62,948 nt of DNA from Coprinopsis marcescibilis. Its lineage: Eukaryota; Basidiomycota; Agaricomycetes; Agaricales; Psathyrellaceae. The stretch is taken from positions 1 to 62,948 of the forward strand of contig ML210328.1 of NCBI GenBank assembly GCA_004369085.1, given 5' to 3'. The position numbers were made by a program, and so were the translations under genes. Under the pieces are notes generated by a model that did not search any database, was not told the origin of the DNA, and was given only the letters and a program-made list of their open reading frames with translations. Numbering within the stretch: the stretch's first letter is position 1; every line of letters begins with the position of its first letter. Shown here piece by piece: positions 1 through 62,948 of the stretch.

Positions 1-995
1 TCTCAATCGACACCGGCGTTGGAAACGCCTTTGATGCGGCATCCCAAACCAAAACAAGCTCCCACATGTGGAAGGGTTTCTTTTAGCCAGTCTAAGCGCC
101 CAAGTCCTATGTCGCTGAGAAGCGTGTGGAACTTGGGTTTGAAAGTACCTGTAGGACGATGGGAGCGCAGAGTCACTGGAATCTGGACGAGGGCTCTGAA
201 AGCCCATACGACTGGTAACGACCACTTAGATTCGGATTTGTGCATATGATTGTCCAGACTCGGCGCTGGGATGCCCACTCGCTATGAAGTGACATCTCCT
301 GCGGTGTGTTACGAAGCTCGTACATTGATGAGTAGGGTATGTTTACGTCGTATGACTCTTGCAGCAGATACCCCTGATCAGGGCTAAAATGAAACTCTGC
401 ATGTTGGTGGCCACAGTAGACGAAACCGAGCAATGGCAAATAGGAGCACAGATGCCGAACTTGAAAAGTGGGCTGCCGTGGCGTGAGAATAACGCACGGA
501 CCACAGACTTGGTACATAACCGCCGCATCATTCGTTTTTGGTCAGCCTGAGTATTTCCGCCCGCTGGAATTTTCTGAAACCAGCTCGAATTTGACTCTTT
601 TTAACAGCGGAGGGCTTTATTTCTGGCTCTGTCTAGTGTCTACCAAGGTAATACATGGGTTGCAACGCAGGCAAGAGGAGTACGACGAAAATGGGACTCA
701 GAGGGTGATTTATTGTGCCTTGTGCCATATTGGGCGGAGCGTTTGTGTACGCTTTGTACTGAACTGGATTTCCACCGCATACGAGTTATATTTCCGGTGA
801 GTGTATAGACTCTTGTATTCTTTGCTCAATAACGGTGTCTATACAGTGACCTCTTTCCCAATACCCACCACCAACATACCGTCTAGGTCGTGCATGCTCA
901 CATTGTGACGGCGACGACTACAACGACTCAACGACGACACCGACGAAGAGACGCGCTCAACGCAGACTGCACCAGACTACTCAAATATTCCAAAA
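1..995. other. No gene recognised
   Basis: Only short overlapping reading frames without recognisable motifs are seen on either strand. The stretch just before 996 is presumably the promoter and leader of the ubiquitin ligase gene that follows. No tRNA, repeat or transposon end was recognised. Confidence 0.4.
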
Positions 996-3900
996 ATGTT
1001 CAGCATTGCGGCCAGCTACCAGTCCTCAGTTACCGTACGCACGGCACCATGGATGAAAGACAGGACTCGGCGAAGAGGTGCGTAATACACCAGGCCCTTC
1101 GTTTGGAGCTGGCTAACGATGTGCAGCTTGCCCAACTTCCTCAACCTTTGCATCACTCCCAAGCACTCTGAAAAGTACAACCCAATCGCCAAGCCTAGTA
1201 TCTGTTTCAGACTTTCCAAATAATGACATCAAGGGGAAACGGAAGCGGGTCGATGAAGATGCTGGCAATTCAAAGCGACAAAGGCTCGAAAACGGGATTC
1301 AGGCTACCTTCGCAGTTGCGACATGGTTACCACCTGCCCCCACCGTGGCCAAGCGAAAGAGGACGCCCTGCGAGGGTGATCTTGCCAGCGAAGAAGCCCT
1401 CACAGCCAGCCCATCGAAGAAGGCAAAGACCTCACTGTCGCCCCCTCGTCCTGACATCTACACCCCAACTGCTTCGCAGAACGCGGAATTAGGCGGCGCG
1501 GATTGTCCTGGAGCAGAACTAGGGACGCACGAAGGGTATTCGTCGGGGACGCCAGCTGCCAGAAGCGACGATTCAGAAACCCAGGTCCAATTGACCCCCA
1601 TACCCGCTCTCTCACCTGATTCAGTCCGCGACTCGTCATTGGATGAAGAGCCAGGCTGCACCGACAGTCCCCCTCCATCCGAACCCACCAGAAACGATAA
1701 GCATGAAGAGCAGATACCGACAGAAGCGACGCGGAGCACCACAAGGGGCGTTACGACGACGCTGGTTGTCTCGACTTTGTCTTCTTCCTCGTCACTGCCA
1801 AACGTCGATCCCAACTCTCCACCCCTGGTCGTAGGCTCAGTTTCCCTTCTTGATACAGTCCCACCGAGTCCTCCGGGTACAGAGCGAGAACGAAGAATCC
1901 AGAGCTGCAAAGTCGACTATACGGATGTGGGGAGGGAAGACAGGAGGGGGAGAGATTATAGGGTACTGGCGTTAGTGAGTGTCCTCCTGTTTTACCTCTG
2001 GGGTTGTTATAGTTTCCCCTTTCGGTTTCCGTGTTTCATGTTCCCCCCTTCTTCATCTCCTTTCCTGGCGTTCCCCTGGTCCATTTGTCGATCGCTGTGC
2101 CGTTGTATCTCGGTTTCGCCTTTTGAGATTTCTTTCCCCTGTTCGTTTTCACGTTCTCGTCCCTATAGTCATCCTTGCCCCACCATCTTCCCACTCATCC
2201 ACTAACACGATACCAGACTTCGCTACTCAACTCCTTCCCGATCTTCACACCCGAATACATCGAAGAAACACTGGACGTGCATGCAGGGTTCTACGTCCCA
2301 GCCTACCTCAACCTCGCCGACGAGGTGCAAATTCCCGAGTTGGATCCCGGGGAGGGTGGAGCACCACCTCCCGACCGCATCTGGAAAGCATGTACACCGA
2401 CTGCAGTCGGGTGTAAGACACGGGTAGCAGCAGTTGGGGAGAAACTGCCCTCGGAGAAAGCCAAGGGCAAAGCCCGCGAGTTGGTCGACGCAGAGTTCGA
2501 GGATGAGAAGCGGTGGCTGGATGCGTACCTCTTCAGGATGAGGGTGAGGATGGGGTCCGCAGGGAAGAGTCGGAGCGGGAGTACAAAAGGGGGAGTGCGA
2601 AATTCGACACTCGAATTTGCAGTCGGGGGCGAGGGTGGGGCATGCGACTCGTACGTCCAATGCGAGTGCTGTTTCGGCCATGTTCCCTCGGTATTTTCCT
2701 TCTCCTTCTCCCCCATCGGTGCCCATATAACATTCATCTACTAGGTTTCGGCTGTTGGGTGCTCCCAAGCAGCGCACCCGCTCTGTTTAGGGTGTTTGCA
2801 GACATTTGTAAGCATCAAAGCCGCAGGAGGGTATGGGTTCTCAAGAGAAACGGGCGTGGGCGGGATGCCTTGCATGGCGATGCTGGGCTGTATAAGTACG
2901 GCTGGGTGTGACGGTGCGTATGATGATGAAGCCGTGAGGTGCGGCGTGGATTCGAGGGTGTGGGATGCGTATGTACACAGTGCCAGTGCTAGGTACGAGA
3001 CGTCAGATGAGCCGAGGGGCCCTCGAGGCAGTGGAAGTTCCGGAGGTGCAGGGACGTCCGGGAGTGCATTAGGCGGAGGGGGCGGAAACCTCAGGTTGGC
3101 GGTCGAACAGGCGATGAGTGAGTCTTTTATTTGATTAATGGTGCGGTTGGGGATGGCGGATTGACATGGTTTGGACATTAGCGGAGGCAGTTGTGAGGGT
3201 GTGCCCGAACATCAAATGCGGAAGGGCATTTGTGAAGGACGTCGGGGTAAGTGTTTCAGTTTAATGAGTTTCCTCTCCTTCCCGTCTCGTTATGTCAGGT
3301 CGCTTCCATTCGTCCTACGCTTTGCATCCTGAACCGACCAACGTTCTTTCCATCCCGTCTATCGATGCCACTACGCTATGAGCTGACGATGTGTGTTTAG
3401 TGCAACAAGATGCGGTGTGAAGCATGTGGGGCTGTCTGGTGCTACGTGTGCAGGAAGGTGATAGACGATTCTGCGACTCATTTCGAGTGGGATTTGTATG
3501 GTGATTTTGGAGAGGGGGGAGCGGGTGTGCGTTTCTATGGCCCTGGTGCTGTCGACATAGGTAACGACATCGAGGTTGTGGCAGACCCAGACCCAGACGC
3601 AGGACCTGCCGATTCCTGTGGTTCTGGGGATGATGAAACTCGCCGATCCCCACCGTCGTCTGCCATAGAGTCAACAGACTCAGCCCCGCGGAAACGGAAG
3701 TGTCTGTTGTGGGACCGTGAGCCGCTTGAAGTGATACACGCGCGAGAGGCGAACGAGGCGCTGGATAGAGCTTTAGCTGCTGCCACTGCCACTTCCGCGT
3801 TCGCGCCTTCTGCTCCTGGCCGAGAGCTAGACGGACAGAGTAAGATTTGGATCGACGGCGGAGGTGCGGAATTAGTGGAATTGAAAGAGAAGCTACGCCT

Positions 3901-4327
3901 TCCTCTCGTTTTCGACACTGGTACTAGCTCCACGTCGCAGCTGGGTGGAAACGGTGTTGGAGTACGCCGCAGGAGTCTGGGCATGGGGAGGGGGCGTAAC
4001 TTTGGGCGGTATGACTATCATTGTGGAACGCGGAGGGTGAGCGAGATTGAAATGCGCGCTGGGAATATCGTGCAGGCGGCTACTGACAGGAGCGAACAAG
4101 GGGGTGGAGGAGACTTTGGAGGTTTGGGGCAACTTGTGTCGTGGGTTGGAATGGGTCGGTCGGGCGTGGGCAAAGAACTTAAGGCGGACGGTTTTACTTG
4201 GAGTGCGTGGGCCGATCGTGGTGCACTCTATAGTGCCACCGAGGAGGCCATGGACCACTTAGACGAGGCTGAGGTTGTAAGAATGTTGGTTAGCCAGACT
4301 GATTTTGAGGGTGGTCGCGGGATGTAG
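996..4327 (+). CDS. RNF216-like RING-type (RBR-related) E3 ubiquitin ligase
   Basis: Predicted E3 ubiquitin ligase of about 922 residues in six exons: 996-1077, 1127-1974, 2217-2690, 2745-3117, 3182-3246 and 3401-4327. All phases agree. The ATG at 996 was chosen because it alone joins in frame to the second exon. The N-terminal half is basic and low-complexity. A first RING is seen at about 2660-2900 (CECCFGHVP, then HPLCLGCLQTF and CMAM.GC). A RING2 spans the 3182-3246 and 3401 exons (CPNIKCGRAFVKD, GCNKMRCEACGAVWCYVC, then a HF pair). The Cys of GCNKM corresponds to the thioester Cys of RBR ligases, and the sequence order resembles RNF216/TRIAD3. The middle IBR (BRcat) cysteine cluster is not visible; a Gly/Ser-rich stretch stands in its place. 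Exon 3 near 2540-2640 reads less convincingly. The helical ALDRALAAA segment after RING2 matches the family layout. Confidence 0.75.
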
Positions 4328-6737
4328 AATATTGTGTCTCTGGTAGTTAATTGCTGACTGATTATAATTTTACCTTGTATAATGGTTTCGCTGGTTTATG
4401 TCCGTCCTTTTCGAACGAGATACTAATCTAATTGTATCATTTTACGATAATTTGTACCAAAGTCTTCGAATTATTGTAAAATACCAATTGATGTAGTTCT
4501 GGCCAACACTGGTATGCGCCCTGGCATTAACATTGGGAGTCAGGTCCATGGAATGTCGGGACGTACCGCAAGTAACCTGCACTATTAGGATCTCGAAAGA
4601 AGACTCTCGATAATAGTAACATCACGTGTAATTATGTATACAAACGGGCAAATTCTAATGGCAGGAGGACTATGCAAAGAGGAAAACAACATAGCTATTG
4701 GCACAGCAGGCAAAATAGTACAGTAAAAAAGCTCAGTAAGTGTACTACGAGGTTCCAGAGGCCTTGCTAATGACAGCAGAAAACACGCGAGTGGCTCGGT
4801 CAACCATGGAGTGGCTCTGGACTTCCAAGCTGGTGTCTCCGCCGCACACGGCGCAGGCGCCGTATTCTTCGTATGCCAAGGTAGGCGGAGCCGGACTGTT
4901 AGTCAACCGCTGCAGAGTAGTCAATGTCCAAGAATCGCGGAGTCAAGTCTCAGAAGTCACCGACTACTTACGGTACGTTGCAGCTGTTGGAATTTGAGAT
5001 TCCATAGGTTTAACGTCGACTACGATCGACGGAGTAACGGTAGCGCAGAAGCTACTGCAGTCCTGTTATAGGGGCTTTAAAGCGCCCAAAGGGCACTCAG
5101 AGGCGCAGAAGACGAGAACGTCCATTCACTGAGGTATATAGTGTATTTACATGAGCTTATATACCTATTTAACTAGGGCTTGGGTCAGCGAAGATCTGTA
5201 ATAGATATGCGCATCCATGCGCTTAATTACTCTGTTCTCCGAATGGGACAGTCATCACCGAGTAGATACACGCGCTTAACAGCGGTGATATCTCTATTTC
5301 TGACAGCAGCCTCGGAAAGGGATCGCGTCGTAGCCACAGAGGTACATAAGGCCATCGCCGTGCCAAGCGCGGTTGTGGTCAGAGTGTTCAACACATCGGT
5401 CCTCCATACAGCGCTGGATAATAACCTAACCAGGTCGCGTAAGATAACGATCCACACAAAAGACTCTCGAATGTGAGAGGCAGCGGAGTGGCTTACGTCT
5501 TTGGTCTCCACGCATCGAGTGGGACGGACAGGGCAGTTCCTGTAAATCTTACTTTGCTTCTGGGTGATGCACATGTTGAACGCTGGAGAAGGGAGATGGC
5601 GAGTGCGTGTAGAGAGCTACTAGGCAGGAATGTGAGCCGTATTTATACCTAGAGACTAGAGTGGAGTTGTCGTCCGGACCGGGGAAAGGACAATGCAATT
5701 CTTTCGAGCGCCAGGCCTACCATCAATTTCAAGTCATATCCTCCCAAAAATGGAAAACATCGTTTTCGTTGCGACGCGATGCGTCTAGTAAGCTCGGCTA
5801 ATACATCTCTTGGCTTTTGTACCGCTGAATTATCGGTCATGAGAAGGCACACAGACAAACAAGACACTGATGCATCGCAATGTTGCAGAACTACTGGACT
5901 ATGCGGTTAGTATACACATACATGAAATTTTGACATGAGCACTCTCTACACAAGCCCATGTTCCTCAAACCGACGTTCAATGAAATTTGGGTAATACATA
6001 TCATTATCTACTAATATTTTGAAAATAGCAATCGCCCACCACAGCGGACACCTCGTCTGATATGTCCGACCCAGGTGATCAGCATTCCCGAGCATCGGGA
6101 GGAATTGGAAACGAGATCTTGGGTCATGACGCGCCGTGCTGTTGGCTGGAGCACATATTAATCACAGGGGCTCAAGAAAAGAAAGGGTAGTACACATCAT
6201 TGCAACCTTCTGTTTTCCATATCACCCTGCGGAAGGCCATCAAAAACTTCAAAGGTCCGGATATAGCCTGCCACAGCGGTGCACTGGCTTTATAACCCAA
6301 TGTGGTATGGTGAGCTACATCTTACGCCACCGGAAAGCTTCGCTGTCCAATTTACATTCCACTTATGCGTGGTTTGCCTCGACGTTGATTCATGTATTTT
6401 GTACTAAACAGACCTATGGTCCTCGATTCGATTGTTCACGGAGGTAGACGACATAGACCTTACTCAGCTTGCTTCCGGGGAAGAGCGGGCACCAAAGAAG
6501 AGCGGGAAGGCAGTTGACGGAGCAGGTAAGGTGGAGGAAGCGGTTGTAACAGGGGACCAGATCTAACGACCTCCGTTGCAACGACAGATAGACATCAGTC
6601 GCCGTTTGATCTAGCATACTCTGTACTTGAGTATATTTAACATGGTAATAACAGACTAACGACATGTAACCGGCGTGGTTATAACGCCAGTGCACCGCTG
6701 TGGCAGGCTGGTTGTATCAATGCCTGTGACTCGGAAG
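4328..6737. other. Gene-poor stretch, nothing recognised
   Basis: About 2.4 kb downstream of the ligase gene. Small reading frames exist on both strands (for example 5227-5574 on the minus strand), but none has a recognisable domain, a supporting intron pattern or convincing codon bias. The first part is AT-rich and probably contains the 3' end of the ligase transcript. No repeat pair elsewhere in the window matches it. Confidence 0.35.
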
Positions 6738-7860
6738 CTACAGAGGCCATCCATTAAATAAGTAGAAGCATGCGCCGAAAGTCCCAGCGGCAAGTACCAG
6801 GACGCCGTACGCCAAGATAACAAGACCCCATACGAGATCGAACGCTAACAGGAAGGTAAAGAAGGGGGTCGTCCCTGGCGGTACCTTCCATGTTTTCGCG
6901 ACGTCTACCCAAGCGCATATGAAGGAATAGGGATATAGATAAAGCAGGTAAAACATTCCCAAGGAGACGACCACCCGAGTTGTGAGCACCAGCAGGCACC
7001 GGACAAAGATTAATACTAAAGCATGGATGACACGGAGAGCGTTGACATCAGCCTTCAAATAGAGAAGAAAATAATATATGAACCTACTGTCATTCCTATA
7101 GTCCTTTCGGAACAGCCAAGGCAGAAAGTTGGTCGGATCTGCTTCGTAGAGTCCCAGAATAAACAAACTACGTACACAAAGAGTTAGACCCTTATTAGGT
7201 GGCAGCTTCCCTGAGTTGGCCTGCACTCACCACACCGCTACACAAACTCCATAAAACCATTCCACCAGCGTTGGTGCTGTCTTGACCCCCGAATACGACA
7301 GAGAAGCCTTCAGAATGCCGAAGCCTGCCACAGAAACAATGACCAACAAGCGAAAGCCAGTTAGTGGCGGAGCTCCACATTTTGCTTTTGCACCATCGAC
7401 AGTGTGATGCTCGGCGGAGCGATATCTCGGTGGTCTCCTCCCAAACACCCGGTACACAGCTGTTAGGAAGAGCAACAGGTAGTCAGTTTTGAAAAGGCAG
7501 TGTGGGCGCCTTACACGCTGGGCTTCGATCGAAGACAGGCTGAAGCACCTGTGCGACAGCCAGTGAAGTTAGTCGGATTACACAATATAAACGAGAGAGA
7601 AAGTCTACTCACGCAAGGAATAGCACGACGCAAATAATCCAATCCAGTGCTATTGAAGCTATGGAGCCATCACATGCAGCTTTGGCAGTGCCTAGACTCA
7701 CAGTTGAAGCAACTACAAGGAGCCGCGCTCCTGTGAATTTTGGATGCCATCGCAAAACGCTAGGCCTGGTGGTCACTGGAGTCGGAAGCATTGCTTTGGG
7801 TGCGTTGATACTGGCCCCCACCAGGCTCGAGACCCTCGATCGTACAAGAACCAAGGTGAC
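6738..7860 (-). CDS. Multipass membrane protein, function unknown
   Basis: Minus-strand gene with several hydrophobic segments; I do not recognise the family. The last exon (about 7170 down to 6738) encodes at least three strongly hydrophobic helices, for example around LVLIFVRCLLVLTTRVVV and LVWGLVILAYGVLVLAAG, and ends in GWPL. Two upstream exons (7227-7470 and 7615-7860) carry similar blocks: LLVIVSVAGFGILKA with a downstream WF, and LLVVASTVSLGTAKA with a downstream DW. This suggests an internal repeat of a membrane hairpin unit. Introns with GTGAGT and CAG boundaries fit between them. The N-terminal exon and exact start are unresolved. It probably sits in a cellular membrane. Confidence 0.5.
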
Positions 7861-8434
7861 CGGTAAAGAAACGAGACCAATATTGCCACATCACAGGTGT
7901 CCCGTTAAACCCATCAGGTCCGTCGGCGACTTGAAATGGACAGAGGTGTGGAGTGTGTTGCCGACGGTTGCCGCTGAATTTGTATAGTCCTTAATATACA
8001 GTTTAAAAGGGATTAGAAGCAAGGGCAGTTCCATTCTGTTTACGGTCGTAGTCCTTCCAGACACAGGGCCAAGAATTCTGTAGTAATTAGGTTCTTAAAC
8101 ATTGGAACGTGCCGCACCTTTAACTATGGTGCATGACATCCAGCTGTTTGAATTACAAATGAAAGGAGCTAAAACACGTAGATGAAACTCGCCTGGGGTG
8201 ATGCGGATATTGTATAACAGCGCTAGATCTCTCACTAATACAGGTTGTCAGCAAATACCACCGCACCATCGCCTTCAAAGCTACTACGATTGAGTAGCTT
8301 ATATCCATCAGTGGTCATCACATGTAGTGGCCTAGATGTGTCTCAGATAAACAGGCAAGATTGCAAGTGGTATTCTTCAGTGCTCGAACACATGACATAC
8401 CATCCTAGAAATACCAGTAGACGGAATACACACA
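7861..8434. other. Intergenic, nothing recognised
   Basis: Lies between the membrane-protein gene and the 3' end of the TPR-CHAT gene. The first part may hold the unresolved 5' exon of the membrane protein. No other feature was seen. Confidence 0.3.
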
Positions 8435-11400
8435 CTACACCCCAAAATGGACAAACGGTACCCAGCTCATACACGCCGCTCCCCGACTTCTCAGCTCCTT
8501 CACAGCGAGATACAACGCATACGCCGCATCTTCGATGTCAGGAGGACTTTCCCTCCCATTCCGAAACAAATACCTATAGAACACATCAGCCACAAATGGG
8601 GCATCCTCATCCCTAATTGACCTGGATCGCGAAGTCCACCGGGAATCGAGAACCACAGAAAATGGTCAAATTTCCCATTAAATTATAAATAAGGGAGTAG
8701 ACGCACCACATTGTGCCCACAACACCCCTGAATCCCGCAAACATTATCGTAGCCGCCAACGTAAGTGACTCATCCGGCCTCGCCTCATCTCCCATTGCGG
8801 TCTGACACGCACTCAAGTACGCAAGCGAGGCCAAACTTGTCCTGCGACCTTCACGTATTATCTTTGCCATCGTCAACGAACCTCCGCTGAGGAGGAGGCA
8901 GCTGTCGAGAGGACTGGTCGGATGCTGCACCCCGTGGCATCCGAAGTGGACTATCGACGCCCGCTGGATATCTTTGAGGACTGTGCTGGGATCAGTCGGA
9001 TTGGTGCTTGAACCAACGCGCGATGTCAGGTTCTCAAGGTTGGGAATGTGAGATTTGATGTTCCTCAGCTCGACAAGCGTCTTAGGAAGTGGACCAGCGC
9101 GCAATCCAGCCGCGATAGCCTCTGGTTCAATGACAGAGAGCATTTTGAAATCGCTGGAGATGGAAGGAGGGCGCTCCAGAAGATCTTGCGGCGAGTAGCA
9201 GTATGAGGAAATGGCGTAGTCGGAGATAGATATCCTAGTCTGCTCATCCCCGGTGTATATCCCCGCAGCATGGATCGGGACAAATGAAAACGCGCCAGTA
9301 GGACACCACCAAATTCTCTGGGGTGATGTATCCTGTAAGGCAGTATTTAGAAACAACATCACACTTTAATTTCTACAAGGACGCACCTTCTGAAGCTTCA
9401 GCGCATGTACTATAGGCTCAGCGGCAGAAATCCACAGCCATCGCAAAATTTCCTTGAAATCATCCTCAGCACTTCGGTTCCCCTTCGAGAACGCGCCTTT
9501 CAGCCGAGCTTCCCGTATAAACACGGGTTCAACCGATCTCCCACTTTCTGACCTGATTCTGTTTCCTAAAGATAGCTGCCGTGTCGCCCACTGTAGATAT
9601 TGAAGAAGATGATAGGTCATCTGGGGGAGTGGGACGTGCTGCAGGAGTCTGTCTGGTCCCATGACTATTGCGTCGCAACCATCACGGGTCGAGTTGAGAA
9701 CGACGATTGGACCTTTGCAAGCAGCATCCTTCAAAGCTTCGAACGATGGTGGTCGTAAAAAGTCCTCAAACCCTTCAATTTGCCGAACCTTGCTGATAAT
9801 TTCTTCGCGTTTACGTGAAAGGGCGAGGGCGCTGGTGGTGCCGTTGTTTACGGAGGTCGACATCTCTCCACTGCATTCTGTGTTCTCTAGCTTCTGCACA
9901 ATGTTGCGCAGGTCGTTGGCGAGCGTCGCATTGACTGATTCAAGTTCGTCCATAGGGCTCCTGATATTGAGCTCCTGGGACCAGAAGATTGAGCGAGCGG
10001 TTGAGGCGAACACGACGGCCGTTTCGAGATCTCCAGACTCGATGGCACAGCGAACAGCGTTGCTCGACAGGTCTTTTGCATGGACAAGAACGCTCTGTCG
10101 CTGCGCCATAGTCAAGTTCATGGACGAGAGGAGGGGAAGTAATTGAATCGCTCGCTTATGCGCGCGGAGCTCCACCGCAGGGCGCTTGTGTCGACTGTAC
10201 GCTGACCAGTTGTAGCAAGCCTGAAGTCGTTTCAACAGGGAGCCTGTTTGGTAATCGGATGCTGCGTCCAAGAGTTCAAGACATCTGTCGAGGTCGCTGT
10301 CATCCTTGCCAAAGTTAAACTTGATGTGATGGGCAGAAGCAAGGTTGTTGAGAGATGTTGTTCGAGCGGGCTTGGGTGTTGGCCTCAAGGCCAACGCTTC
10401 CTCGTGGAGCCTGATACACTCCTCGATGTCGCATAAATTGCTGAATTCTTGAAAGCGATATGATAAAGCGATGGCCAAGTTGTTGAGTGTCACTGGTCGA
10501 AGTGGGTTTGACGCAGGACGCAACTCAAGAACCTCTCGGTGGAGCGAGATACACTCCTGGAGGCTGTCCGGAGTTTTGCGATCCTCGAACAGGGATGCGA
10601 GTGCGGAGGCGAGATTGTGGAGAGACGTCGAACGGCTGTGGTGATGTGAAGGCCGTAACGCCAGGGACTCCCTATGCAGTTGAATCGATTCTTCAAGATC
10701 CTTCCCGTTGTTTCTCTGATGAAACCTCTTCCACAAATCCTCCGCCAGGTTTGTGAGAAAAATCGGACGATGCGACTGAGTCCATGAGGTCATTGTTGTC
10801 AAAGACTCTCTGCGGAGCGAAATCGATTCCTCTAGATCCTGAAAGTCTCCTCGGTAATTGAACCTGGTCGAAAGGGCTACCGAAAGGTTATTAAGCCAGA
10901 TCGGGCGCTTGGAATTGCGGCTTGCTGTGGTGGACAAAAGCAGCCTCCTTCCAATCAGGATCGATTCCTCCAAGTCCTCAAAATGACCCAGCTGTTTGAA
11001 ACGGGTAACAAGTGCGCTAGCGGTGTCGTTCAAGCAGGTCGTGTGGCTCTGGTGTTGGCTAGGGCAAAGCCTAAGTGACTCCTGGCAAAGGCGTACCCGT
11101 TCATCCAAGTCCAGAAGATCGCCCCGGTGAAGAAACCGAATCGAAAGCGCATTGGCGAAATGGTTCCGGGTAACGAAGGAATTCGGGTGAGGCGGCGGAG
11201 AAAGTGACACTGCCTCCCTAAGCAACTCGATACCCCTATTCAAATCTTCATCTCTTCTCTTCCTGTTGAACCGCTTTACTAGGGCTGCGGCCAACTGTCG
11301 TAGCGAAGCTGAGCGCCTTGGATGGGGAGGCGGACGGTGGTCCAAGGAAGAGGAGAAAAGTGAAATCGCCTCATCCAAATCGTCGGCATCACCGGCTATT

Positions 11401-12163
11401 GAACCGGCCCGAAGCATATCAATCGCTATCTTATCTTTCTTCGCGGCCTCCTTCCCATACCGCCTGTGATCTTCGTGTCCCTGGTTGCTCGTTTGCTCAG
11501 TGTATCTTAGCCAACTAATATGGCTACGATTTTGTGCGCAGATGTAGGTAAGTGTATGATCGATGGCCTGACTTAGTTCAATGTCCTGATAGTGTCGTTC
11601 GGCGTCGTCCAAATCCTTTGGTGCCCCTGTCCGAATATAGCGCAAGACGCATGCACGGCCTAGCTCCAAGGAGGTATGCGATGACATAACAGCATTGCCT
11701 GATGCTTTAAGTTGGACATCCATGAGCGCTATGTGGCCATTTAACACATCGAGGTCGACATCTTGACGGTATTCATCAATCCCGCTGATCACCCGGTTGA
11801 CTCCACTAGGGATATTCGTTGACGCACTCCCATTCCAGTGCTTAGCCTGCAATTCATGAGCACCTCACAATACCGATAATGAGCTACGCAACATACCATC
11901 AGTGCAAACTCGCGTTGCGTCGCATTGTCATATATGCTCGCACACTGCGCCAAATCCTCTGCCCATGCGTGGACGGCAAACCGAGTCAAGAGCCCTTTGA
12001 TCAACGCGCATTTGACGAAAGCTTTAGTCTCTGCAGTGGTCTCATCCCGAATGATATTGTGTGCCAGATCCAGTGCGTTCTCCAGAGTTTGAAACTTCTC
12101 CCCAATGGTGTCGATACTACTCGGCGCCTCGAAGATTTGACGTTTGAGCCGTAAATTCTTCAC
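8435..12163 (-). CDS. TPR-CHAT protein (caspase-like CHAT domain)
   Basis: Minus-strand gene with exons 11897 and up, 9387-11846, 8707-9332 and 8435-8621; all splice phases match. The 820-codon exon holds a long array of TPR-like repeats of about 42-44 residues with the pattern LEESI.L.RESL..., R...LNNLA.AL..RF. The C-terminus is a CHAT domain: GPIVVLNSTRDGCDAIV, then WWCPTGAFSFVPIHAAG. The presumed catalytic His is in HFGCHG and the Cys in YLSACQTA, followed by GFRGVVGTMWSIRDEDAPFVAD and a closing WVPFVHFGV. CHAT domains are caspase-clan (C14-type) protease folds. Agaricomycetes have many TPR-CHAT paralogues of unknown substrate, and bacterial relatives act in defence. The 5' exon is unresolved: coding sequence is open at 12163, but its only ATG candidates lie at about 12238 and 12260 beyond an unplaced intron. 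Likely cytosolic. Confidence 0.85.
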
Positions 12164-12606
12164 CGCGATGACTTTGAGTGAGAGGATTCTGGCGGTTTGA
12201 GGAATGGAAGGAGCTTACCTGCACCTGGCGTTTGTCATCTGGAGCACAGGCAGCGTTCATGGTGCAACAGGAATGAGCTGATTCAGTACCCACGCACATT
12301 CGGAGGATGCTTAATTACCCCGTGAAGGCGGTGTCGTTGATGATTCCAATGTCAATATTTCCTTTCTGATCTCGGAACCCGAGGTTCAACCGTGTTAGAC
12401 ATGACAGGCCTAAGAGTGTGTGAGGCTCGAAGCAGGATATGAATATACCTCAGACCATTTCAACTGACTGTTCAACAGACATTGATTTGTCGATAAACAT
12501 ATACCTAGACAAAAGAGAACAGGCACGATTTACAATGCATTCATGGGCCGTTGCCCAACGATGAGCACTGAACCAGGCTGAAGCGTCACTGAATCTGAGC
12601 CTCCAC

Positions 12607-13831
12607 CTAAACAGGAATGCCACGATAAAAAGCCAATGACTCCCGCATCTTCACAACCTGTCCTTGAGTGAAGGAATCCATGCATCCATCGTCAGAGTAA
12701 TCCATGAAATTGTCTGCAAACACTCAGTCAGCTCGATGTGATCTCGACTCTCCGCAAAGTCACTCGGTCTGACGTACAAATTGGGTCTATGCCTTCAAAG
12801 CCCTCGCCGACGCAAGAGTCCCTTCCATGCGGACACCCCCATGCAGGTGACGCCTCGGCGGGTGTATCGTCAACGTGGTCTCCACGACCTGTGCATGCAG
12901 TTTGGAAGGTATGGTACAGGCCAACCCAGTGGCCTGTTTCATGCACTGCGGTCTGTAGCCAAACAAGGAAATGATTAAAATGGGCCTTTGAAGCGCTGGG
13001 AGGAGTGGCTGACCTTGCCCAAATTAAACGGCTTGCGAGTTCCACCGGGTAGCGACGAGTACAGAATGACTGGGGGATATATTGAGTTTGCAAATGAGGA
13101 CGATAAAGATTGCCGTTGTACGTACCAATCCCATCGTCCCAGGGAAGAGAGCGATAACTCAGGGGGTAGCTGGCGTATCCAAGCTTGGTAGTTCCAGTAA
13201 ACCTGTAAAGGATACGTCGATATCTGTAGCAAAATACTCAGATAAACACGCCATTGCACTTACCCGACAGAGTAAATATTCAAGTCAGTAACTCCTCCAG
13301 CCCGCAGAGCCATCTTCATATCATGCTGCTGCTGAGAGGCTGCCTTCACATTGTGGAACCAATCGGGATTGATCGTCCTAGTGGTATTGACACGATTAAA
13401 CGCCAGATTCGCGATAGAAAAGTCTCTAGTCAGCTCGTTGACCTGTCGCTGAATGTCGCCATCCCTATATAAATAGTCCCCTCAGCATTCCGATCGAGCT
13501 GAATAGGCGAACAGGGGGGATAGTCGTAGCCACTTACGCGAGCCATCCACCCTGGATCGACGTATTCGCAGCGATGACGTGGAAGTGCACATTGATCGTG
13601 ACCAGCGGGAAGGCCTGCGCAGTCGCGGCCGGTTGACCCTTAAATTCCAGTTCCGCAAGGAGTACCTCATCGTCGGAGATGTTTGAGTCGCAGGTGCGCC
13701 TGAAGGTGAAGAGAGATCGATGGATGAGAATGCAAAGAAACGAGGAGAAGAAATTGGAACTATGCTCACTGGGACAGCGACAGTCTGGCGGCACACAAGG
13801 CGACCGCAATGGACAGAATAGAGAGCTGCAT
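12607..13831 (-). CDS. Secreted M43-family zinc metalloprotease (MEP1-like)
   Basis: Predicted 279-residue secreted metalloprotease in seven exons: 13770-13831, 13538-13699, 13264-13464, 13126-13202, 13014-13069, 12778-12952 and 12607-12713. Every intron is 56-73 bp with GT-AG ends, and the phases sum to an open frame. The N-terminus MQLSILSIAVALCAARLSLS is a plausible signal peptide. The zinc site HETGHWVGLYHTFQ lies in exon 6. It is followed by the DTPAEASPAWGCP and RDSC segment and the Met-turn NFMDYSDDGCM in the last exon. These are the hallmarks of pappalysin-type (M43B) extracellular fungal metalloproteases. The start was chosen for the signal peptide. There is no long propeptide beyond the family's usual N-terminal TINVHFHVI domain. 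Expected role: digestion of extracellular protein. Confidence 0.9.
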
Positions 13832-14729
13832 CCTGTATGTCGACGATATTTGCCAAAGTGAACGAACTATGGAACTTGCGTCTGTCCCATAGGCTCCTTG
13901 TCCTTTTAATACCTCGAGAAATAAAATCGGCGTTCCCAAGTTCACACCGCTGCTGACTTGGTATAGAAATCCGTCTCTCACACCGCCATCAGCTTTCCGG
14001 TAGTACGGCAACATCCCCCCTTTCGGGTGAACGGAAGTAGTGGCCCAGAGACTGATAGGTTGTAAGGAGCATATCCGAGTCGAAGAGACTGTGAATGACA
14101 TCGAGAAAACTATATTTACATACCTGTAATATGACAGTCCCACTCGGCTCTCCTATAGCATGTCTGGAAATGTCATTGGGATCGCCAAAAGCAATGGGCC
14201 TGTATTTTTTGAGCCCAGGTCAATCTACTGATCCTGAAAGTTCAGCAGCTAAGCCTGGTAGCCTGAAAGTCTGAAGTTCGATAACTCACCGCGAGAATGA
14301 TGTATTGTCTAGCTGGTCGACTGTGTTATGCTGTGACGGCACATCCTTGGACCACCGTTACGTCTTGTTTTCAGAGAGTCGTGGGTCCAAGTTCAATGGC
14401 TACACGGAACCATTGCTGAAATAGGGGGGCGTCATGTAGTTTGAAGTAAATTGCCCCGCGGATTGAGGACTCGGAATGAGATAATCCACGCAACCTGTAC
14501 ACATACCACATACGGAGACAAAATTATAGCTTTCCGGTTGATACCTTGATCAGGATTTGTGAAAGATTTGATATATTGGTGTTGCAACGGGAAAGGATGA
14601 GCTTTGCAGTTAGATAGTCGAATCAGTGAATCATGAAAGGGAAATCTGGCGTCACCGACAAGAATGGCCTCGTGAGAAACAAGGTTTGTCAGCTTTGATG
14701 CGCCCAACATCAGTATTCGGTGCAATCTC
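13832..14729. other. Intergenic, nothing recognised
   Basis: About 0.9 kb upstream of the metalloprotease gene, so it should contain its promoter. No convincing coding exon or repeat was seen. Confidence 0.35.
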
Positions 14730-14800
14730 TTTTTGGACTTTTACAGCTCAGAAAAGTCCAAAAAAAGTCCAAAAAAGTCCAAAAAGTCCAAAAAAGTCCG
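14730..14800. repeat. Hairpin and A(n)GTCC short tandem repeat
   Basis: A perfect 13-base inverted repeat (14730-14742 with 14752-14764, loop of 9) merges into about five tandem units of four to seven A residues plus GTCC. It lies just outside the presumed left end of the Plavaka-type element, so it could be a subterminal repeat of that element or an independent microsatellite. Confidence 0.7.
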
Positions 14801-15071
14801 AAACCTCACATGTCAAAATGCCAGGTGGCACTTTTGGGAAAGTCGTATTCACATTGTTACGAGAAAAGTACATCAAAGGCAAAAAGCTGCCGAAAAGTGA
14901 TGACAAGTCGGGAAGTTGAGTAAGCAACGCCCAGAAAGCTGGATTGAGTGGGGAGGGGGGAGTGAGCAAGAAAGGAGGCCGACTGGTGCTCGAATAATCA
15001 GTAATTCGAAAGCAAAGGGTATTCGCATAGTAATAAGGCAAACTGAGACTCTGTAATCACACCATTTTAAG

Positions 15072-17727
15072 TCATAGCTGCCCTTTCTTCGGACTAGCAA
15101 ATGCAAATAAGTTACCAAGCTCGGCGTTGAGCATGATGTCGTTCCCGCCGAATACCTGCACTGGCGCTTCGTTGATGGGAACCGGCGTGAGCTCCTCCAA
15201 AAGCTCGAACCACTGGAAGTCCATTATAGCATTGAGACTTGAGAGGTAGAGGTCAAGTTTGGTGCCCCAGTTCTCGTCTGAGAATTTGAAGATCTTAAGT
15301 TGTTTTCCATCCAGGCCAGTCTGGATCTGTCCATTCGCATCAAGTATCCTTGCTGCACGATCAAGTATCCTTGCTGCACGATCAAGCTATGGCCAAGGTT
15401 ACAAGCCCAAGTAAGTATGTCGAAATTAACTGTGAGTGCAATGGTCACACACCGCAGTCATGATGATTGCGAGCAGCCCACAAGGGGGCTCCAGCCCATC
15501 GCTCCTGAATGCGTTCTCCGAACTGCCTAAAGCCCTTTGAGCGAGGGCAATGATAAAAGGCGACTGTAGTCGTCCTCCAGGCTTCTGTTGACATTGTCGA
15601 TGGATGAATTATGATGTGTTGCCGCAAAAGCAACTCACCATAGCATTGTTTGTCAAGTATGCTGGTAAGGGCTCTCGGAAGAACAGCGGCCCATACACAG
15701 TCTGCGCCCATGTGAGCCAGTTGTGGGCTTCCGAGAGTGATCGGAACGTGGCGATATGGTCAGCCAACAGCTTCACCGCATCCTGTGCGATGCCGCCCCG
15801 TCGCTCAATGATGCGACTGTGCGCCTGCAACAATGTTTCAGATCATAAGAGACAATCAATAAAATATGACAACGTACCAGCAGGTGGATAGGATCACCAA
15901 TGAGCTTGGCTGTGTACTGTGCTTCTGGATAAACCATGTTAATAACATTCTGCACCATCTCATTAAACCTGGGAGTGGAAACAACAAAGCCCTTGAATGG
16001 CTCCCGCGATGTGTAGAGCGCATGATAGAGTGTGGGGAGAAATTTCCCTTTCCATCTGTTGTTGGCCAACGCAAAAGCAGGGAGATGCTCCATACGAACA
16101 GTGTTCGCAGTGAGATGCAGAGGCGGAGCTCTCTTCTTCTGACTTGAGCGATGAATGCTCGGGGTATGCTGTGTGGTCACGCCGATGCTGGCCCCAATTG
16201 CTCGCTGGTGACCGTGTTGCTGATAGTTGGTTGCCATCTGCATGGCTTGCATGGCATGGGAGCGAACGGGCTGACGGTTCATGGCCATTGCAGCGGGTTG
16301 CTGTTGGTACATCTGGGAACTGGGTTGTGGGGCTTGAGGCAGAAACATGTGGGCGGGCTGGTGGTACACATGGCCTGTGTGATATGCTTGGGTAGGCGGG
16401 TGGGCCTGACCATGTTGGTACGGAAGTGAAGTGTTGGCTGGCGTTGTGAAGACCTGGTTCTGCACGGTTGTAAACACAGGCTGGCGTGGTTTGAAGATGG
16501 GGGTTGTGGTGGCAGTGAAGGGGCTGTCGTCAACAATTGTGACGTTCTATGGGAGGTTAAAATCGGTTGACAAGACTAAAATCAGATACTCATGGTAGGC
16601 ATAAACCCCATCCTTCCACCTCGACTGCCAGCTGGCGTGCGACTGTAGCCAAGCTCTTGAGCAGCGTTATTGCTGGGGTCATCAAAATTCGGTGGTTCAC
16701 CTGCTGCATCCTCATCGGTCAAGCCACCAATGTCATGTATTTGGATAGTCCCTGGATGCGAAGGGACTGCAGCGATGTTACCTCGGTTGACTCGGACATT
16801 TGGGCCAGAGGCAAGAGGGGGGGATAGTTGATATCTGGGTGACTGTTCCCGCGTAAGCACAATCAATCACATACAAGGAAAGCCTGAACTCACTCTGGCA
16901 CAATGACTGACCACCCAGATGTCATCTTCAACTGTGCAATCTTTTCCTTGATGACTGCGATAGAGGCCTGTGGAGGGATATAAGTCCTGATAGATTTACT
17001 TTAATAGCAAACTCGCCTGGCGCTCTGCAGCTTTCCCCTCAAGCTCTTCCTGCTCGGAAATCTCTGACAGTTCCCCATCGCTTGTGGAAGGAGACACTCC
17101 TGAAGTATCGATATATTCATACTCGGTGGCAGAAAGTTGGTCAACGGTGAGTCCCGTATCCTGGATTCTGTGGACGCCAGCTGCTTCCAACGCCTTGACA
17201 GCCTCGTTGTCGGTGCGATTATACTCTTCCCATCTATGTTCCATTTCGGCCTTTTGCTGCTCTTTAGCATGCTTCTCCTGTTCTTTTGCTTGCTTTTCTC
17301 TCTGTTTTGCCTCCTTGACCTTCGCTCTCTCCATTTCCTTCGCATCTTTTGCCTTTTTTCTCTCTGCCTTTTCAGCCTCAACCTCCTCTGCGGTACGTCT
17401 CGGCCTCCTTGGTGGCTTTGGCAGCGCTGCAGTAGTGGCAGGCACTCCAACTGTAGTGTTAAGTGGCTGTTCCGTGTCATTGACGACAGGATCTGCACGA
17501 CGAGTGTTTGCTCGAGTTGGTTTGGCGGGCGCTGGGGTTGCGGTTTCGATTGAACCTTCATTCACTAGGGCATTGGCCTTTGCCTTGGACCCTCGTGCTG
17601 CAGTGGGTTTTTTCCTCGCAGCGGGTAGAGGGTGTGGTTCGCTGGCTGGTGGACCATTGGTTGGATCAACATTGGGAATGGGAATGGGGGTGGCAGCCTT
17701 TTTCGTGGTGTTCTTCCTGGGTGCCAT
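15072..17727 (-). CDS. Plavaka-associated accessory protein, function unknown
   Basis: Minus-strand multi-exon gene starting MAPRKNTTKKAA at 17727. The N-terminal part is basic and Pro/Ala-rich, then comes a long charged Lys/Glu/Arg coiled coil. A Gln/His/Pro-rich middle follows (QQQPAAMAMNRQP region). The C-terminal globular part contains RWKGKFLPTLYHALYTS, EMVQNVINMVYPEA, GDPIHLLAHSRIIERRGGIA and WAQTVYGPLFFREP. The final exon encodes KLDLYLSSLNAIMDFQW and stops at 15072. Most introns are GT-AG. The first, after ERQ at 17017, appears to start with GC (GCGAGT). Similar ORFs accompany transposons in Agaricomycetes, so this is probably carried by the Plavaka element. The biochemical role is unknown; a structural or DNA-bridging part in transposition is only a guess. 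Confidence 0.6.
15339..15380 (-). repeat. In-frame 21-bp tandem duplication
   Basis: Two exact adjacent copies of a 21-base unit (15339-15359 and 15360-15380) inside the last coding exon of the accessory gene. On the minus strand they encode the heptad LDRAARI twice, keeping the frame. The exactness suggests a recent slippage event. Confidence 0.9.
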
Positions 17728-17996
17728 TGGGTATGGATGGGACAATGAGGAGTATTTGGTTGAAGTCAAGCACTGGGATGAGCGGTTGAAGAGAGCTTGC
17801 GATAGCCGAGTGTTGAACAGAACTTAGCGGGCTTGCCATCAGGATCGGTTGGTCCTTTGAACAGACGAAAATACATTGATTTTATTCCCCATTCAGCAAC
17901 TTTAGCTCGCCCGTGCCCTACTGAAATCAGCGAGGAGTGGTTGGAATCCTCGTGGGACTGCTATTTTCTGGCGTCATCCTTTCTCCTCTATTGACC

Positions 17997-20900
17997 ATGG
18001 GCCGTGCATCTCGAGCAGCTCTTGCTGCTGCAACAAAATCTTTCACTTGCTCGCAGTGTGGCAAACACTGCCGGTCACAGTGGGGCCTCAAGCAGCATAC
18101 TAACGCCCTCCATGGGCAACCCACAGCTCTCTTGGAAGACGGAGAGATCGAAGCAACCGTCAAGCAGTTCCACCCAAGACTGACAGGTGTGTACCTCCCT
18201 ATCGTCTCATTGTAGTCTTTGCTCTAACTTTAAGTCACACTCATTCAGGCATTCCTGTTGATGCCTCTGGAAACCCTCTTCCTCGACACATAGATCCAGC
18301 AGCAGCTAACGTGCTCGACCCCACCAATCAATGGTCACCTTTTCAAAACCGGCATAGCTTTGACTTCGCTCACTACCACTTCGTCGAGGTTCAATCGTCT
18401 GCCGGTCAGATTAACAAAGCTTTGGATCTCTGGCGTGCTATAGCCATCAACGCAACCAAAGATCCTAACAATAACAGTGCTGCTTGGGCATGCACAAAGG
18501 ATATGTACCAGTCAATTGATGATATTCAGCAGGGCTCCGCACCATTCCAGACTGTGTTCATTAAATATTCAGGCCCTCTTCCGGAGAATCCACTGGCCTG
18601 GATGCTTGAGACATACGAGCTTTCTGTTCGTGATGCACGCCAGGTGCTCCACCAGCAGCTCTCCACTACCAAGTTCGCTGGCGAATTTGAAACAAGACCA
18701 TACCACCAGTTCGAAACATGTGGCGATAAGCAGAGAGTCTGGTTGAACCTCATGTCTGGCGATTGGGCATATGAAGAGGCGGTAAGGACCTAGCCCGTAG
18801 ACCTATAAAATTTTACTCATAACCTTTCTCTCAGGACACCATATATAATGAGGTGGAGGGCAGCGAAGGTGCTATGCTTGTCCCAATCGTCTCCGGCACC
18901 GATAAGACCACTGTATCTGTTGCAACAGGACACCAGGAGTACCATCCATACTACATCTCAGCTGGTAATCTCACAAACACTGCCCGTCGAAGCCATGGGA
19001 GTGGCATAATTCCTGTTGCATTTCTCCCGATACCAAAAAGTTAGCTCTCTGTTACCCACTGCTCTACCTGAGCTCACAACAGTTCTCTACAGCGGTAAAA
19101 TCCGAAAGAAAGACTGCTTGTTACACCCTTTTCAATGGTGGAACATGAGGACGGTTACGTATTAACAACAGATGAGTGTCTCGAGATACAAGTAGATTAT
19201 TTTCAAAGATTGGGATTGTTTGATTACGAATCGGTAGATACTTCTTACTGATTTTTCGGGTTTTAAAGAGTATTTTTAGGAAGATAAGGAACACGAGGAG
19301 ATGACATAGTAGTTTTTATTTATAGAAAGATAACGGATGGAACTTATCGATAACATCGATAAGAGATAAGGGTAGTATATTTAAACTTACCATAGTTGGT
19401 AGTTGTACTTTAGTTTCGATCTCGTTTCTCTTTTGTAACTCGATAGTTTACGAATAAGACTTTGTTAGTCTTCTCGTCGACGGATCGTCTCACTCAAACA
19501 CTTCCAAAACTCAATCGTCTCGACATTAGTTCGTCTCGACTCTCTCGACCAACTCGTTTATCTCGACGATCTATCATCTCGACTCTATCAACATTTATCA
19601 TTTGGCGACTAAGGCGTACTATTCGCCTTGCGTCGTAACACTGCTACTTATCAATGATTCATCAGGCAGATGTATCATGCTTGCATAGGCCGTATTTTCG
19701 CACTGCTGCGCCATTGGATGACCAACCCAGATATTGTATGGTGCCCAGATGGCCACTATCGGAGGGCGATATACAGTATTGGACCAGTGATCGCCGATTA
19801 TCCAGAGCAAGTATGGCTTGCATGCGTCGTTCAGAACTGGTGCGCTAAGTGAGTACAATCTATTTTCAATTTCAATTTTCCGGATTGGACCTGTAGTATC
19901 GCAGCACTGATATAAAGCCCAGGTGTGATGCAAAGCACGACGATCTCAATAACCCAAATGCTGGCCGACGAACGCATGAGAAGACTGATATTCTCCTGGA
20001 GTGCTTTGACCCTACCATTCTCTGGAAGTCATTTGGAGTCCGAGCAGATGTCGTTGTGAGCATGATTAGTTTCTACTGTTCCTCGCAAGTCTGATTATTA
20101 TATTTAGCCGTTTACCTACTACTATCCTCATGCTGACATCCACAAGCTTATGGCACCCAATCTCCTCCATCAACTGATCAAAGGAACGTTCAAAGACCAC
20201 CTTGTTACATGGGTTGGGGAATACCTTGTTGTGAAGCATGGCTCAGAGGCTGAAGCTAACAAAATCATAGCTGAGATTGATCGAAGGTATGTGTCGATCT
20301 TGTTTCTTGATTACAGGCCATCGAACCTAATTTTTATAACAGAGTATCCGCTGCCCCTACATTTCCAGGGCTTCGTCGATTTCCAGATGGGCGAGACTTC
20401 TCTCAGTGGACTGGTGACGACTCAAAGGCATTAATGAAGGTATAGTAAGACGAATTCACTGCGATGGGATATACTAACAACAAATAGGTGTATCTTGCTG
20501 CAATTGTAGGATTTGTCCCAGATGACATGGTCAAGTGCATAGCAGCGTTCCTCAATGCGTGCTACATCTTCAGGAGAAATGTCATTACCTGGGCTGCACT
20601 TGAGCTTGCTAAGCTCGAACTAGCCAAATTCCATGCATACCGTGAGATCTTTATCGAGACTGCCACACGGACGACATGTGCGATACCTCGACAGCATGCA
20701 CTTGCACATTTTCCCCACTCAATACAGCAGTTCGGGTCACCAAACGGTCTCTGCTCATCTATTACCGAGTCAAAACACATCGCTGCTGTGAAAGAGCCAT
20801 GGTGAAGATCAAACTGTTATAATGCCCTCTCGCAGATGCTTGTCACAATCACCCGGCTTGACAAACTCCACGCTCTTCGCCAGATCTTTGCTGAGTATGG

Positions 20901-21832
20901 AATGCTTGCAGGCTCTACAGCGCTTTACACGGCACTCAATCTGGCCAGGGATGATGGCCAAAGAGGAGAACTAGGTGATGATCATGGCGCGGTGGCTGAG
21001 TACGATGAAAATCATCATGAGGCCCCAGCATCCGCCTGTGACCAATCACATATGGATGATGTGTGTCCTAGTTTACGACCACGGCTTTCTGCATCCGTTG
21101 AGACAGCAGTCCGTTATGGTATGTTACTCTTTGACTTGTTCGCTTGGTCCTCGGCTAACAACACCTATAGTGGCAACATATCCAACAAGCCTTGACGAGC
21201 TGGCAATACATCCACTCATACAAGCACCCGCGCTCAAAACCGCTTTCTTGGAATATCTCATTGCCCTCCAACGTCCAAACGAACCTATTCCGTTGGATAT
21301 CACTTCAAGGGTGGTTTTCAATGGTAAACTTCGAGTCTACCACTCAGCTTCTGCCTATTTCTATGCGCCAAGCGATGCATGTGGTGCTCGGGGTATGCAG
21401 AAACAGGTTCTTCGCTGTAATCCTAATTGGAAGGACAGCGCACGATATGACACAGTTTTCGTGGCATTGAACAACACACCAACCATCTCTGGGACAAAGA
21501 TTGGCCAGCTTTGCCTCATCTTCTCGTTCACCAACACAGAAAGTGGTGCTGTGCACCCTTGCGCATTTGTCAATTGGTTTGATACAGTCGGGAACCAGCC
21601 TGATCCCATTACAGGAATGTGGGTTGTAGAGCGTAGTCCCCACCTTTCCGAGAGGCTCTTCTCCATCATATCTATCCATTCCATTGTAAGGAATGCTCAT
21701 CTCATGCCTGTATATGGCAGTCGCCTGCTACCGGAGAGATTTTTGCATACTAAATCGTTGGATGCATTCCACAAGTTCTATGTTAACTCCTTTGTAGATC
21801 ATCATACACACGAGTTTCTTTCTGAACTATAG
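17997..21832 (+). pseudogene. Plavaka/KDZ transposase, interrupted
   Basis: The gene starts MGRASRAALAAA with a C2H2 zinc finger (FTCSQCGKHCRSQWGLKQH). Spliced segments follow: FHPRLTGIPVDASG, LDPTNQWSPFQNR, HYHFVEVQSSAGQINKALDLW, NLMSGDWAYEEADTIY, then VPIVSGTDKTTVSVATG, YHPYYISAGNLTNTARR and FLPIPKS. This order is typical of fungal Plavaka transposases of the KDZ class. After the solo LTR the protein resumes with YHACIGRIFALLRHWM, CPDGHYRRAIYSIGPVIADYPEQVWLACVVQ and on to HHTHEFLSEL at 21832. Removing the LTR and one copy of its 5-bp duplication restores the frame except for a TGA about nine bases later. The copy therefore carries both an insertion and a stop. Further introns at 18187, 18789 and 19850 have good boundaries. 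Nuclear DNA cut-and-paste is the expected ancestral activity. Confidence 0.85.
19119..19640 (+). mobile_element. Solo LTR, copy 1 of 3, with CTGCT duplication
   Basis: A 522-bp sequence starts TGTTACACC and ends GTCGTAACA, with TG...CA ends extended as inverted TGTTAC/GTAACA. It is flanked by the direct 5-bp repeat CTGCT (19114-19118 and 19641-19645). Two related copies lie at 34299 and 36112. No internal retrotransposon sequence is attached. It is inserted in the Plavaka transposase. A conserved coding-like segment occupies its first 130 bases (see findings). Confidence 0.93.
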
Positions 21833-22342
21833 TCGCGTCTTTGCTCTAATTCCAAGCTCTGAATATATTTCTGACCATCTCATTGCGAAAAAGATCCACC
21901 GCCGAGAGCTGGAGAAACGGGACGTTATGTGCAGCCACATATAGCTATGGATAGTACTACGGGTGCGGGTTGGAAACCCCTTGATCGTCACACAAGCCAG
22001 CCGATGCGCGCGGGAAATTCACTGCCAACAGCTTTCACCCGCTTTTGGACTTGTTGACTTGGCGACTTGCCAAAAGTGAACATGTGGGAAAACCCGGGAA
22101 GTGATACCGCCATTTGCTGATGAAAGTTGAGGCCATCCCGACTTTGTCCCGACGGCGCGGCAATCCAACAATGGGCCACTGGTTGGGCCTGAACCTTTAT
22201 TGTATTATTTGACGAACATAGAAACTCAGACAACGGCATCAGTCTCTTAGTCTTTTCTTCCCTTTCATACGGCCATATTTTACACGATCTTCCACTTCAC
22301 TGTCGAGTTACCCTTTGTCTCTTTCCCTGATTTCATCATCTC

Positions 22343-24207
22343 ATGGCGCCACAAACTCTCTCCCTCCTCTTTGTCACTAAAAAAAAGCCTGTTCCAAAGC
22401 CCAAGCCCAAGCTGAAACCTCCCGCCGCTGGTGCTGTCCCCACCATAAGCTCAGCGTCCACAGCCGCAGCTCCACCGACAGAGGCAAAGACGACTGTAAC
22501 GGACTTCACCGACCCCGAGGACCGCCTCAAGCTCCCCAACTCACAGTACATAGAATACCCACTTCTCTCGTCAATTCACCATGGATGGAAGTACAACATG
22601 ATGCGATTCGAGACGCGCTCCAAGCCTATCGAAATCCTCAAGTGGACCGAGCCTGTTAAATTAAACAGGAAGGACCTGCTGGGAGCAGCGCGGCTGAGAG
22701 CCAACGCTGCTGCTGCCAACGTCCCTCGGGCTGTGAAATTGATGCTCGGGCCAGATGGGGAGCCCGTCATCGGGCCCGATGGCAATCAAGTGATGGTCGA
22801 CGCAGACGGCAGACCGATCGTCAAGACCATTGCCGGGGACAAGCAAAAGCAAAAGAAGAAGTTGCAAAAGAAACCTCGACAGGTCTTCACAGTCCCTGAA
22901 AAAGTCCTCCACCTGCGGCAAGATGAAAGATATCCCTGGGTGTTGGAAGACTCGAACCCCCAACTCCCGGAGCACTGGATTAGCCAGCTCGACTCCGATA
23001 GCACAAAATCGCAGACTTGCGCCGTTTTGATGCCTCACGCCGGCGAGACGTTCAAAGTTGTGCTGACGCACCGCTGGTATAAGTTCCAGAAGAAGATTAA
23101 CCACAATCTCCCTACGAATTCGAAGGAGATGGAGGCCGAGGTACGTCTGTTTCGTTGCTATCGTTCATCTATGTAGACTGAACGGCGGGGCGTAGTTTGC
23201 CAAATCCCAGAAGAAAGAGTACCTGGCAAATCAGGCAGCCCTTGCGATGCTCAAGCAGGAAGAAGCCGTCGATGACAATGGAATATGCGGCCCTGGATGG
23301 AGAACGTTAAGAACTGTCTCAAGAACGAACTTTTACCAGGATTGGAAAGATGAAGACGATGACTTCGGAAATGTGAGAAGGACGCAGGCGAGAATGGGCC
23401 AAGACGCAGGTCATGATGAAGATGTATTCGAAGAAGACTTTGCAGACGATGACGAAGGGCAGGCTCCCCACGAAGACGACGAGGAGGGGAAGGAAGATGA
23501 GGTATTATAATTTTACCATTAGCGATATACATAGCTGATATCGTCGCAGGACCGCCTCAAACGTCGATACAGGCAGCATAACAAACAACGCGAAACCGGG
23601 GTCGATGAATCAGACGAGGAAGAAGAGGACGCACCTCAAGTCAACGGATACACGAATAAAATACAGAAGATGATCTTTAATCGCGAGGGCAATTCATCAT
23701 ACGATACGGATGAAGAATCAAACCCTTATTTGAGTGATGTGAGTACTTGGTAGTTGCTTAATACGTTTCCAATTGACGAATCTCCGCTTTCAGGGTGAAA
23801 TATCGGAAGAAGAGGTGCTTGAAGAGGTCCTTACAGGTCCTGCCGTACAAGTTCAGCCACAACAGCGTGGCCTTAAACCTACGGCGGCCAACGGGCCATC
23901 CTCAAGCATCCCAGCAGGAGCTTCATCTTCGACGCCTGTGGTATCCAATCCTGAAAAGCTGAAGGTGGGAGGCGATGTACAGTCTTTCGGCGATGGGCCA
24001 AAGCGAATGAAGTTGGAAATAGGGCCGTCCGACGATCTGAAAGCGATGGGGAGAAAGGGACCCGGAGATCGCGCTGGTACTGCACCCCAAGTCCGGTATA
24101 TCGACCGGGCGAAGCGTAACGCTGAGGACGGTATTGGTGGGGATGCGCGGAAGAAAATAAAGATAGATGAGGGAGGTGGAACAGGAAGAACGGGAAAGCG
24201 AGCTTAA
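22343..24207 (+). CDS. Transcription initiation factor IIF subunit alpha (RAP74/Tfg1 type)
   Basis: Predicted 568-residue nuclear protein in four exons (22343-23140, 23196-23501, 23550-23738 and 23794-24207), all phase 0. After a Lys/Pro/Ala-rich N-terminus comes the family's dimerisation region: the segment YIEYPLLSSIHHGWKYNMMRF, then VLHLRQDERYPWVLED, and a beta-strand block HWYKFQKKI-like (HRWYKFQKKINH). The middle is very acidic (DEDDDFGN, EEDFADDDEG, DESDEEEEDAP), as in other TFIIF-alpha proteins. The C-terminus is Lys-rich with a KKIKID segment. TFIIF binds RNA polymerase II at promoters with the beta subunit, which is not in this window. A clear winged-helix C-terminal domain was not recognised. 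Single-copy housekeeping context between transposon-rich blocks. Confidence 0.85.
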
Positions 24208-24459
24208 GCGAGTGACACACCTCAAGTCAGCATGCATGGCTATCCTCCAGCGTAACGGGCAAAATATCTATATTATTAGAGAGACGCCAATAAATATTTA
24301 TCCAAAAACAAATATATACCGCGTCAGAACTTATTACAGCTCAGCTCTTTATCTAGATAAGGTATAAACATGGATCATTGTTTAAGAAATTGTAAACACT
24401 GGATGCAATTGAATCGATAGAAAGGTATAATGCGATTGTGAGCTTGTACATGAACTGAG

Positions 24460-25589
24460 CTACTCTGTGGGTGATTCGAGAATCTCCCAAGTGAACTGAA
24501 AGTCTTCGGGCGTAGTCCTCACCCCGGAAACGAGCGCAGCTCGTGCAATAATCGCTTTCAGTCGAAAGGAGTCATGTGCGGTCTGAGTTCTAAACCCAAG
24601 TCCCTCCGTGTGGGCCTCTCTCTCAACTTGGTCGCGGTTTCTGAAAGGGATGCTCCTCAGAAGTAGCATCACATGTGTCACCTCTCCGGGTGCGTTCCTC
24701 GGTCGACGAACGGCTAAAATTGGGTGTACCCAAGTAAGCATGAACGGTTAAAGGGAGTAGAGGGGTGTAGTGATTTGACCCACGGGAGATCATTAGCGAC
24801 TCATGCCTTCGTTTGGGGGATAAACTGCCCCTCCAAGCGAGATATGCCGCGGCACCTTCCTCGTGCCCGTACGTATCCATTAATTCCTTGGTTACCGGAT
24901 ATCTTCGGGTAAAAAGATTGAAGGTCTCTATATCAATGAGAAAGCCACTGTATATGGCGTGGCTGGTGGGACCGTGGCACTGTAGCAACCAGAATACGTC
25001 AATATGACTCTATGCACCAGGCCAGAAGTGCAACTGTAGCTCACGAGAGGGTGGTGTGGAGTCCACCGGAACTTGAGATTCTCAGGAAGTTTATAGCGTC
25101 GCTCAGACTGGGAGGAAAGTAGCGAGCGAAGCTTCTTCAAGCCATCGCAGTCCCCATCTGTGACACGGACAGATTTGGGACAACATGGAACAACATCGGT
25201 TCTACTGGATGCCGCAACTATGCGATAGGCAAACAGGATGTGCGTGGATTTGACAGGTTGCCCGTAGTAGAGATATGGGAGCCTGCGGCAAACGGCTACG
25301 GAGTGGAGGTTAGTGGGAAGAGTCCTTCTGAAGACGATCACGCTCATTGAGAGCTGATTTACTCTTACTCACCTGTAATTCTAGGCGCGACATGAGACTT
25401 GTCGTATACTGATAATGTCTTCCTCCACGCTCTATATGCCTCCATGCACTTCTCCAAGGTCGTCGGTGTGGCATTAGATTTCAAATGGGCTCGCATGGTA
25501 TACACCTCCTGAACCATCTTTATGAAGTCCTTCGCCTCAAGTTCGTAGCCGATGTCACAGTAATTTCGGGTGTACGTCTTGGAAACCAT
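24460..25589 (-). CDS. Two-module paralogous family member A (divergent, open frame)
   Basis: Minus-strand four-exon gene starting MVSKTYTRNYCDIGYELEA at 25589. Introns at 25296-25372, about 25000-25040 and about 24725-24790 keep the frame. Module 1 has a helical start ending AYRAWRKTLSVYDKSHV, then THILFAYRIVAASSRTDVV, KKLRSLLSSQSE and LPENLKFRWTPHHPL. Module 2 repeats the plan: AIYSGFLIDIETFNLF, AAAYLAWRGSLSPKRR, THVMLLLRSIPFRNRDQ and TPEDFQFTWEILE. This matches the consensus seen in the better conserved copies (61118-62380), with a much lower identity. No known domain recognised. No signal peptide or membrane helix is evident. Confidence 0.6.
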
Positions 25590-26758
25590 GATGCAGTACT
25601 GGGAGTGGTGAAGAAAAATTGTGTCAGGAAGAGAAAATATAGGGAAGAAGCTGGGCCACAGGTTCTGTTTACTCCCATCAGAGTTATGGCGCATACCGAC
25701 GCATTGTCCTCTCCTCAAATTAAAAGCCCCGAGTTAGCACAGGTATAGTAAGCACCGTCCGAGAGTTTGAAGCTCCCCAATTGGGCGCTTGGAATTTGTT
25801 GAGACGGCCTATGCCCATGGGCCACTGCGTAAGTAAATGCAACTGGGATATGGTCTGTGTATACACACTTTAAGCATATACAGGTGGAGGTAGCCTGCGG
25901 CCTGTAATTTCATTGACTGACTCTAGAAAATGCTTCTCGCCCAGTGGGTCCCTATTACTCTACAGGGCATCTCAGAGTACATTGAGCATATTATGGAGCA
26001 TATCAATGTCACTATCAGGATATGACGGTCTTTCTTGTAAATTTATACGACGCGCGTCTGTCGGGGCGCTTGAGGGCAGAGTAAGGTTCAATGATTTGGA
26101 TAACGATACAATCATCGGATATTTTCATATCGTCTTGCCCGGCTCAGGATTCAGTGCCATTTTGGGCCTACAGAGAACTCGATAGCGCGTTTTTCGCCTA
26201 TCAACGCGCGGCCCCATTGATTATTTCCACTCGGACAACTGTGCTTCGTTTGTGACAGACCCATATTAATACTCTCTAAACGAGCATGGACACCACAGTC
26301 ATAAAAGCGGTGGGGTCATGATAGGTTTCAAATGCATACGTCGATACACGATAAGGATAATATTACTAGTAGTAAATTGGTGGATAACACATATAAGACA
26401 CGCCACTGTACTAGGTGGCAATGGGAACGACTTCCCTTGTAAAGTCAAAAAGGTCATGGGCATGATCGAGCCCTGTAGGGCTCTTGACAAATGCTGAAGC
26501 TTGCGAGGTGCCTGTCGGACGTCTGATGGAGTAGCTAGATGAGCTTCAAAGAAATGTCTATAATTCTTTACGCAAGTACTGACCATTATGGTCGTGGTTT
26601 GGTGGTCCTCAGTTAGAATGTATAAAAATGTATAGCTACTGTAAGATCAAGCACAGACTGCTTCGCATTATAATTTGGTCGATACGACCATAAGGCGAGC
26701 TCAGGGAGCGCGTAGTTAGGTCGATTGTGAATTCGACTCTGCCCCTCCTTGTGTTGTT
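25590..26758. other. Intergenic, nothing recognised
   Basis: About 1.2 kb without a convincing gene. Short frames near 25913-26185 and 26299-26586 have no recognised similarity to the neighbouring families. Confidence 0.35.
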
Positions 26759-27277
26759 TTAGGCGGCTGGTCCATGCGCTCGCCGAATGGCATCTGAACA
26801 CCACGTAGTGGGCGCCGTGTCCATCTTGCAAATAAACCTGAACTGGTCCGTGCGTAGCTGAGGTCCACCCTGTGATTTGAGAAAATCAAGCATTTGGAGG
26901 AGTAAGTCTCGATCCTTTTGAGTCACTGTAGTTGCGGTGCGGACTTTTGGGTGATTGGCGTCAACCTTGGGACCATCTCGCTTATATGGAATTCCTTGAA
27001 GACCGAATAGAACATGAGTGGGTCCAGGTTGAATCTTCGTTTTTGTGCCTGTGACTTTGGGGTTTATGCACCGGATCGCTGGATACAGGTGTGTGAGTGG
27101 CATCTTTGGTTGAAAAAGCAACGTACGAGGTATTGCTGGCATAGACTGTTTCACTTTGCTGGGCCGACTATCTCTCCAAAGTCCGTATGCAGCGCAGGCG
27201 TGAATGATAGTTGTATCTTCCAGCTTGCGGATGTCAGCCAACATTGCCTGGATATTGTGCTCATGTCGGTGGGACAA
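26759..27277 (-). pseudogene. Two-module family, truncated single-module copy
   Basis: Minus-strand copy with the family start (DIRKLEDTTIIHACAAYGLWRD and KVKQSMPAIP), then a stretch that looks like an unspliced intron. After it come THVLFGLQGIPYKRDGPKV and TQKDRDLLLQMLDFLKSQGGPQL. It degenerates after FRFICKMD, where other copies read FKFTWKVQEFP, and module 2 is absent. It is most likely a truncated pseudogene, though a short expressed protein cannot be excluded. Confidence 0.6.
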
Positions 27278-28059
27278 TCAAGACGAGTACAGCTATTGTG
27301 GTTGAGAGGGAAGGAGTTCCAACGCGCTCTAAGATCGACGTTTTGAACAGCAGTCATGTGAGTGCTTGATGAGGAGATAACTCCCGAGCTTTCAGAGACC
27401 GATCTGACACGAATGACGACAAGGAGGTCAAGTACCACGGAGCCCTGCAAAGCACCGACCCACTCATGTGTCATCAACAAACAGAAGCCTTAAGATTGTA
27501 TTACATAACTCGGCTGTACTTACAGTACCATCACTGAAATGGCTGTTTAATTCTCGAGCTTTCCGAGCGTTAGCAACAAACGTGATATCTCTTAACATGC
27601 ACGTTTTATAATAAATAACTAGAATATATATACATGAATTTCGAAAGCAAGACATGTTTCCCAAACATTCACAACTTTATATGTACATTTCAATAGCTAT
27701 TTAAATGTATCAAAATGCACTATAAATTACAGGGATGTTTTAAAACATACCACAAGTTTTTGAAAGGGACATGGATAGTTTCAAGGCAAGATTTAATTCT
27801 TGAGACAAAAATATAAATGCTGTTTAAGAAATGAAAAAAAAGCTCAGAAATACAACCTCACTTTCAGTGATGACGTACTACATAATTTTCCAGAATTACT
27901 GGCACTTCCTGCATACACCCACTGGATATTTTAATAAATCAAAGTGGCAAGAAATCGTGGCATCGGAAGAGAATGCTGAATGCTGCAGCCTGAGGCTTGG
28001 CGGCAGATTAACAAGTCCAAAAAGAAAAAGCCCAATCTCGATTAATGCGCCAGGAAACC
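27278..28059. other. AT-rich intergenic stretch
   Basis: No gene recognised. 27560-27900 is clearly more AT-rich than the surroundings. Confidence 0.4.
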
Positions 28060-29053
28060 CTATAACACATCCACAGGTTCGTACGACTTCAGTTGATCCG
28101 CAAAAACCTGAGCGATGATAATATCTGACGCTGACTCGTCCCTTGGACCCATTATCCTATACCCGTTGGCAACTTTCAGTGCTGTCAATGGCCCATGTTG
28201 ACACCTCGTTGCCCAGACGCTCATCTGGCATGTCTTACTGGGACAGGTGACATAGCTGGCGAGGATGGTCTCGACGGGACCAGGATCGGAATGAAGCTTG
28301 GCATGAATCCACATGATGCGGGTGGCAGTCTCCCATCCGACCAAAGAGAGCTCCTCAAGCGGAGGAACCGAGTCACTCTCGACGATGCTCTTGACGCCTT
28401 CGGTTAACCATTCAGATACGCGGAACTTCTGCGCCCAAGTGATTTTCTCGTAGGGCGTCAAATCGAGCTTTGAAAGCTTCTTGATGGAGTATTTCCTAAC
28501 CTTGAACCCATGAAAGTCGATATATCAGCTAGAAAAGTCGATTTACGAACTTACTGTGTCCATCTTCCAGGCAGATGCCAACCGGAGGACGCCAACCCAC
28601 TGCTTCGCGGTCAAACCGACGCTTTTGTTGATGAGCGCCTCGACGCTATCCATCAGTACCTCTCAGCACAGACCAATGCATTCCAGCGTCGTTGATCCAA
28701 CGTACGATGGGTTGATAACTGCTAAAAGGGCCTCGAAGTCATCCTTCTTGTACCCTTGCAGGACGACAGGATGATCGTCCGAGCTCCCTTCTTCTCGGAG
28801 AATGGACATCGGATTCGCCCCTCTCGGCTGCAGAAAGATATCTGAAAACACCGGAGATAGTGTTTCGAACGGGGCTCGTGATACCCGGAACAGAGTGTTC
28901 TCAACCTGCAAAGAAGAGGTCTGTCGTCAGCAGAGGGTTACTGGTACGTGTGAACGCACGAACCCTGAGGGTGATGGATGGAGAATAGTAGACGGGGTGC
29001 CTCACGATGACCGTTACTTCATCGGCGTCAGTGTTATTTGACGCTATGGCCAT
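28060..29053 (-). CDS. BTB/POZ-domain protein
   Basis: Minus-strand gene with start MAIASNNTDADEVTVIV at 29053 and four exons (28964-29053, 28905 down to about 28703, about 28645-28556, and about 28503-28060). The BTB fold follows the usual fungal order: DEVTVIVRHPVYYSPSITLRVENTLFRVSRAPFE (split by intron 1), LSPVFSDIFLQP, a polar insert, HPVVLQGYKKDDFEALLAVINPS, then VEALINKSVGLTAKQWVGVLRLASAWKMDTVRKYSIKKL. The C-terminal part (TPYEKITWAQKFRVSEWL, TATRIMWIHAKLH) is the helical region common in the many Agaricomycete BTB proteins. A protein-interaction role, for example as a Cullin-3 adaptor, is possible but unproven. A decayed copy is at 62671. Confidence 0.8.
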
Positions 29054-29454
29054 GAAGGGAGCCCCCTGGGTGGCGTGTAGCAGGTAAAGGTGAGCGGTTG
29101 CGATGAAGACAATGAGGGAAAGAAAGCAAAGTTTCGTGTGGGAAGATCATCGACACTGATAAGCTAAGGAGAAATGCACATTGATCCTGTCCCGTCGGAG
29201 ATCAGTTCGGAAGGTTGCTCCAACTTGGAGAAAGGCAAAGGCAGGAGTAACTTGCACCGTTCCCAGTTAAAGCGTCAAAATCACAGTTTCGTAGAACAGA
29301 TGAATGTATTAGCGCGGAAAACCCATAGGAATGCATCAATAGTTTAACGAGCTCAATGGAATGTACGACAGCGTATACGAAGGGTTGCTAATGAATCGGG
29401 CTAACTCGATGGATTAATACTACGCCTCGCTTCGTGTCTCAACTTACACTCCGC
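29054..29454. other. Intergenic, nothing recognised
   Basis: Upstream of the BTB gene; presumably its promoter. No other feature was seen. Confidence 0.3.
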
Positions 29455-30600
29455 CTACAGCTTCTCTTGGCGGCCTCTTCCTAGGTATGGAGATGAAGGA
29501 CAGCTAAACCTACAAAGTGAAATGGGGAGCAATTGTGTACCCATGTTGCGCTCTAGCAATGGGCCACCTTCTGCCTTCATGAGACGCAGAAAACGTGCGA
29601 GCGTCTCCATATCCTCTGGAGTCTCCATATGAACAGAGCTATATTGCGGGCTACTGGGGTCAATTTGAGTCTTCGACTTGTACTGAACCCCTTTGACCAG
29701 GAAACAGGTGTCGCGCGGCCCATTAGAGTCCATTACATGTCCTTGGTCCGGATTTTTCTGCAGACGCACTGTTTAAAACGCGTACGTCAATTGTGGAATG
29801 ACAGTGGGAGATCAATGAAATCGCATACGCCATGGCCACGGTACGTCTTTTCGCTTGTGTGCTGGCTACACCATCCGTTTACGTCGAATCCCGATTTACA
29901 TGTCTGTTTCTAGTGTTCCTCGGCACTATGCAAGGAGAGATGCCACCCATTGCCTCTTCCACTCACATGTTATTTGCTCTGAGAGGGATTCCATACAAAA
30001 ACAGAGATGTCAAGCTAGACTCCATTCACCGCAACTATCCCAGTGTCACAAACAGACCCAAAACGATCGTGACAGACTACTTCAAATGCTCGATTTCATC
30101 AAATCTCAACAAGGCCCTACACTGCAACCAGAGACGTTCAAATTTTCATGGAAGGTCCAGGAGTTTCCTGTCGGAACGTTCCCAGGGAAATTGGTATGTC
30201 AGCCACTTCCCGCAACCAGCATGATTGTGGATGAATCTGGTTGCTTCAACTCTAGCGGCACGAACGCCAGCCCGACATGTTGTGCAGTGTATACAAGATT
30301 TCAAGCGAGACCATGAAAGAGATCATGAATGCAACACCTGGTTTCCAGTCAATACAAGGCATCCTTGAGCCGTTCTATGACTTAATGGTGTGGAAGGCGA
30401 GGCTCCCTATACTTGCGACATATACCGGGCATCGGTTTCCTAACTCTCGCGGTCTGTGTGTCCCTCCAAATTCTGTAGCTAGCGCCAGCGTTGTTTACAG
30501 TTGCATTGTCAGGTGGGCAGTACTTGGACATAATGGCTCGAACGTGTGGCAAGACCCTAGTATTTGGACGGCAAGTCATGTCAAAACACTCAGTAATCAT
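29455..30600. pseudogene. Rearranged mosaic of two-module family fragments
   Basis: Three fragments lie in mixed orientation. Minus strand 29455-29769 has module 2 (GPRDTCFLVKGVQYKSKTQID, MEDMETLARFLRLM-like). Plus strand about 29920-30200 has module 1 (THMLFALRGIPYKNRDVKL), then a single-base deletion that shifts the frame before QNDRDRLLQMLDFIKSQQGP, followed by a piece of module 2 (AVYKISSETMKEIM). Minus strand 30382-30600 has the family N-terminus (MSKYCPPDNATVNNAGASY). It cannot encode one protein and is best explained by inversion of parts of nested or tandem copies. Confidence 0.75.
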
Positions 30601-30752
30601 CTGAGAACTTCAATAACAACGAGCTTCGTGATACCCTCCTTGGGAGCCAGGGACAGGGACGGTCTGCTAGCAACTATCGGGCCAACCCTTTGGATCGCAC
30701 ATCCGTGCATATTCGCTGCTCCGCCAGCACATCTTCTATACTAGATTTCAAC

Positions 30753-31199
30753 ATGCCCTCTGTCTCTCAAACTACTGCTGGATATCATCCAAACGACTCT
30801 CCTGTCGCATCTCCAGGGGTCCCCCAAACAAACAGCTCACCACTTCTATTTGGCATTGCCCCCTCTCGAACACCATCTCAGCCTCCTTCAAGCCGCCGCA
30901 AATCGTCTATGCTCTCTCCATTGATCCTACTTGATGTTGACATGTGGACTTCAGCCTGTATTCACGAATTCGAGATGTGTATTGCTCGCTTGACTGCAGC
31001 CACTGGGTTTCCGCTGTCATGGGTTGACAATCCAGAATGGATCACGTTCCTCAACAAGTTTCTTCCAGGCGCACCTATTGTGACTCGGAGAAGCCTTACC
31101 GCTCGGATTATCCCTGATCTTGTCAAGGACTTCCGCTCCCAGGCCAAGACCAAGGCCGAAGGTCACAACGGAATCTTTCAGGCAGACTGTTGGACGTGA
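30753..31199 (+). pseudogene. hAT-type transposase, N-terminal fragment
   Basis: Starts MPSVSQTTAGYHPND, Ser/Pro-rich, then the recognisable block FEMCIARLTAATGFPLSWVDNPEWITFLNKFLPGA and SLTARIIPDLVKDF, ending GIFQADCWT and a stop. In fungal hAT-like transposases the segment FSWVDNPEW...IP.....DGWT precedes the catalytic domain, which is missing here. It is a truncated relic beside the family mosaic. Confidence 0.65.
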
Positions 31200-31344
31200 A
31201 ATAATAACCATCACTTGGTCGCCTTCATGGTATGTGTAGGAGGCAAGGCCAATCCATGGCAGCTGCTAATCTCATTTCGAAAAGGCATCGAGTGAAGTAA
31301 AGTTCATTTACAACTAACCATACTCAAATATAAGCTGCTGCGCA

Positions 31345-31660
31345 CATAGCCTATACAGGCAAATGACGCCCGATGTATCAGACCAGCACGGAACATTCGT
31401 CGTCTGCACTAATTGATACTAACCCGCACCAGCATTACTAATGACTTAAAGGATTTATATCTTCAGTGCCACCCAGCGATGGAAGCGATCGAGGATGCCC
31501 TCTGCCTGTAATAGATCTTATCAACGTGCTGCGCGGTAGGCGGTATGGATCAAAAGTCCGCCGATGTCATGGTTCTCTTGGTTGGGCCCAGCTCAATGCC
31601 CAAGGGGCTGATGCTCTTCACTACAGCAGTGTTTATTTACCGCCCCGACTTTCGTAGATC
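31345..31660 (+). repeat. Dispersed repeat, copy 1
   Basis: About 300 bp similar to 39650-39985. Shared landmarks are GACGCCCGATGTATC, CAGCGATGGAAGCGAT, GCTGCGCGGTAGGCGG and CATGGTTCTCTTGGTT. It may be a diverged LTR or another transposon terminus. Its class is unknown and no coding potential is seen. Confidence 0.75.
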
Positions 31661-32050
31661 ATTCAGAATATAATTCCGCAGAGTGTATTATGCAAGCTTC
31701 ATACCACTTGTCTATGCTAATATTGCGCATTGTCAGAATTCTTGTAGGAATAGAACTAGTTATGCGCGTGCTCGCCAACGCAGCCCTGACAATGGGAACA
31801 CACAGTCGATGATTAAACCATGCGTAAAAAATATTTTCCTCATTGTACGTAGCTGAAGTCCCGGACCCCCAGTACTGCGCTGGTTCTACTATCCTTGATG
31901 AAGGCGAAACAGTACTATTATATATGCAATGTCATATGGGGTGGATACAATGGGTCGTAAGGGAATCAGAGTCGAGCAATCCAGTTATACTTCACGTCTT
32001 GCTTGAGATGTCAATTTGAGTCGCGCCTGTATCTTATCTTGCTCTTTGAA
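31661..32050. other. Intergenic, nothing recognised
   Basis: No gene or repeat recognised. Confidence 0.3.
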
Positions 32051-33157
32051 CTATGGCAAAAGCGCAGTTAGCCACAAGTATGATTTGAAGCAGACCCGAC
32101 TTACATAAGTGAAATGGGGAGCAATCACATGTCCGCATTTGAAGTCTTTGCACCCTAACGATGGGCTGCCTTCTGTTTTAATGAGGTGCAGGAAACGGGC
32201 GAGTAGATCCAGATCTTGTGGAGTTTTGGTATTAAGATAACTGTAATGCGGATGACTTGGGTCCTCTACTTGAGAGCTAGATTTGTGAGGCACTCCTTTA
32301 AGGAGGAAGCACACATTGCGAGGTCCGTTGAGGTTGACATCCTCTCCATTGACTGGTTGTTGCTGCAAACATGCTGTTCAGATGCACACGTCAGCACCAG
32401 AAGTCCAGAGGACTGCGAAAACATTACATACACCATGCTCGCGGCACATCATTTCGCTTGTCTGCTGGGAGAGATGCCCTCCACACCGAACAGTTATAGA
32501 ATGCCTCCTTGGTGAAATATATTGACTGAAGACCAGGTGTCGCTTTGGCAATTTGATGCATGGTCTCATTTGAGATCTTGTATGACCCATACAACATGTA
32601 TGGCAGGGACTCGGGCCTCTAGAGATGAAGCGATCAGTGATATAAGCATCAATATTTGGGGCGAAAGAAGACTGGCATACCACTGTCCCAGTAAAGGTTC
32701 CCTGTGGAAACTCTTGAACCTTCCATGAGAACTTGAACCGCTCTGGTAGTAGGACAGGGCCTTGTTGAGACTTGATAAAGTCGAGCATTTGAAGTACCTG
32801 TGTCGATCATTTTGGGTCGGTTTTGTGACAGTGGGATAGTGGCGATGATTTGAGTCGATCTTGACGTCTGTGTGTTTGAGTGGGATGCTCAGAGCAAATA
32901 CAACGTGGGTGGAGGTGTTTGGTGAGGCGTCTCCTGGCGTAGCACTCTGCAACACTGTGAATAGCAAAGTAAGCAAGGTTCATCGAAATCTGAATAGGCA
33001 GACACTTGCTACATATTTTGGGCATTGACCTATTGACCTTTGTGGGCTGAGAGTTTCTCCACATCCTGTAGCCAGTGGTGGCGTGGACTGCAGTGGCATT
33101 ATCAGGTTCACAAAACTTGCTCATATTCGCTTGAACAGTGGGAATCGTCGCCATCAT
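32051..33157 (-). pseudogene. Two-module family copy, frameshifted
   Basis: Minus-strand copy starting MMATIPTVQANMSKFCEPDN at 33157, with GYRMWRNSQPTKVNRSMPKIC before the first intron. Module 1 reads THVVFALSIPLKHTDVKID and TQNDRHR, where one missing base shifts the frame. The next frame continues LQMLDFIKSQQGPVLLPE and FKFSWKVQEFPQGTF. Module 2 remains readable (MLYGSYKISNETMHQIA, VCFLLKGVPHKSSSQ, YSYLNTKTPQDLDLLARFL). The single-base change makes this a probable pseudogene, or else a sequencing error. It is closest in sequence to the 61118 copy on the opposite strand. Confidence 0.75.
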
Positions 33158-33321
33158 GTTCAATGTGGTAGTTGTGTGGTGGTTGAGCAAAAGACTGAAT
33201 GAAGACTGTAGTGGTAAGTGAAGAGCATGATGTCGATGAGCATGTTTGGCTTTGATGCTATTACAAGGGTTTATGAAGTAAAGCAGCGTTTTTATTCCCA
33301 AGACTTCCCCACCATTTTCTT

Positions 33322-33431
33322 GCCAAGATTTTGAGCACTTGGCAGTCACATGCTATCTTTCCCAGGCTTTTTCCCCTAGCTTTCAAATGTCTGATCTCGC
33401 CAAGATTTTGAGCACTTGGCAGTCACATGCT
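33322..33431 (+). repeat. 33-bp direct repeat pair
   Basis: Two copies of a 33-base unit (33322-33354 and 33399-33431) begin GCCAAGATTTTGAGCACTTG and are separated by 44 bases. They may be a local duplication or flanks of a lost insertion. Confidence 0.85.
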
Positions 33432-33640
33432 CAGGCCTGGGTCTTGGCCTTTGGGCATTCTTAATTTCCAGTCATCTCCAGTGTTATCATGACCATGGGT
33501 TGGACCAGGTCTGACCAAAAAAGAAAAACAATAAACCCTCATAATACCATATATATACAATGGCCCACTTCACCTAGTTATTGTTGGAACATAGGTCATG
33601 TGATGCATTGATGGAGTGGTGATGGTGACAGCGTCTACTA

Positions 33641-33992
33641 AGGTAGATCAAATTCACAATCCACAAACGTCACATGAACACACTCTCCAACATAAAATGG
33701 CAATTGGAGTTCGCAATTATTGTTATATGGCTAGCTGAAGGGCACAGAAAGAAAGCAGTGACCATTTTCAAAAGATCACTGCAGCCATAATTTTGATAAT
33801 GTCCTGTGGTAACATGTTATGAAGGTCATTGTGGTCACGGCTGCATGACGTGCCATCACCCAAATGAGTGTTCAAAATTGCCCAATCCTTGCATTTATCC
33901 TGTTCCAAAGAGAAAATTACAACTTCCAATCACTATTTTGTGTTGGAAAGGGCTATCACGTGATGTTCGTGGATTGTGAATTTGATCTACCT
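33641..33992. mobile_element. MITE, 352 bp, with TA duplication
   Basis: Ends are inverted repeats of about 80 bases whose outer 24 bases are identical (starting AGGTAGATCAAATTCACAAT on each strand). The element is flanked on both sides by the dinucleotide TA (33639-33640 and 33993-33994). It has no coding capacity. TA duplication and long inverted ends suggest a non-autonomous Tc1/mariner-type element. No autonomous partner is in the window. Confidence 0.88.
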
Positions 33993-34298
33993 TATCGTTG
34001 CACATACCATATCGCTTAGATGCCTCAGTTGCTGTTTGCTTTCAACCAGTTACTGATGTATGTATCCCTATCTTTCTACTTACTATTCTCATACTTATGT
34101 ATATGCTTAGCCGCTATCTTGTTGCTAGACTAACATTTCCCTGCCCAAGAATTGAAATTGGCATCTTCCAAGAGTTTGCCAAGAATAGGCCTCTTGATTT
34201 AAACTATGACAAACTGTGACTGTACCTTGCAGCCTATGATGCGGTGCATAAGCACCTTGCTATGCTAAAAAGGATGTACCAGTAAGTCAAAACAATAT

Positions 34299-34836
34299 TG
34301 TTACACCATCTCCAATGGTGGAACATGAAGATGGATATGTGTTGACGATTGATGAATGTCTTGAGATACAGGCCGATTATTTCCGAAGATTGGGACTGTT
34401 TGATTATGAATTGGTTGATACTTCTTTTTGATCTTTCGGATCTTAAAAGAGTATTTTTAGGTAGATAAAGGACATGTGGACAGATAAGGATTATGACGTA
34501 TTATTTTCTTATTTATAGTAAAGATAATGGATGGAACTTATCGATAACATCGATAAGAGATAAGAATAGTGTATTTAAACTTACCATATTTGGTGGTTGT
34601 ACTTTAGTTTCGATCTCGTTTCTCTCTTGTATAATCGGTAGTTCTCGAATAAGACTTTCGTTAGTCTTCTCGTCGACTGATCGTCTCACTCGAACCTTTC
34701 GGAAACTCAATCGTCTTGACGTCAGCTCGTCTTGACTATCTCGACCCACTCGATTGTCTCGACGAACCCTCGTCTAGACTCAATCGCGAACTATCGTTTA
34801 ACGACTAAGGCGTATTATTCGCCTTGCGTCGTAACA
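34299..34836 (+). mobile_element. Solo LTR, copy 2 of 3, with AATAT duplication
   Basis: A 538-bp sequence has the same TGTTACACC start and GTCGTAACA end as the copy at 19119. It is flanked by direct AATAT repeats (34294-34298 and 34837-34841). It is the most diverged of the three copies. Confidence 0.93.
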
Positions 34837-35080
34837 AATATTAGATATGCCAGATGGTACGCACTGGCACAAGGGGCAACTTCTGAGAGAAAATCCGCCA
34901 AAATGGACTTAGTCCTGGTGTCGCCTGGGTTTTCTTCATCATACTGCCAAGACTTGTGGTAATCAACATGGTACAGAATACCACATGTTACACACTTTGA
35001 TGTACTTTTGTTGAAGATGTTCAGATAATATAAATTGTTCACAAGAACATGATTGCTTTACAACTTTGCTTCCATCTGCA

Positions 35081-38000
35081 ATGCCCAAGAGATCTTACAG
35101 AGTGGCTACACCTAAGGATCGATTCAAGCATCATTTCTTCCCAAAAACAAAGCTACCTCAGGCTATTCAAGCGCACTTCGATTGTTGGCAACTTTCTCCG
35201 CCAAAGTCCCAGTTCAGCACATATGGCCTCTGGAATGCTCTCTTCATGAAGATCTTTGAGGCAGATCACTATGTCGCTAAGGCTCAGAAGCTTTTACAGC
35301 CGTTGCTGAGAGCAGATGCACTGGGTAAGTTATCACAACTATCGATGGGCATCAATCAAACTAATCGAGACCATGCATTGCAGAGGCTGACTTGTCCTAT
35401 GTGCCACCGAAAGGCGTAGTGATCAATGTCACCCCCAGACCAGCTCAGGACATAGGTTCAGCATCCACCACTGAAGCCATGGAATGCAGCGACACATCCT
35501 CACTTTATGAAGATATGAATATTCAACAAATAACACAACATGAGACTGCCGACACCATCGAAGACACATGCAATGGTACCAACCCCGCAGCTAGAGGCAT
35601 GGGGAACACCAGCTGGGCTCCAGACGTTGCGCAACATGAATCTGGATGGGGAGCCGAGGACGAGAAAGGTGGATTTAATATGGCTGGGTTGGTGGCGGAC
35701 TATGCAGGAGTTGGAGATTCATCTTACGCCAGCAACAATGAGTGAGACGAATCAATACTGGATGCCATTCAACAGGTTGAAACCATGTTAGATGAGCTAC
35801 CCTAGTCACCAGCTCCGAAGACACTTCTATTATGGACCTCCGCAAGTCCTTGAATGCCATTGAAGACAACTCAGCTGTGCATCCAGGAGGCAATGTCCAT
35901 GACGACCAGTTTGACAACGCAGTTTACTTTAACCCAGAGGACCCCTCTTGGCAGGATTCTGCTTCTTTCTGCCTATTAGAGGATGAGCTGTCTGGTATTA
36001 ATGGGTTCCCAGGCGATGGCACCACCTTTGGTTCTGATGTATTACTGACTTCCTCTCCACAGCTATTGTTGTGCAATAACCTGGAGTCATCCTACAGTAA
36101 CCTGGGTGGTGTGTTACACCGTCTCCAACGGTGGAACATGAAGATGAATACGTATTAACAACGGATGAGTGTCTTGAGATACAGATGGATTATTTTCGAA
36201 GGATGGGATTGTTTGATTACAAGTCGGTAGATACCCCTAACTGTCAAGTCGGATCTTGGGGGTATTTTTAGGAAGATAATGAACATGAGGATATGATGTA
36301 GTAGGTTTTCTTATTTATAGTGAAGATAACAGACAGAACTTATTGATAACATCAATAAGAGATAAAGATTATATATATATACTACCTAAATAGGTAGTTG
36401 TACATTAGTTTCGATCTCGTTTCCCACTTGTCACTTGATAGTTTTCAAATAAGACTTTTGTTAGTCTTCTTGTCAACAGATCGTCCTACTTGAAGTACTA
36501 GAAACTCTATCATCTCAACGTTAGTTCGTCTCGACTCTCTCGACCAACTCATTTGTCTTGACGATCCATCGTCTTGACTCTTTCATCAACTATCATTCAG
36601 CGACTAAGGCGTACTACTTGCCTTGCGTCGTAACATGGTGCTTCAGCTGATCACAGCCCATTAGAAGGCCCCAATGCGCATTTCTCCCCTGATGGTCAGA
36701 CCTACAAGGACTTTGATGGATTACATTCAATGACTGACAGCCCACCATTGTCTGCAAACGCCCCTGCCCAGCTTCTGTCTGCAAATTCAAAGTCAGCAAG
36801 GAATAGCAAGGTGCCCCAGTACGTATATAGCGCAGATACCTTGATCAAATATGAGAATCCGCCCCGCCAATCAAACCAAGATGATTGCAAGTCTGAAGAG
36901 GTCGTTGGGATAGCCAATGCATCTGTGGACTCATGAGGTACGTGAGTTTGGGTTGAGTTTCTCAACAAGGACTCACATTCTTTTGCAGGTGTTTTTGTTG
37001 AAAAATGGGGCAGAAGGTATCCCAACTTCACCATCAACTATTTCTGGGGTGCCAATAAGGATGGAAACCCACTTGTCAATCTTGTTCTGGCAGTTGTCAA
37101 AATTGTGTCTCTAACTTCCCCCAGCAGGCACGACGCCAAGCGCATCAAGGCCAACCTGCAGCTCCTGGAATACATGACACAAACGACAGCCGAGTGCTGG
37201 AGCAATCAACTTTATGGCATAGTGATTGTTGGTGTACAAGTCATGGTCGTTAAATGGGTCAAGAATAAGAGAGACCAACATGCAGAACTGGACAAGAATT
37301 ACACAACTAACTGGATAAGTATCTTTGATCCTTGCTTTGCCAAAGAGATCGCGAAGATGAAGGCATTTGCAGACTTTCAATGATCAAAGGAGAGGTCAGT
37401 GTTGTCAACCTTCAGTAACCATCTTTTAAGGCTACATCTAACAATATTCCCAAAGATTTGTAATTCCTGGGCACTCTCCTTGAAAGTTTGGCACAGATGA
37501 CACTGTTATTCCATACTCCCTTCAAGCTCATATTGATGGATGGGACCTTAATCCAGAGAAATATCAACATCAGACCTATGGCCCATGGGGCGCCTTTTTC
37601 CAGCTCAAATTTCTGATGAATCAATTCCTAGTGAAGCCACAGTGTGCCATACGGTCCATCTTCAAAGAGAAATATCCTGGTGAGTATTGATGTCTTGCTA
37701 TCTTGGAGGTAATCTGACAGATACTACAGACATAGATGACCCAGATGTTCCTTTCCCCAAATCTGATTCTGAGGAAGAAGACTCAAGTATCACCAACCCT
37801 GATTCTTCGACTGTTTTCACAGATTCCACAGGTAAGTGCACTGCCTAACGCACCTCGACATCCTCCTGATCATTGTTTTGGCAGGCAAAGACATCACAGG
37901 CTTTGCAAAATTTCCAGACCTCACAATCAACGCCATCAGGGCCAACCCCAGGAAACACGATGTTGTTCTGGCTATCTGCGAGATAGGATCCAACCTTGAT

Positions 38001-38318
38001 GAATACACCAAGAACATTGTCTGCCTCCAGCTCTTCATGTATAAGCGAAAGCTTGGAGTCACATGTTGGGAGCATAAGCTTCTAGGAATTGGGATCATCC
38101 AGAACCAGGTCTTGCTCATTATGTGGTGTCATGGCCCCCAAGGTGGTAACATATGCAGAGGGGAGATTGGCTGGATTTCTATCTACGACAATCATTTTAT
38201 CCAGGAGCTGGAGGCCATCAGGGAGCATGGAAGATCCGGTCTCAAGCATGGACTGTGCTCAGATGATGAATTTGAGTCTGAGGGAGAGGAGTCAGAGGAC
38301 TCTGAGGGAGATATTTAG
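35081..38318 (+). pseudogene. Transposon-associated gene with two A-B modules, decayed
   Basis: Unrecognised gene starting MPKRSYRVATPKDRFKHHFF at 35081. Module A1 contains LPQAIQAHFDCWQLSPPKS and TYGLWNALFMKIF. An acidic, low-complexity stretch follows, interrupted by a TGA at 35743 (the frame continues DESILDAIQQVETML), the solo LTR at 36112 and a second TGA near 36934. Module B1 contains RYPNFTINYFWGANKDG, LVLAVVKIVS, YMTQTTAECWSNQLYGIVIV and NWISIFDP. A2 follows (YSLQAHIDGWDLNPEK, TYGPWGAFFQLKF), then B2 (FPDLTINAIRANPRKHDVVL, CWEHKLLGIGIIQNQVLLIM, GWISIYDN), and an acidic tail ends at 38318. The B modules faintly recall PD-(D/E)xK nuclease folds, but this is not established. Probably a transposon-borne protein. 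Confidence 0.6.
36112..36635 (+). mobile_element. Solo LTR, copy 3 of 3, with TGGTG duplication
   Basis: A 524-bp sequence with the family's TGTTACACC start and GTCGTAACA end. It is flanked by direct TGGTG repeats (36107-36111 and 36636-36640). It sits within the acidic middle part of the A-B module gene. Removing it with one duplication joins the coding sequence on both sides. Confidence 0.93.
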
Positions 38319-41300
38319 GAACAAGCGTAAAGGCCTCTCAGGTGGCAGTGTAGCTACGTTGAATGCTTGTACATTGTTATACATCAAATGTGTTATGAAT
38401 TTTTATGCTTACTACTGTATGATTATGATAAATACCTCATGTACACCTTACATTTTTCATTTCAATCTTAGTCTTACTCATCTTTACTACACATGACCTC
38501 ATAGTTAGTAAGACTCATTAAAACCATGCATAAACCTCACCAAAACCTACATACATACATGAGGCTTACACCTCACCATAACCACATGCCTTTTTAGTAT
38601 ATAAAGACTACGTAGTTTAGTTGATAGTTCCTTACTTTGTTCTTAAGTGTTACAAACCATATAAACCTCAATCCAATACTCTTTCAGTGCAAACCCAATC
38701 TACTTGTCTATTCAAGAAGTCTAGTGTTAGTTCATACTTAAGAGTAGAACTTCCAACGTAGTCACAAATAGGACCATCGACCATAAAAGTCACTGGAATT
38801 GTATTAAAGGACGACACAAAGTATCTTTCCGTTTTAGTCCTTAACAGAATGTTGATCAAATAAAATTGGTTCCAAAAACAGGGCAGCGCAACTCTGGCTT
38901 CAGCCTCTAGTGCCGGGTCTGAAGCCCCTGAGAGTAGCAAGAACAGAGTTTTTGTGGAAAGGAGTCTATCAAGTTGCTCCAGTTTCCGGGTGACTCGCCT
39001 GAGGGTCACCCCGTTTCGAACCTTTGATACTGATCATGTCTTCGGAAGTGACGGGATGCGAATCATTATTACCAACGGAAGCGATTTGGATGTTGTAACC
39101 GTTGACAAGAGCCTCGGAGTCCGTTGTGTTAATTTCAACAAGGCGGAGAGGAGAGAACTTGCATTAAGAGGGTTCGACATTCAAAGAGAACCGACGATCG
39201 TGGGTGGTGTTGAACCTTTCATCGACCATTCGTACTGTTCACCCTCACCTTTCAAATCCGCCTTCGCTGGTGGTGATTGCTTGGGGCACACGATTGCGGT
39301 CAGCAGAGCAAGTGAGAGGTACTAGAAAGGAAGAAGTGGAAATGGTGGCATGGATGAGTAGACCCGTGTACGCAGGAAAGCGACGTATCCGCGTTCCAGG
39401 GCGTTTAGGCGAGTTGCAAAAGGTCGAATTCGGTCGTAAACCTCGTACGAAAAACGTTGAAAAAACGGAGCGGGAATGGGGGATCGTTCGCGAGTTGCCG
39501 AGTGCTATCACGTGTGAGGTTATGATGATCGTTCCTGGGTCCCGACTCCTGGGCGCCGATCCCGCGTTGGAAATCTCATCTCAAAGACGTATGGAGTGCA
39601 GTAGAACTCAAATGCTGCTAGTCAGACCTATTAGTCGCGCACAAACTAACTACATGCGGGTGACGCCCGATGTATCGGACCCGCGTGGAACATGTCAAGC
39701 TGTACTACTAAACCCGCGCTAGCCTTATGGCAAGGATTGGCGAATATTTAATACCTTCGGTGCCGCGCAGCGATGGAAGCGATGGAGAATGTGCTCTACG
39801 ACGAGCATAGGGTACCAGACGCCTGTAAGAGATCTTATCAGCGTGCTGCGCGGTAGGCGGTGTGGATCAAAAGTCCGACGACGTCATGGTTCTCTTGGTT
39901 AGGCCTCCTCAATGCTCTTTGTACTCCCCCCAGGCCCAAGGGACTCCTTATGCTCTCTACTACAGTTATATTAAACTCTACCGCTAGGACTCTCGGGAGT
40001 TGAATGTAAGTGTACGTGTACGCTGGCGTGGAACGATGAGGGTCGCTAGAGAGGGAGTTTCAGAGAGAATCCGATTTGATAGGCAAGGCAAGGAGTTGAC
40101 GGATTTTACGAGCTATTCTTTGATATATGCCTGCTTTGACCTTTGACGGTGAGTCAGAGAGGCGGAGTTGGCTTCGGAGAAGACGCATTTAGTGGGTACA
40201 CTTCTGTTTTAGATCCTTCTCAGCTTTGTGTTGTTGGTAGCCCCTTCTACGTCTTTTCAAAGCCTGTGTCGGCAAATGTTGGCCGTTGGCGGAGAAATCG
40301 TGGGGTGGGACTTGGTCATTGGTTTGGTGTAGTCATAGTATACTAGAGTAGTGGTATGTATTTGGTAGTGAATATACCGGAAGGACACATAAGCCATCGG
40401 CAAAAGGGGGTAGTAGAAGGTACTTGCCAAAGATGAACTTGGAGCGCATCTGACTTGAAGCAAAGGGCGCTGTTTGTCGAATAAAGCTCGGAGAAGGGCG
40501 GTATTACAGAGACGGCGCCGCGCAAACTGTTCATCCAGCTGACATGTACCCGTCCTGTGCCGCTGGGGACGCAAGCATGTTATTTCGAAAATCGAAGGTG
40601 CGTCAGCGGGTTATAATACTGATGCGAATCCTGGATGGTTATTCACGAATGTACTATCACGTTACGGAGTCGTCTACGATATGTTCCGCTGATGGTGGAA
40701 AGGCATCCAAGTTAATTCTTCCTCGAATCATCAAGTTCCAGACACCCAGACACTTAGTGCTCACTAACATCTCCTTCCTACGGAGATTTTGTGCAGAGGC
40801 GGATCTAGGAGGAGAAGTGCGAACGTGTTCGCTGAGGCTCGGAATACGCATTTACCGTGCATCATCCGGGCACGGTTCTCATACTTCTTGCAGTGGACCT
40901 TCTCCGCCGTTGAGAAAGACTTCGAATGGTACCACGGTGTCATAAATGTGGGAGGCGGGATACGGGAACTTTGGTCACCGAAGCGTAAACGCTATTAGTA
41001 GGATGCTAGTACACTAGAGCTATGTTGTCACAGAGTGTTTATCCGTAGCGAGATGTGTGTATGGCGTATGTCACGCAACGTGGTAAGCACGTTTTGTACT
41101 GAGCGTTTGGGGGATAATACTCAGAGCTTCCTTTCTTGATGTGGTTCCAGGTGTGGGGTAATGTGTTGGGCCAATGGATCTCGGACTTGCGAGATCGTCT
41201 GTCTGGGCCTGTGTGGTGAGCTTCTCTCCAAAATCTCGGAAGGTTCGATGGGATGCCCCTTAAGTTGGTTGGAGTGCACGAGATTGGGTGGCTAGGGCCG

Positions 41301-42201
41301 TTCTATCGGCTGATGCCCCAGGGCGTGTGCGACTTGTAGCTGTGATCTCGAGCCCTTGGATACGCTAGAAAGGGAGTAAATCCCTTTTTGAGGAGCGAGG
41401 AATGGGTCGGCCTGGTGATGGTGACATCGCAACAAGCGGTGTTGTCCAGGAACAAGGAGTGAGTTCTGCAGTTCGTAGGGTGCAACTATAATAGTACGTG
41501 GCTAGTTGCAGCTTTTGGGGAAGCAAGGGGATCATCGTTAAGCCTTCTGATCTGCCCAGTCACGGAGTAAAAAGAACAGTTGGGCTCGAGTGTAGAGCGG
41601 CGCTGGGTTCGGTGATAAAAAGTAAAACCTAATGTCGTCAATTCTTGGGCATCTTGGCGGGATGTGGAACTATGCTCGCGGAAGTAAGCGAGCGCCATGC
41701 GCCCTCCAGACAAGACCTCGGTGTTATGGTTCATAAATTCCTAGAGGCATGCAGTTCTTTCAGTTTTACGAAAGGATGTGTTTTGATGTGATGTTGTGAG
41801 AGAAGTCGAAGACGCATGGCAAAGGCGTTTACACCGCGTCCAACCGAGATGTGCAGGCTTCCACCGACGTCGAGTGAACCTGACACATTGCGATCTCCTT
41901 CTTGCCAGTAGCCTTAATATACTCCCACAGTGCAGCTAACGGTGATGATGGGGCTTTCTCCGTGCAACGATCAGCAGTGCCCGCCCGAGGAAAGAGGGCT
42001 CCAGAGCGGAGTATCCGTATTGCCCTGAGAGACTACAGCGACAGAGACTCGTAAAAAGAATACAACATATCACGTTTTCATTCTATTGACAGAGTCTGGA
42101 GATTAGTTTTGGGTGTTCGAGATTCGAGATTCGCCGCCTGACAGCATTAGGCCAAGTCTACAATCCTGAAAAGAAGCGTCTGCTCGGTGAATTTGGCTGA
42201 T
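38319..42201. other. Long gene-free stretch
   Basis: About 3.9 kb holding the second copy of the dispersed repeat and otherwise no gene I can support. Short frames near 38954-39325 (GSDGMRIIITNGSDLDVV) and 39204-39722 could be relics of a transposon, but no domain was recognised. 38500-38640 is AT-rich with short imperfect CATAAACCTCACC-like repeats. Confidence 0.45.
39650..39985 (+). repeat. Dispersed repeat, copy 2
   Basis: Partner of 31345-31660 in the same orientation and the longer, more GC-rich copy. It contains GCTGCGCGGTAGGCGG and CATGGTTCTCTTGGTT with about 20 extra bases relative to copy 1. No flanking target duplication could be assigned. Confidence 0.75.
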
Positions 42202-42542
42202 ATGGCTTCAAGTGTATTGCCAGGAATCCTCCAACTGTACGCGAGGGTCGGGCGGGGGATCGAATTGGCCTGGCTTGTCATTCTTCTCCCAGCCCAGTCG
42301 TTATTTTTGTTCTTCGCGGTGCAACTCAAGAGGACATCGACAAGTAAGATCTGCCCACATGAGCCCGCCAGCAACCTGCACGCGTTAACTTCGGCTCTCA
42401 ACCTCGACCAGGGACAACCAGGAAAGCACTTTTACCCGAATTTTATCAGTCCGCATTATCCCTCGTGGCCAAGGGCTTCTATGCCTTGTTACCAGCAATG
42501 GTCTTCTCATTCCGCAAAATCTCTTCGGTAGACGGAAAATAG
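42202..42542 (+). CDS. Small two-helix membrane protein, function unknown
   Basis: A 90-residue protein from two exons (42202-42343 and 42412-42542) with a 68-bp GT-AG intron; phases match. It starts MASSVLPGILQLYARVGRG. A first hydrophobic helix follows (LAWLVILLPAQSLFLFFAV), then a basic loop rich in Arg, Thr and Lys (KRTSTRTTRKALLP). A second, weaker hydrophobic segment (LVAKGFYALLPAMVF) precedes FRKISSVDGK and the stop. No family recognised. It ends about 330 bases before the esterase gene on the same strand, so its terminator and the esterase promoter share that space. It could also be the remnant of a longer gene. Confidence 0.5.
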
Positions 42543-42870
42543 GTATACCAGACAGTTCTTTCTGCTTCTCTCGCTGGTCCAACTCATACTCCGTCCAGGT
42601 TAAGTCCTTATTTCTCCGGAACAAGATGCAAACCTTCGGTGATTCTGTCAACGGTGTTTTACAGTCACTTTATCGACACTCCCGCCGTACAGTTTCGCAA
42701 AGAAACACCGCAGAACAGCGGGCCGTCAGGGCAAAATTGTTACTACAGAGCTTAGTGAGTTGTACACATTATCCGACCTATAAGAACTGAACTCATTTGG
42801 TTTCTGCGAATCTTGAAGGTCTTGGCAGTATCCCCGCGACACAGTCTACGTTCTGCTGCAAGTCGCCGCC

Positions 42871-45800
42871 ATGGACGCTCTGAAGCGTCCTTTCGTGGCA
42901 CTTGCCCTTGCTTTACCGGTTCTCGCCCAGTTAGGCTCCTGGACACAAGGTAATGCCCCACTTTATTATCCGATATTGCGCGAAATACTGACATCGTGTC
43001 TAGGTGGAGCTCATGACTGGAATGGCGAGTTGGCTTCCCAAAACGGTCTCCCTCTTGAAGTCGCTCCACTCGCTGGCTCCACACACACCCTCTCGCGTCG
43101 CCAGGCTCCCAACTGCAACGCACCTGCTGTTCTTCCTGGAGTCAACACGACTCGCCTCAACAATCCTTTCGTCTTCTTGGACGGGAGGGCGGTTCGGGAT
43201 GAAGATGACTGGGCGTGTCGTCGTCAAGAAATCGCCGACCTCTTCCAGCGTGTAGAGCTTGGAACCCTTCCTCCTGCCCCTGTAACTCTCACCAGCTCAA
43301 TTTCGGGAACGACTCTCACAATCAACGTGGCAAGCAGCAATGCAACGACATCTTTTACCGCTTCTATCGAATACCCCGCAGGGGACGGACCGTTCCCAGC
43401 TATAATCGGCATCGGAGGCTCGAGTCTTCCTCCCCCCGCAGGAGTCGCCGTTATCTCCTTCAATAACCGCGAGATCGCCTTTGACAGCGGTCCTATCGGT
43501 CGCGGTCAAGGAAAATTCTATGATCTGTACGGTGCCTTTCACCCAGCTGGCACTTTGCTGGCTTGGACTTGGGGTGTCAGCCGCATCATCGATGGTTTGG
43601 AGCGTGCCACAAACTCGAGGATCGACACTACCAAGATCGCCGTTACCGGTTGCTCGGGTGCAGGAAAGGCTGCGTTGGTCGCTGGTGCCTTCGAACCACG
43701 ACTTGCTCTCACCATCCCTGTTGAGTCGGGAGTCGGAGGTGCCGGATGTTGGAGAATCTCCGAGGATCTCAAGGCCACCATCCCCGCAACCATTACCGCC
43801 TTCGAACTTGCCAACTCGACCACCTACTTCTCGACCACGTTCAACCCGTTCGCCAGCCGGGTCCCAACCATCCCTCTCGACCACCACTTGTTGGCGTCGT
43901 TGGTTGCCCCTCGCGGTCTCCTGGTTCTCGATAACAGCCAGTTCACGTGGTTGGCCCCGCAATCCGTCTATGGTTGTATGTTGACCGCCAATGGTGTGTA
44001 CCAGGCACTTGGTGTCGGCGATAGGTTGGGTATCTCCATCGTTGGAGGACACGATCACTGTGTCTTCCCTGGTCAACAATACCCCGAATACCAAGCGTAC
44101 ATCAACAAGTTCTTGCGAGGAATCGAGACGGAGAATACGAATGTCATCAAAACTGATGTTCCCAACAATGGTGGCTTCGATCAACCCCGATACGTCAACT
44201 GGACCATTCCCAACTTTCTTCCCTTGCCGGATCCTCCTCCGATCCCCACGCCCGGTATTTGTGATGCGCCTGCGAACCTCACGCTCACTGCCAATCCTCG
44301 TCTCAACAACCCCTTCACCTTCCTCAACGGTTCGGCCGTCACTACCTCGGACGCTTGGTACTGTCGTCGCCAGGAAATTGGCAGCCTCTTCCAGAGGTAC
44401 GAGCTTGGCTATCTTCCTCCACCAGGCGCAACAGTCAGGGGTTCGCTCTCCGGAACCACCCTCACCGTCGCTGTCTCCGACAATGGCCGCAACATTTCCT
44501 TCGACGCTCAAATCACCTATCCAGCCGGCAACGGGCCGTTTGCAGCCTTCATCGCCATCGGTTCCTCCTCCATCCCTGCCGCAGCTGAGATCGCCACCAT
44601 CACTTTCAACCCTGGCGAGATCGCTCTCGACGATACTGGAGATGTTCGCTTCGAGGGTAAATACTACCAGCTTTACGGGTACCAAACCGCCGGTGTCTTG
44701 TTGGCTCATTCGTGGGCTGTCAGTCGCATCATCGACGCCCTGTCTTCGACGCCCAACACTAGGATCGACTTCCTCAAGCTCGGTGTGACAGGTTGCTCGA
44801 CTAACGGTAAAGCAGCGTTGATCGCCGGAGCCTTCGATCAGCGTATCTCTCTGACTCTTCCTGTCGAATCTGGTTCAGGAGGAGCAGGATCTTGGAGAAT
44901 CTCGGACGAACTCGCCCGCACCGGGACACCCACCATCACCGCCGGGGACCTGGCCAACGGAACCGCATACTTCACTCTACTCTTCAACGAGTATGCTCCT
45001 CAGGTCCCTCGACTTCCATTCGATCACCACCTTCTCTCCGCCATGGTCGCCCCGCGTGGTCTCCTTATCTTGGACAACTCGCAATACCCGTGGCTTGGTC
45101 CGCAATCCGTCTTTGGAGCTTCGGTGACTGCCAACAAGGTCTATCAAGCTCTCGGCATCAAGGATCGTCTCGGTGTCTCAATCGTCGGAGGACATGACCA
45201 CTGTGTCTTCGCTGGACAGCAGTACCCCGAGCTCCAGGCTTACATCAACAAGTTCTTGCGAGGCATTGCTACCGAGAACACCGATGTTATCAAGATCGAC
45301 CTTCCTAACAATGGTGGATTCGACGAGGCCCGCTGGATTGACTGGACTGTTCCCAACCTTGTCGGTGGCCCGCCTCCACCCCCGCCCCCGCCTCCTCCAA
45401 TTGGTCAGCCACCACCAGGTTTCTGCGCACCACCACAGAATCTCACCCTTGTCGCCAACCCCCGGCTCAACAACCCCTTCCTGTTCTTCAACGGTTCCTC
45501 GGTGACCAGTTCGGATGCTTGGTATTGCCGACGAGGAGAGATTGCAGACCTCTTCCAGAGATATCAGCTCGGCTACTTCCCGATCCAACCTACAGTCACC
45601 AGCACCCTCTCCGGCAACACACTCACCATCAACGTCGCCGCCAACAACCGCACTATCACGTTCAACGCTGCCATCACCTACCCGACTGGCAATGGACCTT
45701 TCCCAGCGATTATCGGCATCAGCGGGTTGTCGCTCCCTGCAGCGCCCGAGATCGCCACTATCACCTTCAACGCGAGCGAGATCGCTGTAGATGGAGGCGC

Positions 45801-48800
45801 GAACGTCAGGTTCGAGGGCAAATTCTACGACCTGTATGGGATCTACCCCGCTGGTGTTCTTACTGCCTGGGCCTGGGCTGCGAGTCGTGTCCTGGACGGT
45901 CTCTATGCCGTCGGCGCGAGCACGCGGATCGACACCCAGAAGGTAGGCGTCAGTGGTTGTTCCGCCCCCGGTAAAGCAGCCCTCATCGCTGGTGCTTTCG
46001 ATCAACGTTTCGTCCTCACCATCCCCGTCGAGTCTGGGTCTGGTGGTGCAGGTGCATGGCGTATCTACGACGAGATTGCGAGGACTGGTGGGCAGACGAT
46101 CACTGCTGGGAATATCGCCAATTCCACGGCGTACTTTTCCCTCGCGTTCAACGAGTTTGCTCCTCAGGTCCCTCGACTCCCCTTCGATCACCATCTGTTG
46201 TCGGCTATGGTTGCCCCACGAGGTCTCCTCGTACTCGATAATTCGCAGTATCCCTGGCTTGGACCTCAAGCTGTGTTCGGTTCGTCGGTCACGGCCAACA
46301 AGGTTTTCCAGGCCCTCGGGATCAAGGATCGTCTCGGTGTATCTATTGTGGGCGGACACGATCATTGTGTTTTCCCTGGCCAGCAGTATCCGGAGTATCA
46401 GGCGTTCATCAACAAGTTCATGCGTGGCCTGACGACGGAAAATACGGACGTCATCAAGATCGATCTTCCCAACAACGGTGGATTCAACGAAACTCAGTGG
46501 ATTGACTGGACAGTGCCGAATTTGGTCGGTACCACGCCTCCTCCTCCACCACCACCACCGCCTCCACCGCCACCTCCTCCACCGCCAAGTTTCTGCCCCG
46601 CTCCGGCAAACCTCGCACTGGTCGCCAACCCGAGACTCCCCAATCCCTTCGTGTTCGCTAACGGTAGTGCAGTCGCAACTTCTGCGGATTGGCCATGTCG
46701 ACGAGCAGAGATTGGAGACCTCTTCCAGAGGTATCAGCTTGGGTACTTCCCCATCCAACCCGTCGTTACCAGCACGCTCTCCGGCAACACGCTCACCATC
46801 AACGTCGCCGCCAACAACCGCACCATCTCTTTCACCGCGGCAATCACATACCCAGCAGGCAATGGACCGTTCCCAGCGATTATTGGTATCAGTGGGCTAT
46901 CGCTCCCTGCGCCGCCCGAGGTCGCTACTGTCATTTTCAACGCGGGTGAGATTGCCACGGACGACGGAGCCAACGTTCGTTTCCAGGGCAAGTTCTACGA
47001 CTTGTACGGGGCATACCCTGTTGGTGTGCTCAGTGCCTGGGCGTGGGCCGCCAGTCGAGTTTTAGATGGTATTTCCGCTGCTGGAGCAAGCTCGCGCATC
47101 AACCTCCAGCGAATCGCCGTCTCTGGTTGCTCCGCTCCCGGAAAGGCTGCCCTCATCGCCGGTGCCTTTGATCAACGGTTCGTGCTCACCATCCCTGTCG
47201 AGTCTGGCTCTGGAGGAGCTGGAGCTTGGAGAATCTACGACGAGATTGCGCGGACTGGAGGACAGACGATTACTGCTGGGAATATCGCCAACTCTACGGC
47301 GTACTTCTCCCTGGCCTTCAACGAGTATGCTCCTCAGGTCCCTCGACTGCCTTTCGATCACCATTTGCTGAGTGCCATGGTCGCCCCTCGTGGTCTCCTT
47401 GTTCTCGATAATTCGCAGTACCCCTGGCTTGGACCTCAAGCTGTGTTTGGTTCGTCGGTTACGGCCAACAAGGTATACCAGGCTCTCGGTATCAAGGATC
47501 GTCTTGGTGTCTCTATCGTCGGTGGGCATGACCATTGTGTCTTCCCTGGCCAGCAGTATCCGGAGTATCAGGCGTTCATCAACAAGTTCATGCGTGGGTT
47601 GACGACAGAGAATACGGACGTGATCAAGATCGATTTGCCTAACAACGGCGGCTTCAACGAAGCTCAGTGGATCGACTGGACGCTCCCGAATTGGGGTGGT
47701 ACTACACCTCCTCCTCCTCCACCTCCACCGCCGCCACCACCACCGCCACCACCTGTCCCAGGCTTCTGCCCCGCTCCGGCGAACCTCCCATTGGTGGCCA
47801 ACGCACGACTCCCCAATCCTTTCCTGTTCGCGAACGGAACTTCAGTCACAAATGCGGCCGATTGGACATGTCGACGAGCAGAAATTGGTGATCTTTTCCA
47901 ACGCTTCCAGCTCGGTTACTTCCCAGCCCAACCAACCGTCACGAGCACGCTCTCCGGCAACACCCTCACGATCACCGTCGCCGCCAACAACCGTACCATT
48001 TCTTTCACCGCGGCCATCACATATCCCGCTGGAAACGGACCATTCGCAGCGATCATTGGTATCAGCGGTTTATCACTGCCTGCGCCGCCCGAGGTCGCCA
48101 CCGTCATCTTCAACGCTGGAGAGCTCGCCAGGGACGATGGAGCGAACGTTCGCTTCGAGGGCAAGTTCTACGACTTGTACGGCACATACCCTGTTGGTGT
48201 CCTCAGCGCTTGGGCGTGGGGTGCCAGTCGAGTTCTGGATGGTCTCACCGCCGTCGGAGCAGCCTCACGCATCGACGTCCAACGGGTCGCCGTCTCTGGT
48301 TGCTCGGCTCCTGGTAAAGCCGCCCTCATCGCCGGTGCCTTCGATCAACGATTCGCGCTCACCATCCCTGTCGAATCTGGCTCTGGTGGTGCAGGTGCAT
48401 GGCGTATCTACGACGAGATTGCACGCACGGGTGGGCAGACGATCACGGCTGGCAACGTCGCCAACTCCACGGCGTACTTCTCCCTCGCGTTCAACGAATA
48501 TGCTCCTCAGATCCCTCGACTCCCCTTCGATCACCATTTGCTCAGTGCCATGGTCGCTCCTCGTGGTCTCCTCGTACTCGATAACTCGCAATATCCCTGG
48601 CTCGGTCCCCTCGCTGTGTTCGGCTCGTCTGTCACCGCGAACAAGGTTTACCAGGCCCTCGGCATCAAAGATCGACTTGGTGTCTCTATTGTTGGCGGAC
48701 ACGATCACTGTGTGTTCCCCGGCCAGCAGTATCCCGAATACCAAGCCTTCGTCAACAAGTTCTTGCGTGGCCTCACGACGGAGAATACCGACGTCATCAA

Positions 48801-51260
48801 GACCGACCTCCCCAACAACGGTGGATTCAACGAAGCTCAATGGATTGACTGGACAGTCCCGAATTTGGTTGGTACTACGCCTCCTCCCCCACCTCCTCCT
48901 CCACCACCGCCTCCTCCAAATCCTACCGACTGCACGGCTCCTCAGAACCTCAACCTCGTCGCCAACCCTCAGTTTAACAACCCCTTCGCATTCTACAATG
49001 GCTCCCCAGTCGCGACCTCTAATGACTGGTATTGCCGACGCACGGAATTGGCGGACTTGTTCCAGCGTTTGGAGTTCGGTTACATTCCCCCAAAGCCTAC
49101 AACCGTCACCGGTACCCTCTCTGGCAGCGCGCTCACCGTCTCTGTAACCAACTCCGGCCGCAGCATCTCCTTCGTCGCCAACATCACATACCCTGCAGGA
49201 AACGGTCCCTTCGCCGCCATCATCGCCATTGGTGGTACTACGCTCCCGCCCCCTCCTGAGATCGCCATCATCACCTTCGACAGCAACGAGATCGCCCTTG
49301 ACCGTGACGCCAATAGTCGCTTCCAGGGCAAATTCTACGATCTTTACGGTCAGAATTCCGCCGGTATTTTGTCAGCGCGGTCATGGGCTGTTAGTCGACT
49401 TATTGACGCCCTCGAAACCGTCCCCGGCAGGCGAATCGACCTCAACAGACTCGCTGTCACTGGATGTTCGGGAGATGGTCGGGCTGCGATGGTCGCTGGT
49501 GCTTTCGAGCAGAGGATTGCTCTTACCATCCCCGTCGAATCTGGTACCGGTGGAGCTGGTTCTTTCCGTATCGCCGACGAGATTGCTCGTACTGGCGGTC
49601 AGACCATCACTGGTGGATACCTCGCCAACAGCACGGCGTACTTCTCCTTGTCGTTCAACGAGTGGGCCCCTCAGATTCCTCGACTTCCGTTCGATCATCA
49701 TCTTCTCGCTGCCCTCGTCGCTCCTCGTGGACTCCTCGTCCTCGACAACAGCCAGTTCCCATGGCTCGCCCCCGCCTCCGTCTACGGCTCTATGGTCGCG
49801 GCAAACAAGGTATATCAAGCTCTTGGCATACGGGATCGTCTTGGTGTTTCCATCGTCGGTGGTCACGATCATTGTGTCTTCGCTGGTCAACAATACCCAG
49901 AATTCTCCGCGTTCGTCAACAAGTTCCTCCGGGGCATCACCGCAGAGAGCACCAACGTCATCAAGAGCGACTTGCCGAACAACGGTGGCTTCGAAGAGTC
50001 CCGCTGGATCAACTGGCAAATTCCGAACCTTGTCGGCACGACTCCTATTCCACCCCCGCCCCCGCCTCCTCCGCCCCCTCCACCGAACCCCACTTGCGGC
50101 GCTCCTACAACTCTCGCATTGACTACCAATCCTCGTCTCACCGACCCCTTCGCCTTCTTGGATGGTACTCGACGAGTCAGCAATGTCGGTGATTGGTATT
50201 GCCGTCGTCAAGAACTCACGGAGGTCATTCAGCGTTTGGAAACCGGCGCTATCCCAGAGAAGCCCCAGACTGTTACCAGCTCTCTCTCCGGCAGTGCACT
50301 CACCATCAACGTCTCGCATCAAGGGAAGAGCATCTCGTTCATTGCCAACATCACCTATCCTGCCGGCAACGGACCTTTCCCGGCAATCATCGGTATTGGC
50401 GGCGCATCAGTCCCAGCTCCACCTGAAGTCGCGGTCATCACCTTCAACCAGAACGAGATCGCTCGGGATGCCGGAGGAAACGTTCGATTCGAGGGCAAGT
50501 TCTACGACCTTTACGGCCAACACTCCGCCGGCATCTTGGCTGCTTGGACATGGGCCGTCAGTCGAGTCATCGATGGTCTTTCAGCTTCGTCGACCAGGAT
50601 CAATGTCGACAGGATCGCTGTCACGGGCTGCAGTGCTGCCGGGAGGGCCGCTTTGGTAGCGGGTGCCTTTGACCAGAGGATTGCCCTGACGATTCCTGTA
50701 GAGTCTGGAACCGGTGGTGCTGGATCGTTCCGTATTTCCGACGAGCTTTTGCGTGGTGGTGCTGCGATCATAACCGGTTTGGAGCTTGCCAGAAACAGCT
50801 CATACTTCTCGCTGTCGTTCAACGAATGGGCTCCTCAAGCTCCACGCCTTCCGTTCGACCACCATCTCCTTTCTGCGTTGGTCGCTCCTCGTGGTCTTCT
50901 CGTTCTGGACAACAGTCAATACCCATGGCTCGGGCCGGCCAACGTCTACGGCACTTCGATTGCGGCCAGTCGCGTCTATCAAGCACTTGGTGTTCGGGAT
51001 CGGATTGGTATCTCCATCGTCGGCGGTCACGATCATTGCGTCTTCCCAGGCCAGCAATATCCCGAGTATCAAGCCTTCGTCAACAAGTTCCTGCGTGGTC
51101 TCACGACTGAGAATACCAACGTCACCAAAACTGATGTTCCAAACAACGGAGGCTTCGTCGAGTCTCAATGGATTGATTGGACCACTCCAGCACTGTAAGT
51201 TATTTCCCTTCTCTTGGTTTAGTTCTATCTAACATTTGTTCGTCCTCCAGTCCATCGTAG
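42871..51260 (+). CDS. Secreted protein with seven tandem CE15 (glucuronoyl esterase-like) domains
   Basis: Start ATG at 42871 in an ideal context (GCCGCCATGG). The N-terminus MDALKRPFVALALALPVLAQ is a signal peptide. Two introns are predicted. 42950-43003 (54 bp, GTAATG...CTGAC...TAG) is a multiple of three without a stop, so it is easily mistaken for coding. 51195-51250 (GTAAGT...CTAAC...CAG) gives the true C-terminus ALPS. The spliced protein is about 2,757 residues. Seven domains repeat every 388 residues or so, with nucleophile serines at about 244, 625, 1013, 1403, 1794, 2182 and 2570. Each has WYCRRQEI-like, GNGPFPAIIGI, GKFYDLYG, the GCSxxGK/R elbow, IPVESGxGGAG, LPFDHHLL, APRGLLVLDNSQ and GGHDHC. 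CE15 enzymes cleave ester bonds between lignin and glucuronoxylan outside the cell. Linkers are proline-rich, up to 17 prolines. All seven elbows lack the usual Arg, so activity is uncertain. Confidence 0.93.
43111..51194 (+). repeat. Array of seven CE15-like repeats with proline linkers
   Basis: Approximate units: 43111-44220, 44260-45360, 45421-46530, 46590-47695, 47762-48870, 48930-50040 and 50092-51194. Units 3, 4 and 5 are the most alike, and units 6 and 7 pair together (GSFRI.DE). Unit 1 is the most distinct and the only one with both extra cysteines. Linkers after units 2 to 6 are nearly pure proline; the linker after unit 1 is shorter and mixed (LPLPDPPPIPTPG). The pattern implies stepwise duplication from an ancestral single-domain esterase. 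Confidence 0.92.
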
Positions 51261-52274
51261 ATCACTTCTGAACGTTCCGATTTTATATACACGAGTCAGG
51301 TTGGTTCCCACCACCGGTAGTTCGATGGTGTAGAAAACCCGGGCTTCTAAACGCATGATTCATTCACATTATCAAATTGTCGCTTTTCCCTTCTTCCTCG
51401 TTATTAGCGAACCTGATGTATTCTTCTCTCTCGTATCTCGTTTACCAGTAGTACACCATATCCTTCATGTATCCGTATCTGGGCTTGGGATTTCAACGTT
51501 TGACCGATTGGTTACTTGCCAGCTGTAGTTCCTCACATGTACATTTCATTTCATTACTCACTTTGCCAATACATGCTTTCTCTGTTTCACTTCCTTTATT
51601 GAGTCCCATGGGCTCCTACTATTACGACCTATAACCCGTGAAGACCGGTCAGGCCCTGTCACCCTGTTACTCTTTTTTTCGCGAAGAAAAAACAAGAACG
51701 CTGAATATAGTAAAATATGATCGTTGCGATACATGAAGTTAGACGTTGAGTCAGATATTGGCGCTTGTTTGCTCCCCATGTGCTGCTACACAAGCGTCAA
51801 CACGGAGTCATGTATGCCGCGTGCGCATGAGCATACGTACCTGCAGTTTTGATGAAACCGCTTTGATCCTCCCCTCCTGATATTTTGAAACGCCTGTCGG
51901 GCACGCTTCGCATCCGTTCCTCACCCAGTCAGAAAAGTAGACCAGGAAGCTCCTAGAGCTCGTCGGCACCTCCAGACTGCTGCTGCTGCATTATCGAATC
52001 TCACTCTTCTTCGGCGGATCTCAAGCGAAAAGTAAGTACCTGCGCCGGGGTCGTCTTTCTCGGGTTACCACGATCACATCAATTTTCAAATGACAATCAC
52101 AGCCCTCTTTCCGAGTCCGGGGCAGCAGGAACACAAACATGGCACTGACAATCCTGGGACCAGCACATGATCCATACATTAGGTTGACAGGGTTATTCAA
52201 TCGGATTCCCCTCGACAATGTACCCTGCTCTTCACAACATTCCCTAGACAGGTCACCCACCTTCCTCAACTCCA
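51261..52274. other. Intergenic, nothing recognised
   Basis: Contains the 3' end of the esterase transcript and the promoter, and possibly a 5' exon, of the next gene. No repeat recognised. Confidence 0.35.
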
Positions 52275-54068
52275 ATGCCATCCTTCATGTCCTCTTTCGA
52301 GGACACGTCCCCTTTCTTCTTCTACAATGGTATTTGGACTGCTGGCAGTTCCTCCGACGACCCGTTGACTGAAAGGTGAGCCAACCGGACCCCACGATGC
52401 GTTCAATGCGGTCTCGTGTACTGACGGTGGCACAGGTACTCAGAGAGCAGCTACATGGCGACTTCCCAGGAAGGCGCATCATTGTCCTTCCGCTTTCATG
52501 GAAGTTCTGTAAACCTATTTGGTTCGAAAAGGGCTAGCCATGGCACATTTCAGGTGAACATCGACGGCCAGATATACCCACTGGGCGACGGGAGGCCGAG
52601 TTCGACAAGCGAAGAATTCAACGCCACGCTGTTCACGGCGTCCATGGGTCAGACATCGCACAACGTTGAACTAGTAACCCGAGATGATAGGCGGTTCGAC
52701 GTCGATACTGTGAGCAAAAAGGTTCCATCTGGGTCTCGCTGCTATTAACATACGCCTAGATTTCTTGGGAGACAGCCATCGGGGAGCCAGACGAACCTCT
52801 GATTGTCAATACTATCCAAGACTCTCATCCAGATTTTGTTTACGAGCCCGCAAACGCTTGGAGTACCAGGCCACCTGGAGTGGAATCTTTCTCTGGACGT
52901 TCTGGACAGTGCGTATTTCAACCCTCTCATTTCCATTGACTTCAATGCATTCCTCTGCAGTTCGACGTCGAGGCAAGGAGCTGCTGCCCGATTAGCTTTC
53001 AGAGTAAGCACAACCATTTGCAGTGTCTCGTTGCCAATACATTGGATGTTCTAACAGTGACGGTTTCAGGGTGGGTTTTGAAATCCGCATATTACTTCGC
53101 ATCGGAAAGCCTAATTATAGGCTTGATTGTAAGGCGACACAATTGCAGTTTTTGGTCCCGTTGGTCCGAATTGCGCAACGTACTTGGCACAGGTCAATGG
53201 ATCCGATCCTCGTCGGTTCTCAGCGCTCAAGAGCGTTTCAAGACAGCGGCAGCTGCTGTTCTGGGCGGGAGGTCTTGGAGCTGGATCGCATGACCTTGAA
53301 CTCCGAATGGACTCTTCAAACGCCAACAATCAGATATTCTCCATTGACTACGTCGAAGTATACACCACACCATCCTTGGGCGGAAGGTAGGTCATGTCAC
53401 GATCAGCTTAGGATGCGACGCTTGGTCTAACCCCTTTTATCAGTTTTGATGGGCTGCCAGTAGCCATAGTGCCAAACCAAACAGCCAATCCGTATGACAT
53501 ACTCTACCTAACCCGTTCCTATTTCGCTAACTGCGTAACCATACAGAGTAACAGTGGTACCTGTGGGCTTCATCGTTGGACTAGCTCTAGTATCGGTGGT
53601 AGCCGGTCTCGCCCTAATCGCCCTGGTTATCATTTTTATCATGAACCGAAGGCGAAAAAGACTTCATCAACAATACGACTCAGCGACCCATGAAGCGCAG
53701 ATCCCATCCCCAGCAACTCTCACAGCATCACCCTTCATCCAACGCGCCGGAAATTACTCGAATTCGAACATCGCTTCACCTCACACAGGCACCGGAACCA
53801 CACCTTCCGACACTACATCGGGCCAAACAAACGTCAGCAATGTAAGTGACTCAATTCAATTCGATTCAATTCATGCATCCATCACACATTTGGTTCTTAC
53901 GCGACGCTTCACAACTCCTCCCAGGGAAATATCACATATCACAAAAGCCGAGACCTTGTCGCCACACCACCACCCACCACCTCCACCAGCAGCGCCAACA
54001 TGACGACGCCTTCGGGACAGTCCGCCAGATTCTCGGACGTACCCCCGCCAGCGTACAATCCAGTCTAG
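52275..54068 (+). CDS. Single-pass membrane protein with beta-sandwich ectodomains and PPxY tail
   Basis: Multi-exon gene of a type common in Agaricomycetes. Exon 1 (52275-52375) encodes FEDTSPFFFYNGIWTAGSSS. Exon 2 (52436-52709) has YSESSYMATSQEGASLSFRF, GSSVNLFGSKRASHGTFQV and VELVTRDDRRFDVD. A second similar ectodomain unit follows (GPVGPNCATYLAQVNGSD, FWAGGLGAGSHDLELRMD, FSIDYVEVY). Then come one membrane helix (VGFIVGLALVSVVAGLALIA) and a basic stop-transfer run (NRRRKR). The cytoplasmic tail is Ser/Thr/Pro-rich and ends SDVPPPAYNPV; PPAY is a WW-domain/NEDD4-type ligand. The unit resembles galactose-binding-like beta sandwiches. The signal-peptide exon is not resolved, so the true start may lie upstream. 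Expected at the cell surface; function unknown. Confidence 0.65.
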
Positions 54069-54770
54069 CACAGAAAATCTTTCTGTTGCTCCACTTGAGA
54101 TAGCACCTCACTGTCTCGTGTGTCAGAGCAGTGTCGCATCAATACTTCCGAACAATTAGCGCTGGCGTGTTTCGTCGACCAGAATCCACGAAGCCTCGTC
54201 ACCGGCAACACTCACTTTCCATCGCAACCCAGGACGACATTCATCATCATTCCAATACCACCGTACTCCATCCATGTACATATAGCACTTGTCTTATTTT
54301 GTCATCATCGTCTTTTAAGTGACGCTTTCGTCACGGTCGTTCGGGGCGCCGTCAAACTGTATTATAACATTTTCCCATCCATTCATTCATTCCTGTCACA
54401 CCATGCATACACCGCCCACTTGTATCATATACTATACTCCCCCACATTCATGTGCTATCATTATGGCACTCTAATGTACTCAACATTGACACCATCACTC
54501 CCCTCATCATTTCGATGATCCCGCTCATACCAATTCTTCGCAAAATCACACGTAAATTAGGTATATTATCCGAAAGTGGAACAAGTACGCGCATGCGTGT
54601 CTCGACTGGCAATACATAACATGTAGTTGAAAAGATCGAAAATCCCTGGGTTTACTGCTTCGCCTCCAGCCCCTGGTCCTGATGAGGCGCCACCGCAGGT
54701 GCGGCTTGTGCCACAACCCGGCGATTCACCAACGCAACCGCACTCATAATCCCTTCTCGCGGACGTCCCA
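54069..54770. other. Intergenic between convergent genes
   Basis: Downstream regions of the PPxY membrane protein and of the minus-strand membrane protein. Nothing else recognised. Confidence 0.35.
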
Positions 54771-57097
54771 TCACAGCCCACCACCTGAACCTGCGCGTTC
54801 GATCCCGCTATTCAGGATACAAGGAACACGGTGGAACATGGTACCAACCGAGATGGTGATTTCGGGTGTAGGAACCCGCCAACATTGAAAGAGCCAGCAC
54901 GCGTCCGATGGATGGGCGGCATAGTTGCAGGGGTAAATGATCATCGGGAAACCGGGTGGAACGTGAAAAATAAAAAAATTTGAATGAGACTTTTGATAGG
55001 AGAAGGAGTGGCAGAGGACTTACGTGCGCTTTCCAGAGGTCCCAGGTCTGCATGACGACAACCTTGAGACTGCCATCTAATTGGTTTTGGTTGTCCACAA
55101 CATTGTTCTTGATGAGCGTTTCTTTGAGGGCAGGGATACGGTAGAGGGCTTCCCAGAGGATGGAAGCGAATTGGAAGCCTAGCGTCGTGCTACTTCCGAT
55201 GCTTGGTATCTCTTCACATGTGAATGGCATGGAGAAGTGTGATTCGGCGTCGAACTAGGTTGTAGGTAAGGAAACATGAGCTTGTGTATCGGAAACAAAA
55301 TAGAGTAACCCACGTATATTGATTTGAATTTGGCATCGTCGTCCATCTGTTGCTCTTCATCGTGATCCCATGCGTCGTCTAGATCGCCAATACGACCCTG
55401 AATAACACGACGAAGATATAGTCAGTAGCTATACGAAACAGACCATCACCCAAGGAAGGCGGCAGAAATCAATCAGGAAGCACTTACATCGCGATCCCAA
55501 CGCTCATAAGCTTCTGCTATAATGATTTCGATGGCTTTCAAGTCTTCCTGATTCATATTCAACATGTCGGTCATTTCTTTGCGTAGAGTCGGGGCTAACC
55601 ACAGCGCCAGGAAGAGGGTTGCTGAGAATTGTCGTGCTAATGCCACGCGTGCTTGGTGCTTGGCTTTCTTCTGAGGGTCTCGTCGGGTATTGGGGTCGCT
55701 CGCTTGGATCTTGTCCTTCTTGGCTCCTTTGGTTAGGGCTTCGAGAAGAGAGAACACTGGCGACAGTGTAAGCAAAACAGGGAGAGCCTAGGAGGAGATA
55801 AGTTCTGCCGTTGTGATTGTGTAAAGAGAAAGAGAGTGCCCCACCTGACCGAAATTCCATCCGGTATTGAGATTGTGTTCTCGTTTGTATGTCCTGATCA
55901 TGACTTCGGTAGAGATTATCGTGAAAGTCACAAACTATACCTACATCGTTAGTCGTGATCTGAGGAGGTCAATGCCGCAAGACTTACAGTCAATGCCCAG
56001 ATGAAATCGAAGTTTCGGAGTAGTACGCGGGGTGGCTTGATTGAGAAATCGTTCCACAGTTTGAAATGGAACCAGAACGGCGGGCGGGTCCTGCAATGGT
56101 ACGTCAGGGGAAGCTTTCAACAAAGACGAGCAGGACGTACTTGTGCAATCGTTGAAGCAGCTGTAAATTGCTAGGAAGCTCCCGGATCTTGTTGAAGAAC
56201 AGCTCCGCAGCGGCATCGATGATCATCCACCTCTCTATCCACGTTCTGCGAATAAACAACAACGCGTTTACTGCCCACAACACCAGTTGCACCTTCCGCC
56301 CTTCCTTCAAATCCAAACTGAGAAACGTGACCTTCATGGTTTCATTGCAGTCATCCCATGACGAACCAAACGTCGGGGCCGTAGACCAGACGTAGAGACC
56401 AAAGCCACAGCTAAGGAGGCTGCAGAGGGTACTGCAGATAACCCATAGGGCTGATGGTCGGCGGTGGAGGAGAGAGACATCTTTCATGCGGGCGACGAAT
56501 TCCGAGTTCATGAAATCACATGCGTAGAAGGCGAGCAAGACGGCTATGAAATGAAAGACCTCAGTTCAATTTTCCTTCCAGGGGTGCGTCGTACCGTCAA
56601 TGATGATGAGCGCGTCAACCAATGATATTTCCCTTCTGGCCCCTGTGATTATCCCTGCTATGCTGAGTCCTAGTGCCGTCGAAACCATGGACCAATGGGA
56701 ACTCGAGACATCCTTAGGCGAAAGCCACACGAAGAGAACTTGAAAATGGCGATGGTCAGCAAAGGCGAGAGCAGGTTGGAACAGAACCCTTACTAGTTGA
56801 TACTGTCTGAATATAGAACGCCGCACGAACACCGGGCCCTGAATGAGAGACTATGAGACCCTGATGCGCTAAACGACATGCATACGGGGTCCTCACCTGC
56901 AACGTTTGCATCACTGTGAAGTCCGGGAGTCCATAAGTCAAGAGAAATTCAAGCGATAACATATACTGACATAGGGAAACCGTCAAGGCAACTGTCGACG
57001 GGGGAGGTAGACATCGTAAGATGCACAGAGTGAGTGCAGAATACAGTCTGCAAGCCATTGGTAACTTAAGCACGAAGAACACGTTGAATACAACCAT
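54771..57097 (-). CDS. Multipass fungal membrane protein, function unknown
   Basis: Minus-strand gene starting MVVFNVFFVLKLPMACRLYSA at 57097; a GTAAGT...CAG intron just upstream probably lies in the leader. At least seven hydrophobic stretches are spread over several exons, including VALTVSLCQYMLSLEFLLTY, VSTALGLSIAGIITGA, ALWVICSTLCSLLSCGFGLYV, VLWAVNALLFI and ILTLSPVFSLLEAL-like. Charged loops include a Lys/Gln-rich one (KKAKHQARVALARQF). A soluble C-terminal region follows (EEIPSIGSSTTLGFQFASILWEAL). The last exon, from VPPGFPMIIYPCNY to the stop at 54771, reads well but lacks an obvious AG acceptor, so the 3' structure is uncertain. No family recognised. Confidence 0.55.
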
Positions 57098-57683
57098 GGG
57101 CCTGCACGAGGAATCAGCGATCGTCTTGGTTAGTGAGCCAGTAATTCAACCACTTACCTCGAGGAATCGAAGCGCTGGCTTTCGCAGCGCGATCAGGCAT
57201 CATTGCCCTTGCAGGAGAAAGGGAGGATATTTGTGTATACCGATAGTCTTCAGCTCAGGCCTTTTGGATTTCGAATACTGTCAACGGTTCACAAGAGAGA
57301 GAGAGAGATCCACGTTCCTGAAACATTGTCTCGGTACCATTAGTGCCACCCAACTCCGCCGGCATACGCCGGTCGTCGCAATGGACAAAAATGCTTTATA
57401 ATTAGCGCGCTCTTGACACTTATCACGAGCTCTTGTCCTATATTATGCATAACACAGCTCACACACCGAAGTCCCTGTACGCTGTTAGTGGCTTCGACTT
57501 GACGCTGGTTGACTTTGTACACATCATGGCGGCGATTCTCCCTGTTCCAGCCATTATGTCGAAACACTGCCAACCTGACCGCGTGACACCCGCCATGGCC
57601 ACTACCTATGCTGTCAGCGGGTTTGCTATCACGGTGGTCGAGTTCATACGCGCTATGACATTAATTCCTGCTGTTAGAGCCAT

Positions 57684-58814
57684 ATGACTAAGTTTTGCCA
57701 GCTCAAAGATGCCACTCTTGTTCATGCTGGCGCTGGCTACAAGATATGGAGAGACACTCAACCGGCAAAAGTGAAAAAATCCGTGCCCGAAATATGTAGT
57801 ACGCACCTTTTCTCTCTCTTCCATTCCACCGAACATTGCTCACTGATTGCTGTACCAAGTGTTGCAGTGTGGTGCCATGCCCAAAGTTTCGACAGGAACT
57901 TCGAAGTCAGCCTCTGGGTCCACTCATGTTCTTTTTGCTCTGAGAGGCATTGCAAACCAGCAGAAAAAGCCAGAGCTAGATCAGGGGCATTCTGACTACT
58001 ATGATGTCACCACTGAAACACGGCAAGACCGAGAGCGACTGCTTCATATGATCGCCTTCATTGAAGCGCATCAGGGACCTCAACTGCAACCAGAACAGTT
58101 TCCCTTCGCTTGGAAGCTTCAGAAATTCCCACAGGATACCTTTACCCCTCGAAAGGTATGTTTTACCTTGATGTTTCCGTCGCTAATTTACATTAAACGG
58201 CCGTATATATAGAAGCCACAGCGCAACCCGGACTACATGCTCTATGGTGCATACAAGGTTCCCAACGCCACGATGGAGAAAATCGTTCGCCAAACTCCTG
58301 TCCTCAAATCATTGCCATTTGGCCTCGACGATTATTACAACTATGGAACGTGGAGGAGACAGCTTCCTGTAGACAAGCAATCGGAGGTACCTCGCGCATG
58401 GGGTGAGTTTCTCTGCTATTTATACTCGAGATTTGACGCCAGCAATACACCACAGCCTCGTTCGAGCTATCAAAGTCTGCACCTGAGCATAAGCTCACAA
58501 AACCGACCCACGTGGCCTTCTTTATGAAAGGAGTCAACTATAGGTCTCAACCGCAAGCGACGGACCCCGTCCATCCTCATTACCAATTTCTGCATACCGA
58601 AACACTGGAAGATGAGCAGAAACTCGACCGATTCTTGGAGGTGCTTAAAGAGCTAGCCGGGCCGTCTATAGGCCGCAAAGAATTTGAGTACAGTTACACA
58701 TTGGCCCTCATAGTCTCTATGTATGTTACCGCTGCTCGCTGTCGTATATGTTGCTCTGACACTTCCCTTCAGTTTGAAGCTCAGGATGATATCCACAATG
58801 GCCGCAGCCATTGA
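57684..58814 (+). CDS. Two-module family member G
   Basis: Probable start MTKFCQLKDATLVHAGAGYK at 57684. Four or five exons: HAGAGYKIWRDTQPAKVKKS; then THVLFALRGIANQQKKPEL with TRQDRERLLHMIAFIEAHQG and FPFAWKLQKFPQDTF. Module 2 has MLYGAYKVPNATMEKIV, YNYGTWRRQLPVDKQ, HVAFFMKGVNYRSQPQ and HTETLEDEQKLDRFLEVLK. Upstream (57433-57683) lies a duplicated N-terminal segment (YAVSGFDLTLVDFVHIM and YAVSGFAITVVEFIRAM). Compared with the 61118 copy, one base is missing there before the ATG at 57684, so the longer N-terminus is out of frame. The body of the gene is open and may still be expressed. No known domain, signal peptide or membrane helix in the main part. Confidence 0.6.
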
Positions 58815-59369
58815 TGTGGTAGCATAAATCACTGTGATTGTGTCCTCGAGCGTATCTGCTCAATATCTGCTATACATTTATATTGATTGCTTATTAAATT
58901 ATTTTACAGTGTAGTTGTACCAGATGCAGGAATACATTGTCTCGTATAGCTAACTGAGGGCGCACATGCTTGCTCGACTCCCCTTCTCCTCCCCTGCGGC
59001 AAGGCAAAAATCGTGCCCCTGATTGTCAACCATGGCTGCTGACCAAGCTGTTTGATGTGCCTCCGATCAGCAATGAAGTCATACCGTTTATGGGTTGTGA
59101 GGGCAACGTGCACAGTGAGCGCCAGTGACTCGGCTTTCTAGAGGGCTCTGACTGGAGGCTCATTCCTAAAGGATTACAAGCCGTCTGGTCACAATTGACA
59201 ATGCTTAGATGACGCGGTGTGTGTAGCTGTTTGTGGGACACAGACGCTCCCGACAAAGCCGCACATGGCTGATGTTCAATGGCGCGAGTGGCATAAAGGC
59301 AGAGCCCGCTGTTGCTCTCAACCACAGACCGCATTATCTTCCAGTCATCCTTCCACCTCACAGCTTGCA

Positions 59370-60620
59370 TTATGAGCACAACATTTGCCATCAGCGGGTT
59401 CGCTGTCAAAGCAATAGACTTCATACGCATTATGACATTAAGTAATTCCCGCCGTCAAAGCCATAATGTCTAGATACTACCAACCGCAGAATGCCACCAT
59501 TATTCACGCTGGCGCAGGCTATAGATTTGGAGAGACGATCAACCCACTAAAGTGCAGAAATAATTGCACGAAATATGCAGTAGGCTCTTTTAGAATCCAG
59601 TTTCAGACTAAAGGTTTTGACCACCCTTCGGTTTTCTTCGGTGCTATGGTCCGCGGCGCCAGGAGCCAAACCACCCTCTGCGCCCACCCACGTCATATTC
59701 GCTCTGAGAGGGATCCCATTGGGAGATAACGATGACAGGATTGATTCCAACCACCCGTCTTATCCCATCGTGACTACAGAAACCCAAAGCGATCGAGATA
59801 GACTTCTCCAAATGCTCGAATTTATCAAAGCACACCAAGGCCCAAAGCTAGGACTAGGGCGTTTCCAATTTACATGGAAGATTCAGGAATTCCCGCAGGA
59901 CACGTTTGTGCAGCGATCGGAATGTTGGATTTCCCTTGTTTTAAGTGACGTCGTGCCAATGATCGTTCACATCTATAGAGCCCTGAGCGACACCCTGAGC
60001 AAATGCTTTGCTGTGCATACAGAATCTCCAATGAGAGAATGTGGGAAATCCCTAAGGCAACGCCGGTCTTGAAATCAATACAACTCCTCGACGAGCCATA
60101 CCACAATTTTCTGCAGTGGAGGCGGTTACTTTCCGCAGACAAACGAAAGGATGCCCCCCGCACATGGTGTAGGTGGCATTCTTGTTCAGTTCCCAGCTTC
60201 TCGCAGCCAACGAATTGTCGCAGCATGCATGGCAGAGTCGTCGTCGACCAAAGACGAGCAGTAGGACCCCAACGGACCCCGCGACACTTGTTTTCTCATC
60301 AAAGGAGTCAACTTTCGATCCATGTCGCAAATGGACGGCCCCAACCATCCTCACTATAGCTACCTCCATACAGAAACCTCAGGAGATCAAGACGCACTCG
60401 ACCGCCTTTTGCGACTCATCAAGGCGAGGGGGGACCAATGTTGGAGCGCAAGGACTTCCGATTCGGATGTATCCTTGCTCCTCATCTGGCCGCGGTACGC
60501 CATGCCTCCCCTTGTTGGATGCACAACATTGAAATTTTCCTTCTAGTTCGAAGCCCGAGACATGATGTACGCCGAGGCCAGAAATCAGTCGAAAACGTCG
60601 AACACAGACTACACTAGTTT
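59370..60620 (+). pseudogene. Two-module family member H, decayed
   Basis: Begins MSTTFAISGFAVKAIDFIRIM at 59370, then a 4-base insertion shifts the frame before MSRYYQPQNATIIHAGAGY. A one-base loss and a TAA follow in the next 60 bases. Module 1 is well kept (THVIFALRGIPLGDNDDRI, TQSDRDRLLQMLEFIKAHQG, FQFTWKIQEFPQDTF). Module 2 has CAYRISNERMWEIPKAT, a TAG before DPNGPRDTCFLIKGVNFRS, and another frame change at about 60428 before PMLERKDFRFG. With several disabling changes, this is a pseudogene. Confidence 0.8.
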
Positions 60621-61117
60621 CTGACGGCTCTTTCTTCTTTGGGCGGCTTGTTCTTCACTTGGCAACTGGTCGTCCGTTCCTATCCCGTATGTAGGAGTAC
60701 CTGTTAAACTGGGTCTCCAAGAGAACATATGAAATCGACATTATCTGAAATGCCCAACGTAGGCGCTTTGGGGGCTTGCGTAAGCCTTGTTTGAGCGCCC
60801 GAGTCTCATCAAAGAGGGAGGGCTCTCCATTCGGTGCCAAGGAGCATGGGGATGTCCATTTACCGATGTTTTACCTTGTCTTGCACACTTTTACCGGCAG
60901 AGGTAAGCAGAAGAGCTGGCTGCAAATATCTATTACATCTGGAAGCGAGACCAAGCTCCGACCAACGTGAAGCTAGAAACCGTCAAGTAAACTCTCCAGA
61001 TGGCAAGTTGCGAATGAGTTGGAAAGATGCCGATGCGGCCATCAATAGATACGATGTTGTCGTCAAACTAGATTCGTGACATCCCCGTTACGCTCTTCCT
61101 CTTAATCACTCACCACG

Positions 61118-62380
61118 ATGAGTGCATGTCCTATTGAGAATGACACTGCTCCCACACCAAAGACGATGTATGCTGCCAGTGGCTTCGCCGTGACATTGGT
61201 TGACTTTATCCACATCATGGCGGAGATTCCCCCTGCTCGAGTCATTATGTCCCGATTCTGCCATCCTGACAATGCCACTGTGAACCACGCCGGCGCTAGC
61301 TATAGGATTTGGAGGGATGGGCAGACCGCGAGAGTCAGGAAATCAATGCCTGATATATGTTGTAAGTATTTTATTTATTCGATTACGATGAATCTCGCTT
61401 ACCTTTTTGCTGCTAGTGTTCCAGGGTGCAGCGCCAGGAGAGATGCCACCCAATGCCTCTACCCACATCTTATTTGCTCTGAGAGGCATTCCGTACAAAA
61501 ACAGAGATGTCAAGATGGACTCCACTCATCGCGACTATCCTGCTGTCACAAGACAGACCCAAAATGATCGAGACAGACTACTTCAAATGCTCGATTTCAT
61601 CAAATCTCAGCAAGGCCCGACACTGCGACCAGAGCGGTTCAAGTTTACCTGGAAGGTTCAAGAGTTTCCACAGGGAACCTTCCCTGGTAAATTGGTATGT
61701 CTGAAATCCTTCGCTATTTTAATGCGCGTGAAACTAATTGTTTCACAGAGGCCTGAAGCGCAACCGCGCATGTTATATGGTGCATACAAGATCTCAAACG
61801 ACACCATGAATGAGATAGCCAGGGCAACGCCCAGTCTTCAATCCTTCTCTTTCACGGACCAGGCGTTTTACAACTGTTCGGTGTGGAGGGCAAAGCTCCC
61901 GGCACACAAGCGAAAGGATGTGCCCCGAGCATGGTGTATGTGACCTTTTTGCGTCTCTCAGACAAATCAGGATTAACGTGTGCCTTCGAACAGCGTGCCA
62001 GCAGCAACCAACGCCCGAAGGGCAGGACTTCGACCTCAATGCACCGCGCGACGTCTGCTTCCTCGTCAAAGGGGTCGACTATAGAGCGGAGTCACAAACA
62101 AAAGACCCTAGTGACCCGCATTACAGCTATCTACATACCGAAAGCTCCGAGGACATGGACACACTCGATCGTTTCTTGCGCGTCATCAAGGACGAAGGCG
62201 GCCCATCGTTGGAGCGGAAGGATTTCAAGTACGGATGCGCGCTTGGTCCCAATCTCGCTACGGTATGTTTCATCCTCTCATACCGGAGAAAAATCGCTGA
62301 TTCTAGTCTTACCATAGATGCAATCGCAAGAGAGGGTATTTATGGCGTACAAGATGAGGCCCGGAATCCGATATGTGTAG
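61118..62380 (+). CDS. Two-module family member I (best preserved)
   Basis: Five exons (61118-61361, 61417-61694, 61749-61935, 61994-62262 and 62318-62380) with consistent phases, encoding 346 residues from MSACPIENDTAPTPKTMYAA to GIRYV. An N-terminal amphipathic segment (YAASGFAVTLVDFIHIMAE) precedes module 1: HAGASYRIWRDGQTARVRKS, THILFALRGIPYKNRDVKMD, TQNDRDRLLQMLDFIKSQQG and FKFTWKVQEFPQGTF. Module 2: MLYGAYKISNDTMNEIARAT, WRAKLPAHKRKDVPRAW, VCFLVKGVDYRAESQTKD, YLHTESSEDMDTLDRFLRVI and GPSLERKDFKYG. Both modules share the order helix with WR..LP, F.L+G+.Y, then D...LDRFL..IK...GP and an aromatic strand, so the protein is an internal duplication. No function assignable. Confidence 0.7.
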
Positions 62381-62670
62381 ATAGATGGCTCTAATTCTCG
62401 ACTGTCCATCACTTCAACACGCACACATTCTGTTAAGCTTAGTAGTACATCCATGTTAATTTTGACTCCAATACTCCAGTCACATACAAAAAGAAAGACA
62501 TACGATGCTGGAATACATTCGTCTATGCCAAGAGGCAATGAGGTACAGCGTCGAGGCGCTAATCAGCCAAAGTGTCAGCTTGACCGCGGGACAGAGTGGG
62601 TTGGAATCTGCCTGAAATATAGACACAATACGTCCACATGTCTTGCTTTCTAGCTTGATTATGGGTCAAG

Positions 62671-62948
62671 GTAAGACAAGACTCCATCAAGAAGCTCTCA
62701 AAGCGCTCTCTACGACGCCCTGCGAGAATGTTACTTGGACGCAGAAGTTCTGCGTAGTACCAGATTGGTAATCAAAGGCGTCAAGACCATCGTTGAGAGC
62801 GACTCCGGTCCTTCGCTTCAAGAACTCTACGGTTGTTTGGTCGGATGAGAGACTGCCACCCGCATCATGTGGATTCATGCAAAGCTTCATTGGACCAATC
62901 CTGGTCCCGTCGAGATTATCCTCTCCAGCTATGTCACCCTTCCCAGTA
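62671..62948 (+). pseudogene. Decayed BTB gene copy, C-terminal part, cut by window edge
   Basis: Strongly similar at the DNA level to the C-terminal exon of the BTB gene at 28060-29053, but on the opposite strand. Landmarks are ACTCCATCAAGAAGCT, then CATCATGTGGATTCATGC and CCTGGTCCCGTCGAGA. Stops and frame changes are present (TAA after the VVPDW-like segment, TGA in GGATGAGAGACTGCC). It may continue beyond the window. Confidence 0.8.

What the first reader, a model, noticed from the sequence alone, without database searches (positions are those of the whole stretch)
42871..51260. One secreted protein with seven tandem CE15 domains
A single open frame of 8.3 kb encodes seven glucuronoyl-esterase-like domains with a 388-residue period, joined by proline-rich linkers behind one signal peptide. 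The fungal CE15 enzymes I know have one catalytic domain, sometimes with a CBM1; I know of no seven-domain chain. Such a chain could act as a built-in multivalent scaffold along lignin-xylan surfaces, or could be processed at the linkers. No carbohydrate-binding module is visible.
Basis: partly seen in the sequence, partly recalled or inferred. Interest (0 to 1): 0.92.

Follow-up and report, generated by a model that had tools for sequence, protein, structure and literature searches.

The report
Seven-headed secreted esterase-like fungal protein
A mushroom gene encodes one very long, apparently secreted protein with seven copies of a wood-degrading-esterase fold in a row, all keeping the catalytic residues but with part of the active site rebuilt, which suggests a many-headed enzyme with a changed job rather than a classical glucuronoyl esterase.

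Summary
Window 42871-51260 (+) is one gene with two inferred introns: a 2759-residue chain, a predicted signal peptide and seven CE15 (PF22244) units 381-391 residues apart, joined by six proline-containing linkers, no CBM hit. An assembly expansion is unlikely: units are 61-90% identical, no exact internal repeat of 60 nt, dN/dS 0.06-0.18. The genome matches Coprinopsis marcescibilis. Tandem CE15 chains are already in databases: 8-9 units in C. cinerea, 2-3 in other Psathyrellaceae; I found no paper on them (and nine other searches). Main new result: every unit keeps Ser-Glu-His, but all seven, and all eight of one C. cinerea strain, lack the CE15 signature oxyanion arginine and two pocket residues (Gln, Glu) kept in 108-113 of 116 rows of single-domain fungal-type relatives. 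The arrays sit in a well-supported arginine-less clade. Arginine-less bacterial CE15s have very low model-substrate activity. Best reading: a multi-headed CE15-fold esterase with a remodelled site, probably not an efficient classical glucuronoyl esterase. Substrate, secretion and product size are untested.

The parts
42871..42927 (+). predicted signal peptide, 19 aa
   Evidence: hydropathy peak 2.75 over residues 8-18 and small residues at the end; no dedicated predictor available
42928..43101 (+). short pro-region ending in a dibasic RR (residues 58-59), interrupted by intron 1
   Evidence: dibasic list; VRR before the first Cys of the C. cinerea protein
42950..43003 (+). intron 1 (54 nt, frame kept)
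   Evidence: the spliced GSWTxGGAHDW matches C. cinerea P0001/P0002
43093..44214 (+). CE15 unit 1, profile envelope (Ser codon 43654, Glu 43723, His 44056); keeps all six conserved cysteines
   Evidence: groups with unit 1 of C. cinerea (75% identity)
44233..44259 (+). linker 1, proline-containing (overlaps the profile envelope of unit 2)
44230..45360 (+). CE15 unit 2 (Ser 44797, Glu 44866, His 45199)
45370..45399 (+). linker 2, 10 prolines
45394..46524 (+). CE15 unit 3 (Ser 45961, Glu 46030, His 46363)
46537..46587 (+). linker 3, 17 prolines
46558..47691 (+). CE15 unit 4 (Ser 47131, Glu 47200, His 47533); unit whose fold was predicted
47707..47754 (+). linker 4, 16 prolines
47731..48867 (+). 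CE15 unit 5 (Ser 48304, Glu 48373, His 48706)
48880..48918 (+). linker 5, 13 prolines
48895..50031 (+). CE15 unit 6 (Ser 49468, Glu 49537, His 49870); Lys217 position is Arg
50050..50085 (+). linker 6, 12 prolines
50062..51194 (+). CE15 unit 7 (Ser 50632, Glu 50701, His 51034); Lys217 position is Arg
51195..51250 (+). intron 2 (56 nt)
   Evidence: GTAAGT...CTAAC...CAG by eye
51251..51260 (+). last exon, chain ends ...ALPS and stop TAG

Best explanation
The gene encodes one secreted, extended chain of about 287 kDa (after the RR site, unglycosylated) with seven CE15-fold alpha/beta-hydrolase heads on proline-rich spacers. Each head keeps a complete Ser-Glu-His triad and is probably an active esterase, but the pocket was rebuilt before the long arrays arose: the signature oxyanion arginine and the Gln and Glu of the glucuronate pocket are gone, and several neighbouring positions carry the same new residue in nearly all heads of two species. 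I expect weak or no activity on classical glucuronoyl esters and a changed ester substrate on plant cell-wall polymer, with the many heads giving avidity for an insoluble surface in place of a cellulose-binding module. The number of heads grows and shrinks by in-frame unequal exchange between neighbouring units. Shown here by sequence and model: the gene, the fold of unit 4, the triad, the arginine loss, the clade, purifying selection between units, copy-number differences between relatives. Inferred: secretion, catalysis, changed substrate, avidity, the exchange mechanism.
Against: No activity, expression or secretome data were found. R268A in OtCE15A keeps about a tenth of kcat/Km because Km also falls, so loss of the Arg alone need not abolish glucuronoyl esterase activity. 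Arg-less CE15s are common among the bacterial-type hits (86 of 113 rows). The same genome keeps four single-domain CE15s with the classical site, which fits a new role but does not prove one. The residue roles of Gln259, Lys217 and Trp310 are recalled, not read. The two-unit model was poor (pLDDT 67.6, pTM 0.48), so nothing is known of how heads are placed. Two-unit relatives with Ser to Gly units show that units in this clade can go non-catalytic.
Confidence: 0.6

Rival explanations
1. Seven-headed classical glucuronoyl esterase: each head cleaves lignin-glucuronoxylan esters as CuGE does, and tandem heads raise local activity.
For: Fold and triad as in CuGE, StGE2, Cip2; Trp310 kept in 7 of 7 and Lys217 Lys in 5 and Arg in 2; dung fungi are rich in CE15 (PMC5329029, sections read in part).
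Against: GxSRxGK signature absent in 7 of 7; Gln259 and Glu267 lost in 7 of 7, in a group where carbohydrate-recognition residues are called almost invariant (PMC7039992).
Confidence: 0.18
2. Non-catalytic or covalently trapping multi-point anchor: weak or stalled acyl-enzyme heads hold the chain, or the fungus, on glucuronoxylan or another ester polymer.
For: OtCE15A R268A was crystallised covalently linked to glucuronate (7b7h title) and accumulates the covalent intermediate (PMC8933493 passage); two-unit relatives have lost the Ser in one or both units; 7-9 heads would favour avidity.
Against: Full triad kept in all 15 array units and purifying selection between the seven window units; glucuronate-pocket residues are lost, so binding of that sugar should be weaker.
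Confidence: 0.1
3. Polyprotein: the chain is cut at the linkers into seven single-domain enzymes.
For: Extended linkers are often protease-sensitive (general knowledge).
Against: The 11 dibasic pairs lie in the signal peptide (residue 5), at the end of the pro-region (58), in the CRR of each of the seven units, and at residues 2169 and 2416 inside units; none is in a linker.
Confidence: 0.08
4. Assembly or gene-model artefact.
For: Repeats are prone to collapse or expansion; the C. cinerea Okayama model has a broken eighth unit, and a separate 338-aa fragment lies on a 3.7 kb contig (P0128).
Against: No exact repeat of 60 nt within the gene; an open frame of 8.3 kb; relatives in two strains of C. 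cinerea with 8-9 units.
Confidence: 0.03

Closest known systems
C. cinerea 'Cip2' tandem proteins (P0001, Okayama 7, 3438 aa; P0002, AmutBmut pab1-1, 3132 aa)
   Same: Same architecture, N-terminus, RR before the first unit, proline-rich linkers, Arg-less units; unit 1 groups with window unit 1 (75%); 66% identity in the best local alignment, which covers the whole query.
   Different: Nine (one broken in the model) and eight units instead of seven; inner units fall outside the clade of window units 2-7; seven of eight AmutBmut units keep the third cysteine pair.
Three-unit CE15 proteins of Coprinellus micaceus, Candolleomyces aberdarensis, Ephemerocybe angulata (P0008, P0009, P0011) and Coprinopsis sp. 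MPI-PUGE-AT-0042 (P0007)
   Same: Three CE15 units in one chain; units 1 and 3 of the first three, and all three of P0007, are Arg-less.
   Different: In the first three and the metagenomic P0010 the middle unit keeps Arg, Gln and Glu (4 of 4), so remodelled and classical heads alternate; P0007 unit 3 has lost Ser and His.
Two-unit CE15 proteins, some with CBM1 (P0012-P0016)
   Same: Their units in the trees fall in the Arg-less clade (unit 1 of P0016 was too broken to include).
   Different: Unit 1 has Ser to Gly in all five, and both units in P0012 and P0014; CBM1 listed for P0013, P0014, P0016.
Single-domain fungal glucuronoyl esterases CuGE, StGE2, Cip2 (CE15-B)
   Same: Fold (rmsd 1.2-1.5 A), triad and the cysteines of the active-site disulfide.
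   Different: They have one CE15 unit and the GxSRxGK arginine; Gln259 and Glu267 are changed here.
BeCE15A-Rex8A and OtCE15B (bacterial CE15 without the arginine)
   Same: Natural CE15s lacking the oxyanion Arg; triad kept in BeCE15A (PMC8417218 passages).
   Different: Phe or Tyr at that position rather than Ala, Gly or Thr; one CE15 unit in BeCE15A-Rex8A; bacterial.
CkXyn10C-GE15A of Caldicellulosiruptor (PMC8280721, start of abstract seen)
   Same: CE15 in a long multimodular chain.
   Different: One CE15 with a xylanase and five CBMs, not a homogeneous array.

Membership tests
CE15 / PF22244 GCE_fung | Match to the family profile above its curated cut-off | tested here: met
   7 of 7 units, 270-297 bits each against 27
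CE15 / PF22244 GCE_fung | CE15 alpha/beta-hydrolase fold | tested here: met
CE15 | Signature motif GxSRxGK in the nucleophile elbow (Ernst 2020, PMC7039992) | tested here: not met
   GCSGAGK, GCSTNGK, GCSAPGK three times, GCSGDGR, GCSAAGR: Arg in 0 of 7. Accepted bacterial CE15s also lack it, so I still file the chain under CE15 by profile and fold, not as a classical fungal glucuronoyl esterase
Fungal CE15-B | Catalytic acid Glu at the PVES/PQES position together with Ser and His | tested here: met
   Ser, Glu, His in 7 of 7
Fungal CE15-B | Near-invariant 4-O-methyl-glucuronate recognition residues (R271 and E324 in CuGE, read; Gln259, Lys217, Trp310 in StGE2, recalled) | tested here: not met
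   R214, Q259, E267 equivalents each 0 of 7; Trp310 7 of 7 and Lys217 5 of 7, Arg in 2
Glucuronoyl esterase (activity) | Hydrolysis of glucuronoyl esters | not testable with these tools
   no assay
Tandem CE15 chain of Psathyrellaceae (described here) | Two or more CE15 units in one chain, with Arg-less units of one clade | tested here: met
   lineages

The most novel reading that the evidence does not exclude
The arrays are a new functional class within CE15: many-headed, arginine-less heads that either hydrolyse a different cell-wall ester or form long-lived acyl-enzymes, so that one secreted chain clamps itself covalently and at many points to hemicellulose, with clamp length tuned by strain-to-strain gain and loss of heads.
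Probability: 0.12. Interest if true: 0.85.

Novelty: new variant of a known kind. Interest (0 to 1): 0.58.

Why it matters
Repetition of a whole secreted enzyme seven to nine times in one chain is, to my knowledge, rare, and here it goes with a rebuilt active site that predates the long arrays. The window species, C. cinerea and the shorter relatives form a natural series (2, 3, 7, 8, 9 heads; Ser-less, classical and remodelled heads) in which the value of multivalency without a binding module, and the role of the CE15 oxyanion arginine in nature, can be tested directly in a genetically tractable mushroom. It also warns that some fungal proteins now named (4-O-methyl)-D-glucuronate--lignin esterase may not be efficient ones.

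Tried and rejected
Assembly stutter: judged unlikely from unit divergence and repeat length; no reads were available. Other families: Pfam also lists Bmp just above its cut-off (26.4 against 24.1 bits) with no single stretch passing, and BD-FAE, AXE1, PETase, ITAM and a toxin helical domain below their cut-offs; I read these as chance or as fold kinship. Recent homogenisation of units by gene conversion: not supported, dS is 0.87 or more for every pair. Two-unit structure to see head placement: model too poor to use. Plasmid records: 18 with a match, 5 shown, at most 39% identity among those shown. Literature: ten searches; no paper of the held library has 'tandem CE15', 'multiple CE15 domains', 'two CE15 domains', 'CE15-CE15', 'tandem glucuronoyl esterase' or 'repeated CE15'. 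Other wordings and papers outside the library were not covered. PMC5329029 notes a CE15 group (18) found only in C. cinerea, with 'unique structural properties'; section 5 and the first parts of sections 8 and 9, which I read, do not mention tandem chains.

Errors of mine: the row own_C53_72k was a cut copy of C53_74k, and three minus-strand paralogues were missing; repaired this. The clade test was given 38 rows and left out two Arg-less rows (P0213, P0230) that fall inside the clade, so its strong rejection does not bear on the 40-row clade; I rely on the fork support. The hypergeometric value (0.015) uses a pocket list recalled from memory and is only indicative. In one search the 110 classical rows were chosen for having the Arg and more than 330 residues (11 of 121 rows dropped), so R214 is 110 of 110 there by construction; the unfiltered figure is 113 of 116. 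In one search the Okayama rows, CspMPI2_u2 and the two C36 pieces were left out of the tree.
Full report
What is there. The open frame runs from 42871 to 51198. Removal of intron 1 yields an N-terminus that lines up with the C. cinerea protein. Pfam finds seven PF22244 stretches and no CBM; in the genome search the seven units score 270-297 bits each. Catalytic serines lie 381-391 residues apart. The chain after the RR site is 2700 residues, 286.6 kDa before glycosylation, with 30 cysteines: six conserved ones in unit 1 and four in each other unit. Units 2-7 have lost both cysteines at the C244 and C319 positions; that these pair as a third disulfide is recalled from StGE2.

Real or artefact. 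No stretch of 60 nt is repeated exactly in the gene and seven 50-mers are. Units are 61-90% identical in protein; the closest, units 3-5, have dS near 0.9, the other pairs 1.4 or more, and all 21 pairs have dN/dS between 0.06 and 0.18. The units have diverged for a long time under purifying selection.

Whose gene. The genome is 36.3 Mb in 448 contigs. Its paralogue at C53 96 kb is identical, over the aligned part, to P0156, named Coprinopsis marcescibilis, and both contig lengths are 178563. A published figure for that species is 38.91 Mb (PMC10182949 passages), so the size does not agree exactly. The full-length protein itself was not returned by the database search, so I cannot say how it is annotated.

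Relatives. Full-length search: six hits, of which two are C. cinerea proteins at 66% identity with the whole query covered, 3438 aa (Okayama 7, named Cip2) and 3132 aa (AmutBmut). Three-unit search: three-unit proteins in Coprinopsis sp. MPI-PUGE-AT-0042, Coprinellus micaceus, Candolleomyces aberdarensis, Ephemerocybe angulata and one metagenome; two-unit proteins in Candolleomyces eurysporus, E. angulata, Coprinopsis sp. and three metagenome proteins. Of the 246 proteins fetched have two or more units or clear remnants of them, and three more (P0198, P0213, P0230) look like out-of-register pieces. The named ones belong to Coprinopsis, Coprinellus, Candolleomyces and Ephemerocybe, genera of Psathyrellaceae. 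Each search scored only about 8000 best candidates, and searches listed 120 of 135 and 120 of 1223 hits, so tandem proteins elsewhere could be missed.

History. Unit 1 of the window, of C. cinerea and of Coprinopsis sp. form one clade (100/100), while window units 2-7 form another (100/99) that holds no C. cinerea unit: an ancestral tandem gene whose inner units were multiplied, or replaced each other, independently in each species. The two C. cinerea strains differ by one unit; AmutBmut unit 6 matches Okayama unit 6 up to residue 260 except at residues 39 and 196, and Okayama unit 7 from residue 249 on without a difference, as expected of one unequal exchange between neighbours. A collapsed assembly could produce the same hybrid, and the Okayama model is broken in its eighth unit, so this needs reads.

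Active site. All seven units keep Ser, Glu and His. The CE15 signature GxSRxGK, described as unifying both CE15 subgroups (PMC7039992 passage), is absent: the residue after Ser is Gly, Thr, Ala, Ala, Ala, Gly, Ala. Gln259 is Ile in 7 of 7 and Glu267 is Ser, Gly or Asn. In C. cinerea AmutBmut the same three are lost in 8 of 8. In the comparison set of single-domain fungal-type proteins (P0130-P0246 without P0198; 118 rows, 116 with the Ser column filled) Arg is kept in 113, Gln in 110, Glu in 108; the set includes unnamed metagenome proteins. Of 130 positions invariant at 90% in 110 Arg-bearing rows, 10 are lost in the 15 array units; six of these (R214, G218, Q235, Q259, E267, W270) are pocket residues or lie within three residues of one in sequence, the other four (offsets 152, 156, 304, 337) I did not place. 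Seven of the ten have one replacement in 13-15 of 15 units; R214, Q259 and E267 are replaced more variably. Simple decay would scatter more; I read this as a rebuilt and then conserved pocket. Among the fungal-type rows in the trees, the Arg-less ones form one clade (100/100, 47 rows; 100/99, 40 rows) except P0217 of Panaeolus and own C53_36k, which look like separate losses.

Against over-reading. Arg-less CE15s are not unknown: of 113 rows for the bacterial-type proteins P0003-P0006 and P0018-P0126, 54 have Phe, 32 Tyr and 27 Arg there; many of the Phe rows look like near-copies of one Bacteroides eggerthii protein. BeCE15A (Phe) and OtCE15B (Tyr) have very low activity on model esters, and putting Arg into BeCE15A abolished it (PMC8417218 passages). 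In OtCE15A, R268A cuts kcat about 80-fold on benzyl glucuronoate but Km also falls, leaving about a tenth of kcat/Km (PMC8933493 passages). So the prediction is weak or altered activity, not none.

Own genome. Besides the array the search found nine single-domain CE15 loci (a lower bound): four with the full classical site (C53 96k and 99k, C16 34k and 44k), C53 74k with Arg but without Gln and Glu, three others on C53 with changed catalytic or pocket residues (72k Ser to Trp and His to Gln; 33k Glu to Asp and His to Leu; 36k Arg to Glu), and one in two pieces on C36 with Ser in place of Glu, which I take for a CE15-A type. Classical activity is therefore probably covered elsewhere.

Mechanism. 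Structure prediction places unit 4 on Cip2, CuGE and StGE2. The simplest account is a secreted string of seven esterase heads on proline spacers, using repetition for surface avidity where many single-domain relatives have a CBM1, with a pocket changed for another ester or another way of presenting it. No dibasic site lies in the linkers, so a Kex2-cut polyprotein is unlikely. Catalysis, substrate, secretion and chain integrity are inferred and untested.

Novelty. I found no paper on tandem CE15 chains in the held library; the sequences are in databases under names such as Cip2 or (4-O-methyl)-D-glucuronate--lignin esterase. I rate it a new variant of a known kind.

Noticed in passing
G000 contig C53 (178563 bases), about 33-100 kb: Six single-domain CE15 genes on one contig; three have changed catalytic or pocket residues (Ser to Trp with His to Gln; Glu to Asp with His to Leu; Arg to Glu), at least two perhaps pseudoenzymes beside classical ones.
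   Followed up: partly
P0012, P0013, P0014, P0015, P0016 (related proteins): Two-unit CE15 proteins, some with CBM1, whose first unit has Gly in place of the catalytic Ser in all five, and both units in two of them; possibly CE15 folds turned into binding modules.
   Followed up: partly
P0001 and P0002 (C. cinerea strains): One-unit difference between strains with a hybrid unit; eighth unit of the Okayama model is broken, and P0128 on a 3.7 kb contig looks like a stray unit piece.
   Followed up: partly
P0008, P0009, P0010, P0011: Three-unit proteins alternate remodelled, classical, remodelled heads; the classical middle units form their own clade.
   Followed up: partly
window 8613-11852 (-): TPR-repeat open frame followed by an open frame with a CHAT domain.
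   Followed up: no
window 18311-18793 (+): Piece of a Plavaka transposase.
   Followed up: no
window 26759-27277 (-), 29855-30316 (+), 59617-60072 (+), 61407-61943 (+): Four short frames that share a motif like RDRLLQMLDFIKSQ, an unnamed repeated family near the gene; the two tested (59617, 61407) have no Pfam match at E 0.001.
   Followed up: no
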